Positions 1 through 64,000 of a DNA stretch of 64,000 nucleotides are shown here, piece by piece (the stretch's first letter is position 1; the number at the start of each line of letters is the position of its first letter). The stretch is from Planctomycetales bacterium (GTDB lineage: Bacteria; Planctomycetota; Planctomycetia; Isosphaerales; Isosphaeraceae): positions 1 through 64,000 of the forward strand of contig DAIDKV010000141.1 of the NCBI GenBank assembly GCA_027449865.1. The letters are read 5' to 3'. A program made the position numbers and the translations under genes. The notes below the pieces were generated by a model that was given only the letters and a program-made list of their open reading frames with translations, was not told where the DNA came from and did no database searches.

Positions 1-3000
1 GTTGGGTGTCCTGGACCACGGTCAACGTATAATCGAGCGGGGTTGGCGCCGTCAAGCCGGCGGGGTTGGTGGCCTGGACCTCGATGGTGTACGGACTGCC
101 GGCGATATCGGCGGCGGAGGTGGCCCAGGTGATCAGGCCCGAGCCGTCGATCGTCATCCCCGACGGCGGCGGGACGACGAAGGAATACGTCAATGGGTCA
201 CCGGCCGGATCGCTGGCCTGGACCTGGTAAGAATAAACCTGTCCGGCGATGACGGTCTGGGCGCCGCTGGCGACGATCGAGGGGGGCTGCGAATTGGCGA
301 TCGTCACCGGGAAGGTCAACACCGCGATCAGCCCCAGCGTATCGGTCGCGGTGATTGTGATCGTCTGAGCGCCGACATCGGACGACGAGGGGGTCCATTC
401 CACGGCGCCGGTGGTGGAGTTGATGCCGAGGTCGGTGAGGCCCGATGCCGACGCGATCGAATAGGTGATCGTACTGCCCTGGGGATCGCTGACGGCCGCG
501 GTGTAGGGATAGGCCACGCCGAGGCCCCAGGTGGCCGGCGGCAGTCCGGTCGTGAACGTCGGCGGGCTGCCCGGCGGTGTGCTCTGAACGGTGACGGTAT
601 ACGTCTCGACGGCGGTCAGCCCGGCGAAGTCGCTCGCCGTCACGGTGATCGTCTCGGTGCCGGTGGCCGTGGGGGTCCACTGGATCAGGCCGCCGGACCC
701 GATGGTGATGGTGCCGTCCGGCGGGCTGACGGCGACCGAGGCGGTGACGGCCGAACCGTCGGGGTCGCTGGCCTGGACCGGGTAGGCGTAGGCTGTGCCC
801 ACTCCGGCCAGGGTCGGCGGCGCGAAGTTGGTGAACCGCGGCGGCGCGTCGGCCGCCAGGACGTCGACCGGGGCGGTCTGGCTGGCCCAGCCCCCCTGGC
901 CGTCATGCACCGTGACGGTGAACGATGGGAACGTATTCCCCTGGTCGGGCGTGGGGGTCCAGACCAGCGTGTTCGTCGCCGGATCCAGCGCCAGGCCGGT
1001 TGGGCCCGAGTCGAGCGTCCAGGAGAGGGTCTCGTTGCCGGGCGAGGTCGCGGTCAGGGCGTACTGGTACTCGTCGCCGACCACGGCATACCGCGACGGC
1101 GTCGAGGTGATCGTCGGCGGGTGGTCGGTCGCCAGGTCGGTCACGTCGACCCCCGGCTGGATCGTCTGCGTGAGCGTCTCGTGGCCGTCGGAAACCTGCA
1201 CGGTGAACGGGTTGTTGTCGCCGAGCTGGTTCACCGTCGGTATCCAGGTGATGGCATGGGTGGTGGTGTTCATGCTCATGCCGGACGGATCGGGCGCCAC
1301 CAGGGTGTAGGTGAGTGGGTAGGCGGCGGTGTCGGTGGCGACCGGGAGGTAGGTGTAGGTCTGTCCGACCCGGATCGTCGTGGGTGGGGTGGTCTGCCAC
1401 GAGAGCACGCCGCTGCCCGGGTCGGGGACGATGTCGAGGGCGAAGGTCCTGCTGTTCGTCCCGCCCTGGCTGTCGGTGACGTCGATCACCACGGCGGTAT
1501 ACGTACCCAGGACCGGCGTCGCCCAGGTCAGCAGGCCCGAGGCGCTGATCTGCAACCCCGAAGGCGCCCCCGCGCCGAGTGTGAAGGTGAACGAGTCGTT
1601 CACTGGCGAGACGGCGTTGATCGGCACGCCGTAGGCCACGTCGGGGTAGCCGTCGGGGAGCGTCGCCGTGGTGATGACCGGCGGGATATCGGCCGGCGAG
1701 ACGGCCAGTGATTCGTACTGGGTGGCGACGATCCCGTGGGAATCGGTGGCGACGATCTCGACGCCCTGGAACCCGACCTGCCCCGGCTGGGGCGTCCAGA
1801 CGACCTGGCCGTCGACCGGGTCGATGACCATCCCCTTGGGGGCCAGGCCGAGCGAGTAGGTGACCTGGTCGTGATCGGCGTCGGGGGCCAGGGCGGTGTA
1901 GGTATACCGCTGGCCGACCTTCGCCGTCGAGTCGCCCTGGAAGGTCGACTGGAAGACCGGCCCGGGATCGGGGGGCGGCGTATTCTGCTCGTTACCGAAG
2001 TCGAGCCCCGAGACCACCTGATCGCTGGTGACGGTGACGGTGTACGTGGAGGCGGTGGGCGCGAACTGGGTCCAGCCCGCCTGAGGGACCTCGGCGACGG
2101 TGTAGGTTCCGGCGGCCACGCCAGTGAAGGAATAGTTCCCTTGCGCGTCGGTCGTGGTGCTCGCGATCACCGACCCGTTCTGCTCCAGGTCGATGGTCCA
2201 GCCGGGGACGCCGACCGCCGGATGATTGACCGGCAGGGCGGAGGCATCGAACGAGGTGAACGTGGTTCCTTCCCACTGCACGGGCTGGGTCGAGCCGGCC
2301 GCCAGCGGGATCGGGAGGACGTCGAGGCTGGTGCCGTTCCAGTGCAGCCGATAGAGCCCCGAGGTCCCCGGGACGACTTGCGACGGATTGCCCTCGGCGA
2401 CACAGAGGATGTCGCCGACCATGTTGGAGAAGTTCGAGGCGCCGATGCCGTAGAGGGCGTTATTGGAGATGTCGAGTCCGTAGAAATTGGCGTCGGGCGG
2501 GATGATGGCGAGCGACTCGGTGTTGCCGAAGCCGAGGTGGAAGGTCTGGACCTGGCCGGAGGTGTTGATGGCGTAAAGCGAATCGTTGGTAACATTGTCG
2601 CCGACCGAGGCCAGAATGCAGCCAGCCAGGGGGCCGTAACGGGTCGAGTCGTCGGGGACGGTGGTCAGGGCCTCGACGGGTTGGCCGACCGAGGCGACCT
2701 CAGAATACGTCCCTTCGGGCGTGACACGCCAGATGTCGCCGCTGCTGGCGGCGACGATCATGTCGCCGCCCCAGACGCCGGTCTGATCGATCCAGAGGTT
2801 GCCCCAGAGCTGCCCCTCGGGCAGGGTGACCCAGGGGTTGACGATGTTGTTCCCGCCGTCGGAGATCCGGGCGATGACGCCGTTCTGGCCCGTGGCCGCG
2901 TAGATGTCGCCGACCCGAAAGCCAGTGGCGACCCCCGGCTCCGCCGTGGCCATCTGCACCTCGTTGGAGAACCACGCATTCGGGGCGAACGTCGTTAGGC

Positions 3001-5440
3001 TGCCGTCGGCGGAGACCTGCCGGAACGCTGGCCCGTAGGTCTGCCAACCCTCCGAGACGATCAGCGAGCCAACGGCCGGGTCGTTGACGACCGCGCTGGC
3101 GCCGGCGATCGAGCCGGCGATCGGCACGATGGTAACCGGCGAGGTGGCGCCGGCCGGCTGGCCGGCGGGCACGGGCGACGGCGGGATGTAGCCCGGCCCG
3201 TTCGTGTACTTCCGCCCTTCGAGCGTGTTGAGGTCGGTGACGGTCAGGGTATAGGTCTGGGTATCAGAGGCGCCTCCTGTGTCGATCGCCTCGACCGTCA
3301 CTGGATGGGATCCGTCGTCGCCGCTCGTCGGCGCCCAGAGGATTCGACCGTCGACCGGGTCGATCGTCATCCCGGCGGGATATGGGGCGACCAGCGAGTA
3401 GGAGATCGCCAGGCCGAGCGCCGACTCGGCCGCGACGTCGTAATAGTAGGTATTGCCGGCCGTGGCCGTCGTGATCGGATGGCTGGTGATGGCGACCGCG
3501 TCGCTCGGCGAGGAGGTGGCGACGACGATCGGAAACGTCTGCTCGGCCGAGTTTCCGGCGGGATCGGTGACCTCGAGCGTGACCGAGGCGGTGCCGACCT
3601 GCGGGGCAGTGGGCGTCCAGGTCACGAGCCCGGTGGAGGAGTTGGGAATCGACAGACCGGCCGGCCCCGAGATGACCGAGAAGGTCAGGGCGCCACCATC
3701 GGGGTCGGCGGCGGTCGCCTGGTAGGCGTAGGCCCCGCCGACGCTCGCCGACTGGACCGGCTGCGAGGTAAATTGCGGCGGCGTGTCGATCGAGGCGGCC
3801 TGGACGGCGATCGTGTAGGGTTGCTCGGCGGACCCGCCGCGGCCGTCGGAGACCTGGAGGACGACCGGGTGCGTCCCGACGTCGCCCGTGCCGGGGGACC
3901 AGGTCACCAGCCCGGTGGTGGCGCCCACCGTCATTCCCACCGGTCCTTCGAGCAAGGAGTAGGTCAGCGGGTCGCCGTCGGCGTCGGTCGCCGCGGCCTG
4001 GTAGGAATAGGCGATGCCCGCGGCGCCCGCGAGGACAGGAGAGGTCGTGAACGTCGGCGCCAGTTGCCAGCCAAAGTCATAGCCGACGGCATTGACACCG
4101 TCACCCAGAACGATCCCGGTGATCGTGTCGTGACCGACTGTCCCCCCGGCCGTGCCCGCCGTGTCCCTGGCGTCGACGTAGCCCGAGGGAGAGACCTCCG
4201 TCACGTTGTAGGTCCCGGGGCGCAACCCCGAGAATTGGTAGATCCCGGAGGACGACGTCACGGTCGTCGCCGAGACGGGATCGCCCTGGTTGTCCTTCCC
4301 CGAGAGGGTCACCGTGACGCCCGGGATCCCCGGCTCGCCCGGGTCCACCTTGCCGTTGTTATTGGCGTCGACGTAGACCGATCCGGTGATCGACGAAAGC
4401 TCGCCCGGCGGCGGGGGGAGCGAGCCGATCCCGATCGGAGCGAAGGTGATCCCCTCCCACTGCTTGACCGTCGCTGAACCGCTGGCATAGGTCAGAGCCT
4501 GGACACCCAGCGCCGACCCGTTCCAGTAGACCCGGAACAGGCCCGGGGCCGTCCCCGGGCTCTCGCTGGCGATGAGCAGGTCGCCGTTCATCCAGGCGAA
4601 GTCCGACGACTGACCGCCGACGATCCGGTTATTCCCGTAGTCGACCCCGTAATAATTGCCCGTGGAATTGGCGATCTGGATGCTGGTGGGCGAGCTGATC
4701 CCCAGACTGTAGAAGGTCGACACCCCCGACGGAGTGATGGAGTAGATTCCGCCCTGGTCTTCATCCACCACGACGATGGTGCCGGCCAGCGGGCCGTACT
4801 TCCCCGGGTCGTCGGGGACGACTGTCGTCCCCTCGAGGAACTGGCTGCCGGCGACGGTGGTGATCTTCGTCGCCGTCCCCTGGGCGTTGATCCGCCAGAC
4901 GTCTCCCTGCTTGGTCACGGCGATCAGGTCGCCGCCGAAGACGCCGGTCCGGTCGAAGACGATATCGCCACGGAACAAGCCCGTCTCGCCGGGCAGGGCG
5001 ACCCAGGAAGGATTGAGCGTGGCCCCGTTGTTGGAAATCCGGGCGATTTGCCCCGAGGAGTTGGTCCCAGCGAAGACGTCGCCCGGGGTCCATCCGCCCG
5101 GCTGGCCAGGCTGAACGACGTCGAGATAGATCTCGTCGGACCAGCCGCTGGCGGAGGAGAATGGGGTGACGGTCCCGTCGGACTTGACCAGGTCGAGGTT
5201 GTTGGGACTGCCGTTCCAGAAGTTGACCGAAACGATCAGGCCGTTGAGCGAAGGGTCGTAAGCCACGCCGTTCGGGCTGGGCAGCGAGGCAATCGAAGAA
5301 AGCATCACCGTGCCGTTGCTGAGCACGAGTCGGTTCTCGAGCGGCTCGAGAGGGACGATCCGGTATCGGCGGTCGCGGCGTCGGCCGGGGAGGGGGCGGT
5401 TCCGGCGGCTCCGGGACAACGCGGCGGTGGTGCGACGCAT
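1..5440 (-). CDS. Giant planctomycete surface protein with duplicated propeller-like module, SdrD_B/Cna_B-like domains and Ig-like repeats (partial, C-terminus off the left edge)
   Basis: The minus-strand frame from ATG 5440 stays open to base 1, at least 1813 codons; an AAGGA lies about 9 nt upstream of the ATG. Residues 1-30 are Arg-rich and residues 31-41 read LEPLENRLVLS, the planctomycete LEPR-XLL-type export motif. Residues about 45-335 form a WD/NHL-like propeller-like module. About 347-454 is an SdrD_B-like domain (GSVYVDANNNGKVDPGEPG, then GIYQFSGLRPGTYNVTE). Three He_PIG/cadherin-like Ig repeats follow. A second copy of the propeller-like module is at about 767-1067 and a Cna_B-like domain (GNYSFTGVAAGTYTVAEV) at about 1069-1150. 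At least seven more Ig repeats of about 95 residues follow, each with a DPxGxxxTYS-like strand and a WTP ending. The protein is probably cell-surface or secreted; its function is unknown. Fold names are inferred from motif style. Confidence 0.88.
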   Translation of the reverse strand, partial: MRRTTAALSRSRRNRPLPGRRRDRRYRIVPLEPLENRLVLSNGTVMLSSIASLPSPNGVAYDPSLNGLIVSVNFWNGSPNNLDLVKSDGTVTPFSSASGWSDEIYLDVVQPGQPGGWTPGDVFAGTNSSGQIARISNNGATLNPSWVALPGETGLFRGDIVFDRTGVFGGDLIAVTKQGDVWRINAQGTATKITTVAGSQFLEGTTVVPDDPGKYGPLAGTIVVVDEDQGGIYSITPSGVSTFYSLGISSPTSIQIANSTGNYYGVDYGNNRIVGGQSSDFAWMNGDLLIASESPGTAPGLFRVYWNGSALGVQALTYASGSATVKQWEGITFAPIGIGSLPPPPGELSSITGSVYVDANNNGKVDPGEPGIPGVTVTLSGKDNQGDPVSATTVTSSSGIYQFSGLRPGTYNVTEVSPSGYVDARDTAGTAGGTVGHDTITGIVLGDGVNAVGYDFGWQLAPTFTTSPVLAGAAGIAYSYQAAATDADGDPLTYSLLEGPVGMTVGATTGLVTWSPGTGDVGTHPVVLQVSDGRGGSAEQPYTIAVQAASIDTPPQFTSQPVQSASVGGAYAYQATAADPDGGALTFSVISGPAGLSIPNSSTGLVTWTPTAPQVGTASVTLEVTDPAGNSAEQTFPIVVATSSPSDAVAITSHPITTATAGNTYYYDVAAESALGLAISYSLVAPYPAGMTIDPVDGRILWAPTSGDDGSHPVTVEAIDTGGASDTQTYTLTVTDLNTLEGRKYTNGPGYIPPSPVPAGQPAGATSPVTIVPIAGSIAGASAVVNDPAVGSLIVSEGWQTYGPAFRQVSADGSLTTFAPNAWFSNEVQMATAEPGVATGFRVGDIYAATGQNGVIARISDGGNNIVNPWVTLPEGQLWGNLWIDQTGVWGGDMIVAASSGDIWRVTPEGTYSEVASVGQPVEALTTVPDDSTRYGPLAGCILASVGDNVTNDSLYAINTSGQVQTFHLGFGNTESLAIIPPDANFYGLDISNNALYGIGASNFSNMVGDILCVAEGNPSQVVPGTSGLYRLHWNGTSLDVLPIPLAAGSTQPVQWEGTTFTSFDASALPVNHPAVGVPGWTIDLEQNGSVIASTTTDAQGNYSFTGVAAGTYTVAEVPQAGWTQFAPTASTYTVTVTSDQVVSGLDFGNEQNTPPPDPGPVFQSTFQGDSTAKVGQRYTYTALAPDADHDQVTYSLGLAPKGMVIDPVDGQVVWTPQPGQVGFQGVEIVATDSHGIVATQYESLAVSPADIPPVITTATLPDGYPDVAYGVPINAVSPVNDSFTFTLGAGAPSGLQISASGLLTWATPVLGTYTAVVIDVTDSQGGTNSRTFALDIVPDPGSGVLSWQTTPPTTIRVGQTYTYLPVATDTAAYPLTYTLVAPDPSGMSMNTTTHAITWIPTVNQLGDNNPFTVQVSDGHETLTQTIQPGVDVTDLATDHPPTITSTPSRYAVVGDEYQYALTATSPGNETLSWTLDSGPTGLALDPATNTLVWTPTPDQGNTFPSFTVTVHDGQGGWASQTAPVDVLAADAPPRFTNFAPPTLAGVGTAYAYPVQASDPDGSAVTASVAVSPPDGTITIGSGGLIQWTPTATGTETITVTASDFAGLTAVETYTVTVQSTPPGSPPTFTTGLPPATWGLGVAYPYTAAVSDPQGSTITYSIASASGLTDLGINSTTGAVEWTPSSSDVGAQTITITATDTLGLIAVLTFPVTIANSQPPSIVASGAQTVIAGQVYSYQVQASDPAGDPLTYSFVVPPPSGMTIDGSGLITWATSAADIAGSPYTIEVQATNPAGLTAPTPLDYTLTVVQDTQ

Positions 5441-5843
5441 GGTGACAATCCTTCCCTACGATGACGGTGCACAGGTGCGTACGGACGGAGAACGCGAGCC
5501 TCCTCGGCCTCATCGAGCAACCTGCCCGATGGCGGCGGCGACGGCCCCACTCCAGGATGCAACGCGCGATCGGAAGAAGTTCGAGGGAAAGGCGAGGAAA
5601 ACCGACAGGTCCCGAGCGGCGGACGTCGAACCGTCATCGCCACGCGACCAAAACCGCCGCCCGTATTCCTCGGACCGCGGAGCTATCGTCGTGGCGAATC
5701 GAAAATCCGCTCCTCCTACCATCTATTCCGTAAAACCGACCAAAAACCCCTCACGATTCTTTGCGATTTTTCCCAGACGTTCGCTGCTTCCACGGGCAAA
5801 GTCAAAGTCCGTCGAGATTTACGACTCTCGAAAAAACGCGTGC
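5441..5843. other. Intergenic region upstream of the giant surface-protein gene
   Basis: This 400-base stretch lies between the sigma-factor stop and the giant gene start, both on the minus strand. It becomes more AT-rich near the sigma gene (about 5690-5840). I see no convincing coding frame, RNA gene or hairpin. It probably holds the 5' leader and promoter of the giant gene. Confidence 0.5.
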
Positions 5844-6458
5844 TCACCGCTGCTGGTCGTACCACGCTTCCAGAATCGCTCGAACCTGGCCCATCTTGCG
5901 TTCAACGGTCGCGAGCGAGATCCCGAGCAACCGGGCGACTTCCTCGTTCGTGTATCCCTTCATCCTCATCACCGCGAGCGCTCGCAACGACCGATCCCGC
6001 CGACACAGGATATCCAGAACCCTTCGAAACGCGTCCGATCGGCCGGCGATTTCAAAAGGCTCCGGAGATCGTGGATCAATCCGGTCGAAACCGGCCTCTT
6101 CCAGCATCCCGAGAGAGAGATTACCCCCCCCCATACGCCTGCTTGCATGCTGGCGGCGACTTTCGTCGATAATGACCTGTTTCAGGATTCGGGGAAAACG
6201 GCGGTGGAGCAGGGCCGGTGTAAGGAGGGGAGCTCGGTCCGTGAGGAGGCGCTGGGAGAGCTGGACAAGGGCCTGCTGCACCGCGTCTTCCTCGGAGAAT
6301 TCCGCCGGGTTGAGTCGAAAGCAAGCGATCCAGTACCGAGCCCGAGCCCGGTGGGCGGAGAGCAATTCGGGGGCGGTCCGATCGAGGATGAGGCGCGGAT
6401 CCGAGGGGCTCGAATCTCCAATGTCGTCTCCGCCGGGGAATGCGAAGTCGCTCATCAT
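5844..6458 (-). CDS. ECF-like sigma-70 family RNA polymerase sigma factor
   Basis: The protein is about 204 aa. The N-terminal half has a region-2-like helix set (RARARYWIACFRLNPAEF, then EEDAVQQALVQLSQRL). The C-terminal region 4 has a clear helix-turn-helix (RALAVMRMKGYTNEEVARLL, then GISLATVERKMGQVRAI). No anti-sigma or extra domain is visible. I take the tandem ATG ATG at 6458/6455 as the start, because the upstream extension to 6566 has atypical composition. Neither start has a good Shine-Dalgarno, so the N-terminus is uncertain. The gene is on the same strand and directly upstream of the giant surface protein, so it may regulate it; that is inference from position only. Confidence 0.82.
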   Translation of the reverse strand: MMSDFAFPGGDDIGDSSPSDPRLILDRTAPELLSAHRARARYWIACFRLNPAEFSEEDAVQQALVQLSQRLLTDRAPLLTPALLHRRFPRILKQVIIDESRRQHASRRMGGGNLSLGMLEEAGFDRIDPRSPEPFEIAGRSDAFRRVLDILCRRDRSLRALAVMRMKGYTNEEVARLLGISLATVERKMGQVRAILEAWYDQQR

Positions 6459-6826
6459 GTTGGTCGGCAAAGAACCGCGTATCGACCCGGCGGACTCGGC
6501 CGTTCGGCACGCTTCGGATATCAAGCGGGCCGGCACAACATAACAAGTCGGCGCCGATGGCTCCATGGGTTAGTGCAGCAAATCGGACAAGATGAAGAAT
6601 CGAGGAAGGCGAGGAAGCTGGGAGCCATTCGGCAGGATCAAGCAGATCAAGAATGAAGATTCATGACCTTGATCGAACCATCCCGGTGAATCGAGCGATA
6701 TGGAGGCAAATCCACCCGTCGATTCACTCTGGGATGATGTCGACCGAGTCATCCGGAAAGGTGCGGCCGAGGGGACTGGAAACTGGCCACGGAGTGCAGC
6801 CGGGTGCCGATTTTCGGGTAGGGGGA

Positions 6827-8578
6827 TCAGCGGATGATGACATCGAACGAGACGTGCCCGGTAGCGCCGGGGGCCAGGATACCGGGGAGTGTCCACCTGA
6901 GTTCGGTCGAGCCGACGCGGTTGATCGCGGTGGAGAAGGCCGTACCGGCTGGCCCGCGCGCGGTTCCCTTGAGGTACTCGAGGCGAGGGAGCAGGCTGTC
7001 GGCGATCGTGACGGCCTTGATCGGGGTGTTCCCCATGTTCCGGTAGAAGATCATGTAGGTGACGGTGTCGCCCGGCTCGGCCTCGGAGACGCTCACGCGT
7101 TTGATCACGGCGAGGCCCGGCCGGTTCGGCGGGGTCTCGACGCCCGTGACCTGGTGAGTTCCCCAGACCATCACCTGCTCGCCGGCTCCCTCGGTGATTC
7201 CGGTCGCGACGGGCGACTCGGCCGACTTGATCCCGTCGAGGCGGATTCGCTGCTGGGAGAGTCCGGGCTTCTGGCGGTTGCGAGCCAGTTCGGGCGACTG
7301 CCGCTGAACCTTCAACTGGGCGCCCTGGGCGTTCTCGTAACCGGCGGAGGCTCGGTTGTTCGATTTCTCGTCGAGGACAGCGCGTCCCTTGAAGCCCGAG
7401 GCTCGCTCGCGCTGGCGGGAAAGCTCGGCGGCCTGGTTCTGGACCAACCGTCGCGAGCCGGCCTCCGCGCGAGCCGTCTCGATCTTCTCGCGGATGACGT
7501 CGGTGTGGAGATGCCGGACGTCGACTGCCTCGTTGACGCCGGTGGCGACGCGGACCTCGGCGAACCTTGGGGCGTAGATGCAGACGACGTTGGTCGGCAG
7601 GGTCCTAGGCTGGGATCGGCGGTCCAGACCGATGTCGAATCGAACCGCGGAGTCGCGAGGCTCGACGCCGCCGAGACCGCCATCGCCGCCGGCTGAGACC
7701 GGAACGCCTCGATCGCCACCGTCGCAGAGGAATTCGTCGCCGGGCAGGAGGGTCTTTCGGGTCGTCGGCGCGGTACAGAGCGGGCCGGCGACGACCGGGC
7801 ATCGCGTGCCGTCCTGCCGGGCAAACGGACAGGGCTGAGCCCCCATCGAGGCGGCGGCGTCGAGTCCGTAATCGCCGGGACCGTTCTCGATCTCTTCGAT
7901 CGTCGGCCGGCGCCCGCCTACCCGGATGATCGCCATCGGACGTCCGAGAGCCTGCGCGACCCGGAGCGGATGCTCGGTCGGATTGAGCGAGACGACCGGG
8001 ATCTGGTCCTTCGCCATCCGGAATGGTAGCGCCTGGTCGGGGTCTTCGAGGTAGATCACCTTCGTGATCAGCCGCGCCCGATCAACGACTGTAAGTAGGT
8101 CTTCGAGCGTGAAGATGACCCGGATCGGGTACTTGCCCGGATCGATCGTCTCCGGACGGTGCAGGTGCCCGACGACCTCGATCACCGGGAAAATCTCGAC
8201 ACCCGGCCGCTCGGGGATGCTGGCGATTCGCAGGCGGTATCCGATGCCTCTCTTCATTCCGACGGTCAGGATTCCGCCGTTATCTCCCTGCGGGACCGGC
8301 ACCGGAGTGGGCCCCAGAACCTCGACGACGACCCGTTCGGGCCCCTGAAAGCGAACGACCTGGACGTCGGGCGGCAAGACCGGAACGGCCGGTCCGACGA
8401 CCGCCTCACCGGCCGGTCCGACAACGGCCTCACCGGCCGGTTGCTCCATCGCCGGCGCGACCGCCGGGGCCTGTGCCCGGGCGATCGTCGGGCCCGCGGC
8501 GAGCAGGATGAACAGGGCATACCCAGCGGAGCGCCGGGCGCCGGTCGCGAATCGGCCGATCCATCCTGGACGGCTCAT
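6827..8578 (-). CDS. Secreted protein with DUF11-like C-terminal repeat domain
   Basis: The protein is 583 aa. AGGAGG sits about 8 nt before ATG 8578, which decides the start over an upstream in-frame ATG at 8731. A signal peptide is visible (GYALFILLAAGPTIARAQA). The N-terminal domain (about 80-220) matches the neighbouring gene 8779-9858: a YRLRIASIPERPGVEIFPVIEV stretch and ITKVIYLEDP are the shared landmarks. The middle is charged and low in complexity. The last 110 residues (VIKRVSVSEAEPGDTVTYMI to LAPGATGHVSFDVIIR) are typical of the DUF11/conserved-repeat (TIGR01451) beta-sandwich found in large cell-surface proteins. It is probably periplasmic or outer-surface. Function unknown. Confidence 0.85.
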   Translation of the reverse strand: MSRPGWIGRFATGARRSAGYALFILLAAGPTIARAQAPAVAPAMEQPAGEAVVGPAGEAVVGPAVPVLPPDVQVVRFQGPERVVVEVLGPTPVPVPQGDNGGILTVGMKRGIGYRLRIASIPERPGVEIFPVIEVVGHLHRPETIDPGKYPIRVIFTLEDLLTVVDRARLITKVIYLEDPDQALPFRMAKDQIPVVSLNPTEHPLRVAQALGRPMAIIRVGGRRPTIEEIENGPGDYGLDAAASMGAQPCPFARQDGTRCPVVAGPLCTAPTTRKTLLPGDEFLCDGGDRGVPVSAGGDGGLGGVEPRDSAVRFDIGLDRRSQPRTLPTNVVCIYAPRFAEVRVATGVNEAVDVRHLHTDVIREKIETARAEAGSRRLVQNQAAELSRQRERASGFKGRAVLDEKSNNRASAGYENAQGAQLKVQRQSPELARNRQKPGLSQQRIRLDGIKSAESPVATGITEGAGEQVMVWGTHQVTGVETPPNRPGLAVIKRVSVSEAEPGDTVTYMIFYRNMGNTPIKAVTIADSLLPRLEYLKGTARGPAGTAFSTAINRVGSTELRWTLPGILAPGATGHVSFDVIIR

Positions 8579-8660
8579 CGAACGATCCTCCTGACGGGCG
8601 GGCGGATAGGGAAAAGGGGCGGACCTCGCCGGGCGCGAAGCCCACCCCTCTGGATTTTTG

Positions 8661-8758
8661 AGGAACCACGGAGACTCAGAGAGATCGAGGCAAAAGTCCG
8701 GAGATCGTTCGGATCTCTCCTGTCGAGACACGCTATCCTCTGGGTTTGCCGTGGTCCA
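8661..8758. repeat. Imperfect inverted repeat, copy 1 of a dispersed element
   Basis: The left arm starts GGAACCACGGAGACTCAGAG at 8661. The right arm, near 8738-8758, reads in reverse complement as GGACCACGGCAAACCCAGAG, so the two ends can pair. The 16-mer CACGGAGACTCAGAGA also occurs in the element at 46440-46531. It lies between two same-strand paralogous genes. Confidence 0.6.
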
Positions 8759-8778
8759 TCCGCGGTACTTCGATCCGA

Positions 8779-9858
8779 TCAGGGCTGAGGCACCGGCGGA
8801 GGGGCCTCGTCGGCTGGGGCCTCGGCGGCCGGAGCCAGCACCGCGGGGGCTTCGAGGTCCGCGGGAGTGGCGGCGACGGCTGGAGGCGTCGAGCCGGAGC
8901 TGGCCGACGGACCAGCGGGCGCCGGATTCGGTTCGGGCTTCACGGCCGAGGGAACCACCGGGGCCGGGGTCGCGGGCTGGCCGCTGGCCGGAGCGCCGGC
9001 CGGTTGCGGGTCGAGAATGACCGTTCCACTCGTCGCCGGCATGCCGGCCGGAAGCGAGCCTGGAGCCATTTCGACCGCGCCGGGAACCGGCGTGGTCACG
9101 ACGGCACCGTTATTCATGACGGGCCCCGGGACCATCCCCGCGGCACCCGGCATCACTCCGCCGCCGTTCGGCATTTCCAGGTCGATCGCACCGAGCCGAA
9201 CGATCAGGAGGATGGTCCCGCGTTTGTCGGCCTCGATAATCGGGTCGATACCGGGCTCGAGACGGGTCGAGACCAGAGTTTCCACACCCGAGACGGCCAG
9301 TTCCTGGAACCGGGGATCGGGGAGGTAGATGACCTTGGTCACGAAGTTGCCGCCGTCGAGAACCTGTCGGAAGTCCTCGTCGGTAAACTGGACCGGGATC
9401 GCGTTGTGCGAGAGATAGGCGTCGGTCGCCGGGGTGGTCGGGGCGACCTCGATCGTCGGATAGAGCGCGGCGCCCGGGCGGCCCGGGATATTCGTGAGCT
9501 TCAGACGATAGATATAGCCCTGGCCGAAGTTATATCGGGCTGGGACCGTAAGCTGGCCGGGCATGTAGGCGCGTTCGCCGTTGGGACCGGCTGTCGACTG
9601 CCATCCGATCTGCATGCCGTCTGGATCGAGAAAATAGATCTGGCTGCGTGTGGTGACAAACCGACGGCCGGGGGCGGCGCCCATTGGTCCGCCGGCGCCA
9701 CCGACGCTTGCGGCCGTATACATCGGCGGCCCTGGCGCGGGCGCGTTCACGACCGCGTGGGGTCGAAGCCACTTCTTCAGGCCGACGCCCGGATTCGCAT
9801 AACCGAAACCGTCGCCGGCGGTCGCCGCCGCGAGCAGCAGCACTCCGATCGCTTGCAT
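8779..9858 (-). CDS. Secreted protein, paralog of the 6827-8578 product
   Basis: The protein is 359 aa. GGAGG lies 6 nt upstream of ATG 9858, so I choose this over upstream in-frame starts. A short signal peptide is present ([21 protein letters not shown]). The core domain contains [20 protein letters not shown], then [15 protein letters not shown], and [11 protein letters not shown], with [19 protein letters not shown] further on; it aligns with the N-terminal domain of the next gene. The C-terminal third is Pro/Ala/Gly-rich (many PAP and GMP-type runs) and looks disordered. Gene order and strand suggest co-transcription with 6827-8578. No catalytic motif is visible; function unknown. Confidence 0.85.
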
Positions 9859-10084
9859 GGAAATCCTCCAGCTCCCACGGACGAAGTCGGGCCAGCAGCG
9901 CGGGAGGCGCCCGGGCCTCGGAATCCGTCGAGCGGGGAGAATGCTTGTCTTCCTGACATCCACCGCGGTCGTCGCCGACCCCGATCGGATCGGATCGCTT
10001 CGTCTTCGAGTATCGGATCCCACCCGGCCGGGTGAGCGTTTCCAGGTGGGACGAAGGGGGTCACTCCCGGATCGCCTGCCGGAC

Positions 10085-10114
10085 TTGCGTCTCCTGACGC
10101 CTAGCGATTATGAT
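10085..10114 (+). promoter_or_regulatory. Putative sigma-70-type promoter
   Basis: TTGCGT at 10085-10090 and TATGAT at 10109-10114 are separated by 18 bases and lie about 200 bases before the 10308 start. The in-frame ATG at 10110 overlaps the -10 box, which argues against that upstream start. The 9859-10307 divergent region holds nothing else I recognise. Confidence 0.45.
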
Positions 10115-10307
10115 CGGGCTTTCCTTTCCGACCCTTGAGGAATTGCCCTACGTCCCAATCCTACCTGAGAATCGGATCCGCGCCTCACGATCGGGCGGCG
10201 TCCCCCGCGGGGACGCTATCGCCGGCCCCGATCGAACCGATCCTCAGAGGTTCGGGCCAGAAGTTCCCGACGAACCGAGTCCTTCCGCGGGAGTGCGACC
10301 CATTCCG

Positions 10308-11474
10308 ATGACCGAGCCGATCCGAACCCGACGCCCCTCCCGACGCCGCGAGACCGCGCCTCGGGCCAGCGCCTCCTACTCGACCGCCTCGGCCCTCCTT
10401 GCCCTGGCGATGGTCTGTGTCTGGCTCGGAACCGCCTCCGCGCAGGGGCCGACAGCCGCACCCACCTCGGCGCCAACCGCACCGCCTGGCCTCGCCGCCA
10501 AGGAAAAGGAAGAGCCGCCAACCCCGTCCGAGACGTTCATCGACGAGGCCGAGCGAAGACTGGGTCTGCTTGGCTCCTGCTCCGCCGATCTCCTGGAGCA
10601 GGTCGACATGCTGAGCGAGCATATCTCCCTCAAGGGACGATATCTCAAGGCGCCCGAGAATCGCCTCTACTTTCAGCTCACCGTCGCCGGACTTCCCGAC
10701 GCCAGCGGTTCCTCGCTGCAGATCAGCGACGGCGAGACCCGGTGGGACTACCAGGCCATCCTCGATCAGCAGATGTACTCCAAGTACAGCATTAAACCGG
10801 TCATGGAGCGACTCAATTCTCCTGATCTCGATCTTCGGATCAAGGAGCAATTTCGCGACGGGATGGGATTCGCCGGCCCCGAAACCCTCCTGCAGGGGCT
10901 TCGTAAGACCTTTCGCTTCGAACAGGAAAAGATCGAAGGCAAGCTCGGCGACCGTCCCGTCTGGATTCTCCGTGGTACCTGGAAACGCGAGGCCCGACAG
11001 AACATCACTGGCCCCGAACAGCGCCGGATGGCCGCCAATGGCTTGCTCCCGCCCTACATTCCCATGGATGCCACGCTTTATCTGGGCAAGGAGGACGGCT
11101 GGCCCTACAAGCTGGAGCTCGTGGGTCGCCCACAGACCTCACTGATTGATACTCGGAAGGTCGGCCCCGACGGCCAGCGGATCGGCTCGCGAAGCTCCAT
11201 TGAGAAGATCCCGCAGACGAGGATTGTCCTTGAGTTCACCAACGTCAAGATCAATCCGACCCTCGGCCCGGCGAGCTTCGCCTTCCAGGCTCCCAGCAAC
11301 GCCTCGGTCGAAGACCTGACCGAGACAATCGTCAAGCAGCTTGACGTCGCCATCGCTCGATCCGCCGAACTGAAAAAGGCCGATGCCGACCGCAAGGATG
11401 GCCCCGTCCTCGAAAAGTCGCTCGAAATCCCCCTACCCTCTGGTGACGCCGCCGCCGCACCTCCGAAGCAATAA
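10308..11474 (+). CDS. LolA-like secreted protein (outer-membrane lipoprotein-sorting fold)
   Basis: The protein is 388 aa from ATG 10308. The Arg-rich N-terminus and hydrophobic stretch (STASALLALAMVCVWLGTAS) form a signal peptide, followed by a Pro/Ala/Thr linker. The mature part resembles LolA/LolB-type half-barrels: LKGRYLKAPENRLYFQLTV, ISDGETRWDYQ, and near the end IVLEFTNVKINPTLGPASF followed by APSNASVEDLT, which are typical last-strand landmarks. It is much longer than LolA itself (about 200 aa). It probably binds a lipid or acyl ligand in the periplasm; that is inferred from fold similarity only. The gene is monocistronic, with its own promoter candidate. Confidence 0.78.
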   Translation: MTEPIRTRRPSRRRETAPRASASYSTASALLALAMVCVWLGTASAQGPTAAPTSAPTAPPGLAAKEKEEPPTPSETFIDEAERRLGLLGSCSADLLEQVDMLSEHISLKGRYLKAPENRLYFQLTVAGLPDASGSSLQISDGETRWDYQAILDQQMYSKYSIKPVMERLNSPDLDLRIKEQFRDGMGFAGPETLLQGLRKTFRFEQEKIEGKLGDRPVWILRGTWKREARQNITGPEQRRMAANGLLPPYIPMDATLYLGKEDGWPYKLELVGRPQTSLIDTRKVGPDGQRIGSRSSIEKIPQTRIVLEFTNVKINPTLGPASFAFQAPSNASVEDLTETIVKQLDVAIARSAELKKADADRKDGPVLEKSLEIPLPSGDAAAAPPKQ

Positions 11475-11545
11475 ACCTTGATCGGGCCGCTCCCAACCGC
11501 CGACCCGATCTCCCACTCCCTGATCGTCCCCCCACCCTACCACCA

Positions 11546-11575
11546 TTGATTTTCCAACCAGTCGGTCCCTAGAAT
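11546..11575 (+). promoter_or_regulatory. Putative sigma-70-type promoter of sulfite reductase
   Basis: TTGATT at 11546-11551 and TAGAAT at 11570-11575 have an 18-base spacer, 60 bases before the start of the sulfite reductase gene. It lies in the only AT-rich stretch of the gap. Confidence 0.5.
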
Positions 11576-11634
11576 AATCATTACTATCTTTACCCAGAAG
11601 CCGAACATTCCGCTGGAGACGACGGAGGAGAGGA

Positions 11635-13416
11635 ATGGAACCGACCAGGACCGAGGCCACCGCCAAGCCGAGCAAGGTTGAGCTGACCAAGCTGGCAAGC
11701 GGTTATTTGAAGACGATCCTGGCCGAGGAGATCGTCGCTGATTCGACGCACATCAGCGAGGATGCGGCGACGATCCTGAAGTTCCACGGCTCGTACCAAC
11801 AGGACGACCGCGACCTTCGAACCCAGCTCAAGCGAGAGGGAAAAGAGAAGGCGTTCTCGTTCATGGTCCGGGTTCGGATGGTCGGGGGACGGATGTCGGC
11901 CGAGCAATTCCTGACCTGCGACCGGCTGGCCCGTGAGGTCGGTAACGGAACGCTCCGGATCACCACCCGTCAAGAATTCCAGCTTCACGGTATCCCCAAG
12001 GGGGACATGAAGGCGACGGTTCGGGCGATCAACGAGGCGTTGATGTCGACGCTCGCAGCCTGTGGTGACGTCGAGCGAAATGTTCTCTGCTGCCCGGCCC
12101 CGATTCGCGACGAGGTCCGAGACGCCATCCACGAGGATGCGCAACTTTGGGCCGGTCACGCCGCGCCTCGGTCTCCGAGCTACTGGGAGATCTGGCTCGA
12201 CGGCGAGCGAATCGAGACGCTCCCTCACCACGGCGGCGTTCTGGTACCGACGCCTTCGGACGATCCTGTCGAGCCGATTTACGGTAAGGCATACCTGCCT
12301 CGGAAGTTCAAGACTGCGTTCGCACTCCCCGAGGATAATTGCACCGATATTCACGCCAATGATCTCGGTTACCTGGCGATCGTTGAGGACGGGCGGCTGG
12401 TCGGCTACAACGTTCTGGTCGGTGGTGGACTGGGGACAACTCCGAGCGCGCAAAAGACATTCCCTTTCCTCGCGGTCCCGCTCTGCTATGTCGATCGGGC
12501 TGAAGTTCGAAAGATCGGCGAGGCCGTGCTCAAGGTTTTTCGCGACTTCGGCAACCGCTCTGACCGGAAGCGAGCCCGGTTGAAGTACATTATCCACGAC
12601 TGGGGCATCGAGGCGTTTCGGGCAAAGATCGAGGAGTACCTCGGACAGAGGGTTTCGGATCCGAAGCCTGTGACGGTCTCGGAGGTCGAGGACCATCTCG
12701 GCTGGCACCGGCAGCAGGACGGCAAGCTCTTCCTGGGCCTCCCGGTCGAGAACGGCCGGCTCCGCGACGACGAGGACCATCGATTCCTCTCTGGACTCCG
12801 GGCCTTCTTCGAGAAGTACGGGACGCCCGGACGCCTGACCTGCCAGCAGTCTATCTTGCTGATGGATCTTGACCCGACTTGGAAGCCGGAAATTGAGCGC
12901 TGGCTCGAGGAATACGGGATCGCGACGGTCGAGCAGATTTCGACGGTCCGTCGATGGTCCATGGCCTGCCCGGCTCTACCGACCTGCGGGCTGGCCGTGA
13001 CGGAGGCCGAGCGGGCTCTCCCCTCGGTGATGGACGAGCTCGAGAAGGAGCTGGCCCGGCAGGGGCTTGAGGACGAGCGAATCACGGTCCGGATGACCGG
13101 CTGCCCGAACGGTTGCGCTCGCCCGTACAACTCCGATATCGGGCTGGTCGGCCGAGCTGCACATGTCAACAAGGACGGCACGCCGGGACCTGGAAAGTAC
13201 ACGATCTTCCTGGGCGGACGCGCTTTGAACGATCGGCTCAACGTCGAGTTCAAGGACTACGTTCCGCACGATCGAATCGTCGAGGAACTTCGGCCCATCT
13301 TCGCCCGCTTCCGGGCGGAGCGAATGGAAGGGGAGACCTTCGGCGATTTCTGCGATCGCCTCGGCGTGGAGGAACTGGCCCGGTCGGACGTTGCCGAACT
13401 GGACCCGGTTGGATGA
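11635..13416 (+). CDS. cysI: Assimilatory sulfite reductase, siroheme/4Fe-4S hemoprotein subunit
   Basis: The protein is 593 aa, close to CysI/Sir length. GGAGGAGAGGA directly precedes ATG 11635. It reduces sulfite to sulfide with six electrons in cysteine biosynthesis, in the cytoplasm. The siroheme/[4Fe-4S] ligands are visible: C445 and C451 (ACPALPTCGLAVTEAER), C490 and C494 (RMTGCPNGCARPY); the 6- and 4-residue spacings match the CysI pattern. Family landmarks near the N-terminus include GNGTLRITTRQEFQLHGIPK. No CysJ flavoprotein is adjacent, so the electron donor (NADPH-CysJ or ferredoxin) cannot be decided here. The stop overlaps the start of the cytidine deaminase gene. Confidence 0.95.
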   Translation: MEPTRTEATAKPSKVELTKLASGYLKTILAEEIVADSTHISEDAATILKFHGSYQQDDRDLRTQLKREGKEKAFSFMVRVRMVGGRMSAEQFLTCDRLAREVGNGTLRITTRQEFQLHGIPKGDMKATVRAINEALMSTLAACGDVERNVLCCPAPIRDEVRDAIHEDAQLWAGHAAPRSPSYWEIWLDGERIETLPHHGGVLVPTPSDDPVEPIYGKAYLPRKFKTAFALPEDNCTDIHANDLGYLAIVEDGRLVGYNVLVGGGLGTTPSAQKTFPFLAVPLCYVDRAEVRKIGEAVLKVFRDFGNRSDRKRARLKYIIHDWGIEAFRAKIEEYLGQRVSDPKPVTVSEVEDHLGWHRQQDGKLFLGLPVENGRLRDDEDHRFLSGLRAFFEKYGTPGRLTCQQSILLMDLDPTWKPEIERWLEEYGIATVEQISTVRRWSMACPALPTCGLAVTEAERALPSVMDELEKELARQGLEDERITVRMTGCPNGCARPYNSDIGLVGRAAHVNKDGTPGPGKYTIFLGGRALNDRLNVEFKDYVPHDRIVEELRPIFARFRAERMEGETFGDFCDRLGVEELARSDVAELDPVG

Positions 13417-13838
13417 CGATCAGCGAGGCGGATTTCTCGAAGTTGGCCGAGGCCGCTCAACTCGGAGCCGCGCGCGCCTATTGTCCTTACAGCCGGTTCC
13501 GAGTCGGAGCCGCCGTTCTCACGAGTGACGGCCGGATCGCCTCGGGTGGCAATATCGAGAATGCCTCGTACGGCCTGACAGTCTGCGCCGAGCGAAACGC
13601 GGTGTTTCGGGCGGTCGGCGATTCAGAGTCTCCGACCACCATTCGTGCGGTGGTCATCTACACGCCCACACCTGAGCCGACTGCCCCGTGCGGGGCCTGC
13701 CGCCAGGTCATCAATGAATTTGGGCCGGATGCCGAGATTCGGTCGATCTGCGACGGCGCCGCTGAGCTTCGATATCGATTGAAGGATTTACTCCCCGAGG
13801 CATTCGGCCCAGGAAACCTCGCTCACCCAGGCTCCTGA
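13413..13838 (+). CDS. cdd: Cytidine deaminase
   Basis: The protein is 141 aa, typical of the small tetrameric Cdd. It deaminates cytidine and deoxycytidine to uridine forms in pyrimidine salvage. The zinc-site motifs are intact: TVCAERNA (Cys ligand and catalytic Glu) and PCGACRQV (two Cys ligands). YCPYSRFRVGAA and GGNIENASYG complete the active site. The start ATG shares bases with the stop of the sulfite reductase gene (ATGA, 13413-13416), so the two are translationally coupled although their pathways are unrelated. A long in-frame upstream extension lies inside the sulfite reductase gene and is rejected as the start. Confidence 0.95.
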   Translation: MTISEADFSKLAEAAQLGAARAYCPYSRFRVGAAVLTSDGRIASGGNIENASYGLTVCAERNAVFRAVGDSESPTTIRAVVIYTPTPEPTAPCGACRQVINEFGPDAEIRSICDGAAELRYRLKDLLPEAFGPGNLAHPGS

Positions 13839-13859
13839 AGAGCCGGGCGAGGCGAGGTT
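13815..13859. terminator. Terminator-like hairpin between convergent genes
   Basis: AACCTCGC (13815-13822) pairs with GCGAGGTT (13852-13859). Inside it GGCTC pairs with GAGCC around a CTGAA loop that contains the cdd stop. There is no U-tract, but the position between convergent genes suits a bidirectional terminator. Confidence 0.5.
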
Positions 13860-13873
13860 GGAATCCGGGTCGA

Positions 13874-14404
13874 TTATTGTCGGGTGTTGCTGGTCGAACG
13901 GCTTCCGGAGCTCGAGTGCGCGACCCGGTCCCAGGCGTCCCGGGCGGCATGCTTGGCCTTCTCCCAGGTCAGCCGGGAGTTTGCCCTGGCCGACTCCCAG
14001 CCCTCGCGGAGCTCGGACTCGGCCTGGTCCCAGGTCTTGTTGTGATTTCGGGATCGCGCTTCCCATCCGTGCCGGTAGGCCGGTGCATAGTCGCTCTCGT
14101 AATTGTACGACTGGTCGAAGTACGACCGATTCGCGTAGTTCTCGCGCCAGTACGCATCCTCGGTGGTCGGATCGATCGACTCGGCGACGCCTTTACCGGC
14201 GAGCCCGCCCGCGACTCCGCCGATGACAGCCCCGGCGATGGTCCCCACGGGCCCGGCCGCCGCACCAACCGCGGCGCCGGCCGCCGCACCGCCGACTGCG
14301 GTGCCTACTCCCACGCCCACTGGATGGGCCCCAGGCGCCCCGGTGATCGGGTCGCGATTCGTATCACCTGGAATCGTCGGATCGGTCGTCATCTCTCGCG
14401 CCAT
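13874..14404 (-). CDS. Glycine-zipper hypothetical protein
   Basis: The protein is 176 aa. AAGGAG lies 7 nt before ATG 14404. Residues about 28-75 form a glycine zipper (PVGVGVGTAVGGAAAGAAVG, then GTIAGAVIGGVAGGLAGKG), a membrane-associating or oligomerising motif. The C-terminal half is aromatic and charged (YWRENYANRSYFDQSYNYES, then repeated W-x-x-A/W-E segments). No signal peptide precedes the zipper. This architecture recurs in stress-associated small proteins of many bacteria, but no specific role can be given. It converges with cdd and is followed upstream by the MFS gene on the same strand. Confidence 0.85.
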   Translation of the reverse strand: MAREMTTDPTIPGDTNRDPITGAPGAHPVGVGVGTAVGGAAAGAAVGAAAGPVGTIAGAVIGGVAGGLAGKGVAESIDPTTEDAYWRENYANRSYFDQSYNYESDYAPAYRHGWEARSRNHNKTWDQAESELREGWESARANSRLTWEKAKHAARDAWDRVAHSSSGSRSTSNTRQ

Positions 14405-14511
14405 GATTATCTCCTTCTAGAGAGGTGGGCCGGAGCCCAGCTTGTTTCCGGAGAAACTGACAACGACCTCTCGAAGCAAAAGAGATGCCGTCTCGATGAT
14501 GGTGAACCGAC

Positions 14512-15978
14512 TCACGAATCCTCCTCGTCAGCCGCCGAGAGTGGGCGTGCCACGTCTTCAAGCGACGCTCCCTCGGCGTCAACCCCGAAGAACCAGACCA
14601 CGCCCGCTGTTGCCAGGAGAAGGCCGGAGGCCATGAGATAGCCGTAGAACGTGTACTGACGCGATCCGGTATCAACAAGGTATCCAAAGAACGACGGAGC
14701 CACCGTCCCTCCCAGAAGCGTCCCGGTCGCAAAGAAGAGCGCGATGATCATCCCCCGCAATTCCACCGGGAAGATCTCGCTGACCGTGAGGTACGCAGCG
14801 CTGGCCGCGGAAGAGGCGAAGAAAAAGACGAGCGCCCAGAGGATCGTCTGGGTGGTGGAGGTCAGCGTGTCGCCGGCAAAGAGGTAACCAGCCAGTGCCA
14901 GCAGCAGGGCTGAAACGGTATAGCTCCCCGCGATCATCACTCGACGCCCGACCGTATCGAAGAATCGCCCCAGGGCCACCGGCCCGAGGAAGTTGCTCAA
15001 CGCGAACGGGATGAGGTAGAGGCCGGTTCGATCCGGGGCCACGTCGAAGAAGCGATTCAGGACCAGCGGGAAAGTAAAGAAAACCCCGTTGTAAAGGAAT
15101 GCCTGGGAGATGATCATGGCCAGTCCGAGCACCGTCCGGCTGGGGTAGGTCTTCACCATGACCGCGGCCAGCTCACCGAAGCCGACCGGCCCGCGTGATC
15201 GGATCGTGAGGGAACGGCCCGGGGGAGGGAGCTTTACGTTGCCCGGTAGTCGCTCGATTGTCTCCTCGATCTCGGCGACAACCTGTTCTGCTTCCTCGGG
15301 ATGGCCGTGCGTGAGGAGCCAACGGGGGCTCTCTGGAATCGCATGACGCAGGAAGATGATCACGAGCCCGAGGGCAGCGCCGATCCCAAAGCCCAACCGC
15401 CAACCCATGTCGACAGGTAAGATCGAGCGATCCAGGAGCAGGAGGCTGGCCAGCGAACCGATCGCCGAGCCGATCCAGAACGTTCCGTTGATCGCAAGGT
15501 CGGCCCAGCCTCGTACCCGGCTCGGGATCAGCTCGTCAATCGCCGAATTGATCGCCGAATACTCGCCGCCGATCGCCGCGCCCGTGAGAAACCGGAATAC
15601 CGCGAAACTGTAGAGGTTCCACGAGAGGGCCGTCAGGAATGCCGAGGCAAGATAGAGACCCAGCGTGACCGTAAACAGCTTCTTTCGGCCGAGCCGGTCG
15701 GTTAGGTAGCCGAAGACCAGGGCGCCGATCACAGCGCCAGTCAGGTAGGCGGAGTTCAGCGTCGTCACCTCGAGCGCGGTGAAATGCAGCGTGTCCTTAT
15801 CCTCGAGCACAGCACCAAACGAGGCAACCATCGTGATCTCGAGCCCGTCGATGATCCAGGTCACGCCGAGCGAGACGACCACCAGCCAGTGCCATCGACT
15901 CCAGGGAAGCCGATCCATCCGCGCGGGTACATCCGATCGAAACGTCCTGGCTTTTTCCAGACCGACGGCGACCCCCAC
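14512..15978 (-). CDS. MFS transporter, sugar-porter-like
   Basis: The product is about 488 aa with 12 predicted membrane helices. The landmark MFS loop motif is GYLTDRLGRKKLFTV after helix 2, and PESPRWLLTHG before the central loop is typical of the sugar/metabolite:H+ symporter subfamily. The second-half loop motif is GRFFDTVGRR. The start is chosen as GTG 15978, because AGGGGGG lies 6 nt upstream; an internal ATG at 15918 (MDRLPWSRWHW) lacks a ribosome site and would remove conserved N-terminal sequence. The substrate cannot be deduced. It is divergent from the small gene at 16134. Confidence 0.9.
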   Translation of the reverse strand: MGVAVGLEKARTFRSDVPARMDRLPWSRWHWLVVVSLGVTWIIDGLEITMVASFGAVLEDKDTLHFTALEVTTLNSAYLTGAVIGALVFGYLTDRLGRKKLFTVTLGLYLASAFLTALSWNLYSFAVFRFLTGAAIGGEYSAINSAIDELIPSRVRGWADLAINGTFWIGSAIGSLASLLLLDRSILPVDMGWRLGFGIGAALGLVIIFLRHAIPESPRWLLTHGHPEEAEQVVAEIEETIERLPGNVKLPPPGRSLTIRSRGPVGFGELAAVMVKTYPSRTVLGLAMIISQAFLYNGVFFTFPLVLNRFFDVAPDRTGLYLIPFALSNFLGPVALGRFFDTVGRRVMIAGSYTVSALLLALAGYLFAGDTLTSTTQTILWALVFFFASSAASAAYLTVSEIFPVELRGMIIALFFATGTLLGGTVAPSFFGYLVDTGSRQYTFYGYLMASGLLLATAGVVWFFGVDAEGASLEDVARPLSAADEEDS

Positions 15979-16133
15979 ATTCCACCCCCCTTGGATCCTC
16001 TGCTTCGAACCGATCGATCGATCGAGGTGAGCATCAAAGCAAACGACATTCCAGAGGCCCAGCCCTGCCCCGCGATCCGACGCATCGATGGCACGCAAGT
16101 TGCAGTTAACCGGGATCGGGAGGTAGAAAAGCC

Positions 16134-16319
16134 ATGAAGACACGTCCCGAGATCGCTGTAACCCTTTCGGATGAATTGTTGGAGAGTCTGCGGACTCAGG
16201 CGGAAGAGTTGAAGGTGCCGCTCAAGTGGCTCGTGGCCGGTCTCATTTGTGATACGCTCGAGGCCCCGGACGACGCGCACCTTGACCGACCTGGCCGGCC
16301 GACTCGGCATGTCGCCTGA
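16134..16319 (+). CDS. Small hypothetical protein
   Basis: The protein is 61 aa with a good GGGAGGT ribosome site 9 nt upstream. Residues 1-44 look like a short ribbon-helix-helix-type fold (PEIAVTLSDELLESLRTQAE, then LKWLVAGLICDTLE), while the last 17 residues are basic and atypical. The neighbouring +1 frame stays open and becomes the glutaredoxin-like gene, with a helix-turn-helix-like stretch, so a frameshift near 16270 is possible. No function can be assigned. Confidence 0.6.
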   Translation: MKTRPEIAVTLSDELLESLRTQAEELKVPLKWLVAGLICDTLEAPDDAHLDRPGRPTRHVA

Positions 16320-16452
16320 TCGGGCGAAGAGTCTGATGCGTTCGCACCAAGATTCCGGCGTCGACTCTTTGTTGATTGCTGGAAGGAAGTGCTCCTTTCC
16401 GAAGGAAATCCTGGACAGCCACCGGGCGTCTAACGCCCTGGAGCCCCGACCC

Positions 16453-16713
16453 ATGAAGCAGCCGAACATCGCCGTTTACGGATCGCAGCAATGCCCCGAC
16501 ACGATTCGCGCCCGGAAGTGGCTCGACTCCGAGCAGGTCCAGTACGAATTCAAGGACCTGGATGAGTCTCCTGAGCTCAACGACTACGTCGCTGATCTGA
16601 ACAACGGCAAACGAGTGATCCCGGCAATCCAGATCGACAATTCCGTATTGATCAATCCCTCGGAACAGGAACTGGCCTCGGCCGTGCAGCAGGCCGCCGC
16701 CGAGCGGTCCTAG
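16453..16713 (+). CDS. Glutaredoxin-like monothiol protein
   Basis: The protein is 86 aa with a thioredoxin fold. Near the N-terminus AVYGSQQCPDTIRARKWL carries the active-site Cys as CPDT, so the resolving cysteine of CPYC glutaredoxins is missing. The cis-Pro segment is KRVIPAIQIDNSVLINPSEQ, and YEFKDLDESPELNDYV matches the NrdH/Mrx-type second strand. It probably acts as a monothiol redox carrier in the cytoplasm. The start is ATG 16453, with GGAG about 9 nt upstream; the frame is open back to 16249, so a longer fusion with an N-terminal helix-turn-helix-like segment is possible. Confidence 0.85.
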   Translation: MKQPNIAVYGSQQCPDTIRARKWLDSEQVQYEFKDLDESPELNDYVADLNNGKRVIPAIQIDNSVLINPSEQELASAVQQAAAERS

Positions 16714-16887
16714 CCTGCCGATGGAGTCGGACGAGCCCAGAGAACCGGGAACGCGGAGTTCGGCCAGTCCCCGAATCGATCGTTCGTGGACCTATCGGGG
16801 AGACCGCTCGCGACCGGGAAGGGTTGCTGGCGTCTTCTGGCAATGAATCTATGTTCATTTCTCTGCTTCAAACTCACATAAACGCTC

Positions 16888-18423
16888 TTACTTCGGCCCC
16901 CGCTCGATCGTCGCACGAGGGCCGAAGCGGATATGCAGGTTTGCGTGACCAGCATATTTGTCGCCGTAGATTGCGCGGACGATCGCCCAGTCAACCACGA
17001 TCGAGGCAATGGCCGCGATCAGACCCAGAGACAACAACCGGGCGAACTTCGGATGATCCGACTCCTTCGGGTCCGGCGTCGGGCGGTCGGAAGGCGGCCA
17101 GCCGACGACCAGGACCGTGCAGGCCAGCGAGACCGCGACGATGACCCACTCGGTGACGAGTCGAGGCGCGGTGAAGCGGACCAGAGCTCGTTCAAAGTTA
17201 CCGACAACCAGCCAGGCGAGGAGCCCGACGAAGAGGAGCTGTCCTCGGCCAATCGCGGTTGCCGGGACAATCGCCAGAGGCTGGCGCGCGTGGCGGGCCA
17301 TCAGCGTCATCAGCGTCAGAGCGATCAGGAAGTAGGTCAGATCGAACCAGACCGCTGTCGAGAGTCCCGCCATGCTCTCCGGCATTGCGCCGACGCGGAC
17401 CCATTCGCCCGCGTTCTTCCTCAGGTTCAGATAGGTGATCGCCAGGACGACAAAGGCGAGCGCGGGGGCCGAGGTCGAACGACGATCGTCCTCGATGGGC
17501 GGAGGAACCGACCTCGCCAGCGGGGACATGGCCGCGGCGAGGGCCAGTCCGTTGAACAAACCCGTGGTTTGTTCAAGAATGCTGTGCCAGTTGGTCTCGT
17601 ATCCGGAGGTTACCTCAACCAGCTTGAGCATGGAGGCCGCGGCGAACCCCATCCCGCCGAGGAACCCGCAGACGATCCCCGCGCGGGCGGCCGGTGCCAT
17701 TCCGATCCGAGCGAGCCACCAGAGGGCGGCGACGGTCATCCCCAGACATCCGGACCAGTTATCGCCTCGGGGAGGCGTCATCCGAAGCCCCAGCCCCAGG
17801 ACGAGGATTCCGAACCCGGCCCACCATCCGACCGACATTGCCAGGACCAGCCCCGTCGCCGGCTCGACCCGACGCCGTATCCCCGCGGCGAGCGCCCCGC
17901 CGACGATCGCGAGCGTCGCGGCGAGCCAGTCGGTGTCGTACCAGTTGAGGTCATGCCCGCTCGATTCGAGGCGGGGCACCAGCCAGGCCCCTTGCAGCCA
18001 CCAGAGCGAGAAGACGATCGAGACGGGCAGGATCAGGTCGGCGAGGAAGCGACGAGGCGCCGTCGCGGCGATCGCGGTTCCGGCCCCGCCGGGAGCGGCC
18101 CAGAGGAAGCCGATGACGAAGAGGCAAGCGAAGCCGTAGAGGACGCTCGGCGGGTGGCCCGAGTGCGTGTAGGCGACGACCTGCATGTACGAGATGCTTC
18201 CGCCGAACGACCAACCAAGCGCCCCCAGCAGGGCGAATTCCGGAATTCGGGCGTGCCAGTCGCGCCGGCCCGACATCAGGCCGATTGCCATCGCGGCCAG
18301 GGCTCCAGGCATCATCGCCCCATATTCGTGGCCGAAGTTGCCTCGGATGCCCCATCCGATCCAGAGCGAGAACGCTGCCGCAAGGAAATAACCCGATCGA
18401 TCAACCGGAGAATCACTGCTCAT
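16888..18423 (-). CDS. Multi-spanning membrane protein of unknown function
   Basis: The protein is 511 aa from ATG 18423 (AGGAAG just upstream). It has about 12-14 hydrophobic segments. A conserved-looking N-terminal motif is FSLWIGWGIRGNFGHEYGAM, followed by many Gly/Trp-rich helices and polar loops (GLRMTPPRGDNWSG, EVTSGYETNWHSI). No transporter, glycosyltransferase or peptidase motif is visible. The gene is divergent from the TPR membrane protein at 18597. I do not recognise the family. Confidence 0.85.
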   Translation of the reverse strand: MSSDSPVDRSGYFLAAAFSLWIGWGIRGNFGHEYGAMMPGALAAMAIGLMSGRRDWHARIPEFALLGALGWSFGGSISYMQVVAYTHSGHPPSVLYGFACLFVIGFLWAAPGGAGTAIAATAPRRFLADLILPVSIVFSLWWLQGAWLVPRLESSGHDLNWYDTDWLAATLAIVGGALAAGIRRRVEPATGLVLAMSVGWWAGFGILVLGLGLRMTPPRGDNWSGCLGMTVAALWWLARIGMAPAARAGIVCGFLGGMGFAAASMLKLVEVTSGYETNWHSILEQTTGLFNGLALAAAMSPLARSVPPPIEDDRRSTSAPALAFVVLAITYLNLRKNAGEWVRVGAMPESMAGLSTAVWFDLTYFLIALTLMTLMARHARQPLAIVPATAIGRGQLLFVGLLAWLVVGNFERALVRFTAPRLVTEWVIVAVSLACTVLVVGWPPSDRPTPDPKESDHPKFARLLSLGLIAAIASIVVDWAIVRAIYGDKYAGHANLHIRFGPRATIERGPK

Positions 18424-18596
18424 CTTCCTGACTCCCGTCTGAGCTTCGACACTCGTCCGGCCCCCTTTTTCCATGGACTTGCCCGGCCCTCCCGACTCTA
18501 ATGGATCTCATGAATCGGATCGATCCCGGCACGCCCGGATCTTCGGGCCGATCTGTACCCATTGGCCTCGAACCTCCCGCGGGCGAGGAGACAGTC

Positions 18597-20090
18597 ATGG
18601 ATCGCATCTTCGCCATCGATCGGGTGGGCCCTCGGCCGACCAGTGAGGCCGAGGGACGACCAGTCATCGCTTCTTCCCTGGCGACGCTCGGAGCCTGGAT
18701 GGCTGGGCTGGGCGCACTTCGGATGATGGGCGAGCTCGTGGCCTACATCGCCCAGTATCAGGAAAACAGAGTCGCGGGTCTGACGGGCGCGCGCGGATGG
18801 CTCGGACCCCTCATCGAGAATCCACCGACGAACGTGGTCCTCTTCGCCTGGCCGATGGCTCTCGGTCTTTGGCTCTGGTATTCGCGGAGGCGTGAGCTGG
18901 TCAAGGCCGCGGCTCTGACATTCCTGATCCTGTCGATCGGCGGAGCTCTGGCGACTCTGGCAGACTGGAGTCCCGGCGCGGGGTCTCACTTTCTCCTGGG
19001 CTCGTTCCGGCTGCCGAAACAGGGTTGGGATCATCTCTCGATGACAAGCTGGACCGCCGCGATCGCTGGGACAGCTCAGCTTGCGGCGGAGCTGATCCTT
19101 GCGCTCCTGGCGCTCTGGCTGGTGGGCCGCGGTGTAGGTGAGACATCGAGCGACGGGACGTTTTCCAACGAGACCGGCACCCGATTCCCGGCCGGTCGTC
19201 TGCCGCTCTACGCCACGGCGGCTTTCCTCGCTCTGACACTTCGTCTGCCCGCTGGCTCGGCCTTTGTCGAGATGCTGGCTCATTCGCCGACCGTGCGCGC
19301 CTTCCTGCTGCGTGACGATTTCGCCCGAATCGAGGCCGCCACGAGAAGAGCACCTCGGACCGTCTCCGAATGGGTCGCACGCGCTCGTGCCCTGCTCGAC
19401 GAAGGGGAACGCGCCTGGTACGAGCACAAATACACGGAATCCGCGGCCTCGTATCGGAAGCTCATCGCTCAGATCGAGGCCAGGCCCACCGCTCCCATGG
19501 ACGCCTTCGAGCGCAGGTTGGTCGGCCAGGCTCTGAACAACTGGGCCTGGTTCCTCGCAACCTGCCCCCGGGAAGAATTTCGAGACCGCGAGGCCGCTGT
19601 GAAGTATGCCCGGCAGTCGCTGGATCTCGGACCCAACGAGGCCGCGACCTGGAACACTCTTGGGGTCGCGTACTTCCGACTTGAGGCATGGGACGACGCC
19701 CTCAGCGCTTTTTATCGGTCGATGGACCTGAGCGACGAGGGCAGCAGCGCCGACTGGTTCTTCCTGGCAATGATCCACAAGCGTCTCGGCCACGAGGCCC
19801 GGGCTCTTGAATGGTACAACAAGGCCGCCCGGGCCATCACCGCGGGTGACCCGCAACAGTATGATGAGCTCTATCGCTTTGAGACAGAGGCCGCCGCGTT
19901 GCTCGGACTGCCGAAGCCCGAACCTCCTCGCGCGCCTGTCTTTCGCCGATATCCGGGGCGTCGCTCGTCGTCGAACAATTCGTATCCGGGTCGACACAGC
20001 AGGAACGAGTACATTCCCTGGCCAGGTCCCACACTCGATGCTCCCCGATCGGAAGTAGGACCCTCGACGATTCCCGGGCCTGTGTATTGA
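18597..20090 (+). CDS. Membrane protein with C-terminal TPR domain
   Basis: The protein is 497 aa. GAGGAG precedes ATG 18597 by 7 nt and decides the start. The N-terminal half has about five hydrophobic helices (for example SLATLGAWMAGLGALRMMGE, TFLILSIGGALATLAD, ELILALLALWLVGRG). The C-terminal half carries TPR units in the cytoplasm or periplasm: LDEGERAWYEHKYTESAASY, NEAATWNTLGVAYFRLEAWD and FLAMIHKRLGHEARALEWYN. The tail is Pro/Arg/Ser-rich. It is probably a scaffold for protein interactions. It is followed by another secreted TPR-region protein on the same strand, about 220 bases on. Confidence 0.85.
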   Translation: MDRIFAIDRVGPRPTSEAEGRPVIASSLATLGAWMAGLGALRMMGELVAYIAQYQENRVAGLTGARGWLGPLIENPPTNVVLFAWPMALGLWLWYSRRRELVKAAALTFLILSIGGALATLADWSPGAGSHFLLGSFRLPKQGWDHLSMTSWTAAIAGTAQLAAELILALLALWLVGRGVGETSSDGTFSNETGTRFPAGRLPLYATAAFLALTLRLPAGSAFVEMLAHSPTVRAFLLRDDFARIEAATRRAPRTVSEWVARARALLDEGERAWYEHKYTESAASYRKLIAQIEARPTAPMDAFERRLVGQALNNWAWFLATCPREEFRDREAAVKYARQSLDLGPNEAATWNTLGVAYFRLEAWDDALSAFYRSMDLSDEGSSADWFFLAMIHKRLGHEARALEWYNKAARAITAGDPQQYDELYRFETEAAALLGLPKPEPPRAPVFRRYPGRRSSSNNSYPGRHSRNEYIPWPGPTLDAPRSEVGPSTIPGPVY

Positions 20091-20310
20091 TATCCATGCC
20101 CCTGGTTGCCGAGCCCCTCGACTTCGCGGCGTGCGCTCCGACCGTTTCCTGTTGACGAGGTTAGGCGTTCCGAGGATACTCCCCGTCCCAAGGAGATTGT
20201 CTCGTACGGGGGAGAGGCCCTTCCCTCGCCCTCGCGCCCATGCCGGGCCATGCGGAGTTCGACACCCGTCGAAGCATTCCGCGACCCGCAATCTGAATGA
20301 CAGGGATGTC

Positions 20311-22443
20311 ATGCGCCAGGCTGCCACCATTGCGTTGCTTGTCCTCTGCGCGGTCCCAAACGGGTCGTCAAGAGGTGACAATCCCAAACCGAGCGAGCCG
20401 GCGGCCGTCACACAGGCCAGGGATCGGCTCCGGACGGGCGACCGCCAGGGTGCCCTGACGCTTCTGGAAGATGCCTTGCTCGATGGCCCGGCCAGCGACC
20501 GGAGCGCCGTTTTGGATCTCCTTCGACGGACTTATACCGAACTGGCCCGCGAGGCCGAGTCCGGGGGCAACGCGGTAGCGGCGGCTGAGTATCGGGAAAA
20601 CCTCGCGATCCTGGACCGTGCCCATCCGGCTCCTCGACCCGCCGATCGGCCCCAGGGCGAACCGATCCATCCCAGGCCGCCAGCGTCCGTCGAGACTCCG
20701 TTGCCACCTGGAAAAGACCGCTTCGCTGGATCGGGGCTCGGATCGATCCAGACGCCCTCCCTCAGCAAGGCACCGCCGACCACCATTCCGCTTCCCGAGC
20801 TTCGCGAGCCTGTCTCCAGCGCGAGCCTGCCCGAGCCGATCAACCTGCCCATGCCCAAGAGCCTGCCAGAGCCTGCCCCGATGCCGGCGCATCTCGCCGG
20901 GCAAGGAATTCCGAAAAGCGATCCGGCCGTCATCCCCGCGGGGATTCCGACTCCTTCCCAGCTCGACCCATCGAAGCGCCTGGCGGTCGTAAACCCAGGC
21001 GAGGCGAGTGGCACGGCCCGGTCCTCGGGCTCGGCCGCGAAGCGTCTGCTGCCTGAGAATCCAGGCTCGGCCCACCCGTTGCCCATCGGTCAGGCTCCCA
21101 CACCTGCTTTGCCAGCCAGGCCCGACGACCTCGCCGCCGCCGACCGGCTCTTCCGTGCCCAGGACTTCGACGCCGCCGGCAAGCTTTATGCCGGGCTCGC
21201 GGCACGCAAGGCCCTGCCCGAGGAACGCCGACCACACTGGGCCTATTGCCGGATGAAGGCGGTTGTTCGTCGAATCAACGCCAATCCCAGGTCCATGCGC
21301 GAGTGGGACGCGATCGAAACCGAGGTTCGAGCCATTCAGCAGCTCACGCCGAAGAACTGGTACGGCGAGTACCTGATGAACCTCGTCACCGAGACCCGGC
21401 GGTCGCGACGCCGACGTTCCCCTTCGGCAGGGAACATGGTCGTGCGCGGCTCCTCGCCCGACGGACCCGAGCCGGCTATCCAGCCGCCCGGTCGCCGTCG
21501 TCCTCTCCGGTCGCGTGAGACTCCGAACGCCAGACCAACGGCGCCCCCCTCCCCTGCTCTGCCATCGGCTCGCGATCCCTCCCTGATCCTTCCCGGGAGT
21601 CTGGCACTGCCCGAGGCTGATGGCTCTCCATCGGCGGGCGCAGCGGACGCTCCCCAGGCCACGAATGGAGTTCGATGGCAGGTCCACGAGTCGCCCAACT
21701 TCCGGGTCTATCATCACAACCGGAGGCTGGCCGAACAGGCCGCCGAGGTCGCGGAATCGGTCCGATCGGCGCAGGCTCGCCGCTGGGAAACCGCCGCGAC
21801 GCAGTCGGAGTGGACGCCACGATGCGAGCTCTACCTCTACGCGAACGGCAAGGAGTTCGCCGAGGCAACCGGTCAGCCCGCCACCGCGCCTGGGCTGTCG
21901 ACGATCTCGAACGACGGATCGCGCGTGGTCGCCCGTCGGATGAGTCTCCGGGCCGACAACCGGCTCCTGCTCACCGCAACGCTCCCTCACGAGGTGACAC
22001 ACGTGGTTCTGGCTGACCTCTTCGCAGCGCAGCCGATCCCGCGATGGGCCGACGAGGGACTCGCGGTTCTGGCCGAACCCGAGACCGAACTTCGGCATCG
22101 GGAGGCCGACTTGAAGGGACCGCTCGACGAGGGCCGTGTTTTTGAGGCGGGCCGCCTCCTGGCCATGGATTACCCCGATCCGAAGGACTGGCGTCTCTTC
22201 TATGCCCAGAGCGTCTCGCTGACCAGGTTCCTGGTCGACCAGGGATCGTCCGCGCGGTTCATTCAGTTCCTCCGCGAGAGCCAGCGGATCGGGACCGAGG
22301 CCGCCCTTCGCAACGTCTACCAGATCGAAGGCGTCGCCGCTCTCCACGAACGATGGCTCGACTACGCCCGGAAGCAGGCCGATACCGAGATCGCCTCGAC
22401 CCGCGAGATGGACCATCGCCCCGACGACACTCGCAGAGATTAA
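20311..22443 (+). CDS. Secreted peptidase MA-like zinc metalloprotease
   Basis: The protein is 710 aa from ATG 20311, with a signal peptide (ATIALLVLCAVPNGSSR) and a ribosome site AGGGA. Residues 35-110 contain TPR-like helices (DRQGALTLLEDALLDGP). A Pro/Arg-rich linker of about 230 residues and a second TPR-like segment (FRAQDFDAAGKLYAGLAARK) follow. The C-terminal catalytic domain has HEVTH (H560, E561, H564) and a downstream RWADEGLAVLAEPE, whose Glu is the third zinc ligand of gluzincins. This is the peptidase MA/DUF1570-like layout. The target is unknown; location is predicted periplasmic. Confidence 0.85.
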   Translation: MRQAATIALLVLCAVPNGSSRGDNPKPSEPAAVTQARDRLRTGDRQGALTLLEDALLDGPASDRSAVLDLLRRTYTELAREAESGGNAVAAAEYRENLAILDRAHPAPRPADRPQGEPIHPRPPASVETPLPPGKDRFAGSGLGSIQTPSLSKAPPTTIPLPELREPVSSASLPEPINLPMPKSLPEPAPMPAHLAGQGIPKSDPAVIPAGIPTPSQLDPSKRLAVVNPGEASGTARSSGSAAKRLLPENPGSAHPLPIGQAPTPALPARPDDLAAADRLFRAQDFDAAGKLYAGLAARKALPEERRPHWAYCRMKAVVRRINANPRSMREWDAIETEVRAIQQLTPKNWYGEYLMNLVTETRRSRRRRSPSAGNMVVRGSSPDGPEPAIQPPGRRRPLRSRETPNARPTAPPSPALPSARDPSLILPGSLALPEADGSPSAGAADAPQATNGVRWQVHESPNFRVYHHNRRLAEQAAEVAESVRSAQARRWETAATQSEWTPRCELYLYANGKEFAEATGQPATAPGLSTISNDGSRVVARRMSLRADNRLLLTATLPHEVTHVVLADLFAAQPIPRWADEGLAVLAEPETELRHREADLKGPLDEGRVFEAGRLLAMDYPDPKDWRLFYAQSVSLTRFLVDQGSSARFIQFLRESQRIGTEAALRNVYQIEGVAALHERWLDYARKQADTEIASTREMDHRPDDTRRD

Positions 22444-22590
22444 TCCCAATGCGATCATACATGAGATCGTCGTCGTGAGGCCCACGCCAGATCTCGAAAC
22501 GCTCTTCTCAACCATGAACATCATCCAGGTTTCAAGGAGCCCTTTCGTGCAGATACGATTGTTGGATGGCCTGAAAGATTTCTCATCTCT

Positions 22591-25500
22591 TCACAAAGTC
22601 TCGACGCTCGGACCCACGCTCAGGTCGCGAACGATCTCCTCCGTGGCCGTGCCGTCGGGAGCGTGGCGGATCAGCCAGCCCCGCGCGATGGGATCGAGAC
22701 CGATCGCCTGCGCGGCCTCGGCGGCGAGGGAAAGCCGGAGCCGCTGACGAGACGGGCAGCATCGCGCATCGGCGAGAGTGATGAGGTTCCATCGCCCCTC
22801 GGGATCGCGAAAGGCCAGGTCGGCGAACCCCTGGTAGACAATGGCGGTTGCTCGATCCTGATGGCCTCGCGTGAGGGTGAAATCGAGGTCGTCACGAACG
22901 TCGGTGATGGGTCCCTGAGCCGAGGCCCGGAGGGCCCGGAAGACGGAGAGGGCGTCGAGGGCATCAAGCCGACGGACGGCCTCGCGAATCAGGCTCGGAC
23001 CCGCGGCCGGAACCTGCCTGGAACCCGCGGCAGTGGCCAGGTCGTTGAAGGCTGGCGGATGAGGGCACCGCCATTGGGGATCGCGAACGATAACGCGTAC
23101 CAGGGCGTCGATCCGGGCGGCGCGGGGGGTCAGTTCGCGGGCGGGATCGAGATCCACGAATCGAGAGTCTCCGGGTTTGAGAGCCGGTTTCGCGGCATCG
23201 GGCCAACCGGCGCTTGCGATCGCGTCGGCTATGGCGTGGATCGGCATCCGGGGCGAATGGGCCTCGACCGGCGCGCTGGCTTCTCGGTCGGCGAGCGGCG
23301 GGATCAACCGAACGGAGACCTCGGGCGGCGGGCATGGGTCGTCGGGATCGCCAGAGACGCGCAAGGCTCCGGTACGACGATCGAACCGCTCGTCGAGCAG
23401 CCGCATCGCGATGGAGGAAGATCGGACCGGCTCATTCGGCCCAAGGCCCGCCGAGAGGATCAGGGCATCGCGCGCCCGGGTCGTCGCGACGTAGAAGAGT
23501 CGAAGCGATTCCTGCTCGTCCTCGATCTGTTCGAAGGTTCGATAGGCGCGATAGACGGGATCGTCGGTCTCGATCTCGGGCTGGCCCTCTCCTGGGTCGG
23601 AGACGACCCGGGGCGGGCGAACGATCAGGCCGAGGTCCGACCGGCAGGCAACGAGCGGGCTTGGGGTCTGAGAACCACGGGCCAGGTCGGGCAGGACGAC
23701 GATCGGAAACTCCAGCCCCTTGGCCTGGTGGATCGACATCAGGCGAACGCTCGCGCCAGCCTCGTCCGTGGTCGCGGCCTGTTCCTCACGCGGCTCCTGC
23801 TCCAGATCCGCCCGGAGACGGGCGACGAAGTCGGCCAGTGTGAACCCTCCCTGCCGGTCGAAGTCGCGTGCCAGGCGGACGATCTTCCGCGTGTTCGCAA
23901 GTTTGCGATCGCCCAGGAACTCGCAGACGACCGCCGCCTCGAAGCCCGATTCCTCCAGAATTCGAGAAACCAGACGAGCCATCGGTTGCCGATCTTTCTG
24001 GGCACGCCATCCGGCGAGCCGTTCGACGGCTCTCGATGCGCGGGCGCGATCGGTCGAGGTGAGCCGATCGACCTCGCCGAGCCGGTAGAGGCCCGTGGTC
24101 AGGCCGCCATCGGGGAAGCTCGTCGAGAGGCGAAACAGCCCTTCGTCGCTCACGCCGAAGAACGGGCTCCGAAGCGCTCCGGCCATCGCGACCTCATCGA
24201 ACGGATCCTCAACCACGGAGAGCAAATTGATCACATCGTGGACTTCCTGCTGCGCGTAGAAGGCGGAGCCTCCGATCGTGTGATAGTCGAAGCCCTCGTC
24301 GGCCAGAGCCGATTCGTAGGGCCAAAGATCGGTCATCGCGCGGAACAGAAGAGCCACGTCGCCCGCGTGAGCCGGGCGGATGGCCCGGGTGGCGCGATCA
24401 AGGATCGGCCAGCCGGCATCGAGCCGCTCGCGGAGTCGTCGCGCCACACAGCGCGCCTCAATGATCCTTTTTTCATGTACCGATCGTTTGGCCGGTTTCC
24501 CTTCCTCGGATTCCTCCTCGTCGGCCTCGTAGTCGGGCCAGAGGAATTCGACAGTCGGGAGGCAAGTGTCGGCCGGTCGGATCGGGTGAAGCCGGTGATC
24601 AGAATCGGGCTCGGCGAAGCAATCACCGAAGAGAGCGTTGACGAAGCCGATCACACCCGGGACACTCCGGAAGTTCTCGGTGAGCCCTAGCCGGCCGGGC
24701 TCGGGGAACTCGCCGCGCCACTGGCGGAAGATCAATGGCTCGGCACCACGGAATCGGTAGATCGATTGCTTGACGTCACCGACGACGAAAAGCCGGCCGT
24801 TCAGGAAGCCCGGCCCGCCAAGCAGTCGGAGAACCTCGCCCTGAATCGCGTCGGTATCCTGGAACTCATCGACCAGAACGAAGTCGACCGGGCTCGGTCC
24901 ATCCTCGGAAGGGGCGGCGAGTTCGGGGTGGTCGCGAAGGAGATCCCGGGCGCGGATCAGGAGGTCATCGAAGTCGAGACCCCGGCGAGCACGCTTCAGC
25001 CGGTCGTACTCAGCGCGGGCGGCGAGGGCCAGCCTGGCGAACCGCAGTGTCCGTTCGGCCGTCGCGAGGAGTGATTCCGAATCCGACCAGTTCCTCGCTG
25101 GCTTGATTTTCTTGTCGATATGATCGCGCAGCTCCTTGAAGGCATCGCGGCAGGCCTCGTAGATCTCGAGCGTGGGCCATTTGGGCGCCTTCGGGAGATC
25201 CTGCACGCGGAGGAGCGTGATCAGTTCGTCGAGGCGGTCGGACGGGCAAGGCGAAGCGCCTGTGTCGAGCTGGGGGAGAACCTCAAGAAGGGCCAGGCGA
25301 CGCTCGGCGAGCTTCGGTTGATCGGTGACCAGTTTTCTCAGCAACTCGCGGCAAGGCTCGACGAGCGGCTGAGCCCGATCAAGCATCATGGGCCAAAGCC
25401 GGTCGTTTGCAAGGGCACGCCATCCGGCGGCGATTTCGGCCGGCTTTTGCAGCGACCAGGCTTCCAGGTCGACAGCGCGAAAGGTGAGCAGGCGTCCGAG

Positions 25501-26028
25501 GGACTCGCGGATCTGGGCAAGTCCGTGGTCTGTTCCCAGGTCGATCAGGTCGAGGTCTCGCGTCGCAAGAAGCTTCCGGATCGCGATCCGAACCGCCTCG
25601 TCGCGGAGAGCGCCGGCGATCGATTCGTCGAGGATCGTGAACTCGGGATCAACTCCGGCCAGCATCGCGTGACGCCGGATCAAACGAGCGCAGAACTCAT
25701 GGAAGGTGCCGATCGGAGCGGCGTCGAGCCCACGGAGGACGGCCCACCATCGCTCCCGATCGAACGGATCGACTGAGTCGAGCCCAGCCCGGCATCGGGC
25801 TCGAATCCGCTGCCTCAGCTCGCGGGCGGCCTTCTCGGTGAAGGTGAGCGCGACCAGGGCCGCGAGCGGACGTCCGCCCTCGTCGTCCAGCGCCGCGAGG
25901 AACCGCTCGGTCAAAACGGTCGTCTTGCCACAGCCGGCGCCGGCGCTGAGCGCGACGCTCGCGCCCGGGACGCCAATCGCCCGGCGCTGCTGTTCGGTCA
26001 GGGAGACCCCAGAGGTCGAGGCACTCAT
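22591..26028 (-). CDS. addA: ATP-dependent helicase/nuclease AddA-like (UvrD family)
   Basis: The protein is 1145 aa. All superfamily 1 helicase motifs are visible: Walker A ALSAGAGCGKTTVL, Walker B FVLVDEFQDTDAIQGE, motif III VGDVKQSIYRFRGAEP, motif V RLMSIHQAKGLEF and motif VI LRLFYVATTRARDAL. With AddB it resects double-strand DNA ends for RecA-dependent repair. The C-terminal nuclease domain is short and degenerate: QGFADLAFRDPEGRWNLITL is followed by ADAR where active AddA nucleases have D-Y-K. The ATG overlaps the addB stop (ATGA, 26025-26028) and has GGGAGG upstream, so translation is coupled to addB. Confidence 0.9.
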   Translation of the reverse strand: MSASTSGVSLTEQQRRAIGVPGASVALSAGAGCGKTTVLTERFLAALDDEGGRPLAALVALTFTEKAARELRQRIRARCRAGLDSVDPFDRERWWAVLRGLDAAPIGTFHEFCARLIRRHAMLAGVDPEFTILDESIAGALRDEAVRIAIRKLLATRDLDLIDLGTDHGLAQIRESLGRLLTFRAVDLEAWSLQKPAEIAAGWRALANDRLWPMMLDRAQPLVEPCRELLRKLVTDQPKLAERRLALLEVLPQLDTGASPCPSDRLDELITLLRVQDLPKAPKWPTLEIYEACRDAFKELRDHIDKKIKPARNWSDSESLLATAERTLRFARLALAARAEYDRLKRARRGLDFDDLLIRARDLLRDHPELAAPSEDGPSPVDFVLVDEFQDTDAIQGEVLRLLGGPGFLNGRLFVVGDVKQSIYRFRGAEPLIFRQWRGEFPEPGRLGLTENFRSVPGVIGFVNALFGDCFAEPDSDHRLHPIRPADTCLPTVEFLWPDYEADEEESEEGKPAKRSVHEKRIIEARCVARRLRERLDAGWPILDRATRAIRPAHAGDVALLFRAMTDLWPYESALADEGFDYHTIGGSAFYAQQEVHDVINLLSVVEDPFDEVAMAGALRSPFFGVSDEGLFRLSTSFPDGGLTTGLYRLGEVDRLTSTDRARASRAVERLAGWRAQKDRQPMARLVSRILEESGFEAAVVCEFLGDRKLANTRKIVRLARDFDRQGGFTLADFVARLRADLEQEPREEQAATTDEAGASVRLMSIHQAKGLEFPIVVLPDLARGSQTPSPLVACRSDLGLIVRPPRVVSDPGEGQPEIETDDPVYRAYRTFEQIEDEQESLRLFYVATTRARDALILSAGLGPNEPVRSSSIAMRLLDERFDRRTGALRVSGDPDDPCPPPEVSVRLIPPLADREASAPVEAHSPRMPIHAIADAIASAGWPDAAKPALKPGDSRFVDLDPARELTPRAARIDALVRVIVRDPQWRCPHPPAFNDLATAAGSRQVPAAGPSLIREAVRRLDALDALSVFRALRASAQGPITDVRDDLDFTLTRGHQDRATAIVYQGFADLAFRDPEGRWNLITLADARCCPSRQRLRLSLAAEAAQAIGLDPIARGWLIRHAPDGTATEEIVRDLSVGPSVETL

Positions 26029-29000
26029 CCCTGACCTCCCTTCCCCTTACCTCGTGACGAGAGGATTGAGAGTTCGGGGGCGACGGGCCGGTCGTGCGGT
26101 TTGGCCGCGAGCCGGGCCTGTCGAACGCGGCAGATCGCCCGGAAGTCGCAGAAGCCCTCGCAGCCGCGGACCTGCGAATCGACCACGAAGACACCGCTCC
26201 GAAGCCGGTCGACCAGTTCGCCGACATAATTCTCGAGCGCGTCCTGAACGCGTTGCCAGTCCTGGAAGGCGATTGGTTTATAGCCGTCCTCGCGGAGGGC
26301 CCAGTAGCCGACGTCGCGGAGGGTGCGCCCGTCGCCGGCCAGGCCGCTCCGCTCGACGGCCATCGCATAAAGCGGAAGCTGGAGCATCCGCGCCCGTCTT
26401 ACCTCCTCCTTCGAGGGACCGTGTCCGCTCTTGTAGTCGATGACGCGGAAGCCTGGCCCGTCGGGACCGTCGATCAGATCGATCCGGTCGATCTTCCCCG
26501 AGAGCCGGACCGCACGACGCCCCTGGCCGATCTCGAGGAACGGGTAGTTCTCGTCGTCGCCGAACGTCACCTCGAACGCATGCGGGACGGGCCTTGCCAG
26601 AGAACCGCCCTCGTATTGACGGTGCTGCACTCGATAAAGCTGAAGCGTCTGGATAAGCCGGCGCCGCTCGATTTCGGCCAGCCCCAGCTCGACCTCGGAG
26701 ACGTCCACCCGCTCGACTCGCGTCACCCGGTCGAGCGCCGCGCGATCGAGCCCGTCGAGGTCGTCGACCCCTGGGTTGTCTCGCCTCATCTGCTCGACCA
26801 GTTCCAGCATGTCGTGAATCTTGCTGCCGCGCTCGGTGTAATCCTCGTCGATCTCGTCGCGGCGTTCGGCTGGTTCGAGTTTGAGCACATACTTGCAAAA
26901 GAATTGAAAAGGACAGCCGATGTAGGTTTCCAGTTGGCTAGCTGTGAAAAGATGTTCGGGCGGGAAGAGACCCGAAAGATCCAGCACGACGTCTCCATCT
27001 GTCAACAAGCCATCATATTCGCCGAATGATGTGCCTCGGAGGCGTCGCGAAAGGACAGAAAGGGCGGTCGCGGTCCCGTCAAGGGCGTGTCGATGAGCGG
27101 GATGCTGGAGAATCTCGGTGAGCGACTGAGACTCGCCCCGGGTGCGAGCGAGGGCGACGGCTCGGACACGGCGGTCGGGTGGCGAACCAGCCAGTTCGGG
27201 GGCGTCGACGAGCGCGGGGTCAAGTCGGGTGATCGACTGGTGGCATGACGAAGCAGCGGGCGAGAGCGCGCCGATCAGCTCGTCGAGGAAGCCGGCTCGG
27301 AGGAGATCCTGGCCCTTCGCGTCGGTGGTCGGGTAGACGAGGACGATCGACGAATCCGCCGAGCCGATCGCGCGGAGAAACCGGAGCATCTCGCGCGAGA
27401 AGGCGAGGCGGGTCTCGTCGTCGGGTTTTTCGCCGGGTCGGATCGCCAGGAACCGTTCGACGGCGTCAGGAGCGGGGAACGATCCCTCGGCGAGGTCGGC
27501 CAGGATGATGTGGCTGGCGCGGGCGCCCTCGGCCTGGTCTACGGTCGTCACGCGGACCGATGCGGTCGACGCGGGCGAGGGAGGGACTGTGACGTCGGCC
27601 GCCAGGGCCTCGACATCGGCGACGAAGCTGGACCATTTCCGAGGGGAATCACCCCGACCCAGCCGTTCCAGCGCGTCGGATCGATCTTCGAGCGACTCGC
27701 GGAACCGGTCGAGCGCGGGGAGGTTCTCACCGCGGCCGATCCCGAGCATTTCGGCGGCCTCGAACATCCGTTCGACCTGCTCGGCGAATGGCCGGGGCCT
27801 GTCGAGCTGGCCGAGGACCTCGAAGAGGCGCTCGATGAGGTCGCGGGCCTGTCGGGCGCGTGTCGATTTGAGGGTCGCGCCCTTGCCGTCGGATGCTCGA
27901 CGATCCAGCCAGTTAAGCAGCGGCTCACGGCCTCGAAAGATGGACGACGTCTTCACGATTGATGCCGAGGCCGCCATCGAGAGCGGATCCGAACCAGGCC
28001 AGCTCGGTTTGAGATGACCGTTCCGAAGGAGCTGGATCAGGCGGTCGGTCGACCATTCGTCGGCGGGCAGACCGATCGCCAGCAGAAGCGCGGCGACCGC
28101 CGGGTCGCCCGAGAGCGGACGGTCGGCGTCGACCTGGACCGCGATGCCCCAGTCGCGCATGGTCTCCACGGTGACATCGGCCGGGTCGTTCCATCGTCGG
28201 AAGAGGACCAGGATTTCGTCGGCCGGCACACCGCGATCGAGTCGGTCGCGGACTTCCCGGGCGACGACGCGGGCACAGCCCTCGCCCTGAGGAGCGCCTC
28301 GAATGGCGATCCCCTGCGCCGTTGAGACCAGGCCCCCATCTCGACGGAAGAGGCAACGCTCCAGTTCGCGAAGACCCGACGGCCGCCAGAACTCCGACTC
28401 GACAGTGACCTCGACGAACCCTCGTTTGAGTAGACCTTCGCGTGCTCTCGCGTGGGCCTCGTAGACCTCGGTCTCGCGGTCGCCGGACTCGTGGGCGAGG
28501 GTCACGCGTACGGAACCGGCCTTCCGGATCGCGTGGTCGAGTACCCGCCAGTGGGCGGGCGTTGGGGCTTCCCAGTCGAGAAATGTCGCCTGGGCGAATG
28601 CGTTCAGCGAGGCCGGCGCGTGCTGGGCCGTGAGACGTCGCGAAGCCCAGACGGCGAGGCCCGCCTCGTCCTCGGCACCCAGCTTCTTCAAAAGGGCTCG
28701 ATAGCCAAGGAAGAGGCCCCATTCCTCGGCCAGGACTGGAGACTCGGGCGGTCGGGAACGAGCCGGCTTCTCCTCGGCCGTCCAGGCAGCGAGGCGCCTG
28801 AGGAGACGGCGGCGGTAGCCGGGCCAGGCGAGCGAGGCTCCAATGGTGGGGACCTCGCCGGCGCCTCGGGCCTGGCGCATCACCTCGAAGAAGACCGCCT
28901 CCGAGGCCGGTTCGGAGAGGATCGTCGGACCCTCGGCGACCTCGGCGCGCACCCGAGCCCAGAGCTCCGGCCAGCACCAGACCCGCGGCGATCGGCCCGA

Positions 29001-29156
29001 TCGCGACCGAATCGCCAGTTCGCGGCGAACCTGGTCGCGGGCCATCGGCGAGGCCACCAGCCAGAGCCCTGAAGGCTCCAGCGAGGCTCCCGCCATCGCA
29101 CGGTCACGGAGCCCCGACCCGTACGGACCCGTCCATAGAACCCGATCGCCCGCCAT
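26025..29156 (-). CDS. addB: AddB-like subunit with PD-(D/E)XK nuclease and 4Fe-4S staple
   Basis: The protein is 1043 aa from ATG 29156 (GGGGGGG 7 nt upstream). The nuclease domain has GSKIHDML (catalytic His), LSGKIDRIDLI and FRVIDYKSG (catalytic D-x-K). The iron-sulfur staple is C748 (YIGCPFQFFC) with C999, C1003 and C1009 (GCEGFCDFRAIC). The N-terminal helicase-like region begins WTGPYGSGLRDR, where the P-loop Lys is replaced by Leu. So ATP hydrolysis is expected only from AddA, and cutting perhaps only from AddB. It overlaps the end of uppP by 53 bases. Confidence 0.88.
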   Translation of the reverse strand: MAGDRVLWTGPYGSGLRDRAMAGASLEPSGLWLVASPMARDQVRRELAIRSRSGRSPRVWCWPELWARVRAEVAEGPTILSEPASEAVFFEVMRQARGAGEVPTIGASLAWPGYRRRLLRRLAAWTAEEKPARSRPPESPVLAEEWGLFLGYRALLKKLGAEDEAGLAVWASRRLTAQHAPASLNAFAQATFLDWEAPTPAHWRVLDHAIRKAGSVRVTLAHESGDRETEVYEAHARAREGLLKRGFVEVTVESEFWRPSGLRELERCLFRRDGGLVSTAQGIAIRGAPQGEGCARVVAREVRDRLDRGVPADEILVLFRRWNDPADVTVETMRDWGIAVQVDADRPLSGDPAVAALLLAIGLPADEWSTDRLIQLLRNGHLKPSWPGSDPLSMAASASIVKTSSIFRGREPLLNWLDRRASDGKGATLKSTRARQARDLIERLFEVLGQLDRPRPFAEQVERMFEAAEMLGIGRGENLPALDRFRESLEDRSDALERLGRGDSPRKWSSFVADVEALAADVTVPPSPASTASVRVTTVDQAEGARASHIILADLAEGSFPAPDAVERFLAIRPGEKPDDETRLAFSREMLRFLRAIGSADSSIVLVYPTTDAKGQDLLRAGFLDELIGALSPAASSCHQSITRLDPALVDAPELAGSPPDRRVRAVALARTRGESQSLTEILQHPAHRHALDGTATALSVLSRRLRGTSFGEYDGLLTDGDVVLDLSGLFPPEHLFTASQLETYIGCPFQFFCKYVLKLEPAERRDEIDEDYTERGSKIHDMLELVEQMRRDNPGVDDLDGLDRAALDRVTRVERVDVSEVELGLAEIERRRLIQTLQLYRVQHRQYEGGSLARPVPHAFEVTFGDDENYPFLEIGQGRRAVRLSGKIDRIDLIDGPDGPGFRVIDYKSGHGPSKEEVRRARMLQLPLYAMAVERSGLAGDGRTLRDVGYWALREDGYKPIAFQDWQRVQDALENYVGELVDRLRSGVFVVDSQVRGCEGFCDFRAICRVRQARLAAKPHDRPVAPELSILSSRGKGKGGQG

Positions 29157-30009
29157 CGGCGAACCCCCCCCGGACCGCGATGGAGACCACAACCAACCCC
29201 ATCAAGATCAAGTATACAGAAAAATACCAGATTCGTCCGGAGCGGACAACCCGGACCAGCCAGCTAATCGCCGCGTAGCCGACGATCCCGGCGACGATGG
29301 TGGCGGCAATGGCCTGGGCGACGTAGAGCGAGGTTAGCGTGGAAGGATCGACGTCCTTGAGTTCCTTGGCGGCGGCGCCCAGGATTGCGGGGACGGCGAT
29401 CAGCAGGCTGAAGCCGACGGCCCAGGTGCGCGAGAGGCCCAGCGCCAGAGCGGCGGCGATCGTCAGACCGCTCCGGCTGACACCTGGGAGCGGGGCGAAC
29501 ATCTGCGCCACCCCGATCAGGAGAGCATCGAGCCAGGTCGTTTGTGCCGGCCCCCTGGTTCCCTCGCGTCGGCTGAGCCAGGCGGTGAGCATCAGGACGC
29601 CAGCCGTGATCAGGAACCCGATCCCAGCCACCGCGATCCCCTCGAACGCCTGGTCGATCCACTTCTTGAGGAAGAGGGCCAGCGGGATCAGCGGACTGGT
29701 CGCGATCGCCGCGAGGACGCCGACGCGAATGATCTCCGGACGTCGATAGCCCTCGGGAACATCCTCCGCCCCGAGCAAGCCGCGGGACCCGGCCGCGACC
29801 GATCGACGGTAGTAAACGAGGATGGCGGCCGTCGTTCCAAGGTGGAGGATCACGTCGAAGAAGAGATTGTCGGCGCCACGACTTTTGGTGCCGGTCAGCC
29901 AGTCGAAGAGGTTCTGGGTGATGAGCAGGTGGCCGTCACTCGAGATCGGGAGGAACTCGGTGATTCCCTGTACCACGCCCAGGACAATCGCTTTCAACCA
30001 ATCGATCAT
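29104..30009 (-). CDS. uppP: Undecaprenyl-diphosphatase (UppP/BacA)
   Basis: The protein is 301 aa, close to the family's usual length. It dephosphorylates undecaprenyl diphosphate at the membrane, recycling the lipid carrier of cell-wall and polysaccharide synthesis. The catalytic motifs are present: GVVQGITEFLPISSDGHL near the N-terminus and PLPGVSRSGLT in the middle; about eight membrane helices. The start ATG 30009 (MIDWLKAI) is fixed by homology to the family N-terminus, although the ribosome site is weak. The last 53 bases overlap the start of addB, an odd pairing of envelope and repair genes. Confidence 0.93.
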   Translation of the reverse strand: MIDWLKAIVLGVVQGITEFLPISSDGHLLITQNLFDWLTGTKSRGADNLFFDVILHLGTTAAILVYYRRSVAAGSRGLLGAEDVPEGYRRPEIIRVGVLAAIATSPLIPLALFLKKWIDQAFEGIAVAGIGFLITAGVLMLTAWLSRREGTRGPAQTTWLDALLIGVAQMFAPLPGVSRSGLTIAAALALGLSRTWAVGFSLLIAVPAILGAAAKELKDVDPSTLTSLYVAQAIAATIVAGIVGYAAISWLVRVVRSGRIWYFSVYLILMGLVVVSIAVRGGFADGGRSGSMDGSVRVGAP

Positions 30010-30152
30010 CGGAATTTTCCAGGAAGGATTTCTGGTCAGAACCCAGCCATGCCGCATGACCCGCCAGGAACCGATGACCCGCGGAATCGGAGCTCGTCTC
30101 CCATTCCTGGCCATCGCTGCCATCCTAATGGCCGATACTTCCGCCTCGTCAT

Positions 30153-30272
30153 TTGGGTTCGTTCGCGCCGATTTGCGAGCGGTGGGGGCGATTGACCCGT
30201 CTTTCGGCGCCGATCGCGTTTCGGCGCCGAAGCGCCGAACTGCCAGAATGGCAGGGTTGGGTTCGTTCGCGC
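30153..30272. repeat. Structured extragenic element: direct repeats flanking palindromes
   Basis: TTGGGTTCGTTCGCGC occurs at 30153-30168 and again, same orientation, at 30257-30272. Between them, TTCGGCGCCGA (30203-30213) is the exact reverse complement of TCGGCGCCGAA (30221-30231) around a 7-base loop. CTGCCA GAA TGGCAG (30240-30254) is a second hairpin. It lies in the 480-base divergent region between uppP and the DUF5946 gene; the rest of that region holds nothing I recognise. Confidence 0.7.
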
Positions 30273-30488
30273 GCTTTTGATGATCGCCTCATGGGGTAGC
30301 TCGGGGTGCGGTTCGAGGGAAGCATCTCTCAATCATAGAATCTACCGGCATGGATTATGGCGCCCGAGCGGGTCGAGGCAAATCGAAGTGAGAGATTTGG
30401 GGTTGGGGGATCGCGGTCGAACCGGGTGGACGGATTTGGGGTCCTGTATGACTGGTATCGAGGTCCATCGTCCAGGAGGTCCCTAAAA

Positions 30489-30956
30489 TTGGAAGCCAAC
30501 CGATGCCCGATGTGCGGGGCGATCGTGCCGACCGGGCGAGCGCGATGTCGCGACGCCTTCGACGAAGTCTGCGCCCGCGAGTACTCCGATCCCGGATTCG
30601 GGGCCGTCCATCTGCTGACCGTCGATGCCTACGCCTTGCAGCATTCCGAGGAGCATGGACCGCGCTCGAACGCCTTCCACCTGGCGAGGCTCGGCCGGCT
30701 GATCGAGCGGGGCGAGGATGCGGCCATCGGCCGGCGTCCGCCTCGGGCGGTCGGCAAGGCGGAGGAGGCGCGATACCGCCGCCTTCCCGAGCTTGACCCG
30801 CCCGCCTTCCGAGGGACGCTCACGATCGCCGACGTCCACGGCGCCGGCGATCCCGAGGAACACGCCCGGCGGGTCCTGGCCTGGGCGCGATCCGTCTGGG
30901 AGGCGTACCGCCCGCATCACGAATGGGCCCGTGGGAGCGTTTCGTCGGGATACTGA
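30489..30956 (+). CDS. DUF5946 family protein
   Basis: The protein is about 155 aa. The start is taken as TTG 30489 with GGAGG 9 nt upstream, because the family begins just before the zinc-type knuckle CPMCGAIVPTGRARC. Family landmarks are FDEVCAREYSDPGFGAVHLL followed by TVDAYALQHSEEHG. The function of DUF5946 is unknown; the Cys/His pattern suggests a metal site. An upstream in-frame GTG/ATG extension to 30357 lacks support. The gene is isolated, followed by a surface-protein gene about 350 bases on. Confidence 0.82.
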   Translation: MEANRCPMCGAIVPTGRARCRDAFDEVCAREYSDPGFGAVHLLTVDAYALQHSEEHGPRSNAFHLARLGRLIERGEDAAIGRRPPRAVGKAEEARYRRLPELDPPAFRGTLTIADVHGAGDPEEHARRVLAWARSVWEAYRPHHEWARGSVSSGY

Positions 30957-31306
30957 CTCAAAACGGAACCCCTTCGCCGCCCGTATGTTGCTTGAACGCA
31001 ACATCCGGGACTCTTCTTGAGTTCGGACGTCGGACCTGGCCGCTGCCGGCTCGTTATTTGCCCAGTCTCCTGATGTGGGACGGCCATTCGACCGTACTCC
31101 CCACTTCATTCCCTATCCGCGTCGTGAATTCCGGCTCGCCCAGGCGCCTTGGACGGTCGTCGGCCGTCCTCATCGGGTGCGCGGCCGGCGATAGGCGAAC
31201 CGAGGAGATACCTCGGGCTGCTTGCCTCCGCGTCGCGCCCGAGTTGATCCGGGGCGATGGGGCCGATCGGTCCAGGACGATCCCTCTTCTACATTGGAGA
31301 TCAACC
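30957..31306. other. Intergenic region
   Basis: This 350-base gap precedes the Gly-rich surface-protein gene. The frame of the following gene is open across it, but the composition differs and the LEPR-type N-terminus starts at 31307. I see no promoter, hairpin or RNA gene. Confidence 0.4.
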
Positions 31307-33619
31307 ATGAGGATCATCGAAGGATATGGCTGTCCCGCACGCCGACCGAGGCCGAAAGCCCGTTGGACTCGATTCAAATTCCAGCCCGGGTCGATCGGAC
31401 TGGAGGATCGGACGTTGCTCAGCACCCTCACCGTCGTCAACGACGGGTCGAGCGGGCCCGGTTCGCTCGCACAGGAGATTTCGATGGCTGGCGCGGGCGA
31501 TCGGATCGCGTTCGCGCCTGGTCTCTCGGGTCAGACGATCCATCTCTCGTCGCCGCTCACCATGCAAGGCGGAGTGACCTTCGACGGCGCCCGGGCTCAT
31601 GGCTTAACGATCGTCGGCAACTTGGGCGTGGCGATCGTCGACCAGGGGGGCAACCTGGTGCTTGACAACCTGACGATCGCCGGGAGCGTCCAGGTCACGG
31701 GCGGGAACGCGGTGGTCCACGACTCGACGATCACCGGCGGGGTCGCTGCTCAGGGAGGCGGGATCTCGGTCGTCGGCGGCAACCTGGAGATCAATCACAG
31801 CACCATCGCCGGCAACACGGCGATCCAGGGGGGCGGGATCTACGTGGCCGGCGGGAACCTGGAAATCAACCACTCGAAGATCGTGGACAACACGGCGGTC
31901 GGAGTCGCGGGGAGGGCCGGGGCGACAGGTGGCGACGCCATGGGCGGCGGCCTGTATTTCGCCGGCTTTAACATGGAGATCAACCACACCGCATTCGTCG
32001 GAGACACGGCGATCGGCGGCCGGGGCGGGAACGGAGCGGCCTCTCCGTCGGTGTCGTCGCCCGGACAGAACGGCGGGACCGGGGGCGCCGGAATGGGTGG
32101 AGGGAGCTTCGTCGCCTCGGCTCAAATGGTGAACCTTGACCAGGATACGTTCTCGCAGGATCGTGCGATCGGCGGGGCAGGCGGGACCGGCGGGGCGGGC
32201 GAGGCAGGCGCGGGCGGCGCGAATGGAACCAACGGCGCATCGGGCGGTTCGGCGGGTGCCAACGGAGCACCCGGTACGAATGGAGGCGCTGGCGGCATTG
32301 CCGGCCCTGCCGGCATCGGCGGAAATGGCGGGCTCGGTGCGGGAGGCGGGCTTTTCATCGCTTCGGGGACAGTCCACGTCAATCACGTCGGGCTGATCCA
32401 CGACATCGCCCGGGGTGGCGCCGGGGGCGCCGGCGGGATCGGCGGGACGGGCGGGCCGGGCGGTCGCGGTGGCAACGGCGGCAACGGCGCCGATGGGACG
32501 AGTACCATCCCGGGTGGGGTTGGCGGCGATGCTGGCAACGGTGGTAACGGCGGGACTGGCGGGGCCGGTGGTCATGGCGGCGACGGCGGCAATGGGTTCG
32601 GCGGTGGGATCGACAACGCCGGGACGCTCGACGTCAATCAGTCGACGTTCCTCGGCGACCAGGCACTCGGCGGGCTGGCCGGGGCTGGCGGCGCTGGTGG
32701 CATCGGCGGCGCAGGCGGCCTCGCCGGAACGCCCGGCCTCGGCGGGACCGGGATGCAGGGCGTCGCGCTCTCCGGACGGTCGGGGAGCGACGGGACAACG
32801 GGCGCCGGTGGGGCGACCGGGCCCGCAGGTTCGGCCGGGATCGGATTCGGAGGCGGGATTTACGAGGCGCAGGGTGGCGTACTGGTCGTCAAGAACAGCT
32901 CGTTCGCGGGCGATTCCGCGAACGTTGGCCCGGACATCGACAATGGATCCGCCTTCCCGGTGCAACTCCTGCACGTGAACGCCTCGGGCGTGGCCGGGGC
33001 GGTCCAGAATGGACCGGGCGGGGGCCCAGGTAAGGTCCGTCCCCATGAAGTGCATGGCAGGCAGCCCAGGGCGGTCCGAACGATCGGCACGGCGCATCCC
33101 GGCGGGCCGATCCACCACGGTCATTCGGGTCCGGTGAAACGGAAGGCCGGCTCGACGAAGGACCACACGCATCTCGGTGGGCCGATCCACCATGGACACC
33201 CGGCGCGGGGCGGTTTCCAGGCGACCACTCCGGGGCATGGTCACGGACCTGGCGGAGCGGGCGGACACCACGGGCACTCAGGAAAGTCGGCCGGGGTGGC
33301 GTCTGGTACTGGGGGGAACGTTACCTCGTCTCCGGGCATTATCGGCACTTCGGGACCTGCGAATACCGGCGGTATCGGCGGCTCCGGTCCGAGTCAGGGA
33401 CCTGGCAATCACGGTCAGGGGAACGGAAACCACTCGAACGCAGGCAATGGGAACGATCACGCCGGAGGGAACGGCAACGGCTCGAGCGCAGGTAATCAGG
33501 GTAACGGCGGAGGAAATGGCAACGGCCAGGGTAACGGCGGAGGAAATGGCAACGGCCAGGGTAATGGCGGAGGAAATGGCAACGGTGGAGAAAACGGCAA
33601 CGGTGGAGGGAAAGGCTAA
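31307..33619 (+). CDS. LEPR-XLL-type surface protein: beta-helix-like with Gly-rich (PGRS-like) and His-rich tails
   Basis: The protein is 770 aa from ATG 31307. The N-terminus is Arg-rich, then IGLEDRTLLSTLTVVND, a variant of the planctomycete LEP-E-R-x-LL motif. Residues 45-230 look like a right-handed beta-helix with rungs GGNLEINHSTIAGNTAIQGG and GGNLEINHSKIVDNTAVG. Residues about 240-560 are long Gly/Ala/Asn runs resembling PE_PGRS-type sequence. A His-rich segment has GGPIHHGH twice, a possible metal-binding stretch. The C-terminus is GN/GQ repeats built on 30-bp DNA repeats. Probably a cell-surface or matrix protein; function unknown. Base composition is strongly skewed to GGC/GGG codons. 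Confidence 0.82.
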   Translation: MRIIEGYGCPARRPRPKARWTRFKFQPGSIGLEDRTLLSTLTVVNDGSSGPGSLAQEISMAGAGDRIAFAPGLSGQTIHLSSPLTMQGGVTFDGARAHGLTIVGNLGVAIVDQGGNLVLDNLTIAGSVQVTGGNAVVHDSTITGGVAAQGGGISVVGGNLEINHSTIAGNTAIQGGGIYVAGGNLEINHSKIVDNTAVGVAGRAGATGGDAMGGGLYFAGFNMEINHTAFVGDTAIGGRGGNGAASPSVSSPGQNGGTGGAGMGGGSFVASAQMVNLDQDTFSQDRAIGGAGGTGGAGEAGAGGANGTNGASGGSAGANGAPGTNGGAGGIAGPAGIGGNGGLGAGGGLFIASGTVHVNHVGLIHDIARGGAGGAGGIGGTGGPGGRGGNGGNGADGTSTIPGGVGGDAGNGGNGGTGGAGGHGGDGGNGFGGGIDNAGTLDVNQSTFLGDQALGGLAGAGGAGGIGGAGGLAGTPGLGGTGMQGVALSGRSGSDGTTGAGGATGPAGSAGIGFGGGIYEAQGGVLVVKNSSFAGDSANVGPDIDNGSAFPVQLLHVNASGVAGAVQNGPGGGPGKVRPHEVHGRQPRAVRTIGTAHPGGPIHHGHSGPVKRKAGSTKDHTHLGGPIHHGHPARGGFQATTPGHGHGPGGAGGHHGHSGKSAGVASGTGGNVTSSPGIIGTSGPANTGGIGGSGPSQGPGNHGQGNGNHSNAGNGNDHAGGNGNGSSAGNQGNGGGNGNGQGNGGGNGNGQGNGGGNGNGGENGNGGGKG
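33501..33590 (+). repeat. Three 30-bp tandem repeats in the 3' end of the Gly-rich gene
   Basis: Units begin at 33501, 33531 and 33561. The first two are identical (start GTAACGGCGGAGGAAATGGC); the third differs at several bases. Each encodes GNGGGNGNGQ-like decapeptides, so expansion or contraction by slippage keeps the frame. Confidence 0.85.
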
Positions 33620-33650
33620 GCCCGCGGATTGAGGCTGGACGAGCCGATGG

Positions 33651-33676
33651 CCGGGGGACGAATCATCGTTCCCCGG
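33651..33676. terminator. Terminator-like hairpin between convergent genes
   Basis: CCGGGGGACG (33651-33660) and CGTTCCCCGG (33667-33676) form a 10-bp stem with one G-U pair and a 6-base loop. It sits between the Gly-rich gene and the convergent pgsA; no long U-tract follows. Confidence 0.5.
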
Positions 33677-33685
33677 TCGGCAAGA

Positions 33686-34309
33686 TCAGTGCGATGACTC
33701 GTTGCGCAGGCTCGGCATCGCGACGTTGAGGTAGACGAGTCCGCTGTAGATCGTCAGGGCGACGGCAAGCCAGGTGAGGATGTCGCGCACCCAGGCGAGC
33801 GCGGGGGGGGACGAGGCGTCCAGCCAGAGGACGAGCAGGACGGCTGAGATCGAGAAGCACTGGACGACCGTTTTGAGCTTGCCGGCGGCCCGGGCGCCGA
33901 AGGCTTGCCCCTTCCCTTCGAGAAGACTTCTCAGACCCTGGATCAATAGCTCGCGAACCACGATCGCCGTGACCATCCACGGCAGAACGCCCGTACCGGG
34001 AATCGTCGCCAGGTAGATGTAGCACCCGGCGACGATCACCTTGTCGATCAGCGGATCGAGCTGTCGGCCGAGCGGCGACTCCTGTTTGAGGAGGCGTGCG
34101 AAGTAGCCGTCGAGGGCATCCGTGGTCGCGGCGATCACGAAAACGACCAGGGCGCCGCCGTAGGCGTGCCACTCGATCAGGGCGTAGACCGCGAGGGCCA
34201 GGACCATCCGGCTGATGGTCAGCGAGTTGGGGACGTTCCAGAACCGTCGGCGGAGCGGGGCCGTCGGAGCGGTCGGGGCGAACAGGGTCGCATTCTCGGT
34301 CGGGCTCAT
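33686..34309 (-). CDS. pgsA: CDP-diacylglycerol-glycerol-3-phosphate 3-phosphatidyltransferase
   Basis: The protein is 207 aa, the usual length. It makes phosphatidylglycerophosphate from CDP-diacylglycerol at the inner membrane, the committed step of anionic phospholipid synthesis. The CDP-alcohol phosphotransferase motif is intact: TTDALDGYFARLL followed by SPLGRQLDPLID (D-x2-D-G-x2-A-R-x8-G-x3-D-x3-D). Family N-terminal WNVPNSLTISRM is present, with about five helices. The start is ATG 34309; the ribosome site is weak. It lies 59 bases downstream of rimO on the same strand, so it is probably co-transcribed with it. Confidence 0.92.
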   Translation of the reverse strand: MSPTENATLFAPTAPTAPLRRRFWNVPNSLTISRMVLALAVYALIEWHAYGGALVVFVIAATTDALDGYFARLLKQESPLGRQLDPLIDKVIVAGCYIYLATIPGTGVLPWMVTAIVVRELLIQGLRSLLEGKGQAFGARAAGKLKTVVQCFSISAVLLVLWLDASSPPALAWVRDILTWLAVALTIYSGLVYLNVAMPSLRNESSH

Positions 34310-34368
34310 CGTCGTTCCGTATCCGCAACCAGAAGAATGTCGGGAAGAGGCTGGACGACCGGCCTGCT

Positions 34369-35817
34369 TCAGATGTCGTCAAGGATGACCAGTGAGGAAA
34401 CGCCTGGCCGCTTTCTCGGGCGAGGCCGGGCCTTGCGCGACGGGGGCGGTTCGGATTCGGAGGCGCGAGCGATCAGGTCGTAGCCGTCGGTGTCGACGAT
34501 TTCGGCCGGGACGATCTCGCCGGGGGAATACGGGCCGCCTCGAAGGTGGACGACGCCGTCGACGTCGGGAGCATCGGCGTAGGTCCGGCCGATCCAGAGG
34601 TTGCGTCCCTCGGTCGAGGGACCATCGATCATCACGTCGAGCGTCTTGCCGACCATCCCCTGATTGAAGGCGAAGGCGATCGGCTGTTGGGCGGCCATCA
34701 GGCGGTCTCGACGAGACTCGATCAGGTCGGCCGGCAGGTGGCCGGCGAGCTTGGCCGCCGGGGTGTCGGGCTCGAGCGAGTAGGTGAAGGCTCCCAGCCG
34801 CTCAAACCGGGTCTTCTCGACGAAATCGACCAGCTCGTCGAACTCGGCGTCGGTCTCGCCCGGGAAGCCGACGATGAACGTCGTTCGCAGGACCAGGTTC
34901 GGAATCGTCGCGCGAAGCCGGTCGATGATCGCCTCGGTCTCCGCCCGGGTGTGCCGGCGGTTCATCCGCTTCAGGAGCCGGTCGTTGATGTGCTGCAAGG
35001 GCATGTCGAGGTAGGGAACGATTTTCTTCGAGCCGGCCAGGGTCTCGTACAGCTCATCCGTGAAATACTGCGGATAGCAGTAGAGGATGCGGATCCAGTC
35101 GAGCCCCTCGACGCGGTCGAGTTCTCGGAGCAGCTCGGCGAGGCGGGGTCTTCCGTAAAGATCGAGGCCGTAATACGTCATGTCCTGGGCGACGAGGACC
35201 AGCTCGCGGACGCCGTCACTGGCCAGTTCCTCGGCCTCGGCGACGACCATCTCGATCGGCTTGGTGACGTGCTTGCCTCGCATGAACGGGATCGCGCAGA
35301 AGGTGCAGGCGCGGTCGCAGCCCTCGCTGACCTTCAAATAGGTCAGGTGCCTTGGGGTAATCCGAAGGCGGGCGCGATCGTCCTGGGCCTGAACGGGAGC
35401 GGGGCGGAAGACCTCGCGCTGTTCCTTCAGGCCGCCGATGAGCCGATCGGCGACGCGGGCGATCTCCTCCCGGCCGAAGACGCCGACGACGTGGTCGACC
35501 TCGGGAAATTGCTCCAGGAGCCCCTCTCGCTGACGTTCGGCGAGGCATCCGGCGACGATCACACCCTTGACCTCGCCGGCCCGCTTCCTCGCCAGGAGTT
35601 CCTCGATCACGCCGATCGATTCGCGGCGGGCGGCGTCTATGAATCCGCAGGTGTTGACGACGACGAGGTCGGCCGGCTGGGCGTCGGGGACGATCGCGTA
35701 GCCCTCCTGCGCCAGCAGGCCGAGCATGCGCTCGGAGTCGACTGTGTTCTTGGAACACCCGAGGCTGACGAACGAGACGGTCGGGATCGGCGAATCGGGG
35801 CTCTTGGGGCTGGGCAT
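34369..35817 (-). CDS. rimO: Ribosomal protein S12 methylthiotransferase RimO
   Basis: The protein is 482 aa. It is a radical-SAM enzyme that adds a methylthio group to an Asp of ribosomal protein S12. The N-terminal UPF0004 domain holds the auxiliary cluster cysteines C21 (LGCSKNTVDSE), C57 (VVNTCGFID) and C91 (VAGCLAERQ). The SAM cluster is C167/C171/C174 (GCDRACTFCAIP). A C-terminal TRAM-like domain follows (VGKTLDVMIDG to GEIVPAEIVDTDGYDLIA), and a basic tail extends past the usual end. The sequence RIPFxx-to-LQH region (YLDMPLQHINDRLLKRMNR) favours RimO over MiaB. It is the upstream partner of pgsA. Confidence 0.94.
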   Translation of the reverse strand: MPSPKSPDSPIPTVSFVSLGCSKNTVDSERMLGLLAQEGYAIVPDAQPADLVVVNTCGFIDAARRESIGVIEELLARKRAGEVKGVIVAGCLAERQREGLLEQFPEVDHVVGVFGREEIARVADRLIGGLKEQREVFRPAPVQAQDDRARLRITPRHLTYLKVSEGCDRACTFCAIPFMRGKHVTKPIEMVVAEAEELASDGVRELVLVAQDMTYYGLDLYGRPRLAELLRELDRVEGLDWIRILYCYPQYFTDELYETLAGSKKIVPYLDMPLQHINDRLLKRMNRRHTRAETEAIIDRLRATIPNLVLRTTFIVGFPGETDAEFDELVDFVEKTRFERLGAFTYSLEPDTPAAKLAGHLPADLIESRRDRLMAAQQPIAFAFNQGMVGKTLDVMIDGPSTEGRNLWIGRTYADAPDVDGVVHLRGGPYSPGEIVPAEIVDTDGYDLIARASESEPPPSRKARPRPRKRPGVSSLVILDDI

Positions 35818-36391
35818 GGGTTATTCCGGCGTCGGACGGGTCGCGGGCGAGATCGGTTTCGGTGCGCGAGGCGTCCGGCGGAAGGACGCCCGGTCCCTAT
35901 TCATTGTAACGGGTCGACCGTCGGTACGGGGAATCCTCTTTTTGATTCTCGACGTTGAGGTCCTCCGAATCGGAACCAGGGGCCTCCGATTGCCAAAAAA
36001 GGATTGATGCGGCGATGGGGCCCTGTCCGATCAGTGGACGAGACGCTCGGCGCCAGGCCGGAACTCGGCGTGCGGATCGTCGATGGAATTGCGAAAGAGG
36101 AGCAGGTGTCGACTTCGAGGATCTCTGGTGCTCCCGTCGTCCTCCTTCCCGGGGTGGACGTCCACTTGCGGTCAACCCGGTTCGGCCAGCCTCGTGCTGG
36201 CGCGGTCGGGAACTTTCGGAGTCGGCACCTGCTCGGCATTTCTCCCATCAATAACGACGGCTCCGCGAGGGATGCGCGGACTAGGCGCCGGTGGATGCGG
36301 GGCGATAATATAATGTCTTGACTCAACGTGAGATAGCGACGGTGGCGTCCATGCCGGTCCGCCCCGTTCCCCCGCGAGGAACTCACCGCCC
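35818..36391. other. Divergent intergenic region with an isolated -10-like box
   Basis: This 570-base gap separates rimO from the glycosyltransferase gene. A perfect TATAAT sits at 36309-36314, about 78 bases before the GTG start, but no matching -35 is visible. Short open frames on both strands (for example 36004-36321) show no recognisable protein or ribosome site. Confidence 0.4.
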
Positions 36392-37141
36392 GTGGACGCA
36401 AACCCGACGCCCCCGTCTGAGGCCCCCCGGTTGCTCGTCTCCCTGGCGACCTACAACGAGGCGGGCAACCTTGAACCCCTCGCCCGGGCCATCCGGGAAG
36501 TCGCTCCCAATGCCTCAATCCTCGTGATCGACGACAACTCACCCGACGGCACCGGCCGGATCGCCGACGAACTGGTCGCCTCGATGCCCGGCTTCCATGT
36601 GATCCACCGACCCGGCAAGCTCGGCCTGGGCACGGCGACCATCGCCGCCATGAAATTCGCCATCGAGAACGGATACGACCTGCTGCTCAACATGGACGCC
36701 GACTTCAGCCACGATCCCGAGTACGTCCCCGCGCTCCTCGCGGGGATGGCCGACCACGACGTGATGATCGGGTCGCGATACGTCCCGGGCGGCGGAGTCG
36801 AAGGCGGGTTCAACTTCAAGCGGAAATTCATGAGCACCGGGATCAACACCTACGCCCGGATGATGCTCGGCCTCAGGAGCCGCGACAACAGCGGCGCCTT
36901 CCGCTGCTACCGAGTCAGCAAGCTCGCGCAAATCGATTTCGACCGCATCCGCTCGCGTGGGTACTCGTTCCAGGAAGAGATCCTCTTCTGGTGCCAGGCG
37001 GTCGGCTGCCGGATCGGCGAAACGCCGATCGTTTTCAAGGACCGACGCGCTGGGGTCTCGAAGATCAACAACCGAGAGGCCGTCCTGGCCCTCTGGATTC
37101 TCCTCCGGCTCGGGGTCGCCCGACGGCTCGGGCACATCTGA
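36392..37141 (+). CDS. Family 2 glycosyltransferase, polyprenol-phosphate mannosyltransferase-like
   Basis: The protein is 249 aa from GTG 36392. It transfers a sugar from a nucleotide donor to a polyprenyl phosphate carrier at the cytoplasmic membrane face. The GT-A landmarks are clear: LLVSLATYNEAGNLEPLAR, ILVIDDNSPDGTGRIADEL, LLLNMDADFSHDPEYVPALL (DxD-type) and MIGSRYVPGGGVEGG. The later RGYSFQEEILFWCQ and RRAGVSKINNREAV are typical of DPM1/Ppm-type enzymes. No C-terminal membrane helices are present, so this is the soluble subtype. The sugar cannot be deduced. Confidence 0.9.
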   Translation: MDANPTPPSEAPRLLVSLATYNEAGNLEPLARAIREVAPNASILVIDDNSPDGTGRIADELVASMPGFHVIHRPGKLGLGTATIAAMKFAIENGYDLLLNMDADFSHDPEYVPALLAGMADHDVMIGSRYVPGGGVEGGFNFKRKFMSTGINTYARMMLGLRSRDNSGAFRCYRVSKLAQIDFDRIRSRGYSFQEEILFWCQAVGCRIGETPIVFKDRRAGVSKINNREAVLALWILLRLGVARRLGHI

Positions 37142-37320
37142 TCGTCCGGCCTGATAAGTTGATCGTTCCCGACCCGTCCGCTGAGACACTGCGTATGAGG
37201 ACTGCGCCCGCCTCGCGTTGAACCTCGGTTTCGCCCTCTCCAAATATTTTTCTCGCGATTGAGACTCCCCGCGATCAAATTACGCCATGTAGGGAAACAC
37301 CTCATTCCGGAGGCCCACAC

Positions 37321-40300
37321 ATGGCGATTGCACCCGAGCGAGTCAAGGCGCTGTTTCTGGCGGCCATCGAGCGAGAGAACCCCGACGACCGCCGGGCGTT
37401 CCTCAACGCCGAGGTCGGCGACGATCCCGAGCTGCGCGCCCGTCTCGACGAGTTACTGGCCGCCCACGACCAGCCTCCCGCCGCGCTGGAGGAACCCCTG
37501 GCCGCCAAACTCGACGCCACCAGTGCCGTGGATGCAACCTCCGACCACGACGCCCCTTCCGCCACCGAGCCGCCTCCTCGCGAAGCCAGACAAGACCTTG
37601 TCGATACGGTCGTCGCCGGCCGCTACAGGATCCGGCAGGAGATCGGCGAGGGCGGCATGGGCACCGTCTACTTCGCCGAGCAACTCCACCCGGTCCGCCG
37701 TCGCGTGGCGTTGAAACTCATCAAACGAGGCATGGATTCAAAAAACGTCCTGGCTCGCTTCGAGCAGGAACGCCAGGCCCTCGCCTTGATGGAACACCCG
37801 AACATCGCCCGGGTCCTCGACGCCGGCACCACCGACGACGGCCGCCCGTTCTTCGTGATGGAGTTGGTCAAGGGCGTGCCGATCACCGACTACTGCGATG
37901 CCCGCCGCCTCGACATCCCGGCCCGGCTGGCGCTCTTCCGACAGGTCTGCCAGGCCGTGCAGCACGCCCATCAAAAAGGGATCATTCACCGCGACCTCAA
38001 GCCGTCGAACATCCTGGTCGAATCGCACGACGACCGGCCCGTCCCCAAGATCATCGACTTCGGTCTCGCGAAGGCGACCAGCGGGATGAAGCTGACCGAG
38101 CACTCGCTCTTCACGGCGTTCGGCGGTGTGGCCGGCACGCCGATGTACATGGCCCCCGAGCAGGCCAACTTCAACGCCCTGGACATCGACACCCGGGCCG
38201 ACATCTACGCATTGGGGGTGGTGCTTTATGAGCTTTTGACCGGCTCGACGCCGATCACCCGGGATTCGGTCCAGCGTGCGGCGCTCGACGAGATGCTGCG
38301 CGTCATCCGAGAGGTCGAGCCGCCGACGCCGTCGAGCCGGATCAGTACCTCGGAGACGCTGGCGTCGCTCGCGGCGACGCGTGGCGTCGAGCCGGGGCGA
38401 CTCTCGCGATTGATGCGGGGCGATCTGGATTGGGTCGTCATGAAGGCTCTGTCGAAGGAGCGGGAGCGTCGATACGCCTCGGCCGTCGGCCTGGCCGACG
38501 ACCTGGAACGCTTCCTGAACCACGAACCGGTCTCCGCCGGCCCGCCGACGGCGGCCTACCGCCTGAGGAAGTTCGTCCGTCGGAACCGGGTGCAGGTCTC
38601 GGCCGCGGCGCTTGTGCTGCTGGCGCTGGTGGTGGGTGTGATCGGAACCACTCTGGGCCTGCGCGAGGCGCGTCGGCAGGAACAGATCGCGATCCGCGAG
38701 GCAGCGGAGAAGGAGCAAGCACGCCTCGCCGAGGCCGAACAACGGCGGGCCGCTGAGGAGCAGCGGCATGCGGCCGAGAAGCGGCTGGCGCAGGTCTCCA
38801 AGATGAACGACATCCTCGGCTCGGTCTTCCGGGACCTCGACCCGAAGAACGCGGCGAAGGAAGGCAAGCCGCTGTCGGCAGTGCTGGGCGAGCGATTGGA
38901 CCGGGCAACGGCCGAGATCGAGGGAGAGGCGACCGGCGATCCGCTCACGGTGGCGAAGATGCAGATGACTCTGGGGAGATCGCAGGTGGGCCTGGGCTAC
39001 CCCGATCGGGCGATGGCGCTGTTCACGAAGGCCCGCGCCACCTTCACCGCCAGGCTGGGACCCGACCACCCCGATACGCTCGCGAGCATGCACAACCTCG
39101 CCATCAGCTATTCCGACGCCGGCCAGAGCGACCGGGCGCTGAAGCTCTGCGAGGAGACCCTGGCTCTGCGGAAGGCGAAGCTGGGACCCGACCACCCCGA
39201 TACGCTCAGGACTCAGAACAGCCTCGCCGCCAGCTACCTCGGAGCCTACCAGAAACAGCGGGCTTTGAAGCTCTTCGAGGAGTCCGTGGCGCTGCGGAAA
39301 ACGAAGCTGGGCCCCGACCACCCCGACACGCTCTTGAGCATGATGGACCTCGCCAGCGGCTATTATGCCACTGGCCAGTACAACCAGGCGCTGAAGCTCC
39401 GCGAGGAGACGCTGGCTTTGATAAAGGCGAAGCTGGGCCCTGACCACCTCAACACGCTCATGTGTATGAATGATCTCGCCACCAGCTATTCCGCCGCCGG
39501 CCAGAGAGACCGGGCTTTGAAGCTCCGCGAGGAGACGCTGGTTTTGATGAAGGCGAAGCTGGGCCCCGACCACCCCATGACGCTCAGCAGCATGAACAAC
39601 CTCGCCGGCAGCTATTACGTCACTGGCCAGAGAGACCGGGCTTTGAAGCTCCTCGAGGAGACGCTGGTTTTGAGGAAGACGAAGCTGGGCCCCGACCACC
39701 CCGACACGCTCAAGTGCATGAACAACCTCGCCGGCAGCTATTACGGCGCCGGCCAGTACGACCGGGCGCTGAAGCTCTACGAGGAGACTCTGGCTCTAAT
39801 GAAGAAGAAGCTGGGCCCCGAACACTTTATTACGCTCGATTGCATGCGCAGCCTCGCCAGCTCGAATGAGAAAGCCGGACGCACGCGCGAGGCGATCGCG
39901 CTGCTAGCGAAGTTGCCCGTGGTCAGGGCCGGCGACATGATCGCCGGGATGAAACTTGCGGCGTTAGAGGCATGGTTCGGACTCGCGACGGAGTTCGCCG
40001 CCGACAGGAAGAGGTTTCTGGCGGCTGCCAGGGATTCGGCCGATCCCCTGATGCTGGAACTCGCCGCCAAGGCGTGCAGCCTTCTTCCGTCTGCCGACGA
40101 GGCGGAACGCAAAGCAACCCTGGCCCTCGCCCGCAAGGGGGTGGAACTTGGCCACGGTGGGGGCTGGAAACTCATGACCCTCGGCATGACCGAATACCGG
40201 CATGACGATTTCGCTGCCGCCGAGAAGACACTGATCGAGGCCGCGAAGTCCGACCCGAACAACGCCTGGGTGGTCGGCACCTCGTCGTTCTTCCGCGCCA

Positions 40301-40533
40301 TGAGCCTCTTTCGACAGGGGAAGGTTGACGAGGCGAAGAAGTTGATGGCCCAGACCGTGGCATCGATGAAGCCGTTACCGGAGGATCCTCGGAATCCGCT
40401 CGTCGGCGTGGCCTACGCAGACGACCTGATCCTGTGGCTGGCCTGCAAGGAAGCGAAGGCCATGATCCCGTTCGAGGACAAATCGGCTGGTGGTCCGAAG
40501 ACAGCTCCGATGCCGGGAAGCTCGAAGCCATGA
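37321..40533 (+). CDS. Ser/Thr protein kinase with transmembrane helix and tetratricopeptide repeats
   Basis: The protein is 1070 aa; CCGGAGG precedes ATG 37321. The kinase domain (about 101-405) has the Gly-rich loop GEGGMGTVY (109-117), Lys K132 (VALKLIK), HRDLKPSN (D225), DFG (246-248) and APE (278-280), so it should be active. One membrane helix is at about 434-447 (AAALVLLALVVGVIG). A charged coiled-coil-like stretch and seven 42-residue TPR repeats of kinesin-light-chain type (LGPDHPDTLxxMxNLAxxY) follow, then a helical C-terminus. The kinase is probably cytoplasmic with an extracytoplasmic TPR sensor. Its stop overlaps the ECF sigma gene, so both are made together. Confidence 0.94.
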   Translation: MAIAPERVKALFLAAIERENPDDRRAFLNAEVGDDPELRARLDELLAAHDQPPAALEEPLAAKLDATSAVDATSDHDAPSATEPPPREARQDLVDTVVAGRYRIRQEIGEGGMGTVYFAEQLHPVRRRVALKLIKRGMDSKNVLARFEQERQALALMEHPNIARVLDAGTTDDGRPFFVMELVKGVPITDYCDARRLDIPARLALFRQVCQAVQHAHQKGIIHRDLKPSNILVESHDDRPVPKIIDFGLAKATSGMKLTEHSLFTAFGGVAGTPMYMAPEQANFNALDIDTRADIYALGVVLYELLTGSTPITRDSVQRAALDEMLRVIREVEPPTPSSRISTSETLASLAATRGVEPGRLSRLMRGDLDWVVMKALSKERERRYASAVGLADDLERFLNHEPVSAGPPTAAYRLRKFVRRNRVQVSAAALVLLALVVGVIGTTLGLREARRQEQIAIREAAEKEQARLAEAEQRRAAEEQRHAAEKRLAQVSKMNDILGSVFRDLDPKNAAKEGKPLSAVLGERLDRATAEIEGEATGDPLTVAKMQMTLGRSQVGLGYPDRAMALFTKARATFTARLGPDHPDTLASMHNLAISYSDAGQSDRALKLCEETLALRKAKLGPDHPDTLRTQNSLAASYLGAYQKQRALKLFEESVALRKTKLGPDHPDTLLSMMDLASGYYATGQYNQALKLREETLALIKAKLGPDHLNTLMCMNDLATSYSAAGQRDRALKLREETLVLMKAKLGPDHPMTLSSMNNLAGSYYVTGQRDRALKLLEETLVLRKTKLGPDHPDTLKCMNNLAGSYYGAGQYDRALKLYEETLALMKKKLGPEHFITLDCMRSLASSNEKAGRTREAIALLAKLPVVRAGDMIAGMKLAALEAWFGLATEFAADRKRFLAAARDSADPLMLELAAKACSLLPSADEAERKATLALARKGVELGHGGGWKLMTLGMTEYRHDDFAAAEKTLIEAAKSDPNNAWVVGTSSFFRAMSLFRQGKVDEAKKLMAQTVASMKPLPEDPRNPLVGVAYADDLILWLACKEAKAMIPFEDKSAGGPKTAPMPGSSKP
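39055..39936 (+). repeat. Seven 126-bp tandem repeats encoding the kinase TPR array
   Basis: The sequence CTGGGMCCCGACCACCCC-like marks each unit start at 39055, 39181, 39307, 39433, 39559, 39685 and 39811, exactly 126 bases apart. The units are very similar at DNA level, suggesting recent duplication or gene conversion; the last unit is divergent. Confidence 0.85.
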
Positions 40534-41036
40534 GCCAGGCCCCGGCCGACGGGGGCTTCTTCCCCATGGTTTACGACGAACTGAAGCGTCTGGCCGCCGC
40601 CCGGCTGAAGCACGAGCGCGACGGCCACTCGCTCGACGCCACCGCCCTGGTGCACGAGGCTTACCTTCGATTGGGCGCTGCGTCGTTCGCCGACCGCAGC
40701 GGCTTCTTCCGCGCCGCGGCGGTCGCGATGCAGCGGATTCTGGTCGACCACGCTCGAAGTCGCAAGGCCAGCAAACGAGGAGCGACGCGCACGATCGCCA
40801 TCGACGCCGAGTTTTCCGATGCGGACACCGATCCCGACCTGGTCCTCGACCTCGACGCGGCACTGGAGCGGTTGGGGCAAGAAGACCCGTCGTCGGCCGA
40901 GATCGCCCGCCATCGCCTCTTTGCCGGGCTCTCGATCGAGGAGTCGGCCGAGGTGCTGGGGATCTCGCGGGCGACCGCGTTCCGCGAGTGGGCGTATGCG
41001 CGATCGTGGCTGGCGACCGCGCTGGGATCGGTCTGA
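40530..41036 (+). CDS. ECF-type sigma factor (planctomycete ECF_sigma family)
   Basis: The protein is 168 aa. The PF07638-type region 2 has LKHERDGHSLDATALVHEAY followed by LRLG, and FRAAAVAMQRILVDHARSRK. The region 4 helix-turn-helix reads RLFAGLSIEESAEVLGISRA followed by TAFREWAYARSWL. Start ATG 40530 shares four bases (ATGA) with the kinase stop, which fixes the start over an in-frame 40434 extension inside the kinase gene. The tight coupling suggests that the sigma factor's activity depends on the kinase, a pairing known in planctomycetes; usually the sigma gene comes first. Confidence 0.9.
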   Translation: MSQAPADGGFFPMVYDELKRLAAARLKHERDGHSLDATALVHEAYLRLGAASFADRSGFFRAAAVAMQRILVDHARSRKASKRGATRTIAIDAEFSDADTDPDLVLDLDAALERLGQEDPSSAEIARHRLFAGLSIEESAEVLGISRATAFREWAYARSWLATALGSV

Positions 41037-41314
41037 TGATCGGGTCCAACCATCGCGATGGGTCGGCTTATTCGGGAGGGCGCGTCTCATGCGGGCCGTT
41101 TTCGATGACGGCTCTGGATCAGGCCGTCGATGCGTTTTTAATAGCCGTCTCGGTGGCCTTCTGCTGGCCCCGGCACAACCAGGAAGATACAATCCGCTTG
41201 CGTCATTCGACTGTCCACGACGAACGTTCCAGCGTGTCAGCCTCCCCTGCCCGCGTACCGCCATGGCATGCTCGGGACAAGTGGAAGATCGCCGGCCCAC
41301 GAGATGAGCCCACC

Positions 41315-42103
41315 ATGAGCGACCACGATCGGGAACTGGCCTCCGCCTTCGACGGCCAGGCGGCGAAGTTCGAGCGAGCGCCGGTTCAGAGCGACCCTGT
41401 GGCGCTGGCAAACCTGGTTCGAATCGCCGATTTCCCGGCCGGCGGGCTCATCCTTGACGCGGGATGCGGGCCGGGGCTGGTCGCCTCCGCATTGCTGGGG
41501 GCCGGGCTGAGGGTGGTAGGCGTGGATCTCTCACGCGAGATGATCGAGCGCGCCCGGTCTCGCTGTTCGTCATCGGGCGACCGGGCCCGGTTCGTCCTGG
41601 GGTCCGTCTACGACCACGAGGCCGAGGCGATCGGGCCGTTCGACGGAGCCATCTCCCGATATGTGCTGCACCACGTCGAGGAGCCCTCGGCGTTCATCGG
41701 GCGACAGGTGGCGCTGCTCCGACCGGGCGGGGTCCTCGTCGTCTGCGACCACCTGACCGATCCCGATCCGGATCGGGCCTCGCACCACCAGTGGATGGAA
41801 CGGGCGCGCGACCGGTCGCACACGGCGAGCCCGACCGGCGGGCAGATCGTCGACCTCTTCGCCGGCGTCGGACTGGTCGACATCACGCTCGTTGAGGATC
41901 TCTACGAACTCGACTTCGACGAGTGGTTCGATCGCGGAACGCCCGACCAGCCGAAAGAGGCCGTCCGCAAGGCCCTGCTCGACGGGCCCCGCGTCCGTGG
42001 CTTCTCGCCCACTCTCCGCGAGGATGGATCGATCCGGATCGAGGGCGTCCGGGCGATCGTTCGTGGCGTGAAGCCAGGCTTAGTTCCTGCTTCCGATCAA
42101 TAA
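41315..42103 (+). CDS. SAM-dependent class I methyltransferase
   Basis: The protein is 262 aa from ATG 41315 (GAGATGAG upstream). The Rossmann motif I is LILDAGCGPGLVASALLGAG. The acidic ribose-binding residue ends the next strand (RVVGVDLSREMIERA). The post-motif region is FDGAISRYVLHHVEEPSAF. It belongs to the UbiE/Methyltransf_11 type, which methylates small molecules; the substrate is unknown. It lies about 280 bases after the sigma gene and converges with rtcB, leaving one base between stops. Confidence 0.87.
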   Translation: MSDHDRELASAFDGQAAKFERAPVQSDPVALANLVRIADFPAGGLILDAGCGPGLVASALLGAGLRVVGVDLSREMIERARSRCSSSGDRARFVLGSVYDHEAEAIGPFDGAISRYVLHHVEEPSAFIGRQVALLRPGGVLVVCDHLTDPDPDRASHHQWMERARDRSHTASPTGGQIVDLFAGVGLVDITLVEDLYELDFDEWFDRGTPDQPKEAVRKALLDGPRVRGFSPTLREDGSIRIEGVRAIVRGVKPGLVPASDQ

Positions 42104-42104
42104 A

Positions 42105-43571
42105 TCAGCCCTTGATCACACCGACCGGTCGCAGGCGGGCGACCTTTTTCGAGATGCCAACGCGGTCGACCACGTCGACGACGTGATCGACGTCCTTGTA
42201 GGCGGCGGGTTGTTCCTCGGCGAGACCCTTGTGGCCCCGGGCGCGGGCGAGGATGCCCATCCCTTCGAGCTCCTTGTCGATCCGCCGGCCGGCGGCCAGC
42301 TTGACGGCGGCCGTCCGGCTCATCATCCGGCCCGCGCCGTGGCAGGTGGTCCCGAACGAGTGCTCCATGCTCCCGGGCTGGCCGACCAGCACCCAGCTTG
42401 CCGTTCCCATGCTCCCCGGGATGATCACCGGCTGGCCAATCGCGGCGTAGGCCGGTGGGATCTCGGGGTGGCCGGGCGGGAAGGCACGCGTGGCACCCTT
42501 GCGGTGGACGCAGACCTGCTTCGATTCACTCCCAACGCGGTGCTCCTCGAACTTGGCGATGTTGTGCGCGACGTCGTAGACGAGGTCGAGGCCGAGCTCG
42601 GTCCACGGCTTGCCGAAAATCCGCGCGAAGACCTCGCGCGCCTGGTGGGTCAGGAGCTGTCGGTTGCACCAGGCGTAGTTGGCCGCCGCGCGCATGGCGC
42701 CGAGGTACGCCTGGCCTTCGGGGCTTCGGACCGGGGCACAGGCGAGTTGCCAGTCTGGCAGGTCGATCCCGTACCGCTTCGGGGCGTTCTTGAACGTCTC
42801 GCGGAGGAAGTCCTCGCAGACCTGGTAGCCCAGGCCCCGCGAGCCGGAGTGGATCAGGACCGTGATCTGCCCCTCGTGAAGGCCCATCACCTCGGCGGCG
42901 GCATTGTCGTGGATGCGGTCGACGACCTGGACCTCCAGGAAGTGGTTGCCCGAGCCGAGGGTGCCGCACTGGTCGTAACCGCGCTGGATGGCGCGGTCGC
43001 TCACGCGGCCCGGATCGGCACCATCGAGCCGGCCGCCGGCCTCGGTGAAGTGCAGGTCGCGCTCGGTCCCCCATCCCTGGTTCACGACGTAGGCCGAGCC
43101 CTGCTCCATCAGCTTCGTGAGCTTCGGCTTGTCGAAGAGATACTGGCCGCTCTGGCCGACGCCCGTGGGGATGTCGCGGAAGAGCTGGTCGATCAGCGGG
43201 CGGATGCGGTCCTTCGCGTCGCTCCACTCCAAAGCGCTGCGAAGCAGGCGGACGCCGCAGTTGATGTCGTAGCCGACGCCGCCCGGCGAGATCACGCCGC
43301 CTTCCTCGGGGTCGGTCGCCGCGACGCCGCCGATGCAGAAGCCGTAGCCCCAGTGGATATCCGGCATCGCCAGACTCGCCGACTGGATGCCCGGCAGCGT
43401 CGCGACGTTCACCACCTGTTCGGGCCCCTGATCCTTCCGGATCTGCTCGATCAGGACATCGTCGGCGAAGATGAGCCCGTCGACCCGCATATCCGGCCGG
43501 TAGCTCTTCGGAATCCGCCACTGACACGGCCCGACCTTCTCCAGCGGACCGTTGTAACCTGAAGTGCCCAT
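42105..43571 (-). CDS. rtcB: RNA-splicing ligase RtcB family protein
   Basis: The protein is 488 aa, the family's usual size. It joins RNA 2',3'-cyclic phosphate or 3'-phosphate ends to 5'-OH ends using GTP and Mn2+. The metal-binding landmarks are GVGYDINCGVRLL, GTLGSGNHFLEV and HSGSRGLGYQV. The guanylylated His is in FGTTCHGAGRMMSR. The ribosome site GGAGGCGACA fixes ATG 43571. No archease or RtcA gene is nearby. It is probably an RNA repair enzyme. Confidence 0.95.
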   Translation of the reverse strand: MGTSGYNGPLEKVGPCQWRIPKSYRPDMRVDGLIFADDVLIEQIRKDQGPEQVVNVATLPGIQSASLAMPDIHWGYGFCIGGVAATDPEEGGVISPGGVGYDINCGVRLLRSALEWSDAKDRIRPLIDQLFRDIPTGVGQSGQYLFDKPKLTKLMEQGSAYVVNQGWGTERDLHFTEAGGRLDGADPGRVSDRAIQRGYDQCGTLGSGNHFLEVQVVDRIHDNAAAEVMGLHEGQITVLIHSGSRGLGYQVCEDFLRETFKNAPKRYGIDLPDWQLACAPVRSPEGQAYLGAMRAAANYAWCNRQLLTHQAREVFARIFGKPWTELGLDLVYDVAHNIAKFEEHRVGSESKQVCVHRKGATRAFPPGHPEIPPAYAAIGQPVIIPGSMGTASWVLVGQPGSMEHSFGTTCHGAGRMMSRTAAVKLAAGRRIDKELEGMGILARARGHKGLAEEQPAAYKDVDHVVDVVDRVGISKKVARLRPVGVIKG

Positions 43572-43606
43572 TGTCGCCTCCGAATCCGTCGCCCTTCGAT
43601 CCGTCC

Positions 43607-43612
43607 ATTATA
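43607..43612 (-). promoter_or_regulatory. Possible -10 box of rtcB
   Basis: TATAAT on the minus strand lies 36 bases before the rtcB start, in the 45-base gap after uvrA. No matching -35 box is visible. Confidence 0.3.
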
Positions 43613-43616
43613 CGGA

Positions 43617-46433
43617 CTATTGACGACGGATCGCCTCGACTGGTTCACGCAGCGCCCGCGCCAGGATCTCGCCCGTCGCCGTGGACATCGCGGCGATCTG
43701 CTCGGGCGTGCCCCGCGCGACGATCTGGCCGCCCTCCTCGCCGGCACCTGGGCCGAGCTCAATGATCCAGTCGGCGGCCATCATTAAATCGAGGCTGTGG
43801 GTCACGGCAATCAGCGAGTGGCCCCGCTCCACCAGTGCGCCGAGGACATCGATCAGCTTGAGAGCGTCGGCGGGGTGCAATCCGGCCGTCGGTTCGTCGA
43901 GGAGGAAGAGCGTGTGCGACGCCTTGCCGCCCTTTCGCAGGACCGACTGAGACCGACCGAGGAATCCGGCCAGTTTCAGGCGCTGGGCCTCGCCGCCCGA
44001 GAGTGTCGCCGAGGGCTGGCCGAGCCGGAGATAATCGAGACCCAGCTCCAGCAGCGGTCGCAGGCCCGCCTGAATTTTTGGCCGGTTCCGGAAGAAGCTG
44101 AACGCCTCGCGCGCGGTCAGATCGAGAACCTCGGCGATGTTCTTACCTCGGTATCGGATTTCGAGGACCTCGGGACGGTATCGCGTTCCCCGGCACTCCG
44201 GGCACTTGACCAGGACATCCGGAAGAAATTGCATATCGATCGAGAGATATCCGTCGCCCTGGCAGGTGTTGCAACGGCCTCCCTCGACGTTGAAGCTGAA
44301 CCGTCCGGCGTCGTAGTTCCGGAGCTTCGCGTCGTGGGTCGCGGCGAAGGTCCGGCGGATCTCGTCGAACGCCTTCAAATAGGTCACCGGGTTCGACCGT
44401 CCGGACCGGGAGAGTGGAGAGGCATCCAGGAATTCGACCGCCTCGATCCCCTCAACGCCCCGGATCTCCTGGAAGGGCGCGGCCGAGCCCGGCTCGTCGT
44501 GGATTGCCTGTCGAAGGGCAGGATAAAGAGTTTCCTCAAGGAGAGTGCTCTTTCCCGAACCGCTGACGCCCGTCACCACGCAGACAAGGCCCAGCGGGAA
44601 GGACGCATCGATCGATTTGAGGTTGTTCCCGCTCGCGCCGATCAGGTCGAGCCGTCGGCCGATGCCGGGGCGTCGGGAGGTGGGAAGTCTCGGACGGAGC
44701 CGGCCTGCGAGGTAGTCGGCCGTTGGCGAGGCGGTCGCGGTCGCGAGCGTCTCCGGCGGGCCGTTGTGAAGGACACGCCCCCCTGCCTCGCCAGCTCCCG
44801 GGCCGAGGTCGACGACGTGATCGGCGACGCGGATCAGGCTGGGGTCGTGCTCGACGGCGAGGATCGTGTTGCCCAGGTCGCGAAGCCCGCCGAGGACGCC
44901 AGCCAGACGGCCGATCTCGGCCGGGTGCAGGCCGCCGGAAGGCTCGTCGAGGACATAGAGCGTGTTGACCAGTCCGGAGCCGAGAGCACGAGTCAGGACG
45001 ACCCGCTGGAGTTCACCGCCCGAGAGGGTGCGGGCGGGACGGTCGAGCGTCAGGTAATCGAGACCGATCGCCGCGAGGTAGCGAAGGCGGTCCTCCACCT
45101 GCCGGGCCGGGCGGGCCGCGACCGGATGATCGCGGAGCCCTCCTATTTCGGCCAGGAATCTCCGGGTCTCGCGGACAGGCCGAGCGATCAGCTCGGCAAT
45201 GTTCCGGCCCGCGATCCGAACCGCCAGCGCCTCGGGACGGAGCCGGGCGCCCTGGCAGGTCGGGCACGGCCGGTAACTCTTCCATCGTGAAAGGAAAACG
45301 CGGATGTGCAGCTTGTACGTCTTCCGCTCCAGCTTGCGGAAGAAGCCGTCCAGCCCGACGAACCCCGTCCCGGGAACGCCCGACGCAATCCGGCCGACCG
45401 TCTCGGAATCGAGTTGCGCGAAGGGAACGTCCAACGGAATCGCCAGCTCGGCCCCAACGGCCAGCAATTCGTCGAGGTACGGGCGATACGCGGGCGTTGT
45501 CCACGGGGCGATCGCACCATCCCGGATCGTCTTCGAGGGGTCGGGGACGATCCGATCGAGGTCGGGCTCGGAGGTCCGGCCGAATCCCTCGCACGTCGGG
45601 CAGGCGCCCAGGCCGCGATTGAAGCGGAAGAGGTTCGGCTGGGGCTCGATGTGGTCGGTCCCGCATCGGGCGCATCGCCATCCGCGGACGAACGTCCAGG
45701 CGTCCTCGCCCGAGAGCAGACGGCAACGCCCCAGCCCCTTCGCGAAAGCCGATTCGATCGAGTCGAGCCGGCGCCCGGGTTCGTCTCGGCCCCGGATCAG
45801 GCGGTCGACGATCACGTCGAACGTCCCCGATGTCGGAAGTACCAGGCCGGGTTCGTCCAGCCGGAGGGTCTGGCCCGCGACCGCGATCCTTGTGAAGCCC
45901 TCGGCCTGGAGAGAGCGCGTCAGCGCCTCGTGATCGGTTCCGGGGAGGACGTCGATCGGGAAAGCGATCTCGTATCGGGCCCCGTCGGGGAGGGCGTCGA
46001 TCGCGGCGGAGACGTGGGCCGTTGTCGCGGGTTGGACATGCTCGCCGCAATTCCGGCAGATCACCACGCCGGCGCGAGAGAAGAGCAGAGCGAGCGCATC
46101 GTGGATCTCGGCGATCGTGCCGACGGTGCTCCGGCCCGAGTGCCGGCCGGATGTGCGTCCGACCGCGATGGCCGGGGGGATACCGTCGATCCGATCGCAG
46201 TCAGGGCGGTCAAGTTTTTCGAGGAACTGGCGGGCGTATGGAGAGAAGGTCTCGACGTACCGCCGCTGGCCCTCGGCGTAAATGGTGTCAAAAGCCAGCG
46301 AGCTCTTGCCCGCGCCGCTGACCCCGGTAACGGCGATCAGCCGGCCGAGGGGCAGGTCGAGGTCAAGGCCTTTCAGATTGTGAGTCCGGACGCCTCGGAG
46401 GCGAATGGCGCGCGGGGAGTGGGTCGGAGTCAT
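43617..46433 (-). CDS. uvrA: Excinuclease ABC subunit A (UvrA), compact form
   Basis: The protein is about 938 aa from ATG 46433. It scans DNA for bulky lesions with UvrB in nucleotide-excision repair. Both ATPase heads are intact: Walker A GVSGAGKSSLAFDTIYAEGQ and GVSGSGKSTLLEETLYPA; signatures LSGGELQRVVLTRALG and LSGGEAQRLKLAGFLG; Walker B LYVLDEPSGGLHP and LFLLDEPTAGLHP. Zinc fingers are CARCG...CPTC and CNTCQGDGY...CPEC. The second-head insert is shorter than in E. coli. The start is uncertain: the upstream M (46475) and this one both lack a strong ribosome site. The N-terminal end lies next to the inverted repeat at 46440. Confidence 0.92.
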   Translation of the reverse strand: MTPTHSPRAIRLRGVRTHNLKGLDLDLPLGRLIAVTGVSGAGKSSLAFDTIYAEGQRRYVETFSPYARQFLEKLDRPDCDRIDGIPPAIAVGRTSGRHSGRSTVGTIAEIHDALALLFSRAGVVICRNCGEHVQPATTAHVSAAIDALPDGARYEIAFPIDVLPGTDHEALTRSLQAEGFTRIAVAGQTLRLDEPGLVLPTSGTFDVIVDRLIRGRDEPGRRLDSIESAFAKGLGRCRLLSGEDAWTFVRGWRCARCGTDHIEPQPNLFRFNRGLGACPTCEGFGRTSEPDLDRIVPDPSKTIRDGAIAPWTTPAYRPYLDELLAVGAELAIPLDVPFAQLDSETVGRIASGVPGTGFVGLDGFFRKLERKTYKLHIRVFLSRWKSYRPCPTCQGARLRPEALAVRIAGRNIAELIARPVRETRRFLAEIGGLRDHPVAARPARQVEDRLRYLAAIGLDYLTLDRPARTLSGGELQRVVLTRALGSGLVNTLYVLDEPSGGLHPAEIGRLAGVLGGLRDLGNTILAVEHDPSLIRVADHVVDLGPGAGEAGGRVLHNGPPETLATATASPTADYLAGRLRPRLPTSRRPGIGRRLDLIGASGNNLKSIDASFPLGLVCVVTGVSGSGKSTLLEETLYPALRQAIHDEPGSAAPFQEIRGVEGIEAVEFLDASPLSRSGRSNPVTYLKAFDEIRRTFAATHDAKLRNYDAGRFSFNVEGGRCNTCQGDGYLSIDMQFLPDVLVKCPECRGTRYRPEVLEIRYRGKNIAEVLDLTAREAFSFFRNRPKIQAGLRPLLELGLDYLRLGQPSATLSGGEAQRLKLAGFLGRSQSVLRKGGKASHTLFLLDEPTAGLHPADALKLIDVLGALVERGHSLIAVTHSLDLMMAADWIIELGPGAGEEGGQIVARGTPEQIAAMSTATGEILARALREPVEAIRRQ

Positions 46434-46439
46434 GGAAGG

Positions 46440-46531
46440 AACCACAGAGACACGGAGACTCAGAGAACCAAACAAAGATCGGATTCGATCCGCGGTTTTC
46501 TTGCTCTGTGGCTCTGTGTCTCTGTGGTTTC
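46440..46531. repeat. Imperfect inverted repeat, copy 2 of a dispersed element
   Basis: The left arm AACCACAGAGACACGGAGAC (46440 onward) and the right arm ending TCTCTGTGGTTT (near 46530) are near-perfect reverse complements over about 25 bases and would make a long hairpin. The 16-mer CACGGAGACTCAGAGA is shared with 8661-8758. It lies between the secreted 46546-48402 gene and uvrA. Confidence 0.7.
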
Positions 46532-46545
46532 TGGACCGGAAGTCG

Positions 46546-48402
46546 TCAGGGGCCCTGACGCTTCAGGGTGAAGCCGGTCATGGTCAGGCCGTCATCGTCC
46601 ATCACGCTGAAGCTGCCGCCCTGCGTGAGATACTTGGCGAAGACGGAGAAGTCAGGGAGCTTGTCGGCCGGGATGACCTTGTCGAGCTGCGGAACCTGGG
46701 CGGGGCGAGGTCCACGGGCATTGTTGCCGAGCAACTGCTGGGTCGCCTTGCCGTACTCTCCGCTCTTGACCAGGTCGTAGAGCAAGCGGGCGGACTCCTC
46801 GGGGCGGACAAAGGTCATGCCGCTGACCTGCTCGGGCATTTCCTTGACGACCGACTGGAAGGCGGCATTTTCCTCCAGCGCCGAGGCGCCGGGGCGGAGG
46901 ACCTGCTCGAGGAGCGAGGTGTCGGTCGTGACCAGGAAGGCATCCTTGGCGACCGCGAAGCTGATCGGCCCCTTGAAGGGCTGGGCGCCTGGGGCGTTCG
47001 GGTTGGGAATATTCGGCATCTCGACGTCATAGATCGTCGTGCCCTGGAACTCCCGCTTCTTCGGAGCGCCCTGAGCGATCTCGAAGATCCGGGTGAGAGT
47101 TTCCTGGAACGCCTTGGAGTTTTCAAGCGCGACGGCCATCAGGTAGCGCTGGCTGTCTTCCTTGATGGGTCGCTTGAAGTCGGTGATGACGGTGATCCGG
47201 TTGCCGATCGGGCCGAAGAAGTCCTTCTTGAGGCTGAGCGGGGCACCGCCGGTGGGACCGACGAGCTGCTGCTCGAGGAGATTGATCATTCCTGGCTGGA
47301 ACTGGTTGACGACGGCCTCGATCGCGTCGTACGCCTGGTCAAAGTCCCAGCTCATGGTCTGGTAGGCGGCGACGGTCGCGGGGACCCACGCCTCAGGCCG
47401 GAGCCGGGCGGGGGTGAAGGCAAAGACCTTGAGCAGGCCGCGGACATCCGCCTTGGGGGCGAGGAAGAAGGTCTTGCTGAGAGTGTCGTACCGGCCCGGA
47501 CCGAAGGTGAACGCACCGCCGGCCGACTTCAGGCCATCGACACCCAGAGTCTGGAGGAGGACCTCATTCTGCTGGATCTGCCCCTCATTCCCCTTGGCGC
47601 TGGCCTTGAGGGCGAGCTTGACGACCCGGTTGATGTCGAGAAACCAGAGGACATGAGCCTTCTCGGAATCGACCTTGGCGAGCGTCTTCTTGAAGGAGTC
47701 GTTGGTGGCCAGGGCGTTGTCGCGGCCCTCGCGATGGGCGGTCAGATCCTTGATGACATCGGCCTCGGTGCCGGTCGAGGCCACGGCGAAGTAGAAGACA
47801 TTTTCCGACTGAGTCCAGGCGAGCGAAACGTCGGCCTCGTTACCGTCCTTCTTCTCCTCCTTGTCCTTGTCCTTCTTCTCCTCATCGTCGCGGAGGATGT
47901 GGATGGTCATCCCGTTGAACGCTTCCTCGGAAGCCTTGGCGCCGGCCTCCTGTGCCTGCTTGGTCGCCTTGGCGAGAACCTCGGCCATCTTCTCCTTGTT
48001 GTCACCCGCGTCGGCCATGAAAATGAGGGCGACGGGGAATTTAGGATCTTCCCGGGCAACAACGGCGAGGGAAAGGGCGCCCTGGGGCAGCTCGGAGAGC
48101 TCCCAGAGATCCACGCCGATCTTCTCCTTGAGGGGTTTGGTACCCTCCTGGAGCCTGGCGAGAACGTTGTCCTTGAACTCCTTCATCGCGGGATCGTTCC
48201 AGAGCTGGCCGTAATGGCTGCCCCGGAAGGCCTCACGAAACGCCTTGGCATCGGCGACCTTGAACAGGAGGAGAGTCGAGTCGGGGAGAATGCGTTCCGG
48301 GGGCGTGGCCGCCCGGGCGCTGGCCGCCGGCATCGCGGCGCCGAGGAATCCCAACCATCCGGCGAGGGCCAGGCGAATAATCGCCCGCTTGGCCTTGTGC
48401 AT
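46546..48402 (-). CDS. Conserved secreted protein of unknown function (DUF3352-like)
   Basis: The protein is 618 aa from ATG 48402, with GGAG about 10 nt upstream. The signal peptide is LALAGWLGFLGAAMPAASARA. It shows repeated beta-alpha units, beginning PPERILPDSTLLLFKVADAK and ending GGSFSVMDDDGLTMTGFTLK. A Lys/Asp-rich insert is at about residues 190-205. The layout, with a start on 'ILP-x-D-x-LL' and later 'AFT' landmarks, resembles DUF3352-type secreted proteins, but I am not certain. Probably periplasmic. No catalytic motif is visible. On the same strand as the protease upstream. Confidence 0.8.
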   Translation of the reverse strand: MHKAKRAIIRLALAGWLGFLGAAMPAASARAATPPERILPDSTLLLFKVADAKAFREAFRGSHYGQLWNDPAMKEFKDNVLARLQEGTKPLKEKIGVDLWELSELPQGALSLAVVAREDPKFPVALIFMADAGDNKEKMAEVLAKATKQAQEAGAKASEEAFNGMTIHILRDDEEKKDKDKEEKKDGNEADVSLAWTQSENVFYFAVASTGTEADVIKDLTAHREGRDNALATNDSFKKTLAKVDSEKAHVLWFLDINRVVKLALKASAKGNEGQIQQNEVLLQTLGVDGLKSAGGAFTFGPGRYDTLSKTFFLAPKADVRGLLKVFAFTPARLRPEAWVPATVAAYQTMSWDFDQAYDAIEAVVNQFQPGMINLLEQQLVGPTGGAPLSLKKDFFGPIGNRITVITDFKRPIKEDSQRYLMAVALENSKAFQETLTRIFEIAQGAPKKREFQGTTIYDVEMPNIPNPNAPGAQPFKGPISFAVAKDAFLVTTDTSLLEQVLRPGASALEENAAFQSVVKEMPEQVSGMTFVRPEESARLLYDLVKSGEYGKATQQLLGNNARGPRPAQVPQLDKVIPADKLPDFSVFAKYLTQGGSFSVMDDDGLTMTGFTLKRQGP

Positions 48403-48636
48403 CAGACAACACTCCATTCGTTCCAGGCCCCCCGGCTCACCGGCACGGAGGGGCAAGACGAACCGCCGACACTCGGGCCGGGGTCTCTTTTGCGATCCTT
48501 CAGGCTCCGCGCCTGAGTCTCGGTGGGCCGGCGGTGACCGGCGTGCGTGTCGATCGAGGAACCGTGGGGACCACCGCTGAGTTCGCGGGTTGGTCCGATC
48601 CGCCTGCCTACCTGCTCTCTGCCTTAAAAACGCGAC

Positions 48637-49728
48637 TCAGCGCGACTTCGAGGCCGATCCGGATTTTTCTCCGTCGTGTGCAGGCCGGTTGGTCGCCGGC
48701 GTCGACGAGGTCGAGGATGCACGATCGCTTGTCCCAGCCTGAAGTCCCTCGGGTCGTCCAGCGACGACCCGACGGGGTGGGTCGGGGTAGCGATAACCAC
48801 TGTTGGGGTTGGCCTTGTCAAACGAGAAAGCTTCCCGGTGGTGCAAGAACTGCTTGACGTAGGTCACCGGGATGGCGAAGCCGAGATTATCGGCCATCGC
48901 CGCATGAGCGCCCCGGCTGTTCACGCCAATCACCTCGCCCCTCTGGTTGAAGAGCGGACCGCCCGAATTCCCGGGATTGATCGCCGCATCCGTCTGAAGG
49001 AAGATCTGTCCCTCAATGTCGCGGCTCCGGTTGCTCACGATTCCCTGCGTGACCGTTCGTTCCAGACCCAGCGGATTCCCCACCGCGAAGACCAGGTCTC
49101 CCACGTTGATGTCCTCGACATTACCCAGCACAACATGGCTAGGTTTCAGCCCCTTCGGCAGAGGAAGCTTCAGCAGGGCCAGGTCGAAGAAGGGATTCAA
49201 GGCGATGATCTCGACATCCTCGATCCGACGACGATTCAGGCCGCCGGGAGCATTCAGGTAGAGGATGGCGGAGACCCGCGTCTCGCCCTGGATCACGTGA
49301 GCATTGGTGATGGCATAGCCTTCGTCGTTGATCAGGAATCCCGACCCCTTCCCGCTGGGTGTTTCGATCGAGATCACCGCCTCACCGAAACGGCCGACCA
49401 GATCCTTGACCCCGGCCGGCTTGAGCTTGCCGGAGGTGTAGAGTCCCGAGGAGTCGAGTTCGGTTCCCTTTGCCTCGGGACGAGGCGAGTCGGCCTCGGG
49501 TGAGTCTCCCCTGGCCCGGCGGAGAACCTGGTCCCTGGGGATGCGAACCAGGTCGTAACCGAGATCCACATAAAGTGCGTTGGACTTCTCGGCGACCACC
49601 TCGCCGACAATGCGCTGGCCGTCCTTGAGGATGACGGTTTCGAACCCAGCGGCCATCGCCCACCAGGGGCAGGCGAGCAGTCCCAGGAACCCCAACGCGG
49701 CGCAGTTTCGAGTGATGCGATCCAGCAA
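48637..49728 (-). CDS. Secreted trypsin-like serine protease (DegP-type catalytic domain without PDZ)
   Basis: The protein is 363 aa from TTG 49728: GGAGGGATCGCC sits just upstream, and MDRITRNCAALGFLGLLACP is a signal peptide. The catalytic triad is visible: His in AITNAHVIQ, Asp in NPFFDLALLKLPL and Ser in DAAINPGNSGGPLFNQRG. No PDZ domain follows, so it differs from full HtrA. Residues 30-80 form a short extra domain (ILKDGQRIVGEVVAEKSNAL), and the C-terminal 60 residues are Ser/Arg/Pro-rich and disordered. Probably an envelope quality-control or signalling protease. The alternative ATG 49797 start is less likely. Confidence 0.88.
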   Translation of the reverse strand: MLDRITRNCAALGFLGLLACPWWAMAAGFETVILKDGQRIVGEVVAEKSNALYVDLGYDLVRIPRDQVLRRARGDSPEADSPRPEAKGTELDSSGLYTSGKLKPAGVKDLVGRFGEAVISIETPSGKGSGFLINDEGYAITNAHVIQGETRVSAILYLNAPGGLNRRRIEDVEIIALNPFFDLALLKLPLPKGLKPSHVVLGNVEDINVGDLVFAVGNPLGLERTVTQGIVSNRSRDIEGQIFLQTDAAINPGNSGGPLFNQRGEVIGVNSRGAHAAMADNLGFAIPVTYVKQFLHHREAFSFDKANPNSGYRYPDPPRRVVAGRPEGLQAGTSDRASSTSSTPATNRPAHDGEKSGSASKSR

Positions 49729-49917
49729 GGCGATCCCTCCGGCCTGACCTGGCCTGGCTCCCGGCCCCGTCGTTCCCACTATCGCGACAGGTCCCATTGT
49801 AAAAATCGCTCCGATGCTTTCAACCCTGACCCCGCGTTATCCTGGCGAGTCGCGGTCGAGCGTTTCCCTCGGCGCCCCCGGTCGGCGTCGGATACATTGA
49901 CCTGGGGAGAACTGCGC

Positions 49918-49947
49918 TTGACGGTTTTTTCCCGATCGGTCTACTTA
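49918..49947 (+). promoter_or_regulatory. Putative promoter of the 50048 gene
   Basis: TTGACG (49918-49923) is followed after 18 bases by TACTTA (49942-49947). The -10 is a weak match. It lies 100 bases before the GTG start, in the divergent gap to the protease gene. Confidence 0.4.
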
Positions 49948-50047
49948 TTGGGATGGACCCGAGAGCTTGCGGTCCCCTCCCGGCCGATCGGCCGTTCCCT
50001 CAACGCCAGTCCCGCGTATCCGCTCACCCATGCTGGGGAGAATTCCC

Positions 50048-50896
50048 GTGTCCAGATCACGACGGGGTCAGGATTTCCGGCCGGTCCTCGCCGGCAAGTG
50101 GTGGGCCGCGGCGATGGCCGCTGGTCTCTCGATGGCGACGGTCCTTCCGGCCATCGCCCAACAGGAGGCACCGCCCCCGGCCGAAAATAACGCCGGCGCC
50201 GCCCAGCCCAACCCCTATCACAAACCCGAGGACGATGCCCGACCCGAGCCGGTCCCACCCTTCCGGCTGGATAAGACCCTGAAAACCATCCCGGTTCCCA
50301 AGGATCGCGTCCTCTACAACTACGAGATGGTCGACGCCTCGCTCCTGCCGAGGGACAAAAAGGGCATCTGGGTCCTCGACTTCGCCTGCAAGAAACTCCG
50401 GCTCCGTACCGTCGAGATCCCCGGAAAAGGACGCAAGCAGGTCTTCTATCTGTATTACAAGGTCGCGAATCGCACCGGTGCGCCGCGAATGTTCGCCCCG
50501 CAGTTCGTCATGGTCAACGAGAAGGGTCAACGGTTCGAGGACGAGGTGATCCCCGAGGCCGTGCAGGTCATCCGGCGCCGGGAAGATGAATCGATCCCCG
50601 TGCTGGGCGCGGTCGACGTGATTGGGATGATCCCGCCGAGCACCAAGCCCAACGTGGACGACGCCGTTTTCGGTGTCGCCACCTGGGATCGGTGGGACCC
50701 GAAGGCCGACCGGTTCAGCATTTATGTCCGGGGACTCTCCGACGGTTACATCGAGGTTCCCACGCAGGGGGGCGGCAAGCCGGTCGCGAAGTACAAGACG
50801 CTCCGGCTCGACTTCATCCGGCACGGCGACGAACGCAATCTCGACGAGCGTGAGATCGAGTTCGCCGACCCGGCCTACGAGTGGGTCTACTGGTGA
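50048..50896 (+). CDS. Conserved secreted protein of unknown function
   Basis: The protein is 282 aa from GTG 50048; GGGGAG lies 7 nt upstream, which is better than the upstream ATG 50030. A signal peptide is present (AGKWWAAAMAAGLSMATVLP) and a Pro/Ala/Glu linker follows. The core domain (about 90-282) has mostly beta structure: GIWVLDFACKKLRLRTVEIP, QVFYLYYKVANRTGAPRMF and FGVATWDRWDPKADRFSIYV. It ends EIEFADPAYEWVYW. I do not recognise a named family. It converges with queC through a hairpin. Confidence 0.85.
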   Translation: MSRSRRGQDFRPVLAGKWWAAAMAAGLSMATVLPAIAQQEAPPPAENNAGAAQPNPYHKPEDDARPEPVPPFRLDKTLKTIPVPKDRVLYNYEMVDASLLPRDKKGIWVLDFACKKLRLRTVEIPGKGRKQVFYLYYKVANRTGAPRMFAPQFVMVNEKGQRFEDEVIPEAVQVIRRREDESIPVLGAVDVIGMIPPSTKPNVDDAVFGVATWDRWDPKADRFSIYVRGLSDGYIEVPTQGGGKPVAKYKTLRLDFIRHGDERNLDEREIEFADPAYEWVYW

Positions 50897-50904
50897 GCCC
50901 CGGT

Positions 50905-50930
50905 CGCGGAAGGACGCCTATCCTTCCGCG
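50905..50930. terminator. Bidirectional terminator-like hairpin
   Basis: CGCGGAAGGA (50905-50914) and TCCTTCCGCG (50921-50930) form a perfect 10-bp stem with a 6-base loop. It overlaps the queC stop and follows the 50896 stop, so it can end both convergent genes. No clear U-tract. Confidence 0.6.
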
Positions 50931-51622
50931 TCGGCATACCGGATCGGGTCTGCCATACCGATCCGATCAAAGGCGGTCCGCCGGATGCGGCAGGCATCGC
51001 ACCGCCCGCAGGAGGTTCCATCCGGAGCTGGGTCGTAACAGCTATGCGTCATCGCGTAGTCGACGCCCAGTTCAAGGCCCCGACGGATAATTTCGACCTT
51101 GTCGAGCCGAAGAAGCGGAGCGTGGATGCGATACGTCCCCTCGCCCTCGACCCCCGCCCGGGTGGCCAGATTGGCCAGGTTCTCGAAGGTCTGAAGGAAT
51201 TCCGGTCGACAGTCGGGATAGCCCGAATAGTCGACGCAGTTAACCCCAATGAAAAGGTCGAATGCACCCATCGATTCGGCCCAGGCGAGGGCCATCGAGA
51301 GGAAGACGGTGTTTCGGGCGGGGACATAGGTGATGGGGATGCCCTGTGCGATGGCTTCGTCGGGACGGTCGCGGGGGACGTCGAGGTCGTCGGTCAGGGC
51401 GCTCCCGCCGAAGGCCCGGAGGTCGATCTCGATCTCGACATGGCGTGCGACCCCGGCGAGCTGGGCGACCTTTCGGGCGGCCTCGATCTCGACGGCATGA
51501 CGCTGACCATATCGGATCGTCAGTGCCTGGCAATCAAACCCAGCGGCTTTGGCCTCGAAGAGGGCTGTGGCGCTATCCAGACCGCCGCTGAGCAGGACGA
51601 CGGCCTTCGGCTTTGACTCCAT
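50918..51622 (-). CDS. queC: 7-cyano-7-deazaguanine synthase QueC
   Basis: The protein is 234 aa from ATG 51622 (GGAAGGAA upstream), the family's usual length. It converts 7-carboxy-7-deazaguanine to preQ0 with ATP and ammonia, in queuosine synthesis. The PP-loop is [18 protein letters not shown]. The family signature [19 protein letters not shown] is present. The zinc-binding Cys set is MTHSCYDP and [12 protein letters not shown]. No other que gene is nearby. An upstream in-frame Met at 51727 lacks a ribosome site and is rejected. Confidence 0.95.
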
Positions 51623-51820
51623 CAATGGTTCCTTCCCCGGGAGGGATTGATTGACGGGGGGGCGAATCCTGGCTTGCCGGCCCGGCCCGCATTCCGCTAT
51701 CCTCATGAATTGCACCGGAATTGACAACCGCCCGTCTGGCCCGAATGATGCGCGAGGGGAAAACCCGCGGGCGTCGGGTCGTCGGGTTCTCCGTTCGGAT
51801 CACGCAGGACCGGATCTCCA

Positions 51821-52087
51821 ATGGCTCACAAAAAGGGACAGGGCTCGAGCCGCAACGGCCGCGACTCGAATCCTCAGATGCTCGGAATCAAGCTCTACGG
51901 CGGCCAGTTCGCCCGCGCGGGGAGTATTCTTTGCCGGCAGCACGGGACGCGATGGCAGCCGGGGCGGAATGTCGGCGTCGGTCGCGACTGGACGCTCTTC
52001 TCGCTGATCGAGGGGACCGTCATGTTCGACCGAGGCGGGCGCCGGATCAACGTCCTCCCGCTTGAGACGGCCGTGGCGCAGGGCTGA
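51821..52087 (+). CDS. rpmA: Ribosomal protein bL27
   Basis: The protein is 88 aa, typical length. It lies at the peptidyl-transferase centre of the 50S subunit. Family sequence is clear: [20 protein letters not shown], then [20 protein letters not shown]. The N-terminus starts with AHKKG, so there is no cleaved extension of the Firmicutes type. It is followed by obgE, as in most bacteria, but bL21 (rplU), the usual upstream partner, is absent here; queC lies upstream on the other strand. Confidence 0.97.
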
Positions 52088-52115
52088 ATCCACGTGACCT
52101 GAGAATTTTGCGGTG

Positions 52116-52147
52116 GGTCAGGCTGCGAGGCCTGACCTGCTTGTTTT
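52116..52147 (+). terminator. Rho-independent terminator between rpmA and obgE
   Basis: GGTCAGGC (52116-52123) pairs perfectly with GCCTGACC (52130-52137) around TGCGAG, followed by TGCTTGTTTTT. obgE starts 20 bases further on, so this may attenuate rather than fully stop transcription. Confidence 0.7.
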
Positions 52148-52166
52148 TCACCCTTGATAGGGCATC

Positions 52167-53240
52167 ATGTTTGTTGACCGCGTGACCATCTTCGTGAGCG
52201 GCGGGGCCGGCGGCGACGGCTGCATGAGCTTCCGTCGCGAGAAGTACGCGCCGAGAGGCGGCCCGAACGGCGGCGACGGTGGTCGCGGCGGTCACGTGAC
52301 GATCCGGGCCGTCGAGGGGCTCACCAACCTCGCGCATCTCTCGCACCAGCGGCACTGGCGTGCCAGCCGAGGCGAGCATGGGCAGGGCTCCGATTGCTTC
52401 GGCCGGGGTGCCGACGACCTGATCATCGAGGTTCCACCCGGAACGATCGTCCGCGATCGGGACCGCGAATTCGTCCTGAAGGATCTGCGCGAAGCGGGCG
52501 ACTGGGTCGTGGTCGCGCGTGGCGGACGGGGCGGGCATGGCAACGCGCATTTCAAGTCGTCGACCAACCGGGCGCCCCGGCAACACGAGAAGGGGCTGCC
52601 GGGCGAGGATCGTTGGATCACGCTGGAACTCAAGGTGATCGCCGATGTCGGGCTGATTGGGCTGCCGAACGCCGGAAAGTCGACGCTCCTTTCGCGGATC
52701 TCCCGGGCGCATCCCGAGATCGCCGATTACCCGTTCACGACGAAGTATCCGAACCTCGGGACTGTGCTGGCCGAGGACATGAATTTTGTCGTCGCGGATA
52801 TCCCCGGACTGATCGAGGGAGCGCACGCCGGCCACGGACTCGGGCACGAGTTCCTCCGGCACGTCGAACGGACGCATCTGCTTGTGCATCTGGTGGAGGC
52901 TGTCCCGATCGACGGCTCCGATCCTCTCCAGAACTATCGGACCATCCGAAACGAGCTGGCGCAGTACAGCCCGAAGCTCGCCGATCGGCCCGAACTGCTG
53001 GTCGCGACCAAGATGGACGTCACCGGCGCGGAGGAGGCTCGCCAGCGGATGGAGGCGGAGCTGGGTCGCGAGGTTCCCGGAATCTCCGCGGTCACTGGCC
53101 GCGGCATTCCGCCCTTGCTCCACCGGATTGTCGGAGCGCTGGTCGAGCTGCGAAAGACGGCCGAGCCCGAGGCTCCCGCGACGGGTGAAACATCGGCAAT
53201 TCCTTCCGTGGCCGAGGCTGTCACGAGCGCGCCGGCATGA
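52167..53240 (+). CDS. obgE: GTPase ObgE/CgtA
   Basis: The protein is 357 aa. It binds the 50S subunit and links ribosome assembly to stress signalling. The Gly-rich Obg domain is at the N-terminus (RVTIFVSGGAGGDGCMSFRR, then GGPNGGDGGRGGHV). The GTPase motifs are GLPNAGKST (G1), DYPFTTKYPNLG (switch I), VADIPGLIEGAHAGHGLGHE (G3) and TKMD (G4). It overlaps coaX by four bases (ATGA, 53237-53240), so the two are translationally coupled. Confidence 0.96.
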   Translation: MFVDRVTIFVSGGAGGDGCMSFRREKYAPRGGPNGGDGGRGGHVTIRAVEGLTNLAHLSHQRHWRASRGEHGQGSDCFGRGADDLIIEVPPGTIVRDRDREFVLKDLREAGDWVVVARGGRGGHGNAHFKSSTNRAPRQHEKGLPGEDRWITLELKVIADVGLIGLPNAGKSTLLSRISRAHPEIADYPFTTKYPNLGTVLAEDMNFVVADIPGLIEGAHAGHGLGHEFLRHVERTHLLVHLVEAVPIDGSDPLQNYRTIRNELAQYSPKLADRPELLVATKMDVTGAEEARQRMEAELGREVPGISAVTGRGIPPLLHRIVGALVELRKTAEPEAPATGETSAIPSVAEAVTSAPA

Positions 53241-54004
53241 TCCGAGTCGTCGCCGACCTGGGTAATACCCGGCTGAAGTGGGGAAGGCTCGACGCCTCGG
53301 GACGGATTGCCGAGTCGATCGCCATGCCGCTGGACGACCCTTCCGCGTGGGGCGAAGCCTGGGCGGGATGGAAGCACGACTCGGGAGGCGGCGAGGCCTG
53401 CTGGGCCGTTTCGACGGTCAACCCGCCGGTCGCCGATCGGCTGGAGAAGTTCCTGGCCGATCAAAGGATTGGGCGGGTTACCTGGATTCGGTCGGCGGCC
53501 GAGGTTCCGGTGCCGAAGGACGTCGAGGGAGCCGAGTCAGGAGGGTCGGACCGGGCGCTCGCGGTCCTTGGGGCGACCCGGATTGTCCCCCGAGGTCGGC
53601 CCGGGCTGGTCGTGATGTGCGGCACGGCGATCACCGTGGAGCGGATCACGACGGAAGGGGTCTGGCAGGGCGGCGCGATCGCGCCGGGGCTCGGTCAAAC
53701 GGCCCGTGCCCTCAATCTGATGACGGCTCAGCTACCCTTCATCGAACTGAGCCGGACGCCGCCGGCCTGGGGCCGTGGCACCGTCGATTCGCTGAAAGCG
53801 GGGATATTCTGGGGGATCGTCGGGGCCGTTCGCGAGCTACTCGCCCGGCAGGAATCGGACCTTGGTGCGGATCCGGTCGTGGTCTGGACCGGCGGCGACG
53901 CGGTTTTGCTGGCGCCTCCCATCTTCGGCGACCAGGCGCGGATCGAGCCCGATCTGATCCTCGACGCACTGGCGGGCGTTGCGTTCGGCCGGACTGGCGA
54001 TTGA
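53237..54004 (+). CDS. coaX: Type III pantothenate kinase
   Basis: The protein is 255 aa, usual length. It phosphorylates pantothenate in the first step of CoA synthesis and, unlike CoaA, is not feedback-inhibited. The ASKHA-type motifs are VVADLGNTRLKWG (phosphate 1), MCGTAITVERI (where most family members have D after the T-x segment) and the acidic-Gly segment GGAIAPGLGQTARALNLMTA. VVWTGGDAVLL is the adenosine motif. Translationally coupled to obgE; tolC follows after a gap of 143 bases. Confidence 0.92.
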   Translation: MIRVVADLGNTRLKWGRLDASGRIAESIAMPLDDPSAWGEAWAGWKHDSGGGEACWAVSTVNPPVADRLEKFLADQRIGRVTWIRSAAEVPVPKDVEGAESGGSDRALAVLGATRIVPRGRPGLVVMCGTAITVERITTEGVWQGGAIAPGLGQTARALNLMTAQLPFIELSRTPPAWGRGTVDSLKAGIFWGIVGAVRELLARQESDLGADPVVVWTGGDAVLLAPPIFGDQARIEPDLILDALAGVAFGRTGD

Positions 54005-54147
54005 CCTTTCCAGCCTTCGGGGTTTTGGTTAAGTTCCCGCCGTCCTTCATATCAGCGGGATTTCTTCAATCCCGGGCGGGGTGGGCAGGATGCCGGCCCC
54101 GAGCGATTCCGATTCGCGGATCATCCGACGACAGGAGGTCGATCGGG

Positions 54148-55755
54148 ATGGGCCATCGCATGGCGTACCGGTGCCGCTTGCCGGTTGCGCGGATACTGCT
54201 CACCTCGGCCGCGGCGCTGCTGTTGATGGCCCCATGCCGGGCGATCGCGCAGGGGCCGCAGTTCGACGTTGGCGCGCCGCCCGGCGCGGCGGCCGGTGGA
54301 AGCACAATCGGTGTTCCACTCGGCGCCGCGGATTTCCCCGGGATGCAGGGGGCATCGATTGCGCCGTTCAGTGGCCGGCCGGGTCCGGCGGGAAGCCACG
54401 TCCCGGCCGCGGCACTCTCGATTCCCAGGGCGCCGGTTTTCCGGACGAACGTCAAGGGCAGTCCGTTCGCCGTCCAGCCCATCCAGGAGCAGGACATCCC
54501 CGCCTATGGCGACCTCGACCTCCCCGAAAACTACGAGGGCCCGACCGGCGGGCTGACCATCGACCAGGCCATCGACCTGCTGATGAAGCAGAACCTCGAT
54601 CTGATCGCATACCGGATGGAAATTCCGATGGCCGAGGCCGATATCCTCACGGCGAGCCTTCGGAATAACCCCATCTTCTACGCCGATTATCAGCTCCTCC
54701 CCTACGGCCACTACTCGTTCCTTCGCCCTGGAGGTCCGCAACAGAGCGACGTGAACATCAACTATCCCCTCGATATTACAGGGAAACGTCGAGCCCATAC
54801 CCTTCAGTATCGGATGGCGAAGCGTGTGACCGAGGCCCAGCTTCAGGACGCCGTTCGCAACCTGATCGACAACCTGTACACGGTCTACGTTGACGCGGTC
54901 GCCGCGGCGCTCACGGTGAAGTTCAGCGAGACGTATGCCAGCGGCATTCGTCGGCTGGAGGAGCGGATGGGCCAGTTGTACCGGGGGGGGCAGGTCAAGG
55001 AGTCTGACCTTCTGGCGGTCCGGGCCAAGCGTGAGCAGGCCGAGCTTCAGGTGCGCGAGGCGCTTCAGGCGAAGTACAAGGCGAACCGGGCGGTGATCCT
55101 GATGCTCAACCTCTCCTTCGACGACGCCGAAACGTTCGAGGTTCGCGACCCGATCGGCAAGCTCCGTCCTGCTCCAATGAAGCGTGAGGAGTTAATTCGA
55201 GCGGCGCTCGAGATCCGGCCCGACCTCCACGCGATCAAGATGGGGATCAAAAGATCCGAGGCCGATATCCGCGCCGCGAAGGCCGATGCCTATCCCGACG
55301 TTTTCGTTCTCTATCAACCTTACACCTTTCAGAACAACACCTATCTCGGCGTTCAGAGTGCCTATTCGTGGACGCTGGGGCTCACGGCGACGGTTCCGCT
55401 CTACAACCGCAATCAGGGCAACATCACGCGGGCGAAGATCAACCGAGACCAGACGGCCGTGCAGGCGGCGAGCACCGAGCGGCAGGTGGTTAGCGACGTT
55501 CTCGACGCCGAGCAGGAGCTTCGCCAGAGCCTCATGAGTGTTCGGGAGTTTCAGAACGAGATCATCCCGGCCAACCGAAAGATGCGCGACTCCGCTTACA
55601 AACTCTACCGCGCCGGGGAGTCGAGTATTCTTGATTTCCTCGAGGCGCAACTCTCGTACAACGAGGCCGTCAAGCAGTACCGGGACGCGCTGGTTCGGCA
55701 TCGTCGAGCGATACTGGACCTCAACACCGCCGTCGGGGAACGGATTCTGCCATGA
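54148..55755 (+). CDS. TolC-family outer membrane channel protein
   Basis: The protein is 535 aa. AGGAGGT lies 8 nt before ATG 54148. The signal peptide is LPVARILLTSAAALLLMAPC, then a Gly/Pro/Ala linker of about 80 residues. The TolC fold follows: LTIDQAIDLLMKQNLDLIAY opens repeat 1, RPDLHAIKMGIKRSEADIRA opens repeat 2, and the coiled-coil helices are long (RRLEERMGQLYRGGQVKESD). The family's late motif is YRAGESSILDFLEAQLSYNE. It forms trimeric outer-membrane channels in type I and RND export; no inner-membrane pump or adaptor gene is in the window. Overlaps the next gene by ATGA. Confidence 0.93.
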   Translation: MGHRMAYRCRLPVARILLTSAAALLLMAPCRAIAQGPQFDVGAPPGAAAGGSTIGVPLGAADFPGMQGASIAPFSGRPGPAGSHVPAAALSIPRAPVFRTNVKGSPFAVQPIQEQDIPAYGDLDLPENYEGPTGGLTIDQAIDLLMKQNLDLIAYRMEIPMAEADILTASLRNNPIFYADYQLLPYGHYSFLRPGGPQQSDVNINYPLDITGKRRAHTLQYRMAKRVTEAQLQDAVRNLIDNLYTVYVDAVAAALTVKFSETYASGIRRLEERMGQLYRGGQVKESDLLAVRAKREQAELQVREALQAKYKANRAVILMLNLSFDDAETFEVRDPIGKLRPAPMKREELIRAALEIRPDLHAIKMGIKRSEADIRAAKADAYPDVFVLYQPYTFQNNTYLGVQSAYSWTLGLTATVPLYNRNQGNITRAKINRDQTAVQAASTERQVVSDVLDAEQELRQSLMSVREFQNEIIPANRKMRDSAYKLYRAGESSILDFLEAQLSYNEAVKQYRDALVRHRRAILDLNTAVGERILP

Positions 55756-56618
55756 ACCGACGATCGCAAGTTCGGTCCCGCCGACCGACGCTCGAAGGGC
55801 TCGAGCCCCGCGCAATGCTGTCGACTCTGCATGTGGGCGGCGGGTCGTCGGGGAATCCGGGCTGGGTCAAGCCGGCCATTTTGCAGCAGGTCGCGGCCTC
55901 GCTTTACGCGCCGATCACCACGACGACCACCACAGCGGTCGGCAATCAGACGTTCCCGGCCGGAACGTACGCGGTCCCGCAGCCGACGAAGGCCGAGCTT
56001 CACCGGGAAACCTTCTGGATGGAGTTTGTCGGCCATTATTACGTGGGCCCTCCTCGGTTCTCCAACCAATCGGCGACGATCCATATTTACAGTAACGGAC
56101 GCAACGTGACCTCGAATCAGACGTCGCACGCGAGGGCACAGCTCATCCTGTTTCCGCCGGCCGATCCCTCGGCCTCGCCGACAACCAACGACCCGATGGC
56201 CGGGCAGGTCGCGGGGCTCTTGAGCCTCTTTCCGGCCGACGCGCTGCAATCGGGGAGTTCGCTGTTCGCCGAGATGACCAACCTTCCGGGCGTTGCCAGC
56301 AACGCGCCTGGGACGCTGGATCACGGCCTCCCGTCGCACCTCCAGTTCATGCTCGACACAGGCGGCGTCACCGGGGGGGTCTATTCGGTCCCGCTCTACA
56401 CGCTCGTCACGCCCTCGGGCCTTTCGTCGCCGATCGTGGGCGGCAATGGCGGAGCCGTCTCGAACAATGTGGGCGGGGGTGTGGTGGACCTCAAGTACAT
56501 CCCGACCGGCATCCCTCATGCGTCCGGCGCCCGGCAGTCCGGGACGGTGCTCGTGCGGGTGCAGGGGCTCATCAATACCACCGGCGTGACCAACCCGCTC
56601 TACAAGAGCATCAACTAA
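55752..56618 (+). CDS. LEPR-XLL-type surface protein, paralog 1 of 3
   Basis: The protein is 288 aa; its ATG shares bases with the tolC stop (55752-55755), so it is coupled to it. The N-terminus is Arg-rich, then LEGLEPRAMLSTLHVGG, the best match in the window to the planctomycete LEP-R-x-LL export motif. The domain that follows has landmarks LHRETFWMEFVGHYYVGPPR, SATIHIYSNG, DPSASP, GLPSHLQFMLD, GGGVVDLKYIP and GTVLVRVQGLINTTG. These recur in the next two genes. It looks all-beta. Function unknown; predicted surface-located. Confidence 0.88.
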   Translation: MNRRSQVRSRRPTLEGLEPRAMLSTLHVGGGSSGNPGWVKPAILQQVAASLYAPITTTTTTAVGNQTFPAGTYAVPQPTKAELHRETFWMEFVGHYYVGPPRFSNQSATIHIYSNGRNVTSNQTSHARAQLILFPPADPSASPTTNDPMAGQVAGLLSLFPADALQSGSSLFAEMTNLPGVASNAPGTLDHGLPSHLQFMLDTGGVTGGVYSVPLYTLVTPSGLSSPIVGGNGGAVSNNVGGGVVDLKYIPTGIPHASGARQSGTVLVRVQGLINTTGVTNPLYKSIN

Positions 56619-56633
56619 GGGAGGAGGGTCCCG

Positions 56634-57470
56634 ATGCGCAGGCGATCGCACTCGACCGGGCCCAGCCGGCTCCGACTCCAGCCCGGTCTAGAGGGTTTGG
56701 AGACCCGGGAATTGCTGTCGGCGTCCTCGCCGGCGACGATCGGGGCGGCGCCACGTCCCTTCCCGACTCGCCCATCGGCGATCGTCGCGCACCCCGATTC
56801 GCCGAACGGACTGCTCGGCAAGCGAGCGCCCGGGTCGTTCCTCGACCCCGCCCTGCTCCAGCAGGTAGCCGCCGCCATCTACAATCCGAGCACTCCGCCC
56901 GGCACCCCGACCCCACAGGAAATCCGTCGCGAGACCTTCACGGCGCGGTGGGTGGGCAAATACACGATCGGCCCGCCCCGGTTCTCCGATCGGGCCAGTA
57001 CCATCCACCTGTATGGCGTCACAGGCGGCTCGAATCAGTTCTACAAGGGGAAGTTCAACATCGCGATCTACCCGCCGTCGGACCCCTCGGCGACACCGAC
57101 ACCCGGAAATCTCTTTGCCAACCAGATCACGGGTACGGCCGCGCTTTTCGGTCAGAATTATCTCCAGTCGGGAAGCATGACGGTGCTCGACCTGCACGGG
57201 ACGCCAGCTCCGGGGTCGTCGCCCAACGCCCTGCCAACCCGCCTGACCTGGGCCTACGACGCGAACACCAGCGCCGGCCCGTACGCGGCGCCTGGTGGTG
57301 TCGTGCCGGGCAGCGGGTTCACGCAGGGGGCGGGCGTGGTCGATCTCCATTACCTCCCCGACACGCATCCTCTTCCCGGAACCAATGGATCGGGCCGGGT
57401 CGTGGTGACCTTCCAGGGGCTAATCAACTCCAGCGGGATCGTGAGCCCGGTCTCGAAGTTCATCATGTAA
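56634..57470 (+). CDS. LEPR-XLL-type surface protein, paralog 2 of 3
   Basis: The protein is 278 aa; GGGAGGAGGG lies just before ATG 56634, 15 bases after paralog 1. The N-terminal motif is LEGLETRELLSASSPATIG. The shared domain has IRRETFTARWVGKYTIGPPR, STIHLYGVTGGSNQFYKGKF, DPSATPTPGN, ALPTRLTWAYD, AGVVDLHYLPDTHPLPG and GRVVVTFQGLINSSG. It carries LLQQVAAAIYNPS, also present as ILQQVAASLYAP in paralog 1. No catalytic residues stand out. Confidence 0.88.
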   Translation: MRRRSHSTGPSRLRLQPGLEGLETRELLSASSPATIGAAPRPFPTRPSAIVAHPDSPNGLLGKRAPGSFLDPALLQQVAAAIYNPSTPPGTPTPQEIRRETFTARWVGKYTIGPPRFSDRASTIHLYGVTGGSNQFYKGKFNIAIYPPSDPSATPTPGNLFANQITGTAALFGQNYLQSGSMTVLDLHGTPAPGSSPNALPTRLTWAYDANTSAGPYAAPGGVVPGSGFTQGAGVVDLHYLPDTHPLPGTNGSGRVVVTFQGLINSSGIVSPVSKFIM

Positions 57471-57492
57471 GCGAAGGTCCGGAGGGAGTCCG

Positions 57493-58293
57493 ATGGAACG
57501 AATCGCCCCGGGCCGTCGTGGCGGCCATTTTCGACGTCCGACAATCGAGCCGCTCGAGGTGCGTACCCTGCTGACGTCGCACCCGCTTGGACCGACACTC
57601 CCGGGACACCACTATCCGACACCCGACGTGAAACAGTTCGTCCCGATCCTCTATCCGCCCGGGACGCCACAGCCGACCGCCGCGGAGATCCAGCGCGAGT
57701 CGTTCGACTTCCGGGGGATCGGTCATTACACCGTCGGACCCGGCGGATTCAGCCAGCAATCCGTCAAGATCCACGGATATGGCAAGGCGGGTGGGAGCAA
57801 TCTGTCGCACCGGACCTATTTTCAATTCGCCGTGATCGAGCCCTCAGCCTCGGCGCCGAGCCCGGTCATCTACGGCAACATGAGCCTGGTGGGAGCGAAC
57901 TATCTCCAGAACAGTTCGTTGCTGATCGTGGATTTTGTCGGGCCGCCGGGGAGTGAGGTCCACGGACTGCCGACTCATCTCTACTGGATCTCGGACGCGA
58001 ATCAATCGAGTTCCGGTCCGTTCGCCGAGACCGGAACGGCCTTCCCCGGCCGGAGCAACTTCCCCGCGAACTACTTCAATGCCCAGGGCCTGCCCGTGAG
58101 TCCGCTTAGCCAGGGACTCCCTCCGGCGAGTGTCAATTACTGGGGCCTCTCGCTTGGCTCGGTTGACTTCAAGTACGTCCCCGATGCCCATCCTGTCAAG
58201 GGAAGCCTCGGATCGGGAACGGTGATCGTGACGATGCACGGCCTGATGAACAACTCAGGAGCCCAGAGCCAGATCGACAAGAATCTCAACTAA
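57493..58293 (+). CDS. LEPR-XLL-type surface protein, paralog 3 of 3
   Basis: The protein is 266 aa; GGAGGGAG lies upstream of ATG 57493, 22 bases after paralog 2. The N-terminal motif is IEPLEVRTLLTSHPLGP. The shared domain has IQRESFDFRGIGHYTVGPGG, SVKIHGYGKAGGSNLSHRTY, EPSASAPSP, GLPTHLYWISDANQSSSGPF, GSVDFKYVPDAHPVKG and GTVIVTMHGLMNNSG. It lacks the LQQVA segment and carries a 25-residue insert before VDFKY. A decayed transposase lies right after it. Confidence 0.88.
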   Translation: MERIAPGRRGGHFRRPTIEPLEVRTLLTSHPLGPTLPGHHYPTPDVKQFVPILYPPGTPQPTAAEIQRESFDFRGIGHYTVGPGGFSQQSVKIHGYGKAGGSNLSHRTYFQFAVIEPSASAPSPVIYGNMSLVGANYLQNSSLLIVDFVGPPGSEVHGLPTHLYWISDANQSSSGPFAETGTAFPGRSNFPANYFNAQGLPVSPLSQGLPPASVNYWGLSLGSVDFKYVPDAHPVKGSLGSGTVIVTMHGLMNNSGAQSQIDKNLN

Positions 58294-58329
58294 AGTTTCC
58301 ATCCGGCGGGAGAACGATGGAGAAAGCTC

Positions 58330-58665
58330 CTGAGCCCCCTCCAGCCGCTCATCGATTTGCTCGATGACGGCCCGATGCAGCGACTTGTGGTTCCCTCTCA
58401 GCGGCAGCAGGTCGTCGGCCTTGCCGCGGATGATCTCCTCGGCGATCGCCTTCTGCACCCGCCCTCGCGTCGATCTTACGATCCCGCCTCGGACGTCGAT
58501 CTTCTTGAGCCGTTCGGGGATCGCGGTGATCTCGATGGAACTGGCGTCGATGGCCCCTGGTCCAAACTCAGGCGATTCTCCACCGCTCAGAGGCTGACGA
58601 CATGCGGGGCGGAGCGGCCGACGGAACGTCACGATGGGCCTTGCCGTCGATGGCGATCCGTACCA
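58330..58665 (-). pseudogene. Decayed ISAs1-family transposase fragment
   Basis: Read on the minus strand, several frames give successive ISAs1-family landmarks: VRIAIDGKAHRDV (about 58660-58611), then PHVVSL, a TGA stop at 58589-58587 where the family has Trp, then AVENRLSLDQ. In a third frame come IEITAIPERLKKIDVRGGIV (about 58535), QKAIAEEIIRGKADDLLPLR and GNHKSLHRAVIEQIDERLEG. The family's catalytic Asp in TIDAMG is replaced (RSTRG). At least two frameshifts, a nonsense codon and truncation at both ends make it inactive. No terminal inverted repeats are visible. Confidence 0.75.
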
Positions 58666-58730
58666 GACGGTAGACTGGAACCGGGCCGCGAGGGGCCGGC
58701 CCCGCCTTGCCGTGCGGAAGGGGAGCGAGG

Positions 58731-59567
58731 ATGCACATCCGGCCGATGAGCGAAGCCGATATCCCCGATGGCATCCGGTTGAAGGACCAGGCAGGCTGGA
58801 ACCAGGTCGCGGCCGACTGGCACCGGTTCCTGGCCCTCTCCGAGGGTGGGTGCTTCGTCTGCGTCCATGCCGGGGAAGTCATCGGATCGGTGACGACCTG
58901 TCGCTTCGGCCCGATCGGATGGGTCGCCATGCTCCTTGTCGCTCAGCCTCACCGAGGGAATGGGATCGGGACGTCGCTCTTGCGTCGGGCCTTGCAACGC
59001 CTGGAGGAAGTCGGCGTGCGATCGGTCCGGCTGGATGCAACCCCCGCGGGACGACCGCTCTACAAGGCGATGGGGTTTCGCGTCGACTTCGCAGTCTTGC
59101 GCTTTGCTGGCGTCGCGAGTGGGGCTCGCCTCGATGCGGGAATCCGCTCCGGACAACCTGGGGATCGGCCTGAGGCGGCGGCCCTGGATTGCTCGGTCAC
59201 CGGAACGGATCGTCAGAATCTGATCGATCGGCTCGTTGATGACAACCCAGGGAGATTCCTACTGGCGAGGTCATCCGGCGGTTCCGTCCGCGGTTACGCG
59301 ATGTGGCGCCCCGGGTCTTCGGCCGATCAGGTCGGGCCGTGCATTGCGGATCGGGAAACCGGAGTTGCCCTGCTCGACAGTGTGTCCGCGATGCTCGAAG
59401 GTGATCCAATCGTCATCGACATCCCGACCGATAATGTGGCCGCGGTGGCCTGGGCGGCCGATCGAGGCCTCAAGATCAGCCGCCCGCTCTGGCGAATGAC
59501 GCGTGGCGAAAGCGTTGCCGAGGACCTCGAACGGATCTGGGCCAGTTCGGGTCCTGAGATGGGTTAA
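58731..59567 (+). CDS. GNAT family N-acetyltransferase
   Basis: The protein is 278 aa from ATG 58731 (GGGGAGCGAGG upstream, the strongest start). The N-terminal domain has the acetyl-CoA loop VAQPHRGNGIGTSLLRRALQ and TPAGRPLYKAMGFR. A second domain (about 150-278) resembles the C-terminal GNAT-like extension of YitH/Acetyltransf_18 proteins (IDRLVDDNPGRFLLARSSGG; IDIPTDNVAAVAWAADRGLK). The substrate is unknown. The two genes that follow (epimerase-like, DHDPS-like) are close on the same strand, and the set reads as one catabolic operon. Confidence 0.88.
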   Translation: MHIRPMSEADIPDGIRLKDQAGWNQVAADWHRFLALSEGGCFVCVHAGEVIGSVTTCRFGPIGWVAMLLVAQPHRGNGIGTSLLRRALQRLEEVGVRSVRLDATPAGRPLYKAMGFRVDFAVLRFAGVASGARLDAGIRSGQPGDRPEAAALDCSVTGTDRQNLIDRLVDDNPGRFLLARSSGGSVRGYAMWRPGSSADQVGPCIADRETGVALLDSVSAMLEGDPIVIDIPTDNVAAVAWAADRGLKISRPLWRMTRGESVAEDLERIWASSGPEMG

Positions 59568-59597
59568 GTAAGCGTCCCGGCACAGGAGCCAGATCAT

Positions 59598-60617
59598 ATG
59601 ATCCGTGATATCGAGGAGCTGGAGGATCAGCTCAGCGCACCGACGGCGGGGGTCCTGGAGGCGATGGCTCGGCTCGAGGGCGATATCATTCTCCTCGGGG
59701 TGGCCGGCAAGATGGGGCCGACCCTCGCGCGCATGGCGAGGCGGGCCTCGGACATGGCCGGCGTCCGCCGTCGAGTGATCGGTGTCGCGCGCTTCACCGA
59801 CGCGGCGGTTGAGGGTCGGTTGCAGGCCCACGGCGTCGAGACGATCCGCGCCGACCTGCTCGACGAGGAGGCCCTGGCACACCTGCCCGAGGCGCCCAAC
59901 ATCGTCTACATGGCGGGGCGGAAGTTCGGCACCACCGGCCAGGAGTCAGCCACCTGGGCCATGAATGCGTATCTCCCCGGGCCGGTCTGCCGGAGGTATC
60001 GGTCGAGTCGGATCGTGGCCTTCTCGACGGGGAACGTCTACGGCCCCGTACCCGCCGACTCTCCCGGCTCGCGTGAGGAGGATCCGCCGGCTCCTCAAGG
60101 AGAGTATGCCATGAGCTGCCTGGGCCGGGATCGGATTTTTGAGTACTTCAGCCGCTCCCTCGGCATCCCAATGGTTCTGATCCGCCTGAACTACGCGGCG
60201 GAGGTGCGGTACGGCGTACTCGTCGACATCGCCGAGCGCGTGCGCGACGGTTTGCCGATCGACCTGACCGTCGGGGCGTTCAACGTGATCTGGCAGGGCG
60301 ACGCCAATGCGATGGCCCTGCAAGCTTTTGACCAGGCCGAGGTCCCGCCCGCCGTGCTCAACGTCACCGGCCCGGAGATTCTGAAGGTGCGCGAGGTCGC
60401 GGAGACCTTCGGGCGCCTCCTTGGCAGGCCAGCCCGATTCGTCGGCCAGGAGGGATCGGAAGCCCTGCTCAATGATGCGGGGAGGGCACATCGGCTCTTC
60501 GGGGCGCCGGCCGTCGACGCCGAAAGACTGATCGCCTGGGTCGCCGACTGGATGGCGCGAGGCGGTGAGACGCTCGGCAAGCCGACCCACTTCCAGGCGA
60601 GCAATGGACGCTTCTAA
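59598..60617 (+). CDS. NAD-dependent epimerase/dehydratase-like protein (atypical SDR)
   Basis: The protein is 339 aa. The Rossmann Gly-rich motif is GVAGKMGPTLARMARRAS, an unusual GxxGKMG form. FSTGNVYGPVPAD is the extended-SDR SxxxVYG-like strand. The expected YxxxK catalytic pair is not conserved: the segment reads GEYAMSCLGRDRIFEY, with Cys where Lys is expected. It may bind NAD without classical epimerase activity. It lies 30 bases downstream of the GNAT gene and 30 upstream of the DHDPS-like gene. Exact substrate unknown. Confidence 0.82.
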   Translation: MIRDIEELEDQLSAPTAGVLEAMARLEGDIILLGVAGKMGPTLARMARRASDMAGVRRRVIGVARFTDAAVEGRLQAHGVETIRADLLDEEALAHLPEAPNIVYMAGRKFGTTGQESATWAMNAYLPGPVCRRYRSSRIVAFSTGNVYGPVPADSPGSREEDPPAPQGEYAMSCLGRDRIFEYFSRSLGIPMVLIRLNYAAEVRYGVLVDIAERVRDGLPIDLTVGAFNVIWQGDANAMALQAFDQAEVPPAVLNVTGPEILKVREVAETFGRLLGRPARFVGQEGSEALLNDAGRAHRLFGAPAVDAERLIAWVADWMARGGETLGKPTHFQASNGRF

Positions 60618-60647
60618 ACGATTCGATCCCTGTTGCGGAGACGCCTC

Positions 60648-61712
60648 ATGCCGACCCTGCCGACGACCCTCCGCTCGGCCCTCAATCGAGGTGCAGTCAT
60701 CCCGGCCATGCCTCTGGCCCTCACCGCGGAGCGCCGGCTGGACGAACGGCGGCAGCGGGCTCTCATACGCTATTATGCCGCGTCCGGTGCGGGCGGGCTG
60801 GCCGTGGGGGTTCACACGACGCAATTCGCGATCCGGCACAAAAAGCACGGATTGCTGGAGCCGGTGCTCGCCCTGGCGGCTGAAGAGCTGGATCGTGCCG
60901 ACGCGAGACGAGGCGAGCCCATGATCCGCGTCGCCGGTGTGTACGGCCCGACACTCGCGGCCGTTTACGAGGCAAGAGTGGCCCGCGACCTTGGATATCA
61001 CGCCGCGCTGCTCAGTATGTCCGCCCTGATCGCTGCTGACGTCGATCACATGGTCGCTCACTGCCGCGAGATCGCCGCGATCCTGCCGGTGTTTGGCTTT
61101 TACCTCCAGGAGAGCGTCGGCGGGCGGCCCTTACCGTACCGGTTCTGGAGGCGTTGGGCGGAGCTCGAGGGTGTCGTCGCGGTGAAGATCGCGCCGTTTA
61201 ACCGCTACAAGACCCTCGACGTCATCCGCGCCGTCGCTGAGTCGGGGCGGGACGATATCGCGTTGTACACGGGAAACGACGACGCCATCGTCGCCGATCT
61301 CGTGACTCCCTTTTGCGTCGACACGCCGCAAGGCCCGGTGGAGCGTCGAATCGTCGGCGGTCTGCTCGGCCACTGGTCGGTCTGGACGAGCAAGGCCGTG
61401 GCGATCCACACGGATTGCCAGGCCGCCTCGCGGGCGAGGACCATCCCGACCGACCTGCTCGCGACGGGTTATCGGATCACCGACGCCAACGCGGCGTTCT
61501 TCGACGCCGCCCACAATTTCCGCGGTTGCATCGCCGGGCTGCACGAGGTCCTCCGCCGCCAGGGGCTGCTGGAGGGAATCTGGTGCCTCGACCCGGACGA
61601 GGGCCTGAGCCCGGGCCAGGCTGCCGAAATCGACCGGGTCTATCGCTCGTATCCCGAGTTGAACGACGACGCTTTCGTCGCGGCAGGTCGCGATGAGTGG
61701 CTTTCGGGCTGA
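60648..61712 (+). CDS. DHDPS/NAL-family aldolase-like protein
   Basis: The protein is 354 aa from ATG 60648 (CGGAG upstream). It belongs to the Schiff-base aldolase family (DapA, NanA, KDG aldolase). The catalytic Lys is K180 (GVVAVKIAPFNRYKTLDVI) and the acid/base Tyr is Y152 (PVFGFYLQESVGG); the 28-residue spacing equals that of DapA. It is longer than DapA (about 290 aa) and has an unusual N-terminal part (GGLAVGVHTTQFAI). In this operon it probably cleaves or makes a sugar-acid-type compound, not lysine precursors; that is inference. Confidence 0.87.
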   Translation: MPTLPTTLRSALNRGAVIPAMPLALTAERRLDERRQRALIRYYAASGAGGLAVGVHTTQFAIRHKKHGLLEPVLALAAEELDRADARRGEPMIRVAGVYGPTLAAVYEARVARDLGYHAALLSMSALIAADVDHMVAHCREIAAILPVFGFYLQESVGGRPLPYRFWRRWAELEGVVAVKIAPFNRYKTLDVIRAVAESGRDDIALYTGNDDAIVADLVTPFCVDTPQGPVERRIVGGLLGHWSVWTSKAVAIHTDCQAASRARTIPTDLLATGYRITDANAAFFDAAHNFRGCIAGLHEVLRRQGLLEGIWCLDPDEGLSPGQAAEIDRVYRSYPELNDDAFVAAGRDEWLSG

Positions 61713-61756
61713 CCATCCCGACCCGAGGGAAGTTCCTTTGGCGAGGCCCGCGCCGT

Positions 61757-63259
61757 TCAGGTCAGGATCTCCTCGACAACTCGCCCGCCGACATCGGTCA
61801 GACGGAAGTCGCGGCCCTGGAAGCGATACGTCAACTTCAGGTGATCGAGTCCGAGTTGATGGAGAATCGTCGCCTGGATGTCGTGGACATGGACGCGACT
61901 GGCAACCGGGGCAAAGCCGAACTCGTCCGTCTCGCCAAACGTGATCCCCGGCCGGACACCGCCGCCGGCCATCCAGACGGTCATCGCGTCGATGTGATGA
62001 TTGCGGCCGATCGACTCGCGAATTTCTCCCATCGGCGTCCGACCGAACTCACCTCCCCAGACGACCAGCGTTTCATCGAGCAGCCCCCTCGCCTTCAGGT
62101 CGCGGATCAGCGCAGCGCAGGGGCGGTCGATCTCTCGACAGACCGTGTCCAGATCGCGGTTGATCGTCTGCCCCGGGCCGCCGTGATGGTCCCAGTCGGT
62201 GTGATAAAGCTGGACGAACCGGACACCCCGCTCCACCAGCCGGCGAGCCAGTAGGCAGTTCGTCGCGAAACTGGGCTTGCCCGGCTCGACGCCGTAGAGC
62301 TTCAAGGTTTCGGGCGTCTCGGAGGTCAGGTCGATTAGCTCCGGAGCACTGGTCTGCATCCGATAAGCGACCTCATACGAGTTGATCCGGGTGGCGATCT
62401 CGGGATCTTCCGTTGCGTCGAGATGCATTCGGTTGAGGTCGTTGATCGTCTCGATGGTCCGTCGCTGGCGGTCGACGGAGATTCCCTCGGGCGTGGCGAG
62501 ATTGAGGATCGGATCGCCGCCCGAACGGAGCGGAACCCCCTGGAACGACGAGGGCAAGAACCCGCTCGACCAGTTCACGGCACCGCCGCGCGGGCCGCGT
62601 GGACCCGATTGCAGGACAACGAAACCCGGCAGGCTGGAGGACTCGCTGCCGATCCCATACGTGACCCAGGCTCCCATGCTCGGCCGTCCGAACTGCACGG
62701 TCCCTGTGTTCGCGAACAGCTTCGCCGGCGCGTGGTTGAAGACGTCGGTGGCCGCCGTCTTGATGAACGCCAGGTCGTCCACGATCCGAGAGAGATGCGG
62801 CATCAATTCAGAGACCCAGGCGCCGGACTGCCCGTGCTGGGCGAACCGGCGGGTGGTCCCCATGAGCTTCGGCGGGTTCCTGGTGAACGAGTCCATGAAC
62901 GCGAACCGACGCCCCTTGATGAACGACTCCGGGATCGGCTGCCCGGTGTAAGCCTGGAGCCGGGGCTTGAAGTCGAACATCTCAAGCTGGCTGGGCCCGC
63001 CCGCCATGAAGAGATAAATCACGTTCTTCGCCCGTGCCGGGAAGTGGCCGGGGCGGACGGCCAGCGGGTCGGAGTCTCCCTGCGCGGGGGCTTTTCGGGA
63101 ACGGGGTACGGCCTCACGATCCGCGGCATTCGCAACGCCATCGGCACCGAAAAGCGACCCGAGCGCCATCGCGCCGACCCCCAGGCCGCAATCCACGAAG
63201 AAATGCCGGCGCGTCCGCTGGCGCAACGCCCATGCCTGCCGTTCACGATCGTCGATCAT
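61757..63259 (-). CDS. DUF1501 family protein (Tat-type signal)
   Basis: The protein is 500 aa. The signal is Tat-like (TRRHFFVDCGLGVGAMALGS). DUF1501, a sulfatase-fold relative, is abundant in planctomycetes and found together with DUF1549/DUF1553 proteins. Landmarks are KNVIYLFMAGGPSQLEMFDF, AKLFANTGTVQFGRPSMGAW, QLYHTDWDHHGGPG, LVVWGGEFGRTPMGE and GRNHHIDAMTVWMAGGGVRP. The role is unknown; probable export to the periplasm. It lies 38 bases downstream of the DUF1553 gene and should be co-transcribed with it. Confidence 0.93.
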   Translation of the reverse strand: MIDDRERQAWALRQRTRRHFFVDCGLGVGAMALGSLFGADGVANAADREAVPRSRKAPAQGDSDPLAVRPGHFPARAKNVIYLFMAGGPSQLEMFDFKPRLQAYTGQPIPESFIKGRRFAFMDSFTRNPPKLMGTTRRFAQHGQSGAWVSELMPHLSRIVDDLAFIKTAATDVFNHAPAKLFANTGTVQFGRPSMGAWVTYGIGSESSSLPGFVVLQSGPRGPRGGAVNWSSGFLPSSFQGVPLRSGGDPILNLATPEGISVDRQRRTIETINDLNRMHLDATEDPEIATRINSYEVAYRMQTSAPELIDLTSETPETLKLYGVEPGKPSFATNCLLARRLVERGVRFVQLYHTDWDHHGGPGQTINRDLDTVCREIDRPCAALIRDLKARGLLDETLVVWGGEFGRTPMGEIRESIGRNHHIDAMTVWMAGGGVRPGITFGETDEFGFAPVASRVHVHDIQATILHQLGLDHLKLTYRFQGRDFRLTDVGGRVVEEILT

Positions 63260-63297
63260 GGGAAAAAGCCCCGCGAAGTCGATCGAGCGGGACGCAC

Positions 63298-64000
63298 TTA
63301 TTCACGCGTCACGAACTCATCGAGGTTGAGAAGAATCCGCGCCAGGCCGATCCATTCCGGCGGCGGTTTGGATGCCGAGCGTTGGCTACCATTGCTCAGG
63401 GAGCGACTGGCCTTCAGGTATCCTTCGAGCGTCCGACGTTCGGCATCCCGCGGCTGGCGGCCCAGGCAGAGAAGGAAGGCGTACTCGATCCGATCACCGT
63501 CGTCACGCGGCGACGGACCATCGTCGAGGATTCTCGAGGCCAGCCCGCGGGCGATCTCGACGAACGCCGGGTCGTTGAGCAGCGTCAACGCCTGGAGCGG
63601 CGTGTTGGAACGCATCCGACGCGTGCAGGTCTGGACACCGCCGGGGCCGTCGAAGGTCATCAGGAAAGCGTACGGCGTCGCGCGCCAGAAGAAGGTGTAA
63701 AGGCCGCGTCGATAACGGTTCGGCCCGATCTCGGCCTTCCAGGGGCGGTGCATCTGGCCGAGGTTCATCACTCCCTCGGGCTGAGGCGGGAAAACACTCG
63801 GGCCACCGACGGCGCGGGTCAAAAGTCCGCTACAAGTGAGCGCGGAGTCGCGGATCAACTCGGCATCGAGCCGTAACCGGGCCTGACGCCAGAGCAGCCG
63901 GTTGTCGGGATCGATCGCCCGCCCCTCACGACGATTCCGCGAAGCCTGCCGATACGTGGCCGATTCCACGATCAGCCGGTGGAGATGCTTGAGGCTCCAG
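63298..64000 (-). CDS. DUF1549/DUF1553 planctomycete protein, C-terminal part (cut by right edge)
   Basis: At least 234 codons; the N-terminus lies beyond base 64000. The visible part begins WSLKHLHRLIVESATYRQAS, the standard DUF1553 start-of-domain signature. PDNRLLWRQARLRLDAELIR, RRGLYTFFWRATPYAFLMTF, SNTPLQALTLLNDPAFVEIA and AYAFLL-like GRQP segments follow. These proteins often carry N-terminal cytochrome c (PSCyt1) domains in planctomycetes; that part is not visible here. The family role is unknown. It precedes DUF1501 on the same strand. Confidence 0.93.
   Translation of the reverse strand, partial: WSLKHLHRLIVESATYRQASRNRREGRAIDPDNRLLWRQARLRLDAELIRDSALTCSGLLTRAVGGPSVFPPQPEGVMNLGQMHRPWKAEIGPNRYRRGLYTFFWRATPYAFLMTFDGPGGVQTCTRRMRSNTPLQALTLLNDPAFVEIARGLASRILDDGPSPRDDGDRIEYAFLLCLGRQPRDAERRTLEGYLKASRSLSNGSQRSASKPPPEWIGLARILLNLDEFVTRE

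Follow-up and report, generated by a model that had tools for sequence, protein, structure and literature searches.

A TolC/CusC-type outer-membrane channel genetically linked to a family of predicted barrel proteins in Isosphaeraceae

The stretch of DNA analysed here (64,000 nucleotides, referred to below as the window) lies on contig C141 of an Isosphaeraceae genome of 8.48 Mb that is 99% complete. It carries a gene for a TolC-like protein followed at once by three tandem genes for proteins that resemble one another, and the question it raises is what these three proteins are and what they do beside a channel. The first-pass annotation had read the group as a candidate new secretion or surface system, in which the channel exports, anchors or is assembled with its neighbours. 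We refer to the channel as OMF, for outer-membrane factor, and use FAM as our label for the paralog family.

The locus and its channel

The OMF gene (54148–55755, forward strand) encodes a protein of 535 residues, assigned to the TolC/CusC/CzcC type from its match to Pfam OEP, a PDB profile match and comparison of N-termini. On the same strand follow FAM paralogs A (55752–56618, 288 residues), B (56634–57470, 278 residues) and C (57493–58293, 266 residues), which share one architecture, an LEPR-XLL leader followed by a predicted barrel of the allene oxide cyclase (AOC) type. The OMF stop codon and the start codon of A overlap as ATGA at 55752, with A and B 15 bases apart and B and C 22 bases apart. 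The first-pass annotation had described this arrangement correctly in all its coordinates. Its further claim of strong ribosome sites applies to two paralogs out of three, because A has no strong Shine–Dalgarno-like site upstream; such sequences are present 5′ of B (GGAGGAGG) and 5′ of C (GGAGGG), and the translation start of A relies instead on the ATGA overlap with the OMF gene. Comparison with sister species gave dN/dS values of 0.065 for OMF, 0.22 for A, 0.21/0.13 for B and 0.055 for C, and purifying selection acts on each of the four genes.

Upstream of the OMF gene lies a type III pantothenate kinase-like gene (CoaX, 53237–54004, forward strand; the product name was read from the sequence). 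In the window genus, the OMF–FAM set follows Obg and CoaX, with pump genes absent alongside. Since CoaX adjoins OMF in this genus only, we regard it as context that lies outside the module. Just behind the FAM array is a minus-strand open reading frame (58255–58632), which we take to resemble a fragment of an ISAs1-type transposase.

The window OMF matches Pfam OEP (PF02321) in two stretches with E=2.8e-42 and 145.1 bits against a cut-off of 22, and its best PDB profile match is CusC (6e-11, about 45 bits), with SilC also among the closest. The two OEP repeats are common to CusC, CzcC and TolC, and subfamily relatives of the window OMF stand in RND operons of the CusA/CzcA type. We conclude that the OMF belongs to the TolC/CusC superfamily and is thus a channel of a known kind. 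It differs from CusC, CzcC and TolC taken together in being non-lipidated, in carrying a long Gly/Pro-rich extension and in having no pump or adaptor gene adjacent to it; the RND and adaptor genes that define a CusCBA/CzcCBA exporter are absent beside it. A type I signal peptide is predicted for the window OMF, with an AIA-Q site and no lipobox. When the N-termini of 81 OMFs of the subfamily were compared by eye, a Sec-type signal was seen as a hydrophobic stretch followed by an AxA-Q site, and a lipobox was absent from all of them, with or without FAM, as it is from Escherichia coli TolC. The idea that FAM substitutes for lipidation of the OMF was considered and rejected; FAM is not a simple replacement for a missing lipid, because FAM-less OMFs likewise have no lipobox.

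The Gly/Pro-rich extension spans some 90 N-terminal residues (about 36–130; 54253–54540 in the window), is conserved across the OMF subfamily and falls outside the part aligned to CusC. Little sequence difference separates FAM-linked from FAM-less OMFs: a loose filter leaves five of 535 positions. D40 and P44, in the N-terminal tail of the mature protein, stand out most clearly and are commoner in FAM-linked OMFs. The five positions give a weak signal for FAM-specific positions in the OMF sequence.

The FAM family and its predicted fold

A profile hidden Markov model seeded with A, B and C recovered 67 members, all with E≤3.5e-20, in 40 regions of relatives. The three proteins thus have one domain in common at a level far beyond chance, as the first-pass annotation had proposed, and its view that this domain belongs to no named family is upheld by searches of Pfam and NCBIfam, in which A, B and C gave no domain match. 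The sole trace was a sub-threshold match of the leader of B to Planc_extracel (PF07595; 11.2 bits, below the cut-off of 25.5).

The leaders read LEGLEPRAMLS in A, LEGLETRELLS in B and IEPLEVRTLLT in C. The LEP-x-R-x-LL-type motif noted for these three extends to every full-length relative; each has a short basic stretch at its start, followed by an L-E-x-R-x-L-L core. In position, basic stretch and core, these leaders agree with the LEPR-XLL/Planc_extracel leader; they score below the Pfam cut-off, as does every match in the window genome, no protein of which passes it. A leader of the form RRLxxExLExRxLLA was first reported in Rhodopirellula and was used in a proteome study of Tuwongella (PMC8567305). 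It is general to surface proteins of planctomycetes without FAM, and a surface location is presumed for LEPR-XLL proteins; in Tuwongella, some of those detected fractionate only with SDS (PMC8567305). The FAMs begin with the export leader and lack a classical signal peptide, and the leaders of A, B and C have no lipobox cysteine.

By their named records, the FAM hosts are Isosphaeraceae (Singulisphaera, Aquisphaera, Paludisphaera and others). A search of the phylum (294 genomes) gave a strong FAM match in none but the window's own genome, and a search of the class gave matches above 30 bits in Isosphaeraceae only; both searches scored eight to nine candidates per genome, so that some members may have been missed. 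Candidates from outside Isosphaeraceae were set aside, since they matched in the leader alone or, in family f3, were an unrelated repeat protein that shares the leader. In another planctomycete family, we observed an LEPR-leader repeat protein of about 390–420 residues, probably a β-propeller, at two loci (L171 in genome G351 and L172 in G481); these proteins resemble FAM through the leader region only. Neither the FAM family, its fold assignment nor its pairing with OMF is described in the open-access literature searched.

Structure prediction, which the first-pass annotation had proposed for the shared domain, points to an eight-stranded barrel of the AOC/dirigent type. AlphaFold2 models of window paralog B (pLDDT 76, core above 90) and of a homologue at locus L119 (pLDDT 81) have the same eight long strands following a disordered leader region. 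Foldseek returned no match to the models at E≤0.001, and a profile search of PDB sequences with FAM gave a best E of 1.4, to an unrelated chain. A second look by structural alignment gave PloI4 (Z 10.8, rmsd 3.1, 125 residues), the dirigent protein DRR206 (Z 10.0) and pyocyanin demethylase (Z 9.9), and the top 29 rows all belong to the AOC/dirigent/PloI4 group or to barrels of the DUF3237/DUF3224 type; the best Z for the model of window paralog B is 8.8. Transmembrane barrels score lower (NspA, Z 8.2), and a transmembrane β-barrel is the less favoured model. We regard the eight-stranded antiparallel barrel of the AOC/dirigent type as a good prediction, not as proof of kinship: FAM has the predicted barrel in common with AOC, dirigent proteins and PloI4 but has no detectable sequence similarity to them, and it differs from them in leader, in genomic context and probably in function.

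In the FAM tree, A, B and C form three separate, well-supported orthologous groups of seven, eight and eight members, with one copy of each per locus in several genera; where a copy is lacking from this count, it lies at a contig end. The genera are younger than the triplication, and none of the three copies has been lost. At L048/L049 FAM was triplicated a second time, independently, and the gene order at L045 is B-C-A.

Linkage of FAM to the outer-membrane factor

The loci of relatives were gathered with an OMF alignment, which served as a reciprocal test too. Across 45 Isosphaeraceae genomes, we found 158 OMFs of the subfamily (E≤1e-40); the FAM matches number 92 and form 63 arrays. Forty-two of these arrays lie directly downstream of a same-strand OMF, most at gaps of 0–140 bp, where simple arithmetic on 158 OMFs and 45 genomes of about 7.2 Mb leads one to expect about 0.02 by chance. 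The profile search suggested in the first-pass annotation thus bears out the conserved pairing that it had read from a single locus. Among the remaining arrays, one is divergent from an OMF, three begin at the edge of a contig and 17 lack an adjoining OMF of the subfamily. The 17 include a FAM on contig C15 of the window genome that is divergent from a remote OMF (OEP, 8e-23), one that faces a partial OMF (G031:C373), one that comes after a CusA/CzcA-like RND gene (G021:C46) and three that adjoin an iron-dependent-repressor gene (G007:C319, G024:C1 and G011:C109). Homologues scattered without TolC neighbours had been named beforehand as the finding that would speak against the pairing; most arrays are not of this kind, but about 13 of the 63 have no OMF and no RND gene alongside in the stretch read, which means that some FAMs work with no channel next to them. 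Unlinked FAMs at L059, L070 and L163, in three genera, stand directly beside genes for DtxR-type iron-dependent repressors with a FeoA domain.

The OMF profile was built from FAM-linked OMFs, which biases its score ranking, and we therefore rely on the trees and on the adjacency counts. In a tree of 81 OMFs, those linked to FAM fall into two groups, with four label changes against a mean of 22.7 for shuffled labels; none of 500 shuffles was as low as four. The FAM tree, with unlinked copies left out, accounts for membership of the two OMF clades with a single change. The two trees agree at the clade level, and we therefore conclude that the pairs have been inherited together and that the OMF–FAM linkage is real. 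At L100 (Paludisphaera soli), an OMF of a FAM-linked clade is accompanied by RND and adaptor genes with FAM absent, an apparent loss.

The pair is found in surroundings that are otherwise unrelated: behind Obg and CoaX, behind a CusA/CzcA RND gene and its adaptor, and with ArsR/SmtB and CusF–SCO1 genes. The order RND–adaptor–OMF–FAM occurs at L053, L055, L056, L066, L071, L072, L076, L089, L092, L099, L108 and L112, the RND protein of these operons being a heavy-metal transporter of the CusA/CzcA family (846.8 bits, cut-off 701) and the adaptor CzcB-like. In a further recurrent locus, the OMF adjoins an ArsR/SmtB regulator and a CusF–SCO1 protein, with FAM between them in some genomes. At the window and at most loci with three FAMs, OMF and FAM have no adjoining RND–adaptor pair; the window genome itself contains both types, the orphan set on C141 and an RND–adaptor–OMF–FAM operon on C183 (L053, G000:C183:4577-7417). 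Metal homeostasis is the recurring theme of these contexts.

A possible accessory role and its rivals

That the channel secretes the FAM proteins, the suggestion at the head of the first-pass annotation, would make the locus resemble a type I-like secretion system. Substrate and channel genes are indeed adjacent, and FAM has an export leader in place of a classical signal peptide. Against this, the pair in many relatives stands last in complete operons for RND metal efflux, where the substrates are ions, and neither an ABC exporter nor an HlyD-type adaptor was found among the genes flanking the window pair, although such a partner may lie farther away. FAM-less OMFs of the subfamily have no other LEPR-XLL protein as a neighbour, and the window genome has 44 weak LEPR-XLL-like starts, most without an adjacent OMF; with dozens of such starts elsewhere and only FAMs adjoining this OMF subfamily, the linkage is to FAM and not to the leader. 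On these grounds the OMF is ruled out as a general LEPR-XLL exporter, secretion of FAM by the channel is very improbable, and a new secretion system is not supported. We find it distinctly unlikely, too, that FAM is a structural protein of the surface or cell wall, co-regulated with the OMF for reasons of stoichiometry or stress and sharing no mechanism with it. The presumed surface location of LEPR-XLL proteins, with their partial SDS-only fractionation in Tuwongella (PMC8567305), and the FAMs unlinked to an OMF would suit such a role, but the clade-level agreement of the trees and the fact that OMF and FAM have moved together into differing contexts go beyond what co-regulation needs.

The main rival is that FAM serves the same efflux pathway as a ligand-binding protein or enzyme of the periplasm or surface, and would bind or modify a metal complex or a small hydrophobic compound before or after its passage through the channel, without touching the channel itself. 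The fold would suit this, the nearest structures (PloI4, DRR206 and pyocyanin demethylase) being ligand-binding and catalytic barrels. Unlinked FAMs lie beside DtxR-type genes (L059, L070 and L163) or a CusA/CzcA-like RND gene (L165), so the connection with metal homeostasis recurs without OMF. The linkage of FAM, however, follows OMF clades and is tighter than that to RND pumps, and beyond the leader the invariant positions are Gly and Pro, with no obvious conserved metal-ligand set. We consider this rival rather doubtful.

Our preferred reading, held tentatively and somewhat short of probable, is that FAM is an exported accessory protein of an efflux channel, probably for metals, in a relation like that of YbjP to TolC. 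Of the three relations first suggested, anchoring to or assembly with the channel is favoured. On this reading the OMF, as an efflux channel in the CusC/CzcC/TolC superfamily, would have three co-translated accessory proteins of its own. These would be exported by the planctomycete LEPR-XLL leader, would fold as small eight-stranded AOC/dirigent-type barrels, predicted to be soluble, and would most likely act at the channel, on its periplasmic or outer-surface side, where they may assist its placement, stability or gating. Heavy-metal efflux is the probable setting, as sister pairs end CusA/CzcA-type RND operons; the window copy would be an orphan channel that borrows a pump encoded elsewhere. 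FAM tracks OMF across differing pump contexts and where a pump is absent. Weighing against an accessory role, AOC/dirigent barrels are often ligand-binding or catalytic, and a role with a soluble ligand fits the fold equally well.

YbjP binds E. coli TolC with 3:3 stoichiometry, is found in some Enterobacterales only, is dispensable for efflux under standard conditions and has been proposed as an accessory protein (PMC13082787, PMC13095208). It is small, extracytoplasmic, taxonomically narrow and tied to a non-lipidated OMF, and the same is proposed for FAM. YbjP is, however, a DUF3828 lipoprotein, whereas FAM has an unrelated predicted fold, an LEPR-XLL leader and no lipid anchor, and A, B and C give no Pfam match to DUF3828. 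FAM differs further in being genetically linked to the OMF that it would bind.

An extension of the accessory reading, which we put forward as a hypothesis and think improbable, is that the barrels form a trimeric collar on a trimeric channel. Loci with a single FAM gene would make a homotrimer, and window-like loci, which keep one copy each of three ancient paralogs that would not be interchangeable, an A:B:C heterotrimer. TolC is a trimer. The collar would draw on the trimers of AOC and dirigent proteins (the latter described in PMC4340379), on the 3:3 YbjP–TolC complex and on arrays of three having arisen twice. If true, this would be an outer-membrane channel of a new, asymmetric kind that carries three distinct accessory subunits.

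Dedicated partners of TolC-type channels have come to light recently (YbjP, 2026), and FAM is an unrelated family, with another predicted fold and another leader, genetically tied to TolC-type channels in one bacterial family. If FAM binds the channel, partners of outer-membrane factors would have evolved more than once and could be found by gene linkage. The FAMs, being small and well-defined LEPR-XLL proteins whose neighbour is known, also offer a handle on the unexplained export leader of planctomycetes.
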